Shown in pieces: positions 1-44,707 of a DNA stretch of 44,707 bases (position 1 is the first letter of the stretch; the number at the start of each line of letters is the position of its first letter). The position numbers and the translations under genes were made by a program. The notes beneath the pieces were generated by a model. It ran no database searches, was not told the DNA's origin, and was given only the letters and a program-made list of their open reading frames with translations. The DNA is from Spongiibacteraceae bacterium (GTDB taxonomy: Bacteria > Pseudomonadota > Gammaproteobacteria > Pseudomonadales > Spongiibacteraceae): assembly GCA_002710725.1 (NCBI GenBank), contig PAKT01000048.1, positions 1 to 44,707 on the forward strand, in the 5' to 3' direction.

Positions 1-779
1 TTCTGACGGTCGCGGTTGTAACCAAGCCCTTCCCCTTCGAAGGCCGCAAGCGAATGGAAGTAGCCGAGCAGGGGATGCGCGAGCTGCGGGAGCATGTCGA
101 TTCGCTGATCACGGTGCCCAACGAAAAGCTGTTGAGTGTTCTGGGTAAGAGCACCAGCCTCTTGGATGCCTTCAAGGCGGCCAACGATGTCTTGCTGAAT
201 GCGGTGCAGGGGATCGCCGACCTGATCATTCTCCCCGGTATGATCAACGTCGACTTCGCTGACGTGCGCACGGTAATGTCCGAGATGGGTATGGCCATGA
301 TGGGCTCGGGTGTCGCCAGCGGTGAAAATCGCGCGATCGAAGCGGCCGAAGCAGCCATTCGCAGCCCGCTGCTGGAAGACGTCAACATTCAGGGCGCTCG
401 CGGGATCCTGGTGAACATCACCGCGGGGCTCGACCTGTCGCTCGGTGAGTTCTCGGATGTGGGTGATACCGTCAAGGAGTTTGCCTCAGACCAGGCCACT
501 GTGGTGGTGGGTACGGTGATCGATCCTGAGATGCACGACGAGCTGCGGGTGACAGTCGTTGCTACCGGTCTCGATGGCGGGCCTGATATCCCCTTGAAAG
601 TAGTGGAAAATAAGTCAGCCGAGCCAAAAACGGCCAGCGACTATCGCCAGCTTGATCGACCGACGGTAATGCGCCAGAATGCCGCCCATCGGGAGCAGCA
701 GGCGATTGCCGCCGCGGTCGAAGATCGGGATATGGAGTATCTGGATATTCCGGCTTTTCTCCGCCGTCAGGCAGATTGA
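1..779 (+). CDS. ftsZ: cell division protein FtsZ, C-terminal part
   Basis: This is the 3' part of ftsZ; the reading frame (codons from base 3) is open from the window edge, so the start lies outside. FtsZ is the tubulin-like GTPase that polymerises into the division ring at mid-cell. The fragment begins in the segment LTVAVVTKPFPFEGRKR, just after the GTP-binding core, continues through the T7-loop region with NVDFADVRTVM, and then a variable linker. The last residues, MEYLDIPAFLRRQAD, are the conserved C-terminal peptide that binds FtsA and ZipA. It lies immediately upstream of lpxC, as in the dcw cluster of gammaproteobacteria. The identification is secure; only the length is unknown. Confidence 0.97.
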   Translation, partial: LTVAVVTKPFPFEGRKRMEVAEQGMRELREHVDSLITVPNEKLLSVLGKSTSLLDAFKAANDVLLNAVQGIADLIILPGMINVDFADVRTVMSEMGMAMMGSGVASGENRAIEAAEAAIRSPLLEDVNIQGARGILVNITAGLDLSLGEFSDVGDTVKEFASDQATVVVGTVIDPEMHDELRVTVVATGLDGGPDIPLKVVENKSAEPKTASDYRQLDRPTVMRQNAAHREQQAIAAAVEDRDMEYLDIPAFLRRQAD

Positions 780-884
780 GAAGGGCGTGATTGATCACAA
801 TTTGGCCAACTGACGTTTGGTGAATGGCGTTAGCTCTGTTAACATGCGCTGGCTGGCGCATTATGCGAGAAAATTGCTGGAATA

Positions 885-1799
885 ATGATTAGACAACGAA
901 CTTTGAGAAACACGATTCGCGCCACGGGCGTGGGTCTGCACACGGGTGAAAAGGTGTATCTCACCCTAAAGCCGGCCCCGGTGGACAACGGCATTGTATT
1001 TCGCCGTACGGATCTGAACCCCGTTGTTGAAATTCCAGCGCGCGCCGAGAACGTTGGCGACACGACTCTGTCCTCTACTCTGGTAAAGGGTGATGTCCGC
1101 GTCTCCACGGTCGAACACCTCCTGTCAGCGATGGCCGGATTGGGTATCGATAATGCCTATGTCGAGCTCAGTGCGGCAGAAGTGCCTATCATGGACGGTA
1201 GTGCCGGTCCCTTTGTTTTTCTGATTCAGTCCGCTGGTATCGAAGAGCAGAATGCGCCGAAGAAATTCATCCGCATCAAGAAAGAGATCACGGTTAAAGA
1301 AGGCGATAAAGTAGCCAGTTTCCTCCCTTTTGATGGCTTCAAAGTCTCCTTCACCATTAACTTTGATCACCCGGTGTTCCGTGATCGGAAACCGAAAGCT
1401 GAGCTCGACTTTTCTAGCACCTCCTTTGTCAAAGAAGTCAGCCGTGCACGCACCTTTGGTTTCATGCATGAAATCGAATACCTGCGTTCCAAGGGGCTGG
1501 CTCAGGGCGGTAGTGTCGACAACGCCATTGTGGTCGATGAGTACCGCATCCTGAATGAGGACGGCCTGCGTTACGACGACGAGTTCGTCAAACACAAGGT
1601 GCTCGATGCGATTGGTGATCTTTATCTGCTCGGATACAGCCTGATTGGTGAGTTCCGGGCCTACAAATCTGGTCACGGATTGAACAACGCCTCGCTCCGC
1701 GCCTTGATTGCTCAGGAAGATGCCTGGGAGATGGTTACCTTCGACGATATCGCCGATGCCCCCATTTCCTATATGAACCCCGTCGCCGCCATCGGCTAA
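885..1799 (+). CDS. lpxC: UDP-3-O-acyl-N-acetylglucosamine deacetylase LpxC
   Basis: LpxC is the zinc hydrolase that removes the acetyl group from UDP-3-O-acyl-GlcNAc, the committed step of lipid A synthesis in the cytoplasm. The 304-residue length is normal. The metal ligands are visible at the family positions: His78 in [12 protein letters not shown], and His237 and Asp241 in [12 protein letters not shown]. His264 in KSGHGLNN is the general acid/base residue. The N-terminus [19 protein letters not shown] is canonical. The 105-base gap from ftsZ leaves room for its own promoter. The gene order ftsZ-lpxC-secA is that of the gammaproteobacterial dcw cluster. Confidence 0.98.
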
Positions 1800-1821
1800 T
1801 TTCCCTCTTGCCTTATCAGGC

Positions 1822-1989
1822 GTGGAAATCACCGCTCGTCTATGCGATATTGGCGCACTTGCCAAGGCAGCGCTACGCGCTGTCGACAGTGGCCGATTAA
1901 CTCTTGGTTTTTTGGATTGGGCGCGCGATTCGGGCGAAGTTCCGATCCAGTCCTTTCTGGAACCATTTCACGATTACCTGAAGGCGTAA
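1822..1989 (+). CDS. possible 55-residue protein between lpxC and secA
   Basis: A GTG-started frame of 55 codons fills most of the 205-base gap between lpxC and secA. It reads VEITARLCDIGALAKAAL at the start and ends FLEPFHDYLKA, with protein-like composition and codon use similar to its neighbours. The position is where enterobacteria carry secM, but I see no SecM-type arrest motif and no signal peptide. The only start in frame is a GTG with a poorly spaced AGG just upstream, so translation would have to rely on coupling to lpxC. I do not recognise a family; it may be a small conserved gene or chance. Confidence 0.3.
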   Translation: MEITARLCDIGALAKAALRAVDSGRLTLGFLDWARDSGEVPIQSFLEPFHDYLKA

Positions 1990-2004
1990 CAAGCGAAGTC
2001 ATCA

Positions 2005-4728
2005 ATGATTGCTGGTGTATTCAAGAAAATATTTGGTAGTAAGAATGACCGCGAACTCAAGCGTATGGGGAAGCTGGTAAGCCAGATTAACCAGCTTGAG
2101 GACGAATACACTGGGCTCGATGATTCGGCCCTCCAGGCTAAAACGCCCGAGTTCAAGCAGCGTCTTGAGCAGGGTGAGGCGCTTGATGCGATTCTCCCGG
2201 AGGCCTTTGCTGCTGCCCGGGAAGCCAGCCGGCGGATCATGGGTATGCGTCACTTCGATGTGCAGCTGATCGGTGGTATCACCTTGCACGAAGGGCATAT
2301 TGCCGAAATGAAAACCGGTGAGGGCAAAACCCTGGTGGCGACCCTGCCGGTCTACCTGAATGCACTGACTGGAAAGGGTGTCTTCGTCGTTACGGTCAAC
2401 GACTACCTGGCCCGCCGCGATGCCGAGTGGATGCGCCCGCTCTATGAATTTCTGGGCCTGACGGTCGGTGTCGTCGAGTCGCGGCAGGACTCTGAAGCCA
2501 AACGCGCCGCTTACCAGGCCGATATCACCTACGGTACCAATAACGAGTTCGGCTTTGACTACCTGCGCGACAACATGGCCTTCTCACTCGAGGAGCGCTA
2601 TCAGCGTGGGCTGAATTTCGCCATCGTCGACGAAGTCGACTCCATTCTGATCGATGAAGCGCGCACACCGCTGATTATTTCCGGTCAGGCTGAGGACAGC
2701 TCGCGTCTGTACAAACGCATCAATCAGTTCATACCGAGTCTGGTGCCGGTACCGGAAGACGACAGCGAGGGCGAAGGCCATTTCACCATCGATGAAAAGT
2801 CCCGTCAGGTTGAACTGACCGAGGCGGGTCATGAGCTGGTCGAAGAGCTGATGCTGAAAGACGGCTTGCTTGAAGAGGGCGACAGTCTGTATTCGGCCGG
2901 CAATCTGAACCTGCTTCACCATGTGTATTCCGCACTGCGCGCCCACATTCTCTATCACCGCGATGTCGAATACATTATTCAGGACGGGCAGGTGGTGCTG
3001 ATTGATGAGCACACTGGCCGCACCATGCCGGGCCGACGTCTGTCCGAGGGTTTGCATCAGGCGATCGAGGCCAAGGAGAACGTCAATATTCAGGCGGAAA
3101 GCCAGACTCTGGCGTCTACCACCTTCCAGAATTACTTCCGTCTGTTCGACAAGCTGGCGGGCATGACCGGTACCGCCGACACCGAGGCATTTGAGTTTCA
3201 GCAGATTTACGGTCTGGATGTGGTGGTGATTCCCACCAACCGGCCCAGTCAGCGCCGGGATCTGAACGATCTGGTATTTCTCACTAAAGATGAAAAATAC
3301 GACGCGATTGTCGAGGAAGTCAGGGAAATCACCGAACTGGGCGCCCCGGTCCTGGTGGGTACCGCCTCAATCGAAACCTCGGAAGAAATGTCGCGTCGCT
3401 TCAAGGCCGCCGGCATAGCGCACAATGTGCTCAACGCCAAATTTCACGAGCGTGAAGCGGAAATTATTATTCAGGCCGGTCGCCCCGGTGTGGTGACGAT
3501 TGCCACCAATATGGCGGGCCGGGGTACGGATATCGTCCTGGGCGGTAATGTCGAGGCGGAAATCAAGGAGCTGGACAACCCAGCTGAAGCCGATGTGGCG
3601 CGCATGCGCAACGAGTGGGAGGTGCGCCATCGTCAGGTAATAGAAGCGGGTGGTCTGCATATTATCGGCACCGAGCGTCACGAATCCCGGCGTATCGACA
3701 ATCAGCTGCGCGGCCGGGCCGGTCGTCAGGGTGACCCGGGTATGTCCCGTTTTTATCTGTCGCTTGAAGACAACCTGATGCGCATTTTCGCCTCAGACCG
3801 GGTTCGCAACATCATGCAGGCGCTGGGTCTGGAGAAAGGCGAAGCCATTGAGCATCGCATGGTCTCCAACGCGATTGAGAAAGCGCAGCGCAAGGTTGAA
3901 GGCCGCAACTTTGATATCCGCAAGCAGTTGCTGGAGTACGACGACGTTGCCAATGATCAGCGTCGCATCATTTACCAGCAGCGCGACGAGCTGCTGAACG
4001 AAGACGATATTTCACCCATGCTGGATGCCATCCGCGAGGATGTTGTGAACAGCGTAATCGATGAATATATTCCGCCGCAGAGTATCGAGGAGCAATGGGA
4101 TATTCCCGGCCTCGAAAAACGCATGGAAGCTGATTTTTCGGTCGCGGTACCTGTTCAGCAGTGGCTGGATGAGGACAACTCGCTGCACGAGGAAAGCCTG
4201 CGCGAAAAACTGGTTGCTGCGGTAACTGACGCTTATCGCGAAAAATGCGCCACCATCGGCGCGGATATGCGACGGGTAGAGCGGCATATCATGTTGCAGG
4301 TGCTGGACACTCTCTGGAAAGAGCACCTGGCGACCATGGATCATCTGCGTGCGGGCATTCATCTGCGCTCCTATGCCCAGAAGAATCCGAAACAGGAATA
4401 CAAGCGCGAAGCGTTCGAGTTGTTCCAGTCGATGCTGGAGTCCCTCAAGCACGAGGTGATCCGTTTTCTGTCTCACATTCAGATTCAGAGAAATGAGGAA
4501 GTCGAAGAGCTGGAGCGGGAGCGTCGCGAAGCCGCCGCCCGTCAGGCGATGGAGTTTCAGCATGCCGAGTCCTCGGCGCTGGAGGAATCTGCCGACGACG
4601 CCGGCAAGGCTGCAGGCGACGGTGCTGCACCCTTTGTGCGTGAAGATCGCAAAGTGGGGCGCAACGAACCCTGTCCCTGCGGTTCGGGTAAAAAATATAA
4701 ACATTGTCACGGTCGGTTGGGTAGCTGA
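2005..4728 (+). CDS. secA: preprotein translocase ATPase SecA
   Basis: SecA is the cytoplasmic motor that pushes unfolded preproteins through SecYEG using ATP. The 907-residue length is full size. The Walker A motif [13 protein letters not shown] lies near residue 102 and the Walker B stretch [15 protein letters not shown] near 209. The preprotein cross-linking, helical scaffold and second nucleotide-binding regions follow, with [13 protein letters not shown] and [11 protein letters not shown] clearly present. The C-terminus carries the zinc-binding, SecB-interacting motif [14 protein letters not shown]. The start [18 protein letters not shown] matches other SecA proteins, although the ribosome binding site is weak. 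It ends four bases before argJ. Confidence 0.98.
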
Positions 4729-4731
4729 GTC

Positions 4732-5946
4732 ATGGCGGTAGGAAGTGACGCACTGCCCGAATTGCATGCCATAGCCGGTGTGCAGATTGCGATTGGCAGC
4801 GCCGGTATCAAAAAGCCTGGCCGCAAGGACCTGGTACTGTTTGAATTGGCCGAAGGCAGCGCAACGGCTGCTGTTTTTACGCAAAACCGCTTTTGCGCCG
4901 CCCCGGTGCGGGTGGCCAGAGAACATCTGGCGAGCATCGCTCCGCGTTACCTGCTGATCAATACAGGCAACGCCAATGCGGGTACCGGTGAGCGCGGAAT
5001 GCAGGCGGCCCGTCGCAGCTGCGAGGCTGTGGCAGAGCTAACCGCTTGCAAGCCCGGTGAAGTACTGCCCTTTTCCACCGGTGTTATCGGCGAGACCCTG
5101 CCACTGGCCAAGATTGAAGCGGCTCTGCCCAGCTTGCCCGGACTGCTCGGCGAGGGGAACTGGCTGGACGCGGCAAAAGGCATTATGACCACCGACACCC
5201 GGCCCAAAGCCTATTCGGTGAAAGTGCCCGGTACGCCGTTTACCGTGACCGGGATTTCGAAAGGCGCCGGCATGATCAAGCCCAATATGGCGACCATGCT
5301 GGGCTTTGTCGCCACCGACGCGCCGGTCGCAGCACCTCTGCTGCAGCGTATGCTGAGTGACATTGCCGAGCGCTCTTTCAATCGCATTACCGTGGACGGT
5401 GATACCTCGACCAACGACGCCTGTGTTCTGGTCGCAACCGGTAAGGCTGGCGGCGAGCTGATTGATTCCGAATCCGCCTCTCACTATCGCGCTTTGCAAG
5501 CGGCGCTGCAGGAAACCTTTGTCGCGCTGGCTCAGGCCATCGTGCGCGATGGGGAGGGCGCCACCAAGTTCGTGTCTGTCGTGGTTGAAGGCGGAGCAAA
5601 CAAGCCGGAGTGCCTGAAAGCCGCCTTTACGGTCGCCGAATCTCCGCTGGTGAAAACGGCTCTGTTCGCCAGTGACCCCAACTGGGGGCGCATTCTGGCG
5701 GCGCTCGGTCGCGCCGGTATCGATGATCTGGATGTCGACAAGGTCAGTGTTTCCATCAACGACGTGATTGTCGCTGAAGCCGGAGGTTTGGCCGAGTCCT
5801 ATACCGAGGCGGCCGGGCAGTCAGCCATGGCCCCGGAAGAACTCACTATTCGCATCAATCTGGCGCGGGGTGAGGCAGTCGAAACCGTCTGGACCACCGA
5901 TTTCTCCCACGATTATGTCTCCATCAACGCCTCCTATCGCAGCTGA
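4732..5946 (+). CDS. argJ: bifunctional ornithine acetyltransferase / N-acetylglutamate synthase ArgJ
   Basis: ArgJ transfers the acetyl group from N-acetylornithine to glutamate in the cyclic arginine pathway; bifunctional forms also make N-acetylglutamate from acetyl-CoA. The 404-residue protein has the self-cleavage motif KPNMATMLGF, whose Thr188 would become the N-terminal nucleophile of the beta subunit. Other family signatures seen are NTGNANAGTGERG, VDGDTSTNDAC and DPNWGRILAALGRAG. The ATG follows the secA stop directly, so the two are probably co-transcribed. Whether it is mono- or bifunctional cannot be told from sequence. Confidence 0.96.
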   Translation: MAVGSDALPELHAIAGVQIAIGSAGIKKPGRKDLVLFELAEGSATAAVFTQNRFCAAPVRVAREHLASIAPRYLLINTGNANAGTGERGMQAARRSCEAVAELTACKPGEVLPFSTGVIGETLPLAKIEAALPSLPGLLGEGNWLDAAKGIMTTDTRPKAYSVKVPGTPFTVTGISKGAGMIKPNMATMLGFVATDAPVAAPLLQRMLSDIAERSFNRITVDGDTSTNDACVLVATGKAGGELIDSESASHYRALQAALQETFVALAQAIVRDGEGATKFVSVVVEGGANKPECLKAAFTVAESPLVKTALFASDPNWGRILAALGRAGIDDLDVDKVSVSINDVIVAEAGGLAESYTEAAGQSAMAPEELTIRINLARGEAVETVWTTDFSHDYVSINASYRS

Positions 5947-6346
5947 GCTTCGTCGCATTCACGTGGCGGCGGGCGTTATCCTGCGCGACCGACAGGTGTT
6001 GATCGCGCGGCGTCATCAGCAGGCCCATCAGGGCGGGCTCTGGGAATTTCCCGGTGGCAAGCTGGAAGAGGGCGAGTCTGTGCCTCAGGCATTGACCCGA
6101 GAGCTCCGGGAGGAAATCGGTATTACCGTCGAAACTGCTGAGCCTCTGCTGCAAATCTCCCACGACTACGGCGACAAGCAGGTCTTGCTCGATTTCTGGA
6201 CGGTTTCAGTCTTCTCGGGTGAGCCCGAGGGGCGCGAAGGGCAGTCGTTGCAATGGTGCGATCTTGATCGCTTGCGCGAACGGGAATTTCCAGCAGCGAA
6301 TGTTCCGGTCGTAGACCGTCTACTCGAACTTTTCGAGATCCTCTGA
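5915..6346 (+). CDS. mutT: MutT-like Nudix hydrolase
   Basis: A 143-residue Nudix protein that probably hydrolyses 8-oxo-dGTP to the monophosphate and so prevents A:T to C:G mutations. The Nudix box GGKLEEGESVPQALTRELRE, followed by EEIG, carries the expected Gly and Glu residues. The N-terminal strand RRIHVAAGVILRDRQVLIARR is typical of MutT. The frame stays open upstream inside argJ, but the ATG at 5915, overlapping the argJ end by 32 bases, gives the usual MutT length. The gene is convergent with yacG and overlaps its 3' end by 27 bases. The position between argJ and the pil/coaE/yacG block is as in Pseudomonas relatives. Confidence 0.9.
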   Translation: MSPSTPPIAAELRRIHVAAGVILRDRQVLIARRHQQAHQGGLWEFPGGKLEEGESVPQALTRELREEIGITVETAEPLLQISHDYGDKQVLLDFWTVSVFSGEPEGREGQSLQWCDLDRLREREFPAANVPVVDRLLELFEIL

Positions 6347-6508
6347 AAAGATATCACTCACCTGGCTGTCTCCCGGAATATGGCGTTCGCCATGCGCCCA
6401 GGCAATAAAATCCAGGTTCTTGCATTGCTCGGAACAGAATGGCCGGTAAGGGTTATCCGGGTTCCATTCAGACTTTTCGCCGCATTGCGGGCATTTGATT
6501 TCAGGCAT
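6320..6508 (-). CDS. yacG: DNA gyrase inhibitor / zinc protein YacG
   Basis: A 62-residue zinc-binding protein of the YacG family, which in Escherichia coli binds the GyrB subunit and inhibits DNA gyrase. The four zinc ligands are in CPQCGEKSEW (first pair) and FCSEQCKNLDF (second pair), followed by the usual acidic, flexible tail. Its ATG lies 8 bases inside the 3' end of coaE, so the two are translationally coupled. The 3' end overlaps the convergent mutT gene. Confidence 0.95.
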   Translation of the reverse strand: MPEIKCPQCGEKSEWNPDNPYRPFCSEQCKNLDFIAWAHGERHIPGDSQVSDIFSEDLEKFE

Positions 6509-7103
6509 GTTCAGTGGCCAGGCTCAGGTAGCGTTGATGAAGCAGGTCTACCTCCTGTTCGAGGTATTTCAGGTCGCGATCGTTGCAGATCACGTCGTCG
6601 GCCATCGCCAGGCGCTGTTCGCGCGATGCCTGTGAGGCCATAATCCGCTCGACCTGATCGCGGGGGTTATTATCGCGATGTATGGTGCGCTCAATCTGTA
6701 GATCTTCGGGTACGTCTATGACCAGCAGGCGCTGACAGAGAACCTTCTGTCCGGATTCTACCAAAAGCGGCGACACAAACAGTACATAGGGACTGTCGGC
6801 GGCTTCCAGCTGGCGCAGGGTCTCGTTGGCAATCAAGGGATGCAGCAGACCTTCCAGCCAGGCCTTTTCTTCCGGACTGGAAAAAATTTTCTGGCGCAGA
6901 GCGGCTCTATCCAGGGAGCCGTCGTCCAGCAGAATAGCCTTGCCGTGACGCTGCTCAATAGCCTGCAAGGCCTCGCTGCCCGGCGCTACCACTTCCCGTG
7001 AAATGACATCCGCATCAACGGCGGTGATGCCACGCTGTTCAAAACGTCGCGAAGCGGCTGATTTGCCACTGCCAATGCCGCCGGTCAGACCTACCACAAA
7101 CAT
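6501..7103 (-). CDS. coaE: dephospho-CoA kinase CoaE
   Basis: CoaE phosphorylates dephospho-CoA with ATP, the last step of coenzyme A synthesis. The P-loop GLTGGIGSGKS is at residues 5-15, and the family motifs DADVISREVV and HPLI follow. I place the start at the ATG at 7103, because it begins MFVVGLTGGIGSGKS exactly like other CoaE proteins and gives 200 residues. The frame extends 14 codons further upstream into pilD, but that extension is not family-like. The start overlaps the pilD stop in an ATGA, and the end overlaps yacG, a tight pilD-coaE-yacG operon. Confidence 0.97.
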   Translation of the reverse strand: MFVVGLTGGIGSGKSAASRRFEQRGITAVDADVISREVVAPGSEALQAIEQRHGKAILLDDGSLDRAALRQKIFSSPEEKAWLEGLLHPLIANETLRQLEAADSPYVLFVSPLLVESGQKVLCQRLLVIDVPEDLQIERTIHRDNNPRDQVERIMASQASREQRLAMADDVICNDRDLKYLEQEVDLLHQRYLSLATEHA

Positions 7104-7963
7104 CAGCGCAGCCCGGCAAATTGCAGGTAGCTGTCCACAATCCACTCGCCCCAGAGCAGAGTAATTAGACCCGCGCCGGCCAAATAGGGGCCGAAGGGTA
7201 TGGTTTTATTGCGCTCGGACTTGGTTATTGCGAGGTAGATTGAGCCAACGATGGCCCCGACCAGTGAAGATAGAATGACGATAACCGGCAGCTGCTGCCA
7301 GCCAAGCCAGGCTCCCAGGGCTGCCAGCAATTTAAAATCCCCATAGCCCATGCCGTCCTTGCCGGTGACCAATTTAAACAGCCAGTACACTGACCATAGA
7401 ATCATATAGCCGGCTGCGGCGCCCCAAACGGCGTCTTCCAGTGATACGGGGCTGAGCGAGAGCGCGCTTAACAGCAGGCCCGCCCACATCAAAGGCAGGG
7501 TCAGTTGATCGGGCAGCAGTTGGTGGTCGAAGTCGATAAAAGTAAGGATAAGCAGCGTCCAGCAGAAGGCGGCTGTCGCAAAGCCGTAGGGCCCCAAGCC
7601 GAACAGATAGAGGCAGAGCACACCGAGCAGTGCTGTAGACAGTTCAATAACCGGATAGCGAAGGCTGATGCCTGTTTTGCAGTTGGCGCAGCGACCGCGC
7701 AACAGCACATAGCTAAGAATCGGGATGTTGTGCCAGGCTTTAATAGGTGCCTTGCAGCTGGGGCAGTGGGAATTGGGAATAGCAATATTGAAATTGCTGT
7801 CCGTTTTACCGTCGCCGGGCGTTTCCAGCAGGAGCTCGCATTCCCGGCGCCAGGCCGACTCCATCATCAGTGGCAGGCGGTAAATGACCACATTAAAAAA
7901 GCTGCCGAAAACAGCAAAGACCAGAAAACTGACGACGTAGGTCAGCAGCACATCGTCAGGCAT
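7103..7963 (-). CDS. pilD: type IV prepilin peptidase / N-methyltransferase PilD
   Basis: PilD is the inner-membrane aspartyl protease that cleaves the leader of type IV prepilins and type II secretion pseudopilins and methylates the new N-terminal residue. The cytoplasmic loop carries two CxxC pairs, CPSCKAPIKAWHNIPILSY and GRCANCKTGISLRYP. The two catalytic aspartates lie in FIDFDHQLLPD and in the GxGD motif GMGYGDFKLLAALG. Several hydrophobic helices make up the rest of its 286 residues. It is two bases from pilC and overlaps coaE. Confidence 0.97.
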   Translation of the reverse strand: MPDDVLLTYVVSFLVFAVFGSFFNVVIYRLPLMMESAWRRECELLLETPGDGKTDSNFNIAIPNSHCPSCKAPIKAWHNIPILSYVLLRGRCANCKTGISLRYPVIELSTALLGVLCLYLFGLGPYGFATAAFCWTLLILTFIDFDHQLLPDQLTLPLMWAGLLLSALSLSPVSLEDAVWGAAAGYMILWSVYWLFKLVTGKDGMGYGDFKLLAALGAWLGWQQLPVIVILSSLVGAIVGSIYLAITKSERNKTIPFGPYLAGAGLITLLWGEWIVDSYLQFAGLR

Positions 7964-7965
7964 TA

Positions 7966-9192
7966 TTAGACAGCGGCCCCCATGGCAAAGATTGGCAGGT
8001 ACATGGCGATCATCAGGCCGCCGACCAGTACACCCAGAACCGACATGATCATCGGTTCCAGCAATGCAGTCAAACCGTCTACCGCATTATCCACTTCGGC
8101 TTCGTAGTAGCTTGCGACTTTGTCGAGCATGGTATCCAGGGCGCCGGATTCCTCGCCGATGGACACCATCTGCAGCAGCATGCTGGGGAACAGCCCGGTC
8201 ATCTTGATCGACATATACAGGCTTTGACCGGAGGTCACATCCAGTCGAATACGATCAATGGCGCGCTTGTAAACGGCATTGCCCGCAGCGCCACTGACCG
8301 ACTGCAGTGCATCTACCAGCGGAACACCCGCGGCAAACGTGGTGGCGAGTGTACGCGAGAAGCGCGCCACCACCGCACTGTTAACGATATCGCCCACGAC
8401 CGGCGCTTTCAGGGCGAAGGCGTCCACCTGATCGGAAAATTTCTTGGAGCGCTGCCGCGCCTCTTTAAAACTGAAAGCCGTGCCCACAATGATGCCCAGA
8501 CAGATAAACCAGTTGGCCTGCATCCACTCCGACATGGATACCACCAGCTGGGTGAAAGCGGGCAGCTCCGAGCCGAAACTCTCAAAAGTAGATGCGAACT
8601 GGGGTACCACCTTGACCAGCAGGATGCCGGTGACGATGACCGCCACGCAGACCACGGCGATGGGGTAGTTCATCGCCTTTTTGATTTTGGCCTTGAGGGC
8701 TTCTGACTTTTCCTTGTAGGTGGCGACCCGGTCGAGCATGGTTTCCAGCGTACCGGACTGTTCACCGGAATCCACCAGGTTGCAAAACAGGTCGTCGAAG
8801 TATTTCGGATGTTTTGCGAGCGACTTGGCAAAGCCTCCACCGGAGGCGACGTCGTTTTTGATTTCGTTGATCAGATCGCGCAGGGTCGGGTTGTCGGCGC
8901 CTTCGGCGACAATTTCAAAGCTCTGAATCAGCGGCACACCCGCTTTCATCATGGTGGCCATCTGCCGCGTAAAAATGGCGATGTCCTGCGGTGTAATCTT
9001 CTTTCGGTTTTCAAACAGGGGCTTGGGTTTTTTCTTGACACTTTTGGCGGTAATGCCCTGCTTGCGTAACTGAACCTTGACGATGGTTGGACTGGCCGCC
9101 GTGACCTCGCCCTTGGTTTTGTTACCCTTGCGATCCACGCCTTGCCAGACGTAGGTAACATTATTCTTGGAGGCTGCTGCTGTCGTGGCCAT
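7966..9192 (-). CDS. pilC: type IV pilus inner-membrane platform protein PilC
   Basis: PilC is the polytopic platform protein on which the PilB and PilT motors act to add or remove pilin subunits. The 408-residue protein has the duplicated GspF/T2SSF domain: the first copy begins near IAIFTRQMATMMKAGVPLIQ and the second near ARFSRTLATTFAAGVPLVDAL. Each is followed by a GEESGAL/GEQSGTL element and hydrophobic helices. It sits three bases downstream of pilB and three upstream of pilD. No major pilin gene (pilA) is present next to the block in this window. Confidence 0.96.
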   Translation of the reverse strand: MATTAAASKNNVTYVWQGVDRKGNKTKGEVTAASPTIVKVQLRKQGITAKSVKKKPKPLFENRKKITPQDIAIFTRQMATMMKAGVPLIQSFEIVAEGADNPTLRDLINEIKNDVASGGGFAKSLAKHPKYFDDLFCNLVDSGEQSGTLETMLDRVATYKEKSEALKAKIKKAMNYPIAVVCVAVIVTGILLVKVVPQFASTFESFGSELPAFTQLVVSMSEWMQANWFICLGIIVGTAFSFKEARQRSKKFSDQVDAFALKAPVVGDIVNSAVVARFSRTLATTFAAGVPLVDALQSVSGAAGNAVYKRAIDRIRLDVTSGQSLYMSIKMTGLFPSMLLQMVSIGEESGALDTMLDKVASYYEAEVDNAVDGLTALLEPMIMSVLGVLVGGLMIAMYLPIFAMGAAV

Positions 9193-9195
9193 TGT

Positions 9196-10923
9196 TTAGT
9201 CCTTGGTGACGCGATTGACTTCTTCCAGGCTGATGATGCCTGTGGCGCATTTCTTGAGGGCAGATTGGCGCAGGCTGTCAAACCCGTGTTTTCGTTGTTG
9301 TGCCGCAATCTGCAAGGAATTGCCGTCCTCCATGATAATTTGTGCGATCTCCGGTGTAATGCGAACTACTTCATAAATACCGGTACGCCCCTTATATCCC
9401 TTGTTACAGCGAGAGCAGCCGACCGGCTTGTTGAAGGTGCCGGTGGCGATCTGCTCCTCGGAAAAGCCTGCCTCTGCCAGTGCCTCGGCTGGAATCTCGG
9501 ATGGTACGGTGCACTCGCTACACAGGCGGCGGGCCAACCGTTGGGCAATAATCAGGCTGACCGACGTGGCGATGTTGAACGAGGGTACACCCATGTTGCG
9601 CAGGCGGGTAAGCGTCTCAGCGGCGCTGTTAGTGTGCAGGGTGGACAGTACCAGGTGACCGGTCTGCGCCGCTTTGACGGCGATTTCGGCAGTTTCCAGA
9701 TCCCGTATCTCACCGACCATGACGATGTCTGGATCCTGGCGCAGGAATGAGCGCAGCGCGGTGGCAAAATCGAGCCCAACCTTGGCATTGACGGCTACCT
9801 GATTGATGCCTTCGAGGTTGATTTCCACCGGGTCTTCGGCGGTGGAGATATTGGTTTCGGGGGTGTTGAGAATGTTCAGGCCAGTATAGAGCGATACCGT
9901 TTTACCGGAACCGGTTGGGCCGGTGACCAGGATCATGCCCTGGGGCTGACTCAAGGCTTCGAGGTACATTTCCTTCTGGTCGGGGTCGTAGCCGAGGGCA
10001 TCGATACCCATTTGCGCCGACGAGGGGTCGAGAATACGCAGTACAATTTTCTCGCCCCACAGGGTTGGCAGGGTGTTGACCCGGAAGTCGATGGAGCGAT
10101 TTTTGGACAACTTCATCTTGATGCGACCGTCCTGGGGAATCCTGCGCTCGGAAATGTCCATTTCCGACATGATTTTCAGTCGCGCAGAGAGCTGTCCGGA
10201 GATGGACTTTGGTGGCTTGGCCACCTCGTGCAGAATACCGTCGGTGCGAAAGCGCACCCTGTACGTTTTTTCGTAGGGTTCAAAGTGAATGTCCGAGGAG
10301 CCGCCGCGGATGGCGTCCAGCAGGACTTTGTTGACGAAGCGTACCACCGGAGCGTCGTCGCCTTCCTGAGAGACATCGTTGCCATTGTCGCCGTCCTGGT
10401 CGACCGCTTCGACTTCCAGCGCGTCGAGGCTTTCATCATCCAGGTCGCCAAAGCCGGAGCCGAGAGGCTCTTCTTCGGATTCTATGAATTTGCTGACCTG
10501 CTCGTGTAGCCGCTCTTCCTCTACAACAATAGGCTCTACCGAGAGATTAGTGTGAAACTTCAACTCGTCCAGGGCGCGCAGGTTGGTCGGGTCGGACACG
10601 GCAACAAACAGGCGCTTGCCCCGCTTCAGCAATGGCAGAACCTTGTGTTTGCTGAGCAGCTTGACGTCGACAATGTCCCGGGGGATATGCGTCAGATCAA
10701 AAGCGGTCAAATCCAGTAAGGGAAAGCCAAATTCCTCGGCGGTCGCTTTGGCCACCAGAATGCTTTCGACCAGTTCCTTGCTTGTAAGGTATTTGGCCAG
10801 GCTGACTTTTTCTTCCTGGGCAGCAGCAGCGGCATCGAGGGCCTTTTCCTCGGTGAGAATGCCGTCGGCGACGAGGCGTCGCGCCAGGCTGTTCAGGGAA
10901 GCTTTCTGCATGGTTACTGCCAT
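9196..10923 (-). CDS. pilB: type IV pilus assembly ATPase PilB
   Basis: PilB is the hexameric cytoplasmic ATPase that drives pilus extension. The 575-residue protein starts with a MshEN-type domain (about residues 20-165), a fold that binds c-di-GMP in some relatives. The Walker A motif GPTGSGKTVSLYTG has its lysine at residue 341; Walker B is DPDIVMVGEIRD, and the Asp and His boxes are present. Near the C-terminus a zinc site is formed by CSEC and CSRCNKGYKGRTGIYEV. It is the first gene of the minus-strand pilBCD-coaE-yacG set. Confidence 0.97.
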   Translation of the reverse strand: MAVTMQKASLNSLARRLVADGILTEEKALDAAAAAQEEKVSLAKYLTSKELVESILVAKATAEEFGFPLLDLTAFDLTHIPRDIVDVKLLSKHKVLPLLKRGKRLFVAVSDPTNLRALDELKFHTNLSVEPIVVEEERLHEQVSKFIESEEEPLGSGFGDLDDESLDALEVEAVDQDGDNGNDVSQEGDDAPVVRFVNKVLLDAIRGGSSDIHFEPYEKTYRVRFRTDGILHEVAKPPKSISGQLSARLKIMSEMDISERRIPQDGRIKMKLSKNRSIDFRVNTLPTLWGEKIVLRILDPSSAQMGIDALGYDPDQKEMYLEALSQPQGMILVTGPTGSGKTVSLYTGLNILNTPETNISTAEDPVEINLEGINQVAVNAKVGLDFATALRSFLRQDPDIVMVGEIRDLETAEIAVKAAQTGHLVLSTLHTNSAAETLTRLRNMGVPSFNIATSVSLIIAQRLARRLCSECTVPSEIPAEALAEAGFSEEQIATGTFNKPVGCSRCNKGYKGRTGIYEVVRITPEIAQIIMEDGNSLQIAAQQRKHGFDSLRQSALKKCATGIISLEEVNRVTKD

Positions 10924-11314
10924 AGTTGCGTCTACCTAGCTTAGTATAGCTGCATCAGCGTGAGGGCCCGAGGTCGTTTGCTCTGTTTATGGCAACCACG
11001 GCACATATACTGCTGCTTGGAACCAACCGCATAGACTGGCGGTCAATAGTTTGTCGGTCGCCAGAGTTTCAATCATTTTTCCTTTTAAATCAAGGCGATT
11101 GCGGCGCCAGTTAAAGCTGAGAGCATTGACGCACACGGCGCATTGCGCCACGCTTGGCTCTGTAGCCTGCACAAAACCGGCCAGCCAGCTGCCGGCGGAG
11201 CCGCGTATGGGCCGAAAACGCAGTGGTGCCAGTGCTTTGCATGGGTAAAGTGCTTGGCATCGGAGCCCATCGCTCAGTATGATGCCACGCATAACGCGAT
11301 AAAAGGATCTGCTT
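10924..11314. other. 391-base intergenic region upstream of pilB
   Basis: This region lies between the divergent pilB and DUF3014 genes and must hold both promoters. On the minus strand a TATACT element lies about 20 bases upstream of the pilB start, but I see no convincing -35. A 117-codon minus-strand frame (10987-11340) crosses the start of the DUF3014 gene; it resembles no family I know and I do not call it. I find no tRNA or pilin gene, although related bacteria often carry these beside pilB. Confidence 0.4.
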
Positions 11315-12172
11315 GTGAACGGAAAAATCATTCTTGCCATTCTGGTAGCAATTTCAGGGGCTGTCGGTTACGTCTTCTATACGTCGTCGCAGTCGGAGTG
11401 GAATGAGGTCAGCGAGTCCGAGCCAGTCGTCGAGCCGGTGTCGCCCACAGCTGAGCCTGAGCCCGAACCGCCAAAGCCGGAACCCAAGCCAGAGCCTGCT
11501 GAAGAACCAGAACCGGTGGAAGTGGCTGAAGAATCAGAGCCGGTGGACGTGGCTGAAGAGCCCGTTGCGCCCGAACCCGATCTGGTGCAGGCGCCCGACT
11601 CGCTGGCTGGCAGCGATGCTACGGTAAAGCAGGCAGTCACCGACCTGGCGCAAAAAATGCTGCGCTGGTTGACACCGGCCGAACAGATTCGCAAATGGGT
11701 GTTGACGGTTGACCTGCTGGCCAGTGACAAGATTCCGTACAAGCACACGCCGGTCAAATACGAGAAGGATCCTTTTCTGGTGCTGCCCACCGGCGACAAG
11801 ACCTACGTGGCAGACAGCGGCAACTATTCACGCTGGAATGAGATTGTTGCGGTGGTTTCTGAAATCCCGGTACAGGACGCAGCCCGCTATTATCGCGAGT
11901 GGTCACCGCTGCTGGAAAAAGCCTACGACGAGCTGGGCAAGCAGGGCAGTTTCCACGAGCGATTTATGAAGGCTCTGGCCAACATGCGCGCGGTGAGCGA
12001 ACCGCCCGTGGGCGCCACGCTGGTGCGACCTCATATTTTTTACCAGTATGCGGACCCTGAACTGGAGGCGGCCTCTCCCTTGACCAAATGGATGTGGCGT
12101 CTCGGCCCGGACAATATGTTGGAGCTGCAGGACTTTGCCCGCAACCTGAGTGCTGAACTCAACTATCGATGA
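11315..12172 (+). CDS. DUF3014 membrane-anchored protein
   Basis: A 285-residue protein with one N-terminal transmembrane helix (about residues 4-22, IILAILVAISGAVGYVFY). A long Pro/Glu/Lys-rich spacer of PEPEPPKPEPKPEP type follows (about 30-90), then a globular DUF3014 domain (about 100-280). The topology suggests that the globular domain is held out in the periplasm on the extended spacer. The function of the family is unknown. The start is a GTG preceded by AAAAGGA seven bases upstream. A hairpin follows the stop, so it is probably transcribed alone. Confidence 0.85.
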   Translation: MNGKIILAILVAISGAVGYVFYTSSQSEWNEVSESEPVVEPVSPTAEPEPEPPKPEPKPEPAEEPEPVEVAEESEPVDVAEEPVAPEPDLVQAPDSLAGSDATVKQAVTDLAQKMLRWLTPAEQIRKWVLTVDLLASDKIPYKHTPVKYEKDPFLVLPTGDKTYVADSGNYSRWNEIVAVVSEIPVQDAARYYREWSPLLEKAYDELGKQGSFHERFMKALANMRAVSEPPVGATLVRPHIFYQYADPELEAASPLTKWMWRLGPDNMLELQDFARNLSAELNYR

Positions 12173-12182
12173 GGGTAGAATA

Positions 12183-12205
12183 GCGCGGGGCTTTAGTCCC
12201 CGCGC
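12183..12205 (+). terminator. hairpin after the DUF3014 gene
   Basis: A perfect 8-bp GC stem, GCGCGGGG with CCCCGCGC and a 7-base loop, begins ten bases after the DUF3014 stop codon. There is no clear T-run after it, so termination is likely but not certain. Confidence 0.5.
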
Positions 12206-12250
12206 TTACACTGACAACAAACCCTCATTGCGAAGTAAAGAGAACGATTC

Positions 12251-12892
12251 ATGGATACCTCTCGAACCCTTCTGGAAAACAACAGAAACTGGGCTGCAGC
12301 CATCAAAGCTGAAGACCCCACCTTCTTTGAACAGCTTTCTGCTCAGCAGTCTCCTGAATACCTGTGGATTGGCTGCTCCGACAGTCGCGTGCCGGCGAAT
12401 CAGATCGTCGGTAAAATGCCGGGCGAAGTATTTGTGCATCGCAATATCGCCAATGTGGTGATTCACACTGACCTGAATTGCCAGTCGGTCATTCAATTCG
12501 CGGTTGAAGTGCTCAAGGTGAAGCACGTGATTGTGTGCGGTCACTACGGCTGTGGCGGTGTTATGGCGGCCATGGGCAGTTCTCAGTTTGGCCTGATCGA
12601 CAACTGGCTGCGCAATATCAAAGATGTGTATCGCCGTCACGAACAGGAGCTGCTCGCTATCGAAGACGAAGCAGAGCGTGTCAACAGGCTGTGCGAGTAC
12701 AACGTGCTGGCGCAGCTTGAAAACGTCTGTCACACGACGACCATCCAGAATGCCTGGGCCCGCGGTCAGGAGTTGTATGTGCACGGCTGGATTTACAGTA
12801 TCAAGGACGGTCTGATTCGCGATCTGCGTTCAACCATCTCCGCTCCCGGCCAACTGTCTGATGTCTATCAGGTAGAGTGCCAGAACGGCTAG
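12251..12892 (+). CDS. can: beta-class carbonic anhydrase
   Basis: This zinc enzyme interconverts CO2 and bicarbonate, supplying bicarbonate for carboxylations and helping pH balance in the cytoplasm. The zinc ligands fall at the positions seen in Escherichia coli Can: Cys42 and Asp44 in GCSDSRVPANQIV, and His98 and Cys101 in CGHYGCGGV. The 213-residue length is normal. It is preceded by a good AAAGAGA-type ribosome binding site and stands between a hairpin upstream and a structured leader of the next gene downstream. Confidence 0.96.
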   Translation: MDTSRTLLENNRNWAAAIKAEDPTFFEQLSAQQSPEYLWIGCSDSRVPANQIVGKMPGEVFVHRNIANVVIHTDLNCQSVIQFAVEVLKVKHVIVCGHYGCGGVMAAMGSSQFGLIDNWLRNIKDVYRRHEQELLAIEDEAERVNRLCEYNVLAQLENVCHTTTIQNAWARGQELYVHGWIYSIKDGLIRDLRSTISAPGQLSDVYQVECQNG

Positions 12893-12945
12893 GCCATACC
12901 GCTTGACCCCGTCACCCGTATGGGTGGCGAGTTCCGCCCGATGAC

Positions 12946-12988
12946 GCCATTACAATCAGTCTTTTGCAAAGAGGCTGGTTGTAATGGC
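12946..12988 (+). promoter_or_regulatory. 20-bp hairpin masking a ribosome binding site and start codon
   Basis: Bases 12946-12965 can pair with 12969-12988 along the whole length: 20 consecutive pairs including four G-U wobbles, closing on a GCA triloop. The outer ten pairs are a perfect inverted repeat (GCCATTACAA with TTGTAATGGC). The right arm contains both the AAGAGG ribosome binding site (12969-12974) and the ATG at 12984, so the folded mRNA would block initiation. No T-run follows, which argues against a simple terminator for the carbonic anhydrase gene. The pairing is read directly from the sequence; a regulatory role is inference. Confidence 0.6.
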
Positions 12989-13910
12989 TGTTACCCCTGT
13001 TGATCTTACCAATAAGAAAATCCTGATAACCGGCCCGACTGGCCAGGTTGCGCGGCCGGTTGTCGAGGCTCTGGCCAAACAGGCTCAGGTGACCGCGCTG
13101 GCGCGCTTCAGCGACGAGGCGCAGAAAGCAGAGCTGGAAGCACTTGGTGTTGCCACCGTCAAAGCCGATCTGGCAGACCGAAATTCTCTTGCGGGCTGTC
13201 CGAAGGATTTTGACTACGTGCTCAATTTTGCCGTGGTTAAAAGCGGTGATTTTGACTACGACCTGAAGGCGAATGCCGAAGGGGTGGGCAACCTGATGAG
13301 CCATTGCGCCGGGGTGAAAGCCTTCCTGCATTTCTCCTCCACTGCGGTTTATGAGTACGCCGGTCATGAGCCTCGCAAGGAATCAGATCCGCTGGGCGAC
13401 AATCACCGCGTAATGTTTCCTACCTACAGCATCTGCAAGATCGCTGCAGAAACGGTCTGTCGCTTCGTCGCCCATCAGCAGTCTATCCCGACGACCATAG
13501 CGCGACTGAGTGTGCCCTATGGTGACAATGGCGGCTGGCCATTTTTTCATTTGCTGATGATGAAAGAGGGGATGCCCATCGATGTGCACCCGGAGCAGCC
13601 GAACACCTACAATCTGCTCCATGCGCAGGACTATATCGCCAAGATTCCCTACCTGCTCGCAGCTGCCACCCCAGAGGTGACCACCACCAATTTCGGCGGT
13701 TCACAGGCGGTCAGCATTGAAGAGTGGTGTGCCTACCTGTCTGAGCTCAGTGGTTTTGAGCCGGTATTTAACCCCAATCCGAAGGCCTTTGGCGCCTTGC
13801 AGATAGATACCACGCGGATGCACGAGCTGATTGGCGAAACCTCAGTTGATTGGCGAGATGGGGTTCGTTCGATGATTCAGGCGCTGGCACCAGACCTGAT
13901 CAAATCCTGA
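12984..13910 (+). CDS. NAD-dependent epimerase/dehydratase family protein
   Basis: A 308-residue extended short-chain dehydrogenase/reductase. The nucleotide-binding motif is GPTGQVARPVVEAL (near residues 18-31), a variant of GxxGxxG. The catalytic-type YxxxK is YSICKIAAE, with the serines of FLHFSSTAVYEY upstream. Members act on nucleotide sugars or related NAD(P)-linked substrates; the substrate here cannot be told. No alternative start exists near the N-terminus, so the start buried in the hairpin at 12946-12988 must be used. It is convergent with the AlgP-like gene. Confidence 0.85.
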   Translation: MAVTPVDLTNKKILITGPTGQVARPVVEALAKQAQVTALARFSDEAQKAELEALGVATVKADLADRNSLAGCPKDFDYVLNFAVVKSGDFDYDLKANAEGVGNLMSHCAGVKAFLHFSSTAVYEYAGHEPRKESDPLGDNHRVMFPTYSICKIAAETVCRFVAHQQSIPTTIARLSVPYGDNGGWPFFHLLMMKEGMPIDVHPEQPNTYNLLHAQDYIAKIPYLLAAATPEVTTTNFGGSQAVSIEEWCAYLSELSGFEPVFNPNPKAFGALQIDTTRMHELIGETSVDWRDGVRSMIQALAPDLIKS

Positions 13911-13922
13911 AAGGATGGAATA

Positions 13923-13945
13923 GGGCGCGCCGCAGGGGCGCGCCC
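13923..13945. terminator. bidirectional hairpin between convergent genes
   Basis: A perfect 9-bp GC-only stem (GGGCGCGCC with GGCGCGCCC, 5-base loop) lies in the 45-base gap between the convergent epimerase and AlgP-like genes. Neither side has a long T-run, but position and strength suggest it terminates both transcripts. Confidence 0.5.
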
Positions 13946-13955
13946 GGCGGGCTGA

Positions 13956-14543
13956 TCAGGCTTTTGCCTTGGCGGCAGACTTTTTCTTGGCGGGAGCCTT
14001 CTTCTTAGCCGGAGCTTTCTTGGCAGCGGCTTTTTTCGCGGGGGCTTTCTTCTTGGCTGGAGCTTTTTTCTTGGCGGGAGCCTTCTTCTTAGCCGGAGCC
14101 TTCTTGGCGGCAGCCTTTTTCTTGGCAGGAGCTTTCTTCTTCCCTGAGACTGTTTTCCTGCGGGCAGCCAAGCGAGCCTTGCCAACCGCGATCGCGCGGT
14201 TGTACTCGGTTTTCACCGCGTCGAAATCTTCTTTGGTCAGTGACAGCACCGCGCGAGCGTCCTGCTCCAGATCCTTGGCTTTGTCGAGCGCGTCCTTGGC
14301 TTTGTTGATCTGCTGCTCCAAGCGGGAGTTGAACTCCTTCTTCGCTTTTGCCTGCAGTTCCTTAAGCCGTTTTTGCTCGTCGGAAATACGCTTGCGCGCT
14401 TTTTCAACCTGGGATTTAGCCTGATTTACAGCATTTTCAGCGTCTTTGACCAGGTTGTTGCGCGCTGTTTCCAGCTTGCTTTCCAGGGCTTCTATTTCTC
14501 TTCTGATTGCAGCTATTGGGTCTGAGGATTTTCGAGTGGCCAT
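13956..14543 (-). CDS. AlgP-like histone-H1-like alanine/lysine-rich protein
   Basis: A 195-residue basic protein in two parts. Residues 1-130 form long charged helices of coiled-coil type (AAIRREIEALESKLETA and following). Residues 130-195 are an almost pure repeat of AKKKAPAKK-type units, as in the C-terminal tail of eukaryotic histone H1. AlgP (AlgR3) of Pseudomonas aeruginosa has the same organisation and was linked to alginate gene regulation; DNA binding by the tail is expected. The symbol algP is plausible, but I leave it blank because orthology is not provable here. The repeat DNA is described separately. Confidence 0.85.
   Translation of the reverse strand: MATRKSSDPIAAIRREIEALESKLETARNNLVKDAENAVNQAKSQVEKARKRISDEQKRLKELQAKAKKEFNSRLEQQINKAKDALDKAKDLEQDARAVLSLTKEDFDAVKTEYNRAIAVGKARLAARRKTVSGKKKAPAKKKAAAKKAPAKKKAPAKKKAPAKKKAPAKKAAAKKAPAKKKAPAKKKSAAKAKA
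13971..14140. repeat. direct repeats encoding the Lys/Ala tail
   Basis: The tail region is built from in-frame direct repeats. The clearest pair is 13981-14036 and 14065-14120, displaced by 84 bases (28 codons) and nearly identical. Unequal recombination or slippage between copies would change tail length without breaking the frame, as reported for algP in Pseudomonas. Confidence 0.8.
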
Positions 14544-14684
14544 CCGAAGCTTCCTTATTTGCGTTAAGTGACAGCGTTGCGGTGAATCATCGGATCACAA
14601 AGTGATCACTGCTGATTAGCCATACAATAGCAGAAACACAGAATTTGAACAGGATTTGATCAATAGGAAAGGGGTAAAAATAAA

Positions 14685-14714
14685 AAAGCCCCGGTGCGTG
14701 AGCAGCGGGGCTTT
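14685..14714 (-). terminator. rho-independent terminator of the pnt operon
   Basis: On the minus strand, 20 bases after the pntB stop, AAAGCCCCG pairs with CGGGGCTTT and runs straight into a T-rich tract (TTTTTTATTTTT, 14679-14690 read in reverse). This is a textbook intrinsic terminator. Confidence 0.88.
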
Positions 14715-14734
14715 GTGTGGAGCGGGGTTTCGGT

Positions 14735-16138
14735 CTAGCCGTTTTCCAGTGCAGTGGTAATGTCCACCACCGCTTTTTTACCGTCCCCGAATACCATCAG
14801 CGTGTTATCCAGAGCAAACAGCGGGTTGGGCAGACCGGCAAAACCGGCGCTCAGGCTGCGCTTGATAACGACCACGGTGCGGGCTTTGTCCACGTTCAGA
14901 ATCGGCATGCCGTAGATGGGGCTGCCTTTGTCTTCGCGGGCCATCGGATTGGTTACGTCATTGGCTCCCAGAACAATCGCTACATCACAGTCATCAAACT
15001 GCGGGTTGATGCGTTCCATCTCCACCAGCTTTTCGTAAGGTACTTCGGCTTCTGCCAGCAGTACGTTCATGTGGCCGGGCATACGACCGGCAACCGGGTG
15101 AATGGCATACAGCACTTCACCGCCGTTGCGCTCGATGGCGTCAGCCAGTTCGCGCACGGCGTGCTGAGCCTGCGACAGAGCCATACCGAACCCGGGAACG
15201 ATGATAACTTTCTGGGCGGTCTCCAGCAGCATGCCAATTTCTTCAGGGCTGGCGCTGGTGATTTTGCCTTCGTAGATTTCATCGCCGGCACCTTCGCCGC
15301 CGGTATCGGCACCCATGCGACCAAACAGTACGTTGGGCAGCGAGCGGTTCATTGCCACACACATGATTTTGGTCAGGATCAGGCCTGAGGCGCCAACCAG
15401 CGAACCGGATACGATCAGTACGGTGTTACCCATAACGAAACCGGCGAATGCAGCCGCGATACCGGAGTAGCTGTTCAGCAGAGCGATAACCACGGGCATG
15501 TCGGCGCCGCCAATCGGCAGTACCAAAGTCAGACCGAGGATCGCGGCCAGGCCGATAGCCAGCCAGAAATACATGGCATTGGTCGGGTCGATGGCCAGCA
15601 TGACTGAGCTTGCCAGAGCGCCGATCAGCAGCAGGCCGTTAAAGCCAGTCATGCCAGGGAAGCCGATGGGCTGTCCGGGCATGATTTCCTGCAGTTTCGC
15701 GAAAGCGATCAGTGAGCCGGTGACAGTCAGTGAGCCGATGATAACGGTCAGGGCAATGGTGATCAGCGTGATCGTGCCCAGAGCGCCTGCGGCAAAGCCG
15801 GCGCCGCCCATAGTCTGCAGGTAGCTGGCCGCGGCCAGGCCGAGCGAGGCACCGCCACCAAAGCCGTTCAGTATCGCAACCAGCTGTGGCATGGCGGTCA
15901 TTTGAACTTTCTTGGCCAGTACCGCACCGATACCGCCGCCCAGCAGGGCGCCGGCAATGATCAGATCAAAGCTGACGATGCTGTTATCCAACAGCGTAAC
16001 CGCCACGGCCAAAAACATACCGGTGGCCGACAGCATATTGCCGCGCACCGCCGTTTTCGGGCGGGTCAGCCCTTTAATACCCAGAATAAACAGGATCGCT
16101 GCTGCCAGGTAGGCGAGGTTCATCCCTATATCCAGCAT
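14735..16138 (-). CDS. pntB: NAD(P) transhydrogenase subunit beta
   Basis: PntB is the beta subunit of the proton-translocating transhydrogenase, which uses the proton gradient to reduce NADP+ with NADH. The 467-residue protein has about eight or nine transmembrane helices followed by the cytoplasmic NADP(H)-binding domain III. That domain shows VIIVPGFGMALSQAQHAV and VLGANDVTNPMAREDKGSPI. A strong AGGAAGGA site precedes the ATG. It is three bases downstream of pntA2 and ends before a clear terminator. Confidence 0.97.
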   Translation of the reverse strand: MLDIGMNLAYLAAAILFILGIKGLTRPKTAVRGNMLSATGMFLAVAVTLLDNSIVSFDLIIAGALLGGGIGAVLAKKVQMTAMPQLVAILNGFGGGASLGLAAASYLQTMGGAGFAAGALGTITLITIALTVIIGSLTVTGSLIAFAKLQEIMPGQPIGFPGMTGFNGLLLIGALASSVMLAIDPTNAMYFWLAIGLAAILGLTLVLPIGGADMPVVIALLNSYSGIAAAFAGFVMGNTVLIVSGSLVGASGLILTKIMCVAMNRSLPNVLFGRMGADTGGEGAGDEIYEGKITSASPEEIGMLLETAQKVIIVPGFGMALSQAQHAVRELADAIERNGGEVLYAIHPVAGRMPGHMNVLLAEAEVPYEKLVEMERINPQFDDCDVAIVLGANDVTNPMAREDKGSPIYGMPILNVDKARTVVVIKRSLSAGFAGLPNPLFALDNTLMVFGDGKKAVVDITTALENG

Positions 16139-16141
16139 GGT

Positions 16142-16426
16142 TTAATCCTTCCTCTTGAACATGGCGAGCATTCGGTTGGTGACCATATAGCCGCCAACCA
16201 CGTTGATGGATGCGAGTACCACCGCGACAAAGCCGAGCCAGCGGGCGATTTCACCGCCATCGGCATTACCGGCCGCCAAAATGGCGCCAACCAGGGCGAT
16301 ACCTGAAATGGCGTTGGTGCCCGACATCAGCGGGGTGTGCAGTGTGGGTGGAACTTTGGTGATCAGCTCCACGCCGAGCATGAGGGCGAGCACAAACAGG
16401 CTCACCTGCATAATCAGAATTTCCAT
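16142..16426 (-). CDS. pntAB: NAD(P) transhydrogenase subunit alpha 2 (membrane part)
   Basis: A 94-residue, three-helix membrane protein equivalent to the C-terminal membrane part of Escherichia coli PntA. The segment TPLMSGTNAISGIALVGAI is characteristic. Here the alpha subunit is split into two genes, as in Rhodospirillum rubrum. The ATG at 16426 follows an AGGAGAG ribosome binding site and lies two bases after the pntA1 stop. Confidence 0.95.
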   Translation of the reverse strand: MEILIMQVSLFVLALMLGVELITKVPPTLHTPLMSGTNAISGIALVGAILAAGNADGGEIARWLGFVAVVLASINVVGGYMVTNRMLAMFKRKD

Positions 16427-16428
16427 GC

Positions 16429-17637
16429 TTACTCTCCTGTTTTCTCTTCGGCTTCTTCTTGGGGAGTGCCCAGCTGCATGGCCGGAAGCCCGAGAATGTT
16501 GCGGATCATCGCGTGAGTGACCTCGCCGTTGTGGGTAACCACGGTGCCGGCAACCACTTCGTCGTCAAAGTCGAACTCGAGTACGCCTTCGTCGTTCAGC
16601 AGCAGGTTCAGCAGGGTAGTGAGGTTGTTGCCGAACATCTGACTGGCGTGGAAGGGGTGACGGGCCGGCAGGTTGAGCGGACCGGAGATGATTACGCCAT
16701 CGACGTTGATCGTTTCACCGGCCTTGGTGGCAGCGCAGTTACCGCCGCGCTCGGCAGCGATATCGACAATCACGGTGCCGGGCTGAACGGATTTCAGCAT
16801 CTCTTCCGTAATCAATACGGGCGAGCGACGACCGGGAACGGCGGCGGTGGTGATAATGATGTCCTGCTCGGCCAGCACTTTGGCCAGCGCAGCTTGCTGC
16901 TGGGCCAGTTGCTCGGCAGTTTGCTCTTTGGCGTAACCGCCAGTGTCTTCTGACTCGTCGGTTTCCAGTTCCAGATCAACCGGCTTGGCGCCAACGGACA
17001 GGATCTGGTCGCGGGCTGCCGGGCGAATATCGTAAGCCGATACTACAGCGCCCAGGCGCTTGGCCGTGGCACAGGCCTGCAGGCCGGCAACACCGGCACC
17101 GAGAACCAGTACATTGGCGGCTTTCAGAGTGCCCGCCGCGGTCATCATCATCGGGAAAATGCGAGGCGCAAGTGAGGCGCCGTGCAATACCGCGTGGTAG
17201 CCGCCGATGGTCGCCATGGAAGAGAGCACGTCCATGCTCTGGGCGCGGCTGATTCGGGGTACCATCTCGAGACCGAGGGAGGTAACGCCGGTTTCAGCAA
17301 TTTTGGCGGCGGTTTCAGATTCGCCGAGCGGATCCAGCATACCGGCGATAATCTGACCTTTGCGCAGACGCGCAAGGTGAGTATCGCGCACACTGGGGTC
17401 GGGGCTGACTGGCTGAATGCCGAGAACCACTTCCGAGCGCTCGAAAATCGCGTCGGTAGACTCAACGATTTCCGCTCCGGCGGCCTTGAAATCCTCGTCA
17501 CTGATACCAGCGGCCAGTCCGGCTCCGGTCTCTACGAGGCAAGTCTGGCCTTTTTCAACCAGGGTTTTGATATTCGGGGGTGTGAGCGCTACACGGGTTT
17601 CTCCGGCGGCGTGCTCACGGCACAATCCAATTATCAC
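16429..17637 (-). CDS. pntAA: NAD(P) transhydrogenase subunit alpha 1 (NAD-binding)
   Basis: The soluble NAD(H)-binding domain I of the transhydrogenase, related to alanine dehydrogenase. Visible signatures are ETRVALTPPN near the N-terminus, the nucleotide-binding VLGAGVAGLQACATAKRLGA, the mobile-loop region and PGTVIVDIAAERGGN. I choose the GTG at 17637, which starts VIIGLCREHAAGETRVALTP like other family members and has AAGGAG six bases upstream. A longer frame begins at an ATG at 17688, but that would add 17 non-family residues and place the ribosome binding site inside the gene. It leads the pntAA-pntAB-pntB operon. Confidence 0.94.
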   Translation of the reverse strand: MIIGLCREHAAGETRVALTPPNIKTLVEKGQTCLVETGAGLAAGISDEDFKAAGAEIVESTDAIFERSEVVLGIQPVSPDPSVRDTHLARLRKGQIIAGMLDPLGESETAAKIAETGVTSLGLEMVPRISRAQSMDVLSSMATIGGYHAVLHGASLAPRIFPMMMTAAGTLKAANVLVLGAGVAGLQACATAKRLGAVVSAYDIRPAARDQILSVGAKPVDLELETDESEDTGGYAKEQTAEQLAQQQAALAKVLAEQDIIITTAAVPGRRSPVLITEEMLKSVQPGTVIVDIAAERGGNCAATKAGETINVDGVIISGPLNLPARHPFHASQMFGNNLTTLLNLLLNDEGVLEFDFDDEVVAGTVVTHNGEVTHAMIRNILGLPAMQLGTPQEEAEEKTGE

Positions 17638-17942
17638 ACCAAGCTCCTTTATTTGCTGCTTGCGGGATGCCGCAGTAACGTTGAACACGGGCTACTGCTG
17701 GCGTAGAGGGGGAGGGACTACTGCTCGAGATATATGCCGAAAACTCCCCCCCAGGAATCAGGCATAGCGCGCGCAGTATACGTTCTTACATTTTATTCAG
17801 GCAATTGATGGTGGTTATAATACCCATCAATTCTTGTGATGGGCTGGCACCTGCCGAAAATGACGCCGTATTGTGCCTAATTTCGTCGGCAGCGTCACAT
17901 TTTTTTCTAGGCTAAACGAAGTAGGTAGAAAGGAGGTATTTC
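17638..17942. other. divergent intergenic region, pnt operon and DUF1244 gene
   Basis: This 305-base gap separates the minus-strand pnt operon from the plus-strand DUF1244 gene. Its pnt side contains GGGGGAG (17708-17714) and CTCCCCC (17744-17750), which could pair in the pnt leader. The centre holds the TATAAT-containing inverted repeats described separately. The DUF1244 side ends in a very strong ribosome binding site. I see no gene in it. Confidence 0.5.
17803..17843 (+). promoter_or_regulatory. overlapping inverted repeats around a TATAAT box
   Basis: AATTGATGG (17803-17811) is perfectly complementary to CCATCAATT (17824-17832), and a TATAAT hexamer (17816-17821) lies in the loop. The second arm, as CCCATCA (17823-17829), can alternatively pair with TGATGGG (17837-17843). 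It may be an operator over the DUF1244 promoter, or, if transcribed, two mutually exclusive hairpins. No good -35 is seen, so the promoter call is tentative. Confidence 0.4.
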
Positions 17943-18224
17943 ATGTCGGACCGTGATACAGCCATTGAAGCGGCGGTTTTCAGGCGCCTGTTGGCGCATC
18001 TCGATGAGCGCAAAGACGTTCAGAACATCGATCTGATGAATCTGGCGGGCTTCTGCCGCAACTGTCTTTCCAAGTGGTATGTGGCCGCCGCGGAAGAGGA
18101 GGGAAAGACCATAGACTACGAGGCTGCCCGCGAGCGGGTTTACGGTATGCCCTACAGCGAGTGGAAGGCTAAATACCAGAAGGAGGCCTCTGCCGAGCAA
18201 CTGGCCAGGTTCAAGCAGCCCTAA
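17943..18224 (+). CDS. DUF1244 family protein
   Basis: A 93-residue protein of the DUF1244 family, common in proteobacteria and of unknown function. The conserved core FRRLLAHLDERKDVQNIDLM, followed by NLAGFCRNCLSKWY and YGMPYSEWKAKYQ, is intact. The CRNC pair could bind a metal, but this is not established. The ATG has an ideal AAAGGAGG ribosome binding site, predicting strong translation. Confidence 0.9.
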   Translation: MSDRDTAIEAAVFRRLLAHLDERKDVQNIDLMNLAGFCRNCLSKWYVAAAEEEGKTIDYEAARERVYGMPYSEWKAKYQKEASAEQLARFKQP

Positions 18225-18240
18225 TGAGCGGCTAAATCCG

Positions 18241-18273
18241 GCGCTGTTTAAGGAAGGCCGGCGACTACAGCGC
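18241..18273. terminator. weak inverted repeat between convergent genes
   Basis: GCGCTGT (18241-18247) and ACAGCGC (18267-18273) form a 7-bp stem with a 19-base loop in the gap between the convergent DUF1244 gene and the minus-strand gene at 18294. No T-run follows, so terminator function is uncertain. Confidence 0.25.
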
Positions 18274-18293
18274 TGTGCAGCCCCGCCTTGAGG

Positions 18294-18689
18294 TTAGATG
18301 GAGCCATTGGGGATAAAGCGATTATTGGTATTTTCGCGAATCCATAGCAGGTCCTCTTTGGTCAGGCGGTCGCCACGCTGTCCAAGTAGTTTGTTGGCCC
18401 AAATGGCCGGTGACTGGTCCCCGACTTCGCAGCCCGGGATCAGCATCTCCGCACGCACAAAAAAACGCAGCAGCGCCTTAAGTTGCTCACTGTTGTAGTG
18501 TTCCAGCGCAATCAGCCAGGTCTCCTTGGGCAGGCGCAGTTGACTGGCCAGATCCGTCTGTTGGTCGAGACTCAATATCTGCGTCAGTTCTTCCAGTTTG
18601 CCTTTCCGGCTGGCAGTCAGGCCGGTTTCCAGTAACGCACTGTCGATCTCGGCGTCAGGGTTGGTGGGCGTCCAGTTGCCAATACTCAT
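18294..18689 (-). CDS. hypothetical protein, 131 residues
   Basis: I do not recognise the family. The 131-residue product is soluble and mostly helical by composition, without signal peptide, membrane segment or metal motif. The middle (TWLIALEHYNSEQLKALLRFF) and the end (LTKEDLLWIRENTNNRF) look like packed helices. Codon use and GC content match the neighbours, the frame has no rival of similar quality, and it sits convergent with the DUF1244 gene, so I believe it is real. Confidence 0.7.
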   Translation of the reverse strand: MSIGNWTPTNPDAEIDSALLETGLTASRKGKLEELTQILSLDQQTDLASQLRLPKETWLIALEHYNSEQLKALLRFFVRAEMLIPGCEVGDQSPAIWANKLLGQRGDRLTKEDLLWIRENTNNRFIPNGSI

Positions 18690-18825
18690 GGGTTATCTCA
18701 TCTTCAGGTCAATGGATTTGTCGGGCCAGGCTGTAAGCCGAAGTGCTCATGCTGTGCTATTTTAGCCCCCCGAAGCAAACCCGAAAGACGGGTTCGAGCG
18801 TGTTCGATGACAGATGGAGCAAAAA

Positions 18826-19389
18826 ATGAGTGAAGTGGATCCCGTAATGTTGGTTGACTACGGTCCTCTGCAAGCCCTGATTGGAGTCTGGGAAGGCGAT
18901 CAGGGGATGGATGTTTCGCCGGAGCCTGCGGCGGTTGAAGAAAATCCCTACAATGAAACCATAATCTTTGAAGCGGCGGGGGGTGTTACCAACGCCGAAA
19001 CCCAGACGCTGGCCATCCTGCGCTATCATCAGGTCGTCAAACGGAAAGCGAACGATCAGGTCTTTCACGACCAGATTGGCTACTGGACCTGGGACAAGGC
19101 CGGTAACACGATTTCTTTTTCACTCGCGATCCCGCGGGCGGTAACCGTACTCGCCGGCGGCACCTGGCAAGAGGGCAGTGACACGTTGAGCGTTAAAGCC
19201 AACGCCGATGGTGCTGACTGGGGTATAGCGCAGTCACCTTTTATGCTGGAAAAGGCAAAAACCACAGCCTTTGAAATGGCTGTGACGGTAAAAGGCGATA
19301 GCCTGCACTACAAGCAAACCACCTTCCTGAGCATCTATGGTCGCGAGTTTCCGCACACCGATGAAAACACGCTCAAGCGAGTGGGGTGA
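18826..19389 (+). CDS. heme-binding-like beta-barrel (nitrobindin/FABP-like) protein
   Basis: A 187-residue protein with the lipocalin-like GxWxG element at LIGVWEGDQG near the N-terminus and a pattern of beta strands ending in HTDENTLKRV. This matches the bacterial FABP-like/heme-binding-like family related to nitrobindin (THAP4 C-terminal domain), which binds haem or a small hydrophobic ligand. I choose the ATG at 18826, because GGAGC sits six bases upstream; an in-frame ATG at 18814 would add four residues. The ligand cannot be read from sequence. Confidence 0.75.
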   Translation: MSEVDPVMLVDYGPLQALIGVWEGDQGMDVSPEPAAVEENPYNETIIFEAAGGVTNAETQTLAILRYHQVVKRKANDQVFHDQIGYWTWDKAGNTISFSLAIPRAVTVLAGGTWQEGSDTLSVKANADGADWGIAQSPFMLEKAKTTAFEMAVTVKGDSLHYKQTTFLSIYGREFPHTDENTLKRVG

Positions 19390-19441
19390 ATCTGATTCCT
19401 GCCCGGTTCCTGCCGGGCTCTTACTGCTATAACGGTTTCTC

Positions 19442-19906
19442 ATGTCTCAAAATCCCTGTGTATGGGTTGATGCCGACGCCTGTCCTAAAGTTGTTCGCGA
19501 AATCCTGCTGCGGGCGGCTCAACGTACCGGCATTCAGTTGACCTTTGTTGCCAATCAGGCGGTGCCGGTGCCTCCTGCGCCCAATATAAAGGCTGTGCAG
19601 GTGCCGTCCGGTTTTGATATTGCCGACAACGAGATTGTGCGTCGGGTGTCGGTGGGGGATCTGGTTATTACCGGGGATATTCCACTGGCGGCAGAAGTGA
19701 TGGAAAAGGGCGCAGAGGCATTGAACCCGCGTGGCGAAATGTACACGGAAAATACCATCCGTCAGCGGCTGAATATGCGTGATTTTATGGATACCCTGCG
19801 CGCCAGCGGAGTTCAGAGCGGTGGGCCGCCTCCTCTGGGGCAGCGCGAGCGCCAGCAGTTTGCCAATGCTCTCGATCGGTATCTGGCAAAAGCCGGGTCG
19901 GATTAA
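19442..19906 (+). CDS. UPF0178 / YaiI-YqxD family protein
   Basis: A 154-residue protein of the YaiI/YqxD (DUF188) family, a PIN-like fold of unknown role. The conserved N-terminus [20 protein letters not shown] and the motif [19 protein letters not shown], with the later [16 protein letters not shown], are all present. It would act in the cytoplasm; a nuclease activity has been supposed from fold but is not shown. The ribosome binding site is weak. Confidence 0.93.
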
Positions 19907-20183
19907 AAATTGCGTCGTGCATTATTTCGGGGCTATTTTCCTTTGTTGTTTTCCCGTGACGTGAACCTATTTCGCGCGAGGTCCTGAGCTCTTTCAGTGC
20001 AGAACGGTGCTCGCTGGTCTTGGCTTTGCGCTACCCAATGCGGTGCAGAGCAGAAAGTTTCTCTGCGAGCGAGTGAAATAAACTCACGCAATTCATAGGG
20101 TTAAACGGTGCGGTCACGGGCGCGGTGGTAAGTTGGCAAGCAAATTGCTGACAGCTCGAAGTAACTGAGCAGCCGACCGAGCC

Positions 20184-22160
20184 ATGAATCCGAGCGTACC
20201 CGACCTATCCAGCACCAGCTCCCCGATTATTGTGATTGGCAGTGGGCCCGTTGGTGTAGCGTTCGTGCAGAAACTCAAAGCTCGGTTGCCCGGCGTTCGC
20301 GTCAAGTTGTTTGGTGCCGAAGAAGCGCCAGCCTATGACCGAATTCGGTTATCTGAATTGCTCGCCGGGAAATCCTCAGTAGCTTCCCTGTCTCAGGACA
20401 TATCGCTGGATGACGTAGAGTGCTTTTTTCACTGTGCAATTGTCGCTATTGATCCAGAGTCCCGTCACGTTGTCGATCACAACAATCAGATTCACCCTTA
20501 TTCACGCTTGATCATTGCAACCGGTTCGAGGCCCTATCGGCCCTCGATTCCCGGCGTCGATCTCAAGCGCGTATACACATTTCGCGATCTGCGCGATACC
20601 GAACATTTGGTGGCACGCCGCGCCGCCAGCCAGCACACCGTTGTTGTGGGCGGCGGATTGTTGGGTCTTGAGGCGGCGGCAGCCATGGCGCGGCTGAATA
20701 CCCGTGTCAGTGTGGTGCAGCAGGCGAGTCACCTGATGAACCGGCAGCTTGATGAGAAAGCGGCCAGCTTGCTGGAAGCTTCCCTGCGCAAGCGGGTTTC
20801 CGAGGTGTACACCGGGAGTGGGGTGAGGGAAATCCAGCCTGCTTCGCAAGCCGCGCATACCGTTGGCGGAGTTGTCTTGCGCAATGGGCATGTGATTGCC
20901 TGTGACACGGTAATCATCGCGGCCGGTATTGAACCTAACACCGATCTGGCAAAGGCCAGTGGTATAGCGGTTGGCAGAGGTATCAAGGTAAATACTCGCC
21001 TTGAGACCAGCGTCGCAGGCATCTACGCCATCGGTGAATGCGCCGAGTTCGCTGGACAGCTCTACGGTTTGGTTGCTCCGGGGATCGAGCAGGCGGGGGT
21101 GCTGGCCGCAGCAATCGCCGGTCAGGAAGTTGCTTATCTGGGATCACTGAGTGCGTCCAAGCTTAAGGTTGCCGGTGAGTCTGTTTTCAGTGCCGGTGAG
21201 ATCCACAGTGACGAAACCACACTGCCACTGCAGTCCGCCGAATACTGTGACCCCGAGAAATCACTCTATCGCAAACTGCTGGTCAGTCGCGGGCAGTTAG
21301 TCGGTGCGCTGGGCTATGGGGAGTGGGAGGAGACGCCGCGTTTGCAGAGTGCCATCAGTGAGCAGCGTCGGGTGTTCTTCTGGCAACTCTGGCGTTTCCA
21401 GAAGACGGGCAGCTTGTGGCCTCAGGTTGAGCGAACCCAGGTTGCATCCTGGCCTGCGAGTGCGCGGGTCTGTAATTGTCGGGGTGTTACGCGCGGTGAC
21501 TTAAGCCGGGCGATACAGGGTGGCTGTCAGACCGTTACTGAAATTACTCAGGCAACCGGCGCTGCAGGTGTGTGCGGCAGTTGTGAGCCCTTGCTGCACA
21601 ACCTGCTGGGCGAGTCTGAGCGGCCGTCGTTTTCGGGCGGTTCCACCGCACTGGCTTTATTGGCTGCGCTGGCGAGTGCATTGCTGGTCGGCTTTATGCA
21701 AATCGATTTACAGCCCAGCAGCTCTATTCAATCTCTGCCTTGGTGGGAGCGACTCTGGTCTCATTCCGACTATAAGCAGTACACGGGCTTTACCCTGCTG
21801 GGTCTGCTGGCGCTGGGTTTACTGGTTTCATTAAAAAAGCGTCTGTTACCGGACAAACTGCGGGGCCACTTTTCTTACTGGCGCTTGTGGCATGTATTCA
21901 GCGGTGTAACCGCGCTGCTGCTACTTGGCCTGCATACGGGGTTCGAGCTCGGCGACAATCTGAATCGCTGGCTGATCTTGAATTTTCTGGCGTTGAGCGC
22001 GCTGGGTGCTGTGGTGGGTCTGGTGGTTTCTTTTGGAGCAAAACTCCCTGCCCGCCTGGGTAAACAGGCGCGGCACTGGAGCCAATGGGCACATCTGCTG
22101 GTGTCCTGGCCGCTGCCTGCGCTGCTCTCTTTTCATATTCTGTCGGTGTACTACTTTTGA
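20184..22160 (+). CDS. FAD/NAD(P) oxidoreductase fused to BFD [2Fe-2S] and membrane domain
   Basis: A 658-residue fusion of three parts. Residues 12-320 are a rubredoxin-reductase/NirB-type flavoprotein, with FAD motif IVIGSGPVGVAF and NAD(P) motif VVVGGGLLGLEAAAAM. Residues about 428-475 are a BFD-like [2Fe-2S] domain with CNC and CGSC cysteine pairs, as in NirB and NasC. From about 483 to the end there are five hydrophobic helices carrying histidines in LWHVFSG, LGLHTGFELG, ARHWSQWAHLL and FHILSVYYF, a pattern suited to b-type haems. I infer electron flow from NAD(P)H through FAD and [2Fe-2S] into membrane haem. The sirohaem reductase part of NirB is absent. Its stop overlaps the next gene's probable TTG start. 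Confidence 0.85.
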   Translation: MNPSVPDLSSTSSPIIVIGSGPVGVAFVQKLKARLPGVRVKLFGAEEAPAYDRIRLSELLAGKSSVASLSQDISLDDVECFFHCAIVAIDPESRHVVDHNNQIHPYSRLIIATGSRPYRPSIPGVDLKRVYTFRDLRDTEHLVARRAASQHTVVVGGGLLGLEAAAAMARLNTRVSVVQQASHLMNRQLDEKAASLLEASLRKRVSEVYTGSGVREIQPASQAAHTVGGVVLRNGHVIACDTVIIAAGIEPNTDLAKASGIAVGRGIKVNTRLETSVAGIYAIGECAEFAGQLYGLVAPGIEQAGVLAAAIAGQEVAYLGSLSASKLKVAGESVFSAGEIHSDETTLPLQSAEYCDPEKSLYRKLLVSRGQLVGALGYGEWEETPRLQSAISEQRRVFFWQLWRFQKTGSLWPQVERTQVASWPASARVCNCRGVTRGDLSRAIQGGCQTVTEITQATGAAGVCGSCEPLLHNLLGESERPSFSGGSTALALLAALASALLVGFMQIDLQPSSSIQSLPWWERLWSHSDYKQYTGFTLLGLLALGLLVSLKKRLLPDKLRGHFSYWRLWHVFSGVTALLLLGLHTGFELGDNLNRWLILNFLALSALGAVVGLVVSFGAKLPARLGKQARHWSQWAHLLVSWPLPALLSFHILSVYYF

Positions 22161-23455
22161 AAGCGCTCTCGGCCAAGACAGTGCTCTGGAGTCTGTGGGC
22201 GACGGCTGTTATCGGGCTGAGTGTCTGGTTGTCCTGGCCTCTGATTTTTGAAGAGCAGCAGGATATTTTTCTGGCTGGCGCAGCGACACATGGGCATCAC
22301 CAGATTGAGTTGGCATGCAATGCCTGTCACACCTCGCCGTTTGGCGGCAAAGAGGTGCTGCAGAGCGCCTGTATTGCCTGTCACGGAGCTGAACTCAAAG
22401 CGGTGAGTGACTCACACCCCACCAAAAAGTTTACCGATCCGCGCAATGCCGACCGTATTGAACGGCTGGATGCGCGCTACTGCATTGCCTGTCACGCCGA
22501 ACATCAGTTAGAGCGGACTCGGCCCATGGGGGTGACGCTGCCGGAGGATTTCTGTTTCGAGTGTCACGAGGACGTTGGGCGTGAGAGACCCTCCCACGCC
22601 GGCATAGGTTTTGAAACCTGTGCATCCGCTGGCTGCCACAATTTTCACGACAATCTCGCCCTCTATGAAGATTTTTTGCTGAAGCACAGCAGCGATCCCT
22701 GGCTGCTCGAAACCCAGCGGATACTGGAGCGGCCGTCTCAGCGAGAAGACCTCGCGGAGCGGGTAGAGCCGGATGCTCCGGACTCTGTTGTGGCTGACGA
22801 GGCACCGACTGCTGATTGGCAGCACTCTGCTCACGCCGCAGCTGGTGTGAACTGTAGCGACTGTCACGGCAGTGAGCAGCAGTGGCAGCCCAAGCCACTG
22901 CAGTCCGTTTGCGCGGGTTGCCATGAAAGGCAATTCGAGGGTTTTACTGCCGGCAAGCACGGCATGCGATTGGCGCAGGGGCTTTCGCCAATGGTTGTGG
23001 ATCAAGCCCGAATTGCGATGAAGCCAGAAGCGGGGCACCGCGAACTCACCTGCAACAGCTGTCATTCGGCGCACGCTTATGATCGTCAGGTTGCGGCAGT
23101 CGATTCCTGTCAGTCCTGCCACGATTCAGAGCACAGTCGAAACTATGCTCAGTCCGCTCATGCGGGCCTTGAAACGCCGGTGACCTGCGCTACCTGCCAT
23201 ATGCCCCGTCAGGAAAGCCCGGACGGCGGCTTTCACGTACAGCATAACCAGAGTGACAACCTTCGGCCCAACGAAAAAATGATCCGCAGTGTGTGTCTTG
23301 ACTGCCACGGTCTCGGCTTTGCTATCGATGCATTGGCGGATCAGGCTTTGATCGATCGCAATTTTACCGGTCGTCCTGCCCTTCATGTCGAATCCATCGA
23401 CATGGCGGTGGATCGTGCAAAAGCGGCTCCGACTCTGGATAACAGTTACCAATGA
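22157..23455 (+). CDS. membrane-anchored 11-haem c-type cytochrome
   Basis: The protein has one N-terminal membrane anchor and a periplasmic part with ten CXXCH motifs (CNACH, CIACH twice, CFECH, CSDCH, CAGCH, CNSCH, CQSCH, CATCH, CLDCH) plus one CASAGCH, a CX4CH variant between the fourth and fifth. That gives up to eleven covalent haems. I place the start at the TTG at 22157, overlapping the upstream TGA stop (TTGA), which gives 432 residues and a normal anchor; the open frame extends further upstream. It should carry electrons from the membrane flavoprotein to a periplasmic acceptor. It resembles no enzyme family I can name with confidence. Confidence 0.85.
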   Translation: MKALSAKTVLWSLWATAVIGLSVWLSWPLIFEEQQDIFLAGAATHGHHQIELACNACHTSPFGGKEVLQSACIACHGAELKAVSDSHPTKKFTDPRNADRIERLDARYCIACHAEHQLERTRPMGVTLPEDFCFECHEDVGRERPSHAGIGFETCASAGCHNFHDNLALYEDFLLKHSSDPWLLETQRILERPSQREDLAERVEPDAPDSVVADEAPTADWQHSAHAAAGVNCSDCHGSEQQWQPKPLQSVCAGCHERQFEGFTAGKHGMRLAQGLSPMVVDQARIAMKPEAGHRELTCNSCHSAHAYDRQVAAVDSCQSCHDSEHSRNYAQSAHAGLETPVTCATCHMPRQESPDGGFHVQHNQSDNLRPNEKMIRSVCLDCHGLGFAIDALADQALIDRNFTGRPALHVESIDMAVDRAKAAPTLDNSYQ

Positions 23456-23480
23456 TGCTTCTCAAGCAAGGAGAAAACCG

Positions 23481-24071
23481 ATGAAAACCACTCTTAAATC
23501 TCGCGCAGTTATGTCTGTTCCCCTGTTGTGTGCCACCTTGCTGTTAACAGGTGGCTGCGGGCAGAAAGAAGCCGCAGGTATTGATCCCAAGCTGTATACC
23601 GATTCTCTGTTTGCCGTAATGAATGCAGACAGAGCCAATTACACAAAACTCATTATCGGGCGTCTGGGGCCAAAGGGGGCTGATGCGATCAAGCCGAATG
23701 AGCATTGGGAGGATCTGGCCAATGGTGCGCCATTGCCCGCCCAAATGTTCCGTTTCGGCGCAGAAGTTGTTGCGGAAACCACCGATGAGTTCACTTATTC
23801 GCTGCAATCCATCTGGCCAATCAATAGCCAGAATGCGCCGCGAACTGAAATAGAGAAGGCCGGTCTGCAACACATTGCGGATAACCCGGGCTCCAATTTC
23901 TACGGCGAAGAGCAGCTGGGAGGAGTGAATTACTTCACCGCGGTATACCCGGATGTTGCTGTGGCGGCGCCCTGTGCGGATTGTCACAACAATCACAAGG
24001 ATTCGCCCCGTCGCGACTTCAAATTGGGTGACGTGATGGGCGGTGTCGTTATTCGCGTACCGCTGGACTAA
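23481..24071 (+). CDS. Tll0287-like (DUF3365) haem lipoprotein
   Basis: A 196-residue lipoprotein with signal peptide and lipobox ending LLLTGGC, followed by a DUF3365/Tll0287-like domain, a haem-binding relative of PAS/GAF sensor folds. The single c-haem motif CADCHNNH near the C-terminus, followed by LGDVMGGVVIRVPL, is typical. The ATG at 23481 has AAGGAG eight bases upstream, so the longer upstream frame is not used. In this cluster it is likely a periplasmic electron carrier or redox/gas sensor. Confidence 0.87.
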   Translation: MKTTLKSRAVMSVPLLCATLLLTGGCGQKEAAGIDPKLYTDSLFAVMNADRANYTKLIIGRLGPKGADAIKPNEHWEDLANGAPLPAQMFRFGAEVVAETTDEFTYSLQSIWPINSQNAPRTEIEKAGLQHIADNPGSNFYGEEQLGGVNYFTAVYPDVAVAAPCADCHNNHKDSPRRDFKLGDVMGGVVIRVPLD

Positions 24072-24093
24072 CACTGCAATTCAGGAGGGAATC

Positions 24094-24441
24094 ATGGTGC
24101 CCAGGGCGATGATCGTATTCGGCTGTCTCATGCTTTTGACAGCCTGTGAAAGCAAGCAGGCACCAACGACGGCATTGACGCCGGATTTGCAGGCTGGCAA
24201 AGCGGTTGTCGAGGCAAATTGCGTTGTCTGCCACAAGCCCGGCATCAATGGCGCTCCCATTATTGGTAATCCGAAAATGTGGCAGCGGCGGATCGCCCAG
24301 GGACAGGACGTACTCGTTCAGCATGCGATTGACGGCTACAACTACGACATGATGCCGCCGCGGGGCGGCAATCCGGAATTATCCGACAACGATATACGCC
24401 TGGCGGTTGCCTATCTGGTCAGCCAGGTGAAAGATCATTAA
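24094..24441 (+). CDS. mono-haem cytochrome c lipoprotein (c5-like)
   Basis: A 115-residue lipoprotein: signal peptide with lipobox LLTAC, then a small class I cytochrome c domain. The haem motif is CVVCHKPG, and the axial methionine is probably in the YDMMPPRGG segment, as in cytochrome c5 and c555 types. The ATG at 24094 follows AGGAGGGA; the longer frame upstream has no such site. It likely shuttles electrons in the periplasm as part of the redox cluster. Confidence 0.88.
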   Translation: MVPRAMIVFGCLMLLTACESKQAPTTALTPDLQAGKAVVEANCVVCHKPGINGAPIIGNPKMWQRRIAQGQDVLVQHAIDGYNYDMMPPRGGNPELSDNDIRLAVAYLVSQVKDH

Positions 24442-24457
24442 AAGAGGGGACCTACTC

Positions 24458-24871
24458 GTGGACGCAAAAACCATTACGCTGGTACAGGAAAGCTGGGCCA
24501 AAGTTGAACCGATCAGCATGACAGCGGCAGACCTGTTCTACGCCAAGCTGTTTGAACTTGATCCTGGTCTTGAGCCACTCTTCAAGGGAGATATGATGGA
24601 GCAGAAAGGAAAGCTGATGCAGATGATAGGCACGGCAGTGAAAATGCTGAATCGCCTGGACGAGCTGGTGCCGGTGGTAGTCAAGCTGGGTGAGCGTCAT
24701 GTCGAATATGGTGTTGTAGCCAAAGACTACGATACTGTCGGCGCGGCCTTGCTGGATACCCTTTCTAAGGGCTTGGGGGATGAATTCACCCCAGAGGTTG
24801 AGCAGGCCTGGACAGAAGTGTATGGCGTGCTGGCAGAAACAATGTTGAGCGCCGACAGTACACCGGCCTAA
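24458..24871 (+). CDS. single-domain globin
   Basis: A 137-residue bacterial haemoglobin of the Vitreoscilla (Vgb) type. By comparison with Vgb, the proximal haem ligand is the histidine of LGERHVEYG, the CD-loop phenylalanine is in PLFKGD, and the distal position is the glutamine of MEQKGKL. The start is GTG with GAGGGGA upstream. Proteins of this type bind O2 or NO; with a reductase they act as NO dioxygenases. It has no reductase domain of its own, so the flavoprotein of the same cluster is an obvious candidate partner. Confidence 0.93.
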   Translation: MDAKTITLVQESWAKVEPISMTAADLFYAKLFELDPGLEPLFKGDMMEQKGKLMQMIGTAVKMLNRLDELVPVVVKLGERHVEYGVVAKDYDTVGAALLDTLSKGLGDEFTPEVEQAWTEVYGVLAETMLSADSTPA

Positions 24872-24875
24872 AACG

Positions 24876-24912
24876 AAAAAAGCCGCGGTTCACCTGGGCA
24901 GTGACCGCGGCT
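24876..24912 (-). terminator. terminator between globin and secreted-protein genes
   Basis: AGCCGCGGT (24881-24889) pairs with ACCGCGGCT (24904-24912), with an extra CAC/GTG pairing inside. On the minus strand the stem is followed directly by a T-run (24876-24881), making it an intrinsic terminator for the gene at 24935; it may also stop the globin transcript. Confidence 0.85.
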
Positions 24913-24934
24913 GAAAACATAAAAATTAAAGTGA

Positions 24935-25255
24935 CTAGTTTTGGGCGAGCGAGCCGCTGCTGGCCAGCGCGCTAAAGATGTCTGCCTGTTTGTTGATGTT
25001 GTCCGCCAGGGATTTCAGTCGGCCAACATGATAGTTATAGGAAAAGCTGCTGAGCTGTACACAGGCATCCAGTGCTTGTTCCGCGGAGCGGATATAGTGC
25101 TGAATGGTGCTGACAGCCTGTTTCATTTCTTCGTAGCTCGCCTCCTGTGCAGTCGGGACTGCAGGCGATTCTTTAAAGATGGATAGAGAGCAATCGGCAA
25201 ATGCCGGTTTGGTGCCTGCCAAAATCAGCAGGGCGAAGCATAGAGACCTGAACAT
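24935..25255 (-). CDS. small secreted protein of unknown function
   Basis: A 106-residue exported protein. MFRSLCFALLILAGTKPAFA is a clear signal peptide, cleaved before DCSLS. The mature part is helical, with QAVSTIQHYIRSAEQALDAC and RLKSLADNINKQADIF, and two cysteines (start and middle) that could form a disulfide. I choose the ATG at 25255, because AAAGGAGG lies eight bases upstream; the frame begins 20 codons earlier without any site. I know no family. It is convergent with the globin cluster. Confidence 0.75.
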   Translation of the reverse strand: MFRSLCFALLILAGTKPAFADCSLSIFKESPAVPTAQEASYEEMKQAVSTIQHYIRSAEQALDACVQLSSFSYNYHVGRLKSLADNINKQADIFSALASSGSLAQN

Positions 25256-25650
25256 ACACGATACCTCCTTTGGTTTCCGTTTCGTGCATGTAGGTAAAAG
25301 CAATTCACGTGCCAAAAGACATATAATTATATCTATAGGGTATTAAGTATTGGTATGCAGAGGGTTTTTTCTGCTTTCGATGCTATTGCCTGTGATTGTC
25401 CGGTGGCTCCACAGCGCACTCCAAGTGAGCGCCTGAAACATCCCGGGGCAGAGGCCTCACGAACCCTTGCAGGAAATGCACTTGCTTGAAGCGATCAATC
25501 GGTGTTGTACCGAGCGCTGTCTTGGTGCGGTAGCAATCTAGTAAACTCTCTTTTCATTGCGCGCCGTCGCAAAATCCATGTCGCCGGCCCTTGCCGGTTT
25601 ATGGGGCTACGAACGCGACTATCGTTACCGAAACACAGTCAGGGTGATTA
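25256..25650. other. 395-base region without a recognisable gene
   Basis: It contains the minus-strand ribosome binding site and promoter of the secreted-protein gene on the left and the promoter of the ketopantoate-reductase-like gene on the right. The left side is AT-rich (25319-25360). The longest plausible plus-strand frame from an ATG (25355) is only 44 codons and has no ribosome binding site. I see no RNA gene or strong repeat. Confidence 0.4.
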
Positions 25651-26685
25651 ATGGTCAGTCAGAAAAATAAGGTTCTCCCGAAAGTCTGCATATACGGTGC
25701 CGGCAGTATTGGTGTCTATGTGGGTGGCCGGCTGCAGGCCGCTGGCGTCGATGTCAGCTTTATAGGACGTCGGCGCATCGCAGAGCAGTTGGCAGCGCAT
25801 GGACTGCGGCTGACAGACTGGCAGGGCGCAGATGTCCAGCTGCCCGCGAAGGCGATTCAGTTTGCGACCGATGATGCGGCGATAAGCTCGGCGGATGTCA
25901 TTATCGTAACGGTGAAATCAGCTGCCACTGACGAGGTCGGGCGGGCATTGGCTGGCCGAATCAAGGCCGATGTTGTGGTGGTCAGTCTGCAGAACGGCAT
26001 TGGTAATGCGCGCACGCTGGCAAAGCACCTGCCGGACAATCCGGTGCTGACCGCGATGATCTCCTTCAATGTGCTGCAGCGAGGCGATGGCCATTTTCAT
26101 GCGGGTACCGAAGGGGAGTTGATGTCTGACCCTCACCCCCAGCTAGAGGCGCTGCTGCCGTATTTTCAGGCCGGCGACCTGCCTATGGAGCTGCGGGCCG
26201 ATATGCATGAAGTGCAGTGGGCCAAACTGTTGATGAACCTCAACAATGCGCTTAATGCTCTGTCCGGCATCCCTCTGCACGATGAGCTATCGCAGCGGGA
26301 CTACCGCCGTTGTCTGGTCATACTGATACAGGAAACACTCACGGTTCTGAAGCATAGCAACATTCGCCCGGCGCGGTTGATGCCGGTGCCAATGCACGTG
26401 CTGCCCTGGATTCTGAAATCACCCGACTGGCTTTTTGCCCGTCTTGCCAAGCAGATGCTGGCGATCGACCCGCTGGCGCGCTCGTCCATGTGGGAGGATC
26501 TGGAGGCGGGGCGTGTGACCGAAATCGACTGGATCAACGGCGAAGTCGTTCGCCAGGCAGAGAAAGCTGGCGCCACTGCACCGGCGAATCAGCGAGTGAT
26601 TGCGCTGATCCGGGCCGCAGAAAGAGGCGGTAAGCGCGACTGGTCCGGGTCTGAATTGCTGCGCGAATTGAAGGAGGCGGTATGA
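25651..26685 (+). CDS. 2-dehydropantoate 2-reductase-like protein
   Basis: A 344-residue member of the ketopantoate reductase (PanE/ApbA) family, which reduces 2-dehydropantoate to pantoate with NADPH. The nucleotide-binding motif is YGAGSIGVYVGGRL (about residues 15-28), and the catalytic lysine would be in WAKLLMNLNNALNAL. The C-terminal helical domain ends with DWINGEVVRQAEKAGATAPANQR. The protein is about 40 residues longer than Escherichia coli PanE, and it sits next to lipid/xenobiotic-type genes instead of pantothenate genes, so the substrate may differ. It overlaps the next gene by four bases (ATGA). Confidence 0.85.
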   Translation: MVSQKNKVLPKVCIYGAGSIGVYVGGRLQAAGVDVSFIGRRRIAEQLAAHGLRLTDWQGADVQLPAKAIQFATDDAAISSADVIIVTVKSAATDEVGRALAGRIKADVVVVSLQNGIGNARTLAKHLPDNPVLTAMISFNVLQRGDGHFHAGTEGELMSDPHPQLEALLPYFQAGDLPMELRADMHEVQWAKLLMNLNNALNALSGIPLHDELSQRDYRRCLVILIQETLTVLKHSNIRPARLMPVPMHVLPWILKSPDWLFARLAKQMLAIDPLARSSMWEDLEAGRVTEIDWINGEVVRQAEKAGATAPANQRVIALIRAAERGGKRDWSGSELLRELKEAV

Positions 26686-27434
26686 GTCTGGCAGGAAAGT
26701 CTGTGATGATCACCGGCGCGGCTTCGGGCATTGGCGCCGCCTGCGCACACAAAGCAGCCGCCGACGGGGCCCGCTTGTTGTTGTGCGATATGGATGTCGA
26801 GCGCGGCGAGGCCTTGCGTCAGGAGTTGGCATCCAAAGGCGCCGACTGCTACTTCCATGTCTGCAATGTGACGGCGGAAGAAGATATTGAAACGGCGGTG
26901 CGCAAGGCTAATAAGTATTTTGGTCGGCTCGACTGTGCCGTCAACAACGCGGGCATCACCGGCCCGGCAGCGGCGATTGAAAGCTATCGGCTCGAGGATT
27001 GGAATCAGGTTATCGCTACCAATCTGACGTCTGTATTTCTTTGCGTCAAACACCAGCTGGCGGCAATGAAGGCCCAGGGGAGTGGCGCCATTGTGAATGT
27101 GGCCTCGGGGGCGGGTTTGATTGGCACGCCGAATCTGGTGGCCTACTGCGCTTCCAAACACGGGGTGCTGGGTATAACCAAAACGGCGGTGGCGGAAAAC
27201 CCGCGCTCGGGTGTGAGAATCAATGCGGTGCTGCCTGGTTCAACCCGCACACCGATGCTTGAGCAGAGCATGGCTAACCCGGAGGTCGAAAAAATGATCC
27301 TCGGCAGTATCCCTTGCGGCCGGCTGGCTGAGCCCGAAGAGATTGCCGACGCAATACTGTGGTTGTGTTCCGATGCGGCCGGGTACGTGAACGGGCAATC
27401 GCTGGTGGTCGATAACGGCGGGCTGTCGCGCTGA
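26682..27434 (+). CDS. short-chain dehydrogenase/reductase
   Basis: A 250-residue classical SDR. Cofactor motif TGAASGIGAACAHKA, the structural NNAG in CAVNNAGITGP, catalytic Ser in NVASGAGL and the YxxxK motif YCASK are all present, with the usual C-terminal AGYVNGQSLVVDNGG. An aspartate after the second strand (LLCDMDVERG) suggests preference for NAD(H). It is translationally coupled to the preceding reductase, so the two probably act on one pathway; the substrate is unknown. Confidence 0.92.
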   Translation: MSLAGKSVMITGAASGIGAACAHKAAADGARLLLCDMDVERGEALRQELASKGADCYFHVCNVTAEEDIETAVRKANKYFGRLDCAVNNAGITGPAAAIESYRLEDWNQVIATNLTSVFLCVKHQLAAMKAQGSGAIVNVASGAGLIGTPNLVAYCASKHGVLGITKTAVAENPRSGVRINAVLPGSTRTPMLEQSMANPEVEKMILGSIPCGRLAEPEEIADAILWLCSDAAGYVNGQSLVVDNGGLSR

Positions 27435-27436
27435 GA

Positions 27437-28696
27437 TCACACCCGTTCCTGGGTCACCTTGAAGTAATCCATGTAAGGCTTGAAGCGGCGTCGCTCTTCT
27501 TCCAGGCGCAGCCCTGTCGCCATGAAATGATAGCGGTGGCGGTCGTACTGCAGGTAATCGTGAGTTTGCAGCAGTGATTCCATGGCTTCCCGCGCAGTTT
27601 CACTCAGCGGCAGATTAAAGTGCTGATAGATGCGTTCGACCACCGCAAGCGGCGCGTCTTGAATATCCTGAAAGTGAACATCCAGTATCTGCTTGGCGGG
27701 GATTTTACCTGATTGCCTGAACGCCAGGTTTCTGCTCAGCCCGAGGGCGGTCAGGTCGGCATGATGGCGTGAGATGTCGCGGAGATCAGGCGCGTTAGAG
27801 GCAAGGCTGCGCAGGGTATAAGTCAGATTGCTGAGTGCGCACACTGACTTCAGCGGGTCGCGGTGAATCTGCACCACCATGGCGTCGGGGTAGCGTTTCA
27901 GTGCGGCATCCAAATGCCAGAGGTGGCTGCTGGACATCAATACCCAGCGCTCGGTCTTGTGGCGCCATTGCAGGTGCTGCAGGAACTGGTAATGGAGATT
28001 GTAGGCGCCACGAAAATTTGCGTGCTCCTCCAGCCAACGATTGTAGCTTGGCACCCGGTAGGTCACACCGAAGTTCATTGATGTCAGATTCATCGCCGTG
28101 ATCGACACGCATTCCTGCGGCCGTTGTGCCCCCATCGGGTACAGGCGTTTCAATTCCGGCATGAGGCGCTGGGAATTGTTCAGCTCCCGGTTAACGCGGG
28201 CGATGCGCGAATCCGAGTGATAGGTTTCCGTGCGCGGCGGCGGGAAGGGGTAGCGCATTTCCCAGCTCAGCGGTACCCGGTTATCCGGGTCCTGCGCCAG
28301 CAGATCATGCAGCAGTGAAGAACCCGCATGATGGATGCCGGTAATAATCAGCGGGCGGGAAATGGGTGATCCGCTCAACTCGCGATTGACCTTAAAGGAG
28401 TGGATCAGCTTAAGTCGATTCTCCAGCGCGTGGAGAATATCGGCCTGGGCGATCAATCTGCCAAAAGTGGTCAGTTGTGCCTCGGTTTCGAGTGACTGGC
28501 AGAGTACGTCCAGGCCTTCGCGAAAGTCATCCGGCCCGAAGTCATTCAGGTTGGTGTTGCGGCGAGCGCGTTTAAGCAGGTTGCGCGGACGCAGGCTCGC
28601 TCCCCGAATCCCGATCAGGCGCAGGCTGCGGCCAGCCATATTGAGCAGTTTCAGGTTGAGGGGGAGTGACGCTTTATACATCCAACGACGGTCCAT
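27437..28696 (-). CDS. sulfotransferase family protein
   Basis: A 419-residue protein of the PAPS-dependent sulfotransferase fold (Sulfotransfer_3-like). The 5'-phosphosulfate loop is PLIITGIHHAGSSLLHDLLA (near residues 114-133), the position that reads GxxRSGTT in many relatives. The 3'-phosphate region is probably AMVVQIHRDPLKSV. It would transfer sulfate from PAPS to a hydroxyl or amine of a lipid or small molecule; the acceptor is unknown. It is convergent with the SDR gene, two bases apart. Confidence 0.82.
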   Translation of the reverse strand: MDRRWMYKASLPLNLKLLNMAGRSLRLIGIRGASLRPRNLLKRARRNTNLNDFGPDDFREGLDVLCQSLETEAQLTTFGRLIAQADILHALENRLKLIHSFKVNRELSGSPISRPLIITGIHHAGSSLLHDLLAQDPDNRVPLSWEMRYPFPPPRTETYHSDSRIARVNRELNNSQRLMPELKRLYPMGAQRPQECVSITAMNLTSMNFGVTYRVPSYNRWLEEHANFRGAYNLHYQFLQHLQWRHKTERWVLMSSSHLWHLDAALKRYPDAMVVQIHRDPLKSVCALSNLTYTLRSLASNAPDLRDISRHHADLTALGLSRNLAFRQSGKIPAKQILDVHFQDIQDAPLAVVERIYQHFNLPLSETAREAMESLLQTHDYLQYDRHRYHFMATGLRLEEERRRFKPYMDYFKVTQERV

Positions 28697-28846
28697 GGCG
28701 CGAGGTGCGACAGTCTAACGCAGCCCGCACAGCGGAGGCCAGCCAGTGCTGACTTGAAGAAGGCGCTGGTGTCACCCATTGAGAGGATGGTAGGGCGGCC
28801 CGCGCCGACTATAGTGTGCTAACAGCAAGCAAACTGGAGAAAGACC

Positions 28847-29323
28847 ATGATAGATCTAGAAGCGATCGAGCTGATCAAACAGCTGAAAGCGCGTTACTTC
28901 CGATTTCTCGATACCGCCAACTGGGAGGGGATGAAGGCCTCGGTATTTGTTGACGACGCCACCATCAACTTCAAAAGCCCGTCCTACGACATCAGCTTTA
29001 ACGGCTGGGGCGATATCGAAGCCTTCTACAAAAGCGCCTTTACCAAAACCCGCTTTGGCATGCACAACGGCCATCACCCCGAAATTACCGTCGATGGCGA
29101 TACTGCCGTCGGTCTGTGGTATCTGCACGATATCTTCGTCAATCTGGACGACAACACCCAGTTTGAAGGCAGTGCGCTGTACCGCGATGAGTACATCAAA
29201 GTGAACGGTGAGTGGCGCATCAAAAACTCCGCCTACGAGCGCCTGTTCGAGCAGATCAGCAAGCGCCCGGATGACGTCAAGGTAACCGCGATTCCCATCG
29301 GCAATCGCTTCGCCTGCGACTGA
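28847..29323 (+). CDS. SnoaL-like (NTF2 superfamily) protein
   Basis: A 158-residue cone-shaped alpha+beta (NTF2/SnoaL-like) protein. It opens with a helix LIKQLKARYFRFLDTANW, has VFVDDATINF, then HNGHHPEITVDGD and ALYRDEYIKVNGEWRIKNSAYERLFE. Relatives include steroid isomerases, polyketide cyclases and bile-acid dehydratase BaiE. The Tyr, Asp and His typical of the dehydratase group seem present, but assignment by eye is not safe. It shares the base of its TGATG stop/start with the MaoC-like gene. Confidence 0.85.
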   Translation: MIDLEAIELIKQLKARYFRFLDTANWEGMKASVFVDDATINFKSPSYDISFNGWGDIEAFYKSAFTKTRFGMHNGHHPEITVDGDTAVGLWYLHDIFVNLDDNTQFEGSALYRDEYIKVNGEWRIKNSAYERLFEQISKRPDDVKVTAIPIGNRFACD

Positions 29324-29769
29324 TGCGCTACTTTGAAGATATTGTGGTCGGCAACCGCGTAGTGGGCGACGACCGCTATACCCTGACGGCGGAGGAGATC
29401 AAAACCTTCGCCGGGCAGTGGGACCCGATGCCCTTCCACCTCGACGAAGAAGTGGCGCGCCAGTCTCCCATTGGCGGTCTGTTTGCCTCCAGCATTCACA
29501 CTGTGGCCATTGGTGTGAAATTGAGCCACGCCATCCCGCAAGAGCCCATGGCAGTTGTCGCTGGCCTGGGTTGGGACGAAGTTCGCTTTCACCAGCCGGT
29601 CTTTGCCGGTGATACCCTGCGGGTTGAGGCCGAAATTCACAGCAAGCGCGAGTCGGCGAGCAATCCCGAGCGGGGTATCTGCGTCAGCCGCATCGAGCTG
29701 TTCAATCAGCGCGACGAACTGGCAGTGGAGTACAAGATCGCCAGCCTGCTGCTTAGGCGTGGTAGCTGA
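29323..29769 (+). CDS. MaoC-like hot-dog fold dehydratase
   Basis: A 148-residue protein of the MaoC/(R)-enoyl-CoA hydratase family. The start MRYFEDIVVGNRVVGDDRYTLT, the FAGQWDPMPFHLDEEVARQS element with the catalytic-type Asp and His, and the second half (RFHQPVFAGDTLRVEAEI) are characteristic. Such enzymes hydrate enoyl-CoA thioesters. Overlap with the SnoaL-like gene suggests they act together. Confidence 0.9.
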   Translation: MRYFEDIVVGNRVVGDDRYTLTAEEIKTFAGQWDPMPFHLDEEVARQSPIGGLFASSIHTVAIGVKLSHAIPQEPMAVVAGLGWDEVRFHQPVFAGDTLRVEAEIHSKRESASNPERGICVSRIELFNQRDELAVEYKIASLLLRRGS

Positions 29770-29807
29770 ATTCTTTCCGAATCGTCATCTTGTGGGTGCT
29801 TGCGACT

Positions 29808-29831
29808 TTGACTATCCGCCCGTATAGTCAA
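29808..29831. promoter_or_regulatory. inverted repeat operator candidate
   Basis: TTGACTAT and ATAGTCAA form a perfect 8-bp inverted repeat with an 8-base spacer, 48 bases before the start of the lipocalin-like gene. There is no T-run, so an operator for a dimeric regulator (TetR-like spacing) is more likely than a terminator. Confidence 0.4.
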
Positions 29832-29879
29832 TGCCAGATGTAGTTAACAATAAACCACGACTCCCGCACGGTGACCCCC

Positions 29880-31001
29880 ATGATTACCAGTTTCGACGAT
29901 TACTGCATTCACCAGACCGCTTACCCGGTAGCCGAGCCTTCCACCAGCGACCGCAACTTCTACGACCGCTACTGGTTTAACGGCTTTGACGAGAGCGGCG
30001 ACTACCTGTTTGAAATTGGCTTCGGCCTCTACCCCAACCGCCATATCATGGACGGCCATTTCAGCGTAGCGGTGGGCAACAAGCAGTACGCCTTTCACGC
30101 CTCGCGCCGCGCCCCGAAAGACCGGAAGGAAACCGTCGTTGGCCCACTGAGCGTGACTATCGAAGAGCCCATGCGGCAGGTGCGGGTCAAGCTGGAGGCC
30201 AACGAGCACAACATCGAGTGCGACCTGCTGTTTACCGCCACAAGCGTGCCTCATCGTGAACCGCCCAATATCATGCATGACGACGGCCATCTCATCATGT
30301 TCACCACCCGCTTCACCCAAATGGGAAGCTGGGACGGCTATTTCAGTATTGATGGCAAGCGCACCGAAGTGAAAAAGGCTTATGCGATTCGCGATAAATC
30401 CTGGGGTGTACGCCCCGTCGGCGAGCCGCAGGGCGGCGCTCCCGGCCTGCTGAATGACGACCCCGGTGTGTATTGGGTGTGGAACCCCATCAACTGGGGC
30501 GACTTCTGCACCCAGATGGGCACCTTTGAAGACCGCGACGGGCGGCCGACTCAGGTCAGCGCCGATCTGGTGCCGCTCTACAAAAATCCCGACGATATCC
30601 CCCACGGTGAAGAGTCAGGCATCAAAGCGATGAGCGATGTACAGCACAGCGTAACTTGGAAAAAAGGCACCCGCATGGCTGCCGGTGCGCAAATGAATTT
30701 TCAGGACAAAGACGGCAACAGCTACGAGTACACCCTCGAGCCGCTGCAAAAGTTCTACATGCTGGGCATAGGCTACAACCACTTCGAATGGGGCCACGCC
30801 TACTGGAAAGGCGAGCTGGCTACTGCCCGTGAAGAGTGGGACCACAACGAGGTAAACCCGCTGGACTACCAGTTCATCCACAACCATCAGGTAGTGCGCG
30901 CGACTATGGGTGACAAGGTGGGTATGGGCGTTCTTGAGACTATCGTTATTGGCCGCCACGAGCGTTCGGGCTTCAAGGAGCTGTTTGACGGGGCGGAGTA
31001 G
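29880..31001 (+). CDS. DUF7064/CrtC-like lipocalin-fold protein
   Basis: A 373-residue soluble protein of the double-barrel lipocalin-like group that includes carotenoid hydratase CrtC and AttH (DUF7064/DUF7065). Family-like features are the repeated aromatic beta strands, the central RDKSWGVRPVGEP motif and VYWVWNPINWGDF. There is no signal peptide. These proteins are common in bacteria that degrade steroids or unusual lipids, but the activity is unknown. A GTG at 29871 is an alternative start; the ATG at 29880 looks better. Confidence 0.75.
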   Translation: MITSFDDYCIHQTAYPVAEPSTSDRNFYDRYWFNGFDESGDYLFEIGFGLYPNRHIMDGHFSVAVGNKQYAFHASRRAPKDRKETVVGPLSVTIEEPMRQVRVKLEANEHNIECDLLFTATSVPHREPPNIMHDDGHLIMFTTRFTQMGSWDGYFSIDGKRTEVKKAYAIRDKSWGVRPVGEPQGGAPGLLNDDPGVYWVWNPINWGDFCTQMGTFEDRDGRPTQVSADLVPLYKNPDDIPHGEESGIKAMSDVQHSVTWKKGTRMAAGAQMNFQDKDGNSYEYTLEPLQKFYMLGIGYNHFEWGHAYWKGELATAREEWDHNEVNPLDYQFIHNHQVVRATMGDKVGMGVLETIVIGRHERSGFKELFDGAE

Positions 31002-31043
31002 TGCGCGGTTTGATGTTTGAGCCACAGATTGTGACGACGGTAT

Positions 31044-31080
31044 GAAATTTACATCTGTCACTTCACATTCTTTAAATTTC
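31044..31080. promoter_or_regulatory. AT-rich inverted repeat upstream of the large exported genes
   Basis: GAAATTTA (31044-31051) and TAAATTTC (31073-31080) form an 8-bp inverted repeat, followed at once by TATAGG (31083-31088), a possible -10 with TTCACA (31062-31067) as a poor -35. It lies in the 203-base gap before the three-gene exported-protein locus and is the best promoter/operator candidate there. Confidence 0.3.
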
Positions 31081-31204
31081 GCTATAGGATCTTGACCCAG
31101 TAGATACATCTTTCGGCAGGGACGCCGGTTGAATCCTTTCTGTGATTCAGCACTTAAGCATGGATGCGCATTCCTGCACGAAATAATTCGAACAATAAGC
31201 TCTG

Positions 31205-33994
31205 GTGGGCCTTGTCGTGTGCAGGATAATATTTTTAATCTCCTTTCGTCTCTTTGTGCTTTGCCTTTGCCTATCGGCACCGGTTCACTCGCACGATGGT
31301 GAAGTTCACTCTCAGGAAAGCGTTGGCGCCAATCTTCAGGCAGCAATTCACTGGCTGGAGTCAAGGCAGCGTGATGACGGTTCCTTTAGCTCTAGCTCCG
31401 ACTCGGCCTCGGTTGATCAAGCTACTTCGCAGGCCGCACTCGCCTTGTTGGCGCATGAAACAACTACTTTCGCTCCTTCCGCGGCGCTGAAAACCCTGCA
31501 GTCCAATCTGGAACTGTTGTCTACGGAGCGCCTGGCCAGATTGATTCGGGTTCTGACTATTATGAATGAACCTGTTTCAGACGCGCTGACTGAATTGTTG
31601 AAGCGGCGAGGTGCTGATGGTGGTTTCGGCTACTTCAGCGGCTACCAGAGTACCCCGCTGGACACAGCCCACGCCCTGCTTGCCCTTCAAAAAGTCGGGG
31701 CGGATACCGCCTATGCAGCGGCTGCGGTGAACTATTTGTCTTCTGCCCAGCTTGCCAGTGGCGCATTCGGATTATACGAAGATCAGGCGTCGCTGGAGGT
31801 TACCGCTCAGGTTGTGAAAGCGCTGAAACCTTATCTTTATCGCTTCGCGCTTGGCGATACGCTTCGTTCTGCAATGGCAGTGATGTATTCAAGCCAGCGC
31901 AATGTTCGCTGGGGCGATGATTGGGAGACCGCACTGGCACTGCAAGCACTCGTTCCCCTGACCACTGATGTAACGCGTTATCAGCCTGCGGCGCGCGGAC
32001 TGGCTGACAGGCAGGCCCTGCAGGGGCATTGGGATGACTCAGTTTACACAACAGCCTTGGCTCTCAGCGCTTTCACCTTGTTGGGATCTGTGGATGTACC
32101 GGTTGATCCGGAAAAAGCCGTGATTACAGGTGTCTTGTTAGACGCTGATTCCGGGCAGCCAATTGGCAATGCGAAAGTTGATCTGCTGAATGGCTCGGCG
32201 CCGGGCAATCAACTCAACGATGATGGCAGCTTTGCAATCAGTGGTTTGGAGCCGGGGGCCTATATGCTCGGCTATTCCGCACCGGGCTATCTCAGTGCCT
32301 CTCAGAATGTCAGCGTAAAAGCGGGTCAGTTTGTAAACGTCGGTACGATTCGTCTGTCAGTAGCGCCATCCACTTCATTGATAAAAGGCATTGTAAAAGA
32401 TGGTTTAAGCGATCAGCCGCTGAGCGGTTCCGTGGTTGAGGCTGTGGTCGGCGCGAGCCGGACTAGCGCGATTACCGATGCGGAGGGCCGCTACCAGCTT
32501 CTCAGTGAGCCTGGGGCGGCAACTCTCACGGCATCGCTACCTGGCTACCATACAGCGGTGGCAAACTCCGACTTGAGAGCAGGCTCAGTGGTAAATTTTT
32601 CGCCTCCCTTGCTTCCCTCAAGCCAGCCGGAGATCACCGCATCCAGCATTCACGGGCGTCTGATTAACTCTAATGAATTGCCCTTGGAACTGGTCAGCAT
32701 CCAACTGAGTGACGGAGCCAGTGTTATTTCTACTCAAAGCGATGCTCAGGGCTATTTTGAAATGCTGGATATCGCTCCGGGTGACAAAACGCTCCAACTC
32801 CAGAAAGCGGGCTATGAAACCATGGTTTCGAATCTCATTGTCCCACAGAAAAGCAGGGTTAATGTCGGTGATATCACGCTTAAAGAGAAACCAACTTTGC
32901 CGGTCAGCTCCATCACCGGACGAATAACCGATATGGCGACAGGAAGCCCGGTCGCCGGTGCCCAGATATCGGTGAATGGGAAAAGTACCCGCAGTGATAA
33001 TAATGGCTTTTACCACCTGTCGGATATTCAGGTGCTTGAGTTTACGGTGTCGGTGACAGCCTCGGGATACCTGTTTACAGATAAGCTGTTGTCACTGAGC
33101 GAACACGCCGATATTTCGCTGGACATCCCGTTGCGTAGCGCGTCGCTGGGTGGCGTTACCATCGCCGAAGTAGCAACGGACAAAAACTCCTACACTGCGT
33201 ATGAGCCGGTCTATATCAGTGCGGTACTGGAAAATAACACCCAGTTAACCCAGCGAGCGAGGCTCTTTGTGCGGGTGTTGGACGAGGATGGCGCCGAGTT
33301 GGCCAGTTTTACGGCGAACTATCTTCCACCGCTGGATCCGGACAGCAGCCCTGACGAAATTGCCCATTATCAGCAGCATCTGGAAGACACTATCGAAGAG
33401 GTTCAACCAGGACAGCGGCGTGAGATCTCATTTGAACAATGGTGGAACACCCAGCGGATAGCTCCCGGTAGCTACCTCATTACCGTACAGGCCTTTGACG
33501 GTGCGACCAGTAATCTTGTGTCAGAGAAGAGCACCTCGGTAGAGGTGGTGGAAACGCGCAGGCTGCTTTCTATCGCAGGCGATGCCGCTCCGGGATATGC
33601 CTTGCTTCATCGCGAAACGGCTATCGAGCTATATGCCGATATTCACAATCAATCCAATGTTCCTGTCACTTTGGACTTCAGCTATGTATTGCGAAACCCT
33701 GACGGCAGCGAAATCGTGCAGGGTAATCAGTCAGTCCAGCTTGGGCCAGAACAGACTAACAGTCGAATTTCGTTGAGTGACTTTCCCTACACCTTTGCCG
33801 AAAGCGGTGACTATCTGTTGGAAATTTTCGACCTCAATGGTGCAGCGGTTGATGATCTTGCCACCGGTCTTGTCTTTGTGCCTCCCTCTATCCGGCTGGA
33901 GGCCACGCAGTCATTGAATCCCGCTGAGATTTTGCCACTGGAAGGCATTTCTGTGGACAGCAGAATCGAAATAAAAGGAGTTGACGGTGAATAA
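31205..33994 (+). CDS. exported toroid / carboxypeptidase-regulatory-like protein
   Basis: A 929-residue exported protein. After a signal peptide (about 1-30) comes an alpha/alpha-toroid of prenyltransferase/squalene-cyclase type (about 40-300), with repeats such as AIHWLESRQRDDGSF, TPLDTAHALLALQK and QGHWDDSVYTTALALSAF. Four carboxypeptidase regulatory-like (transthyretin-like) beta domains start near 306 (ITGVLLDADSGQPI), 392, 480 and 569 (ITGRITDMATGSPVAG). The C-terminus has two macroglobulin-like beta domains, the first at TDKNSYTAYEPVYIS. No catalytic Asp-rich motif of a real cyclase is seen, so a binding or structural role outside the cytoplasm is likely. The start is GTG (31205 or 31217). 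It overlaps the next gene by eight bases. Confidence 0.8.
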   Translation: MGLVVCRIIFLISFRLFVLCLCLSAPVHSHDGEVHSQESVGANLQAAIHWLESRQRDDGSFSSSSDSASVDQATSQAALALLAHETTTFAPSAALKTLQSNLELLSTERLARLIRVLTIMNEPVSDALTELLKRRGADGGFGYFSGYQSTPLDTAHALLALQKVGADTAYAAAAVNYLSSAQLASGAFGLYEDQASLEVTAQVVKALKPYLYRFALGDTLRSAMAVMYSSQRNVRWGDDWETALALQALVPLTTDVTRYQPAARGLADRQALQGHWDDSVYTTALALSAFTLLGSVDVPVDPEKAVITGVLLDADSGQPIGNAKVDLLNGSAPGNQLNDDGSFAISGLEPGAYMLGYSAPGYLSASQNVSVKAGQFVNVGTIRLSVAPSTSLIKGIVKDGLSDQPLSGSVVEAVVGASRTSAITDAEGRYQLLSEPGAATLTASLPGYHTAVANSDLRAGSVVNFSPPLLPSSQPEITASSIHGRLINSNELPLELVSIQLSDGASVISTQSDAQGYFEMLDIAPGDKTLQLQKAGYETMVSNLIVPQKSRVNVGDITLKEKPTLPVSSITGRITDMATGSPVAGAQISVNGKSTRSDNNGFYHLSDIQVLEFTVSVTASGYLFTDKLLSLSEHADISLDIPLRSASLGGVTIAEVATDKNSYTAYEPVYISAVLENNTQLTQRARLFVRVLDEDGAELASFTANYLPPLDPDSSPDEIAHYQQHLEDTIEEVQPGQRREISFEQWWNTQRIAPGSYLITVQAFDGATSNLVSEKSTSVEVVETRRLLSIAGDAAPGYALLHRETAIELYADIHNQSNVPVTLDFSYVLRNPDGSEIVQGNQSVQLGPEQTNSRISLSDFPYTFAESGDYLLEIFDLNGAAVDDLATGLVFVPPSIRLEATQSLNPAEILPLEGISVDSRIEIKGVDGE

Positions 33995-36900
33995 GGCGTA
34001 TGACCATTTCCTGTTTCCGGCAGTTGGCCGATGGCTGTGCATAGTACTGTTGTTCGCGGTAAGTGCGAGTAGTCAGGCTAGTCATTTTCGCTTTGGGCAT
34101 TTCTCATATCGCGCGGCGCCAGAGGTATCGCCGTCGACCGCGGATTTCACAATGACCGTAGCGTTTCGTAGCAGTGCGTTTGGCCATCCGAATATTGGGC
34201 AAACTTTTCGTCCCGGTTCCTTTTCATTTGGTGACGGTCGCTCGGGGCGCCATTACTACGAGGTGATTGCTCGCAACCTCCAGGAAGACTGGATTGTCGG
34301 GCGAGCCATTCAAACTGGCAGTGGCAACGACTACATACGTCATACCTATCCGTCGCCGAACTCCAACGGTAGCCCTTGGCTGGGAAGTTTCTCAAGCTGT
34401 TGCAAGATTGGCGCAATTCGAAACGGGGGCAATGCCAGTTGGCGCGTCTATACGCGCGTGAATCTTGAGGACGGTAACTCCTCTCCCGTCAGCAATCTGC
34501 CTCCGATAGTCAGCTGCCCAAAGTACAACTGTCGCTTCCTTGTTCCTGCGGTAGATCCAGACGGCGATACATTGAGTTGGCGCATGTCTACACGTTCAGA
34601 ATCTGCCATTCCCTCTATTCCCGGCGGGATGAGTATTGATCCAAATACAGGCATCTTTAGCTGGGAGGGTGCCGAGTCATTCAGTAATGGTTTATATACC
34701 GTTCAGGTAACCATCGAAGACCGTGATGAGAACGGTGCAGTAAAAAGCACCAGCGCAGTGGATTTTCTGATCAGGCTTCAGGATCAGGGAGCCAATTCCG
34801 CGCCAGCATTCGATCATCCTCCTACGCCGGAAGCGGGTAGTGTTATCACCGCTATCGTGGGGCAGGATCTGACGATTCGGGTTCAGGCCAGCGATGAGGA
34901 CAGCAATGATGTGGTTTATCTGAATCACGTTGGTCTGCCACGTAGCGCTACGTTTGAGCAGACCACATCCAACGGTAGTACGGGAATTGCTCAGTTGTCC
35001 TGGACACCAGCGGTAGGCGATATAGGTGAGCATCTTGTTACCTTTCTAGCGAACGACAATCGCGGTGGAGCGGCAATTCCTGTATCAATCAAGATTAATG
35101 TCATCAAGCCTGCTATCTCTGATGTTCGCGTGATCAGCACAATCAAGTCGTCGGGAATCGAGATCGACAACAGCGCGTTTACGGTACAACCGAGTTCGAT
35201 AAGCTATCTCGATAAACAGATGGTCGTAACCTGGGAATTTCCCTCCTTTAATGTGGGCCAGCTCGAAGCGTTGGTTTCAAAGTTAAAGCTGTTCGACCTG
35301 GAGCCGGGTGAGCAACGTTTGGTTACTGAAAGTCTGGAGCTGCATTACAAGGACATTGACGGTAATCCGGTATACCAGAAACTCGATGAGCAGTGGGTCA
35401 ACATTGCACCGTCTTTGACTCGTATTGATATAGAAACCGACAAGACTGCATATGCACCTTCCGAGCAGGTTCGGGTCAGCGCCTGGCTCACCAATCTCAG
35501 TGAGGCGCAGACCGACGCGGAGACATCACTTCTTATTATGGATAGCCAAGGCAAATTGGTTGTCGATTTAGGTCGAGGTGTGACTACCGACCTGGCGGCT
35601 GGTGAACAGCGGTATTTGCCGGATCAGTACTTTGATACCCAGGGATTCTACGCAGGCAACTATCAGGCGATTGCCCGAACGTTGGATGAGCGGGGCGATG
35701 TGCTTCAGCAAGCCAGCGCGCCGTTTGCCCTCACCACGCAAAAAGGAGACTTTTTCAACGTGGGGGCGTTGGTCAGTGCTGACAAGCCTCGATATCAAGC
35801 CTGGGATCAGGCGTTTATCTTCTTGCGGACATTAAATCTTGCCGAAAATGCTTCGTTTGACGGCGGGGAAGGCCGTCTGGCTATCTACCGTCCCGGCGGA
35901 GAATTGCTGCGCGAAGAGCTGTACACCATTGGTAGCTTGTCACCCCAGGACGCCACTGATCGACAGCATAGTCTGGCCTTGGTTGATCGTGAGGTGGGTA
36001 CCTACCGGGTTGTCTGGCAGGTCAGGCAGGATGGCGAGATGGTGGCAAGTAGTGCGACCACCTTTGAAGTCGAGCGCTCTGAGTTGCAAGCCCTTACTGG
36101 GCAGGCTTCGGTTGTTGAGTACCCGACGGGTGAGGCCAAGAGTTGTCATTTTCAAACGGCCAGCCGCAGTAATGCGTCGCCAACGATAGCAACGCTTGTT
36201 TATCAGATCGCGAGCCTGGACAGCGGTGAGGTGATCTACGAAATACGTGAAAATAACGTCAGCATCGGCACAGAACCGGCCCATCCCTATCAGATTATGT
36301 TGGCCGATCCCCCTGCTTACGGCGCATACGGCTGTATTTTGATGGCCGAAATCAACGGTGAACTATCTCAGCTGGCTGCCGCCGGTTATGAAGTTGTACC
36401 ACCTCGGCTGGAGATTGATGTAAACCGGGCCAGTCGAGGCTACTTACTTGTGCTCATGGATTCTGAGACCGCGCCCCACGACAGTGAACCGGTGGAAGAT
36501 CAGCGGGCATATCTGGAAACCCTTCTTGCCCGCGAAGGCTGGCTATTTACCATTACCGATAACGCCGAAAACTTTAACAGGGAGTTTCACTCAGGCCGAT
36601 ATAGCGCGGTAGCGCTCTTGTCTGAGATGGTTGAGTTGCACCCTCAAACGGAGCAACTACTGGTGGAAGCTAACTATAGTGGTACTGGTGTCCTGATTGG
36701 CGGGGCATGGAACCGCAGAAATAGTCAGCTGGAAAGAGCTCTGGGTATTAAACTCACCGGTAAAAATAATCAATCCAGTGCAATCAACTTGATTGGCAAG
36801 TCGTCTGGGGAGCCCGGATCAGAAGTGGTTGCCACCGGTGCCTACGCACTAGCCCATTGTGGCGCCCAGGTCTGGGCTGTATTCAACGGCGGAAAAAATG

Positions 36901-37646
36901 CCAGTTCCGAATGCGCATATCCCGACGGTCCCGCAGCTGTAACCGCTGCTCACTATGGGCGTGGCAGAAACAGTTACTTTGCCTACGACGTGCTTACTGA
37001 AGCGAGCCTTCGGCAGTCATTGCATGAGACGCTTTTGTTGCGCGCGCTGGATACTATTCAGCCGAACATATGGCCAGTGGCAGCGGGCCGAATACTTCCT
37101 ATTGAAGTGACGGTACAGAGCTTAGGGCGCAAGGCCGCTGTGAATGTGCAGCTGACATTACCTGCGGGAGCGGCCCTTGAGTACGCGGATGGCTTGATTC
37201 AATTGTCTGACAATGCCTGGATATGGCAGCGGGATTTCCATGCTCCTGCGGAGCAACGCAGGGTTTTCTACAGCCGGGTTCCCGATGGATTTAGTGGCAA
37301 CTTTGTGGTCGAGATAGATGTCGACGCCGGTCTCAATCGCAGCCTGATGGTAGATGACAGTGAGCATTCACTGAGTTTTGGTGGCGCAGAGCCCCAGGAT
37401 AGCGAAAACACTGCGCTTTCTGCGCTGCAGGCGTTGCAGGAAAACGCCGCCGGGCAGGCTAACTACATTGCGATTCGAAATAAGCTGGAAAGAGCGGCGG
37501 CTGACGCGCAGCAAGGAAAGATTCATAAATCTATCAAAGCGCTGCTGCTGGCATTGGACAAGGCCTCGGGCTTGGAAGGCGCTACTGCTATGGATTTCAG
37601 GCTCGCGGTGGGTGCTTGGCTCTACCAGCTACAGCGAGAGTTATAA
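33987..37646 (+). CDS. exported Ig-like / macroglobulin-like large protein
   Basis: A 1219-residue exported protein; the signal peptide ends near ASSQA. Residues about 35-190 are a unique N-terminal domain beginning SHFRFGHFSYR. Residues about 195-380 are two Ig-like/cadherin-like domains, with GMSIDPNTGIFSWEG and IAQLSWTPAVGDIGEHLVTF. Macroglobulin-like domains start near 481 (ETDKTAYAPSEQVRVS) and 593. Near 817-930 a Rossmann-like stretch (GYLLVLMDSETAP to LIGGAWNRRNSQ) resembles class I glutamine-amidotransferase folds but lacks an obvious catalytic triad. The last 85 residues are helical. I choose the GTG at 33987, with AAGGAG six bases before it. It is coupled to the preceding gene. Confidence 0.8.
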   Translation: MNKAYDHFLFPAVGRWLCIVLLFAVSASSQASHFRFGHFSYRAAPEVSPSTADFTMTVAFRSSAFGHPNIGQTFRPGSFSFGDGRSGRHYYEVIARNLQEDWIVGRAIQTGSGNDYIRHTYPSPNSNGSPWLGSFSSCCKIGAIRNGGNASWRVYTRVNLEDGNSSPVSNLPPIVSCPKYNCRFLVPAVDPDGDTLSWRMSTRSESAIPSIPGGMSIDPNTGIFSWEGAESFSNGLYTVQVTIEDRDENGAVKSTSAVDFLIRLQDQGANSAPAFDHPPTPEAGSVITAIVGQDLTIRVQASDEDSNDVVYLNHVGLPRSATFEQTTSNGSTGIAQLSWTPAVGDIGEHLVTFLANDNRGGAAIPVSIKINVIKPAISDVRVISTIKSSGIEIDNSAFTVQPSSISYLDKQMVVTWEFPSFNVGQLEALVSKLKLFDLEPGEQRLVTESLELHYKDIDGNPVYQKLDEQWVNIAPSLTRIDIETDKTAYAPSEQVRVSAWLTNLSEAQTDAETSLLIMDSQGKLVVDLGRGVTTDLAAGEQRYLPDQYFDTQGFYAGNYQAIARTLDERGDVLQQASAPFALTTQKGDFFNVGALVSADKPRYQAWDQAFIFLRTLNLAENASFDGGEGRLAIYRPGGELLREELYTIGSLSPQDATDRQHSLALVDREVGTYRVVWQVRQDGEMVASSATTFEVERSELQALTGQASVVEYPTGEAKSCHFQTASRSNASPTIATLVYQIASLDSGEVIYEIRENNVSIGTEPAHPYQIMLADPPAYGAYGCILMAEINGELSQLAAAGYEVVPPRLEIDVNRASRGYLLVLMDSETAPHDSEPVEDQRAYLETLLAREGWLFTITDNAENFNREFHSGRYSAVALLSEMVELHPQTEQLLVEANYSGTGVLIGGAWNRRNSQLERALGIKLTGKNNQSSAINLIGKSSGEPGSEVVATGAYALAHCGAQVWAVFNGGKNASSECAYPDGPAAVTAAHYGRGRNSYFAYDVLTEASLRQSLHETLLLRALDTIQPNIWPVAAGRILPIEVTVQSLGRKAAVNVQLTLPAGAALEYADGLIQLSDNAWIWQRDFHAPAEQRRVFYSRVPDGFSGNFVVEIDVDAGLNRSLMVDDSEHSLSFGGAEPQDSENTALSALQALQENAAGQANYIAIRNKLERAAADAQQGKIHKSIKALLLALDKASGLEGATAMDFRLAVGAWLYQLQREL

Positions 37647-37736
37647 GTTATTACTCTCGGCGTGGTTGGGAAGCTCAATGCATTACGTAGTGCTCTTATA
37701 AAGAGCAAGACCGAAATTTCGATTGAGGATGTAACA

Positions 37737-40700
37737 ATGACAGGGATGACACTGGATGTGCTCCGCTTTGGAAAGCTGGCAAAGGGCACATCCCTCTTCT
37801 CAGCTTGCATGTTTACCTTTGTTTTTTATCTTTCCCCCGTCGGCTCGGCAATTGCCGAACAGGGAAATAAAGACAGGCAAAGAGACGAGAAAATAGAACG
37901 TATTCTCGAAAGCACGCCGGAAAAGAAGCTGTCGCATCGCTTGGAAAAACTGCAAAAAATGCTGACTAGGGAGCTGCCTGATTCGGTATCCAACTACCGG
38001 CAGAATCAGAGTTGGCTCTCTCGTATGCTGGAAAAGCTGGGGTTGGGCGATGGGCCCTTGTCTGAAGAAGATCTAGAGGAGGTTGAGACGCTGGCGGCGC
38101 AGGTAAGGCAGGCCTACGAGGAAGCAATTCAGCGCTTTGAAAACGAAGGCCAGAACCTGGAAGCCAGGGCCAAGGGGCAGGTTAAAAAGCTGATTCGTGA
38201 ACGGCACGCAAAGGCCATTGCCGAAGTAAAGGCGAAATATGGGGATTTGGACAGGAGTCTTCAAGATTTCACAGCCTCCTCAGACGCTGATGCGCAATTG
38301 GAATCGCTAAAAGCATTAGGCGAAATCCTTGCGAACGAGAAGTTCAAGCGCACGCACACCGCGGTAGAGCCCAACAACCTGCCATGGCGAGCGCCTCCCG
38401 ATGAGGTGCGCGTCCCCAAAATGAGTAAGCAGGGCTTGCAGGCCGCGCTTGGAATTGATCCGCTGTTGGGCCGCACGCAACTTGCCTCGACGTCAATGCA
38501 ACATGAATTCTGGTTAACGTCAGAAGACAACAAGCCGAGCGACGCCGACCTTGCGCCCACCATCGATATCGTGATCACCGATGAGATCAAAGCCCTGGCT
38601 GAAAGTCTTAACAACAACCCGGTGGAGATTTATAGCTGGGTACACAACAATATTCGCTATATCCCCAGTCATGGCTCCATTCAGGGCGCCCAATACACAC
38701 TTGAGAATCGCCGTGGCAATGCCGTGGATACTGCCAGCCTGCTGATTGCCCTGTTGCGCGCGGCCGGCGTGCCTGCCCGATATGCCTATGGCACGGTGGA
38801 AATTCCGGTTGAAAAGGTCATGAACTGGGTTGGAGGTGTTAATGTTCCGGAGGCCGCGCAAAGTCTGCTGGGGCAGGGCGGAGTACCCAATACGGCATTG
38901 ATCTCGGGCGGCCAAGTCAGGGCGATCCGGATGGAGCATACCTGGGTCGAAGCCTACGTCGATTTTGAGCCCTCGCGAGGCGTCAAGAATATTCAGGGGG
39001 ATCGCTGGCTTCCCATGGATGCGTCATTTAAACAGTATGAATTCAGTGAAGGCATGGCGCTTGAGCAGAATGTACCGTTTGACCCGCAGGCACTGGCCAG
39101 CGATATCGAGCAAAGCGCGGTCATCAATGAAGAAGAGGGTTGGGTGCAGAACATTCCCCAGCAGGCTATTGAGCAGCATCTCCAATCTTTTCAGTCAGAG
39201 CTTGAAGCTTATATCAATAACCAGAACCCGGATGCCACTGTTGGCGAAGTGCTGGGCTTGCAGGAGATCAAGATTCTGCCTCCGCTGCCGCTGGCTGCGG
39301 GGCTCCCCTACGAACACATCATCACCCAACAGGTATTTTCCGAGGTTCCGGATTCCTTGCGGCACCGCTTTAAATATGAACTGGCAACACAGAATTCCGG
39401 CTACCCAAACACACCGTTCATCGTCCTTAACGAGCCGACAGTCAAGCTCGCCGGCAAGAAGTTAGCGCTCAGTTTTCGCCCGGCAACGGAAGATGATCAG
39501 GAGGTGATCGAAAGCTATCTGCCCGAGCCCGACCCGGAAACGGGAGAAATCGACCCCAATGATTTGCCGGACACTCTACCTGGCTACTTGATCAATCTGG
39601 TCGCCGAGCTAACCGCAGACGGGGAAATTATCCAGAGTGGCCCCGCGCAAACCATGGGTACGGAGTTGTATGAAACCATGGGCCTGTATAGCCCGGCTCA
39701 TAAATGGTTTACTTCGGTTAATCACCCGATCGCCGGAGAATACAGGGCAATCGGACTTGATCTTCAGGGTATCAGCGCCGATCAGGCCGAATCACTCCAG
39801 GCAAACCTGGAAAGTACGAAAGCCAAACTGGAGTCCGGTGATGACAACCAGCTAGTAACTCTCACCAAGCACGATGTTATGGGTGATCTGATCTACGGCA
39901 CCATCATGAGCTACTTTGCGCTCAATGACGTGCAGGACGAAATCCAGGCTCAGTCGGCAGGTATGGTGACCTATCGGCTGCCGAGCTATGGCATATTTTC
40001 AACCACGCTCCAGCCCCAGTACTGGTTTGGCGTACCGCGCAACACCTCTTTTAGTGGTCTGACAATGGATGTGGATGCGGTCACTTTTCACGGGGCTGCT
40101 AAAAGCGGGGATAGATCTGAAAAAATCAACTTTACACGCGCCAGTGGTGCGAGATTAAGTGCTATGGAGCATTTGGTTCCGGAGCAGATGTTCAGTACTG
40201 AGGAAAATCCTGCTCACGGTATTTCTGCGGTTAAGGCCTTAGCTATAGCTTCTGCGGAAGGGCAAAAAATATGGACCATTACTCAAAGCAACCTCAATGA
40301 GGGTCTAGCAGCTATAAACCTTGGTTTTGAAGTGGAAAATGAGATCAAAAATTCGGTGCTGTCTGGTAATGTCGCTACAGCGCACGAGAGCCAGCTGACG
40401 TATCATGGTTGGGTGGGGAGTGGCTACTTGCTGATCGATCCTAATACCGGCGCTGGTGCGTACAAAATTGCTGGTGGCATGAATGGATCTAGCACAGCGA
40501 TCCAGAAAGCGTTAAACACACTGCTATTTTTTGTTGGGCTGATGTCAGGCGCTCTAGAGCTACTGTTTCAGGAGGGGCCTTTTCAAGTAATATCAAAAGG
40601 AATTGCATGGTTGTCAGGATTATTGTCTTTTATTGGTGCTGCAGTTGAGTGCAGTGGGGTAGACGTGTTTGTAGTTCTAATTCCTATACTGTTGTTTGGT

Positions 40701-40832
40701 ATACTTATCCCGCTGATGCTAGGACCTTTGGGGTTAGGCTTGTCAAGGCTTGCGCTGTATATTTTAGTGCCAATGTTGTCGGTTCTCGCTTCATTCGGAT
40801 CAAAAGAGCTTGCGGAAGACCGATGCAATTAA
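37737..40832 (+). CDS. large transglutaminase-like protein with exchangeable C-terminal module
   Basis: A 1031-residue exported protein. The signal peptide ends near residue 40 (AIAEQ), a charged coiled-coil region follows (about 42-180), then a transglutaminase-like domain (about 282-440) with NNPVEIYSWVHNNIRYIPSH, RRGNAVDTASLLIALLRAAG, MEHTWVEAYVD and WLPMDASF. The expected catalytic Cys is Ala329, while His401 and Asp428 remain, so peptide cross-linking activity is not expected. A long beta-rich region leads to the motif GSGYLLIDPNTGAGAYKIAG (about 894-913). After it, about 113 residues form a hydrophobic, AT-richer tip with several membrane helices. The ATG at 37737 has GAGG upstream. The tip swap pattern downstream suggests a polymorphic toxin. 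Confidence 0.8.
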   Translation: MTGMTLDVLRFGKLAKGTSLFSACMFTFVFYLSPVGSAIAEQGNKDRQRDEKIERILESTPEKKLSHRLEKLQKMLTRELPDSVSNYRQNQSWLSRMLEKLGLGDGPLSEEDLEEVETLAAQVRQAYEEAIQRFENEGQNLEARAKGQVKKLIRERHAKAIAEVKAKYGDLDRSLQDFTASSDADAQLESLKALGEILANEKFKRTHTAVEPNNLPWRAPPDEVRVPKMSKQGLQAALGIDPLLGRTQLASTSMQHEFWLTSEDNKPSDADLAPTIDIVITDEIKALAESLNNNPVEIYSWVHNNIRYIPSHGSIQGAQYTLENRRGNAVDTASLLIALLRAAGVPARYAYGTVEIPVEKVMNWVGGVNVPEAAQSLLGQGGVPNTALISGGQVRAIRMEHTWVEAYVDFEPSRGVKNIQGDRWLPMDASFKQYEFSEGMALEQNVPFDPQALASDIEQSAVINEEEGWVQNIPQQAIEQHLQSFQSELEAYINNQNPDATVGEVLGLQEIKILPPLPLAAGLPYEHIITQQVFSEVPDSLRHRFKYELATQNSGYPNTPFIVLNEPTVKLAGKKLALSFRPATEDDQEVIESYLPEPDPETGEIDPNDLPDTLPGYLINLVAELTADGEIIQSGPAQTMGTELYETMGLYSPAHKWFTSVNHPIAGEYRAIGLDLQGISADQAESLQANLESTKAKLESGDDNQLVTLTKHDVMGDLIYGTIMSYFALNDVQDEIQAQSAGMVTYRLPSYGIFSTTLQPQYWFGVPRNTSFSGLTMDVDAVTFHGAAKSGDRSEKINFTRASGARLSAMEHLVPEQMFSTEENPAHGISAVKALAIASAEGQKIWTITQSNLNEGLAAINLGFEVENEIKNSVLSGNVATAHESQLTYHGWVGSGYLLIDPNTGAGAYKIAGGMNGSSTAIQKALNTLLFFVGLMSGALELLFQEGPFQVISKGIAWLSGLLSFIGAAVECSGVDVFVVLIPILLFGILIPLMLGPLGLGLSRLALYILVPMLSVLASFGSKELAEDRCN

Positions 40833-40843
40833 GGATGGCGTGA

Positions 40844-41092
40844 ATGTTTAAAAAGTGCCCTAGCTGCAAGGAAAAATTGCCAATAACTTCGTTGATAAAG
40901 GATGAATTGCAATGTTGTGCCTGTAAATGTTCGCTGGCGCCGAGAAAGTCCAGCGTTGTTGTTGGAACGCTGGCTCTTTCTTTTGCCACAATAGTGGGGC
41001 TGAATTTCAGTGTCTTGCATATGCTTTTCGCAGACATAGTTATAGTGGGGTTTATGATGTTTTTCACACCGTTCGATATTCAGAAAACGTGA
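40844..41092 (+). CDS. small zinc-ribbon membrane protein, candidate immunity protein
   Basis: An 82-residue protein with a short zinc-ribbon-like N-terminus (CPSCKEK, then CCACKC) and two transmembrane helices (VVVGTLALSFATIVGLNF and FADIVIVGFMMFF). It starts 11 bases after the stop of the large transglutaminase-like gene, with AAGGA upstream. I know no family. Its place directly behind the hydrophobic tip is where polymorphic toxin loci keep the cognate immunity gene, so I infer, without proof, that it protects against that tip. Confidence 0.6.
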   Translation: MFKKCPSCKEKLPITSLIKDELQCCACKCSLAPRKSSVVVGTLALSFATIVGLNFSVLHMLFADIVIVGFMMFFTPFDIQKT

Positions 41093-41215
41093 TTCGTTTG
41101 AACCAAGTGGTAATGCTAGCTAATAAGCAATAGATCACGATGTGTTTTGTTATTTAGCCCATAATCTTCTTCGCAGCCGCAGTCATCACTGCCACCGCTG
41201 AATTGCGCCCCATCA

Positions 41216-41302
41216 AGCCCATATGGTGCAGGTGCATATAAGATAGCCGGTGGGGCCAATGGAGGTGCGCTACAGACTGCTATTAGCGCCCTTATTGCCG
41301 TT
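41216..41302 (+). other. remnant of the pre-tip motif in frame with the orphan tip
   Basis: Read in the frame of the following gene, these bases encode SPYGAGAYKIAGGANGG and continue into the orphan module. This matches the motif of the large protein at residues about 902-919 (NTGAGAYKIAGGMNGS). The frame is closed by a TAA at 41162, so the core that should precede it is missing. This is direct evidence of a displaced C-terminal module. Confidence 0.75.
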
Positions 41303-41611
41303 TTGGGGATTGGAGTAAGCATCGCTGAATTTCTAGAAGTTGCCATAGGTCTCGGCAAGGTATTTTCAAAGGTCAGTTCAGTACTAGGTCCTGTAGCAGT
41401 TTTACTTTCTGTAATTGATGCAAAACTTTCCGGTTGTTCCAGAGCGGCAAGCCTTGCCATCTTTATGTTCTCGCTAGCTGCTTGGGTCGGTATATTGGCT
41501 CTGGGTTTCTACGCTCTACCATTACTTGCGATCATAATGTCAGTTATCGCAATATCTGTCGCACAGTATTTGATTACCTCGTCAATCAAGGAAGATTACT
41601 GTGGTGTTTGA
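41303..41611 (+). CDS. orphan hydrophobic C-terminal module (second tip)
   Basis: A 102-codon frame from ATG 41303 encodes mainly hydrophobic helices (EVAIGLGKVFSKVSSVLGP, IFMFSLAAWVGILALGFYA, LLAIIMSVIAISVAQYLI). It lacks a signal peptide of its own. Homology to the large transglutaminase-like protein continues upstream in the same frame. The overall plan matches the tip of that protein (several helices, then a short tail with KE and a cysteine), but the residues differ. It is best read as a stored or discarded alternative tip; whether it is translated alone is unknown. Its end overlaps the next gene by 11 bases. Confidence 0.6.
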   Translation: MGIGVSIAEFLEVAIGLGKVFSKVSSVLGPVAVLLSVIDAKLSGCSRAASLAIFMFSLAAWVGILALGFYALPLLAIIMSVIAISVAQYLITSSIKEDYCGV

Positions 41612-41990
41612 TGTGTATGCTGGACCTAGTTGGATTTCTAGGCGTCTCGGGCTTCATTTTGCCGTTATTGGACCGACGATGATTGTGTGTTCTTACTATG
41701 TCGGGGAGCTATATGGTGCTATTGCCTCTACTTTTTTATGCTTTGTTTATGGTGCGCTAACATGGGGGCAAATTCAAAACCCATTGATATCAGCTTCAAG
41801 TAGTAAGTTGAAGATAACCAATTTATTTCATTTGGGAGTAATGGAAATTGAGATTTCATCAATACGAAAATTATCGATTTCAGGTAGAAAACTTGAGGTG
41901 ATAACAGGTGAAGAAAATCTTGCGATACCTTTAAGTGGGCTATCTAAAGAATCGCAGGACTTGCTTTGGAAATTATGTGAGTCATTGTGA
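41601..41990 (+). CDS. small membrane protein with C-terminal beta domain, candidate immunity protein
   Basis: A 129-residue protein starting at a GTG with AAGGAAG six bases upstream. Two closely spaced transmembrane helices (HFAVIGPTMIVCSYYVGELYG and AIASTFLCFVYGALTW) are followed by a cytoplasmic-looking beta-rich part (LKITNLFHLGVMEIEISSIR). That part ends in a helix (LSKESQDLLWKLCESL), a layout reminiscent of bacterial PH-like domains. Its start overlaps the end of the orphan tip, which pairs it with that module as a likely immunity gene. AT-rich codon use sets it apart from the housekeeping genes. Confidence 0.6.
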   Translation: MVFDVYAGPSWISRRLGLHFAVIGPTMIVCSYYVGELYGAIASTFLCFVYGALTWGQIQNPLISASSSKLKITNLFHLGVMEIEISSIRKLSISGRKLEVITGEENLAIPLSGLSKESQDLLWKLCESL

Positions 41991-42257
41991 AGGGGGCGAC
42001 GTTTTATCGAACTAAGCAGTTGTTCGACAAAAGAACCCCGCCAGAACCCACAAATGCGCGAAAATTCCTATCATCAACAAGGCTGCATGAGGAATTATTC
42101 TGAATACGGGAAACAAAGTTTGAGTCATTCTACCGCAAGAATTTTGGAGCGTCACCCCGATGCGCCACCGAACCCTAACACTGCCATCACTGAGAAGCTG
42201 TTTTAATGCTTGCCCTTATATGGAGCTCAAAAAGCCACTGCGCCAGAGGGATGTTAA
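41991..42257. other. 267-base gap inside the variable region
   Basis: No convincing gene. A 38-codon plus-strand frame starts at a GTG (41987) overlapping the preceding stop and ends at 42103; it could be a remnant but has no recognisable features. The rest has stops in all frames. It is probably debris of an earlier module. Confidence 0.35.
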
Positions 42258-42686
42258 GTGGGTAGAGAATTGCTTTATAGAACTGCAATTGGTCCGAAAG
42301 GGCAGGGCTATTACCTAGAAAAATTCTCGTTGCTAGAGCGCCGACTCTATCATAGAGCATCGTGGAACTGGTCGGCCGCTATCTTTGGGCCGTTTTGGAT
42401 AGCCCACAGAAGGATTGGTTATCATTACAGCTTTATTCTTACTTTCATTGTCGCTTTTTCTACATATTGGGGGTGGGAGCAGACAGGTGGGGGGGCAGCT
42501 ATTGCTTTGGGGTTAGTTTCTTATATTGTCCTTTTCCCGGTCGCCGCTAATATTTTATATTTTAGTGTGGTGAAAGAATACTGCGCGAAGACAAAAGACG
42601 AAAGTAGTTCGGAAATGGTCGCGTTGGTAAGAGATCGATTTGAAACTGTGCCTGACAAGGTGTCACGCTCCCGGGCTTCTCGTTAG
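42258..42686 (+). CDS. DUF2628-like small membrane protein, candidate immunity protein
   Basis: A 142-residue membrane protein with the DUF2628-type signature ASWNWSAAIFGPFWIAHRRIG and three hydrophobic helices, followed by a charged tail (KEYCAKTKDESSSEMVALVRDRFE). The start is GTG with GAGGGA upstream. DUF2628 proteins are found in many contexts and their function is unknown. Here the gene lies directly between the orphan-tip pair and a decayed copy of the large core, so it may be an orphan immunity gene that outlived its tip. Confidence 0.65.
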   Translation: MGRELLYRTAIGPKGQGYYLEKFSLLERRLYHRASWNWSAAIFGPFWIAHRRIGYHYSFILTFIVAFSTYWGWEQTGGGAAIALGLVSYIVLFPVAANILYFSVVKEYCAKTKDESSSEMVALVRDRFETVPDKVSRSRASR

Positions 42687-43170
42687 GTATATCTGATCTG
42701 CGGTATTATACTGATCTACTTTGCATTCAATGACGTGCAGGGCGAAATCTATGCTCAGTCGGCAGGTCTATCGGCTGCCGAGTTAAGGCGTATTTTCAAC
42801 CACGCTCCAGTCCCAGTACTTACTGGTTTGGAGTACCGCGAAACACCTCTTTTAGTGGCCTCACTATGGATGTGGATGCGGCCACTTTTCATGGGGCTGC
42901 TAAAGGCGGGGGATAGATTTAAAAAATATACTTTACTCGTGCCAGCGTTGCGGGATTAAGTTCTATGGAGCACCTGGTGTCAGAACAGATGTTCATTGCC
43001 GAGTAAAATCCTGCGCTAAAGGCACTTGCTGTTAGTGTAGTCACAGCGCACGAGAACCAGCTGACCTATCATGGCTGGGTGCGGAGTGGCTACTTGCTGA
43101 TCGATCCCAAGACTCGAGCTGGGGCATATAAGATCGCTGGAGGCTTACACAACAAGCAACGAGCCGTATA
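42687..43170 (+). pseudogene. decayed copy of the end of the large transglutaminase-like gene
   Basis: This stretch aligns base by base with about 39880-40485 of the large gene. Shared runs include TCAATGACGTGCAGG, CTCAGTCGGCAGGT and ATGGATGTGGATGCGG, and the end encodes the GAYKIAGG motif followed by unrelated sequence and a stop. It carries several small indels that shift the frame, an in-frame stop (GAGTAAAAT against GAGGAAAAT) and a deletion of roughly 130 bases. It is therefore non-functional. It shows that the core's 3' part was duplicated together with tips. Confidence 0.85.
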
Positions 43171-43216
43171 AGCCAGTCCAAATAATAGACCAGGAGTTCC
43201 TGGGGCAGCCCACACC

Positions 43217-43645
43217 TCAATCTAGTAGAATCTCCACAACCGAACCCTCACCAATCTCGATCTCAGCCTTATCATAACTGGGCGGTCCAAACTTCGGCCG
43301 ATGGTCATTCGACAATCCCACCGGTTCTTTGGGGATGCCGATAAAGTTCGCATCAAGCTTTTCGTTATTGTTCTCATCGTGATACACCGAAAGCGCATAG
43401 CGGCCCGGTTTCAGTTCTATGGGGATCACAATCGTCTGACCCGCATCACCTTCACTCAATATGTGGCGTTTGCTGAGCACGGTGTCATCAGATAGCCAGG
43501 TATCCTTGCTGTCGTAGACCTGCACGACAAGTGCGCCAGTGTCCGAAGCGAGCTTGCTAACGGAAACGGTAACGTCGGCAGATAAGGCTGGTGCACCAAA
43601 CAGCAGGGCCGCGATGGCCAGGGCGGTGGTTCGGGGGGTCATCAT
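43217..43645 (-). CDS. DUF2141 family periplasmic protein
   Basis: A 142-residue exported protein: signal peptide ending APALSA, then a DUF2141 beta-sandwich domain. Family motifs are visible: ALVVQVYDSKDTWL, then PGRYALSVYHDENNNEKLDANFIG, with the conserved DENNNxKxD loop, and GIPKEPVGLSND. The function is unknown. The ATG at 43645 has GGAG seven bases upstream. The frame remains open far upstream, antisense to the regulator, but this is not coding. It is divergent from the LysR-type gene. Confidence 0.9.
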   Translation of the reverse strand: MMTPRTTALAIAALLFGAPALSADVTVSVSKLASDTGALVVQVYDSKDTWLSDDTVLSKRHILSEGDAGQTIVIPIELKPGRYALSVYHDENNNEKLDANFIGIPKEPVGLSNDHRPKFGPPSYDKAEIEIGEGSVVEILLD

Positions 43646-43682
43646 CTTTATTCTCCGGTCGTATTTGACGCTCTGATTAAAT

Positions 43683-43698
43683 ATAGCCATAGTGCTAT
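43683..43698. promoter_or_regulatory. LysR-type operator candidate
   Basis: ATAGC and GCTAT form an inverted repeat spaced by six bases in the 84-base gap between the divergent DUF2141 gene and the LysR-type regulator. It has the size, symmetry and position of a LysR recognition site, so the regulator may control both genes. Confidence 0.45.
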
Positions 43699-43729
43699 CT
43701 TTGAGTTTTTGGCATAGCCTTTTGTAAAT

Positions 43730-44707
43730 ATGAAAAACAGTACGCCAGTCCCCCGTCTCGCGTCTCGTATCGGTACTCTGCGCCGTCTGGAAATTCTGCT
43801 GCGCGTGGCGGAGAGCGGCGGCATTGTCAGCGCCGCCGAGCAACTGCATCTTACCCAGCCCAGTGCTTCGACGCACCTGCGCAAACTCGCCGAAGGTATC
43901 GATATGCCTTTGTACGAGCTGGTAGGGCGGCGGATCAGGCTGACGGAAGCAGGCGATCAGGTGGTTCAGGCTGCGCGGGAGATTTTTGGTTCCATCGAAC
44001 GGTTGGAAATGCGCCTCAGTGAATTGCAGGGAATGCAGGCGGGGCGCTTGAGCCTGGCGGTGGCCAGCAGTGCCAATGCCTTTATTCCCCATTTGTTGGG
44101 CCCATTCTGTAAGCGCTTTCCAGGTATTGAAGTGGATTTGCAGGTCGGCAATCGAGAGCAATTGCTGGAGCGGCTGGAGTACAACCTTGACGATTTCTAT
44201 TTTGTCAGTGATCCGCCGAGCAACACTGCGCTTGAAGCCGTACCACTGATTTCCAATCCTCTTGTAGTGATCGCCTCCCGTGAGCACCCCTTGTCGCACA
44301 AGCGCAAACTGCGTTGGAGTGATGTTGCCGGCGAGCGTTTTTTGGTGCGTGAGACCGGCAGCGGCACACGGCATACGGTCAGCCAGTTTCTGGCGGAGCA
44401 GGGCCTGGAGGTGCGTGAACAGATGACCATTGCCTCGAATGAGGCGCTCAAGCATGCGGTGATGGCGGGGCTTGGACTGGCGGTGGTGTCCGGCCATATT
44501 CTTGATCAGGGCGACCGGGAAGATGTGGCGATACTGCCGGTAGAAGGTTTTCCGCTGCAGCAGTTCTGGTATCTGGTCAATGCCAGAGAGCGGACCACCT
44601 CGGTGGTGGCCCGCACCTTCAGAGAGTTTCTGCTCGGTGACGGCCTTGAGATTCTCAAGGATGGTATGAGTTATTGGGAGAAACATCATCGTCCTAAGTT
44701 GCCTAAA
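43730..44707 (+). CDS. LysR family transcriptional regulator, 3' end outside window
   Basis: The frame opens at ATG 43730 and stays open for 326 codons to the window edge, so the end is not seen. The N-terminal winged helix-turn-helix is clear (RRLEILLRVAESGGIVSAAE, followed by QLHLTQPSASTHLRKL). The effector domain runs from about residue 100 (AGRLSLAVASSANAFIPHLL) and includes EHPLSHKRKLRW and SNEALKHAVMAGLGLAVVSG. It resembles the CbbR/YeiE branch, whose members control CO2 fixation or sulfite/iron genes. The target here is unknown, but the adjacent divergent gene is a fair guess. Confidence 0.93.
   Translation, partial: MKNSTPVPRLASRIGTLRRLEILLRVAESGGIVSAAEQLHLTQPSASTHLRKLAEGIDMPLYELVGRRIRLTEAGDQVVQAAREIFGSIERLEMRLSELQGMQAGRLSLAVASSANAFIPHLLGPFCKRFPGIEVDLQVGNREQLLERLEYNLDDFYFVSDPPSNTALEAVPLISNPLVVIASREHPLSHKRKLRWSDVAGERFLVRETGSGTRHTVSQFLAEQGLEVREQMTIASNEALKHAVMAGLGLAVVSGHILDQGDREDVAILPVEGFPLQQFWYLVNARERTTSVVARTFREFLLGDGLEILKDGMSYWEKHHRPKLPK

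Follow-up and report, generated by a model that had tools for sequence, protein, structure and literature searches.

Nitrate assimilation is described in textbooks as wholly cytoplasmic. Transmembrane NAD(P)H reductases of the FRE/NOX/STEAP type carry two stacked b haems whose ligands are two pairs of His located on two helices. In Bradyrhizobium, the globin Bjgb and the flavoprotein Flp are encoded within a nas operon and detoxify NO arising in nitrate assimilation (PMC4724949). In Chlamydomonas, the nitrate regulator NIT2 controls THB1, a truncated globin with NO dioxygenase activity (PMC4304232). In the Tll0287 family, a redox role has been assigned by a preprint to stand-alone members, of which the protein tested (P. 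putida) bound NO weakly, and a Cys-less family member of P. azotoformans bound NO tightly (PMC12889525).

The window analyzed here is a contig of 44,707 nucleotides from a Spongiibacteraceae bacterium. Five ORFs were located at 20184-24871 at the positions first given (Table 1), the cytochrome gene overlapping the flavoprotein gene by 4 nt; ORFs and Pfam matches agree at every gene with the original prediction of a single run with overlaps or short gaps. Searches with Rfam returned no leader RNA upstream or nearby (a tRNA was the sole match), and a PHROGs search was without match. The original prediction had not recognized the set as a described respiratory or nitrite system, and no account of it was found in the literature searched, from which subscription journals were mostly absent.

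Table 1. Positions of the cassette genes and of the interval absent in congeners.
Feature	Position	Strand	Evidence and remarks
Flavoprotein fusion, 658 aa	20184..22160	+	Pfam, NCBIfam, 30 orthologues, hydropathy
11-haem c-type cytochrome, N-terminal membrane anchor	22157..23455	+	TTG start; 33 orthologues
Tll0287-like (sCache_heme) mono-haem periplasmic lipoprotein	23481..24071	+	25-nt gap 5'; PF11845
Mono-haem c-type cytochrome lipoprotein	24094..24441	+	22-nt gap 5'; PF13442
Cytoplasmic single-domain globin	24458..24871	+	GTG start; 16-nt gap 5'; PF00042
Interval absent in two congeners	19888..24943	.	blastn of window vs L121, L122

Components of the cassette

The flavoprotein matched Pyr_redox_2, Rubredoxin_C and Fer2_BFD, its N-terminal part (residues ~14-400) being a FAD-NAD(P) domain of the NirB/NorW type by Pfam and NCBIfam. 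Residues ~489-658 form a membrane domain of five helices that is not catalogued; the loops facing the flavin are positively charged (hydropathy and charge). The predicted flavoprotein/[2Fe-2S]/membrane fusion is borne out by these Pfam domains and by the residues invariant in 30 orthologues, namely the BFD [2Fe-2S] ligands C430, C432, C464 and C467 and the membrane-domain residues H570, H584, H637 and H651. The four His form two pairs on two helices, H570/H584 and H637/H651, ~13-14 residues apart, the arrangement by which two-b-haem transmembrane carriers are recognized as a functional class, and are predicted from this pattern to be the ligands of two b haems. The NirB profile TIGR02374 aligned to residues 15-485, including the BFD cluster, at 360 bits; a full NirB nitrite reductase was rejected, as the cut-off is 578 bits and the alignment stops at residue 485, and where NirB has a sirohaem domain the cassette protein has the putative b-haem membrane domain. 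Residues 485-658 gave no Pfam match, either to ferric reductase-like or to cytochrome b561-type domains, and no PDB relative of the membrane domain was found. On paper the protein resembles the FRE/NOX/STEAP type, with a cytoplasmic flavin, two b haems and electrons delivered outside, but its flavin domain is of the NirB type with a BFD cluster, its acceptor would be an 11-haem cytochrome, and its membrane domain matches neither a Pfam family nor a PDB chain.

The cytochrome (Pfam Cytochrom_c3_2; N-terminal helix at 6-31 in the predicted model) carries the eleven haem motifs predicted, ten CxxCH and one CX4CH (CASAGCH). Across 33 orthologues, the 11 motifs and exactly 11 other His are invariant; because the spare His match the motifs in number, the protein is probably an all-bis-His wire rather than an enzyme, without an obvious open catalytic haem. 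That it might be a known enzyme with a different partner found no support, since no named NCBIfam family matched it above cut-off. A DmsE/MtrA decahaem cytochrome (TIGR03508) was rejected at 48.8 bits against a cut-off of 192.2, with neighbourhoods lacking an MtrB-type gene. An NrfA/ONR nitrite reductase was likewise rejected, there being no CxxCK and every haem motif ending in CH with a spare invariant His. Some haem segments are remotely similar to those of NrfA/octahaem nitrite reductases and DmsE/MtrA; no overall structural match to either group was significant.

The Tll protein matched PF11845 at 2.7e-18 (67.2 bits, cut-off 24.1), and its predicted model was closest to the Tll0287 structure (5b82, E 2.8e-5). 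A Cache fold with a CxxCH insertion places it in the Tll0287/sCache_heme family. It is the best-conserved cassette component, with the CxxCH, M89, H172 and M186 invariant in 32 orthologues. Beyond the CxxCH no Cys is conserved, the remainder being lipobox or signal-peptide residues, so the Cys/His axial ligation of Tll0287 and the P. putida protein does not apply; that feature marks a subgroup, not the family. Like the tightly NO-binding P. azotoformans member, the cassette Tll is thus Cys-less in this respect. Unlike the family at large, it always has a multihaem cytochrome and a transmembrane flavoprotein as neighbours. The mono-haem cytochrome (PF13442, Cytochrome_CBB3, 1.2e-12), with C60-C63-H64 and M104 invariant (n=9), is present in 19 of 35 loci, and Tll is retained where it is missing.

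The globin (PF00042, 7.1e-15) is closest among solved structures to 3s1i/3ubc, then 1vhb. Helix positions were assigned by alignment to 3s1i for globins and 3aq5 for truncated globins, and NO dioxygenase capacity was scored by three residues, namely Tyr B10, the proximal His and Gln E7, with Gln E11 as the alternative to E7 for truncated globins of group I. Tyr28, Gln49 and His81 (B10, E7, F8) are invariant in 16 operon globins, and Y21, Q46 and H69 in five truncated globins. These residues would permit the activity, without proving it; no residue pattern proving NO chemistry was present. A partner of this general type occurs in 26 of 35 loci and varies by lineage, as a globin (18 loci), a group-I truncated globin (5) or a hemerythrin-like protein (3), the last encoded upstream and the other two in fifth position. 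Three unrelated protein types, all of O2/NO-binding kinds, thus fill the slot; in about a quarter of the 35 loci no globin, truncated globin or hemerythrin was found within the locus DNA examined.

Distribution and nitrate-assimilation context

The same gene set was sought in other genomes, as the original prediction had proposed, and the order flavoprotein-cytochrome-Tll was found conserved in 33 of 35 loci from >25 bacterial families. Two congeners of the window's organism lack the entire cassette; in its place, between the same flanking genes, one genome (G002) has 91 bp and the other (G001) about 216 bp. The recurrent order and the block-wise absence put the grouping far beyond chance, and the five genes move as one cassette. 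A nitrobindin-like neighbour at 18814 remains in the cassette-free congeners and was therefore dropped from the system. No match was obtained among 72,556 plasmids. Wide spread outside Gammaproteobacteria is opposed by a phylum-wide sample of 398 genomes, in which the window's genome, G035 (same order) and G545 (partial) were the only matches.

Genes for nas, nrt, narK or porin functions lie beside the cassette in 14 of 35 loci. NrtA was found in 21 of 26 cassette genomes versus 53 of 343 others (Fisher p 5e-12), counts that are not independent events because of shared ancestry. In the window no nitrate gene adjoins the cassette; neither NrtA nor NirB was detected in its genome (~71% complete), which has a nitrate-reductase-like Mo protein, and the nitrate link in this genome is indirect. 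This context is new here, having been missed in the original prediction. It narrows the reading of the globin given there, a link to O2 or NO, to a hypothesis of NO or nitrogen oxides, the substrate still being inferred. Since relatives keep nitrate-uptake genes and an O2/NO-binding protein alongside, the cassette is probably an undescribed route for dealing with toxic nitrogen oxides while nitrate is used.

The closest parallel is narK-bjgb-flp-nasC of B. japonicum, where a single-domain globin likewise lies beside an NAD(P)H flavoprotein with a tie to nitrate transport (PMC4724949). Measured against that pattern, the cassette has a globin-type partner in most loci and nitrate genes in fewer than half, with none in the window. 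Flp as described is without a membrane domain, and the Bradyrhizobium operon has no multihaem cytochrome and no Tll; it contains a nitrate reductase, whereas the cassette does not. Replacement of the Hmp flavohaemoglobin by the cassette found no support, Hmp being equally rare in genomes with (3/32) and without (3/30) it, with no sign of mutual replacement.

Proposed electron route and alternatives

The NAD(P)H-to-periplasm topology is well supported. The original prediction held that cytoplasmic NAD(P)H could reduce periplasmic haems without quinone, and the anatomy fits, as a cytoplasmic flavin/[2Fe-2S] unit is followed by two-b-haem His across the membrane and then by c haems; electron direction, haem redox order, substrate and Tll as terminal site are what we infer from it. 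Electrons would pass in the cytoplasm from NAD(P)H to FAD and [2Fe-2S], in the membrane from an inner (H570/H637) to an outer (H584/H651) b haem, then to the membrane-anchored 11-haem wire, and from there to the Tll haem lipoprotein and, where encoded, the mono-haem cytochrome. In the cytoplasm, the globin (or the truncated globin or hemerythrin-like protein in its stead) would bind NO/O2 and is probably an NO dioxygenase, reduced by the cassette flavoprotein or a dedicated neighbouring reductase. On the other side of the membrane, the periplasmic Tll haem may bind or reduce NO or nitrite. That the whole forms a transmembrane NAD(P)H dehydrogenase chain which bypasses quinone and serves detoxification of NO or related nitrogen oxides in nitrate assimilation is given an even chance. 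Against it count the loci lacking an O2/NO-binding partner, the absence of adjacent nitrate genes in the window, the equal rarity of Hmp with and without the cassette, and the weak NO binding of the P. putida protein. An unrecognized chain class combining quinone bypass, b-haem crossing, periplasmic Cache-haem reduction of NO/nitrite and NO oxidation by a cytoplasmic globin is possible but doubtful; if real, it would shield nitrate-assimilating cells from NO on both membrane faces.

The chain might instead be a general outlet from NAD(P)H through periplasmic c-type carriers to a cytochrome-c-linked acceptor (Nap nitrate reductase, NorBC, an oxidase or a peroxidase), keeping redox balance in nitrate assimilation. 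The mono-haem cytochrome would be a natural carrier, and in one genome (G101) a nap cluster adjoins the cassette and nrtABC. Such an outlet is unlikely, however: that carrier is missing in nearly half of the loci while Tll is kept, the slot for O2/NO-binding proteins goes unexplained, and NapA occurs in just 5 of 32 cassette genomes versus 8 of 30 NrtA-positive controls, a count on which the cassette as donor to Nap was rejected. The NirB/NorW-type homology and the placement in nas clusters would also suit a flavoprotein acting, like Flp, mainly as cytoplasmic reductase for assimilatory nitrate reductase and the globin, with the membrane and periplasmic parts as side path or overflow. Stand-alone NirB-N flavoproteins scored above threshold in 2 of 32 cassette genomes versus 8 of 30 controls, a threshold-limited difference not significant alone. 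The conserved core, however, consists of the membrane domain, the 11-haem cytochrome and Tll, and the three core proteins have correlated distances (Mantel r 0.65-0.71); nitrate reductase never lies inside the cassette in the loci examined, and two genomes (G026, G175) carry a separate flavoprotein besides it, making this reading quite improbable.

A module for extracellular electron transfer or metal reduction could draw on the remote DmsE/MtrA similarity and on an MtrAB-like pair on another contig of the window's genome, but no cassette has an MtrB-type porin or outer-surface cytochrome and the strong tie is to nitrate-uptake genes, so that this is very unlikely. Within the Tll0287 family, the signalling members sense NO (PMC12889525), and Tll might be a periplasmic NO/redox sensor whose redox state is set by the rest of the chain; with no kinase, MCP or GGDEF transducer fused to it or conserved in the cassette, this is hardly to be expected.

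If the detoxification chain is true, electrons would run directly from NAD(P)H to the periplasm as part of nitrate assimilation, membrane-crossing flavo-haem reductases would gain a new class, and Tll0287-type proteins of the stand-alone kind would be given a functional setting; the chain would also help to explain how aerobic nitrate users tolerate NO from their own nitrate/nitrite reductases. The spread of the cassette is easy to map, since the membrane domain, having no Pfam model, is a ready marker.

Layout, inheritance and occurrence of the cassette

The window spans an entire contig (G000:C48). The five open reading frames of the original prediction were found as described, with a 4-nt overlap between the first two followed by gaps of 25, 22 and 16 nt, and each part was recognised by Pfam and NCBIfam; no known system was named by these searches of the five proteins. 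The order flavoprotein, 11-haem cytochrome and Tll0287-like haem lipoprotein (Tll) is conserved in 33 of the 35 loci compared across genomes, the exceptions being L071, a contig on which the cytochrome match is partial, and L092, a second copy in genome G235. This partial second cassette, in the same genome as L091, consists of a membrane-domain fragment, an 11-haem cytochrome and a Tll protein. When pairwise distances were compared between the three core proteins they were correlated (Mantel r 0.65-0.71, a level reached in 0 of 2000 permutations). Shared inheritance would lead to this, and some correlation would also be given by genome relatedness alone.

In two genomes of the window's genus, G002 and G001, both flanks can be aligned with those of the window and nothing but the cassette is missing, its 5.06 kb being represented by 91 bp in G002 and about 216 bp in G001. 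The cassette was therefore gained or lost as one block, the ends of which coincide with those predicted for the five-gene run. A nitrobindin-like haem protein (THAP4_heme-bd) encoded near the cassette is retained in these congeners. Full-length relatives of the flavoprotein membrane domain were found in 26 of 369 Gammaproteobacteria sampled; a phylum-wide sample of 398 genomes yielded only the window's genome, G035 (same order) and one partial match.

Coordinates of the cassette genes and of related features (window positions unless a locus or residues are named)
Feature	Position	Genome or contig
Flavoprotein	20184-22160 (+)	G000:C48
Flavoprotein hydrophobic segments	residues about 489-507, 532-553, 568-589, 597-615, 638-656	G000:C48
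11-haem cytochrome	22157-23455 (+)	G000:C48
Tll0287-like haem lipoprotein	23481-24071 (+)	G000:C48
Mono-haem cytochrome	24094-24441 (+)	G000:C48
Globin	24458-24871 (+)	G000:C48
Nitrobindin-like haem protein	18814-19389	G000:C48
Partial second cassette	L092:6186-9538	G235
863-aa membrane-domain fusion	L093:5833-8424	G338
Hemerythrin-HHE protein	L077:4765-5313; L078:11348-11890; L033:10813-11349	
Nitrate-reductase-like Mo protein, 739-742 aa	L095:8449-12603	G026
Nitrate-reductase-like Mo protein, 739-742 aa	L105:8397-10625	G000:C49
Barrel and 10-CxxCH cytochrome	L106:3274-6474	G000:C105
Related proteins with QxHRG motif	L028:3039-3977; L032:9905-10792; L083:13729-14664	

Cofactor residues of the core proteins

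Residues 15-485 of the flavoprotein, comprising an FAD/NAD(P) domain and a BFD [2Fe-2S] domain, resemble NirB at 360 bits, below the NCBIfam NirB cut-off of 578, whereas the sirohaem part of NirB is missing and five hydrophobic segments stand in its place. This membrane domain gave no Pfam family match and no PDB chain match. Few positions are fully invariant among 30 orthologues, and these include C430, C432, C464, C467, H570, H584, H637 and H651; the histidines lie on two helices at a spacing of 14 residues, and the Lys/Arg-rich loops of the domain are on the flavin-domain side. We take this histidine arrangement to be that of two stacked b haems, as in cytochrome b and FRE/NOX proteins, and two such haems are predicted here. 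In a different protein of 863 aa from genome G338, a membrane domain of this kind is fused to cyclic-nucleotide-binding, BFD and FAD/NAD reductase domains, and the module is thus reused with another flavoprotein.

The predicted count of 11 haems in the cytochrome was borne out as ten CxxCH motifs and one CX4CH. In 33 orthologues the histidine of each of the 11 motifs is invariant, and so are exactly 11 further histidines, for which the simplest reading is bis-His ligation of every haem; a cytochrome so ligated would store and conduct electrons and bind no substrate itself. The structural model (mean pLDDT 72, used for its broad outline alone) has one N-terminal membrane helix. Haem segments of NrfA and octahaem nitrite reductases were distantly similar to the cytochrome profile, but there was no overall fold match. 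Elsewhere in the window's own genome an MtrB/PioB-type barrel adjoins a 10-CxxCH cytochrome, a possible porin-cytochrome conduit.

Tll is the most conserved component (orthologues 49-76% identical to the window protein), and the one structure that its model matched with E under 0.001 was Tll0287 (5b82). A 2026 preprint (PMC12889525) defined the Tll0287 family as Cache domains bearing a c haem; this haem is ligated by Cys and His in Tll0287 and in a P. putida protein, and a signalling member of P. azotoformans that lacks the Cys binds NO tightly. Unlike Tll0287 and the P. putida protein, the cassette proteins have no such Cys, those beyond CxxCH being lipobox or signal-peptide residues alone; M89, H172 and M186 are invariant across orthologues, and the sixth haem site may be taken by a Met or be free.

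Globin-type partners and the nitrate link

The closest PDB relatives of the window globin were 3s1i and 3ubc, which we take to be Hell's Gate type single-domain globins, with Vitreoscilla haemoglobin next; the 16 operon globins compared all have Tyr28, Gln49 and His81, which the alignment places at B10, E7 and F8. At five loci (L021, L031, L032, L068, L072) the slot is filled by a truncated globin of group I, followed at three of these (L021, L031, L068) by a 2Fe-2S/FAD/NAD reductase. At the three loci of the branch whose flavoproteins diverge most (genomes G406, G311 and G035) the globin is absent and a hemerythrin-HHE protein is encoded directly upstream on the same strand, the copies of L077 and L033 being 43% identical. 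The occurrence of three unrelated O2/NO-binding folds at one cassette is not easily put down to chance and points to a common ligand for these partners. About a quarter of the 35 loci have no globin-type partner in the DNA stretch examined.

NasT, NrtABC, NarK, a nitrate-cluster porin or NirD lies within a few kb of the cassette at 14 of 35 loci, one of which (L080) was counted on the porin alone. Chance co-location is expected at under 1%, given about one nitrate cluster per genome of several Mb, and against a generous rate of 2%, which is our own figure, p is about 3e-15. NrtA was found in 21 of 26 cassette genomes, spanning >20 families, versus 53 of 343 others (Fisher p 5e-12, inflated by relatedness), and NirB above its cut-off in 27 of 32 cassette genomes. 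Neither NrtA nor NirB was found in the window's own genome (~71% complete), for which the nitrate link is indirect: its nitrate-reductase-like Mo protein is 75% identical to one in a nitrate cluster of G026. After the G026 gene comes one for a fused 4Fe-4S/DmsC membrane protein, which suggests a form of assimilatory nitrate reductase that is linked to quinol. Related proteins with no Pfam match near three cassettes share a QxHRG motif that, to our reading, recalls nitrate-sensing NIT domains.

Proposed electron path and role

From the parts, order, cofactor residues and genomic context observed, we infer the direction of electron flow, the substrate and a terminal role for Tll. Electrons would pass from NAD(P)H to FAD, the BFD cluster, the inner b haem and the outer b haem, and then through the 11-haem wire to the Tll haem, and also to the mono-haem cytochrome in the 19 of 35 loci that have one. 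A quinone site would not be required by this anatomy, and the transmembrane chain itself is considered highly probable. The globin-type partner, in the cytoplasm, would convert NO and O2 to nitrate with electrons supplied by this flavoprotein or by a reductase encoded nearby, and on the periplasmic side NO or nitrite would be bound or reduced at the Tll haem.

Among tested systems, the nearest precedent for such a role is that of Bradyrhizobium, in which Flp and Bjgb give protection from the NO that nitrate assimilation produces (PMC4724949). Cassette genomes and NrtA-positive controls were separated neither by NapA (5 of 32 versus 8 of 30) nor by Hmp (3 of 32 versus 3 of 30), which leaves the cassette unsupported as a donor to Nap or as a replacement for Hmp. 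Because of these counts and the loci lacking a globin-type partner, an NO role is given about an even chance. Every part of the cassette belongs to or resembles known families, and no described system matching the fusion and chain was found in the literature searched. The cassette is rated as akin to membrane-crossing flavo-haem reductases and nitrate-linked NO defence; that it forms a class of its own is a real possibility.
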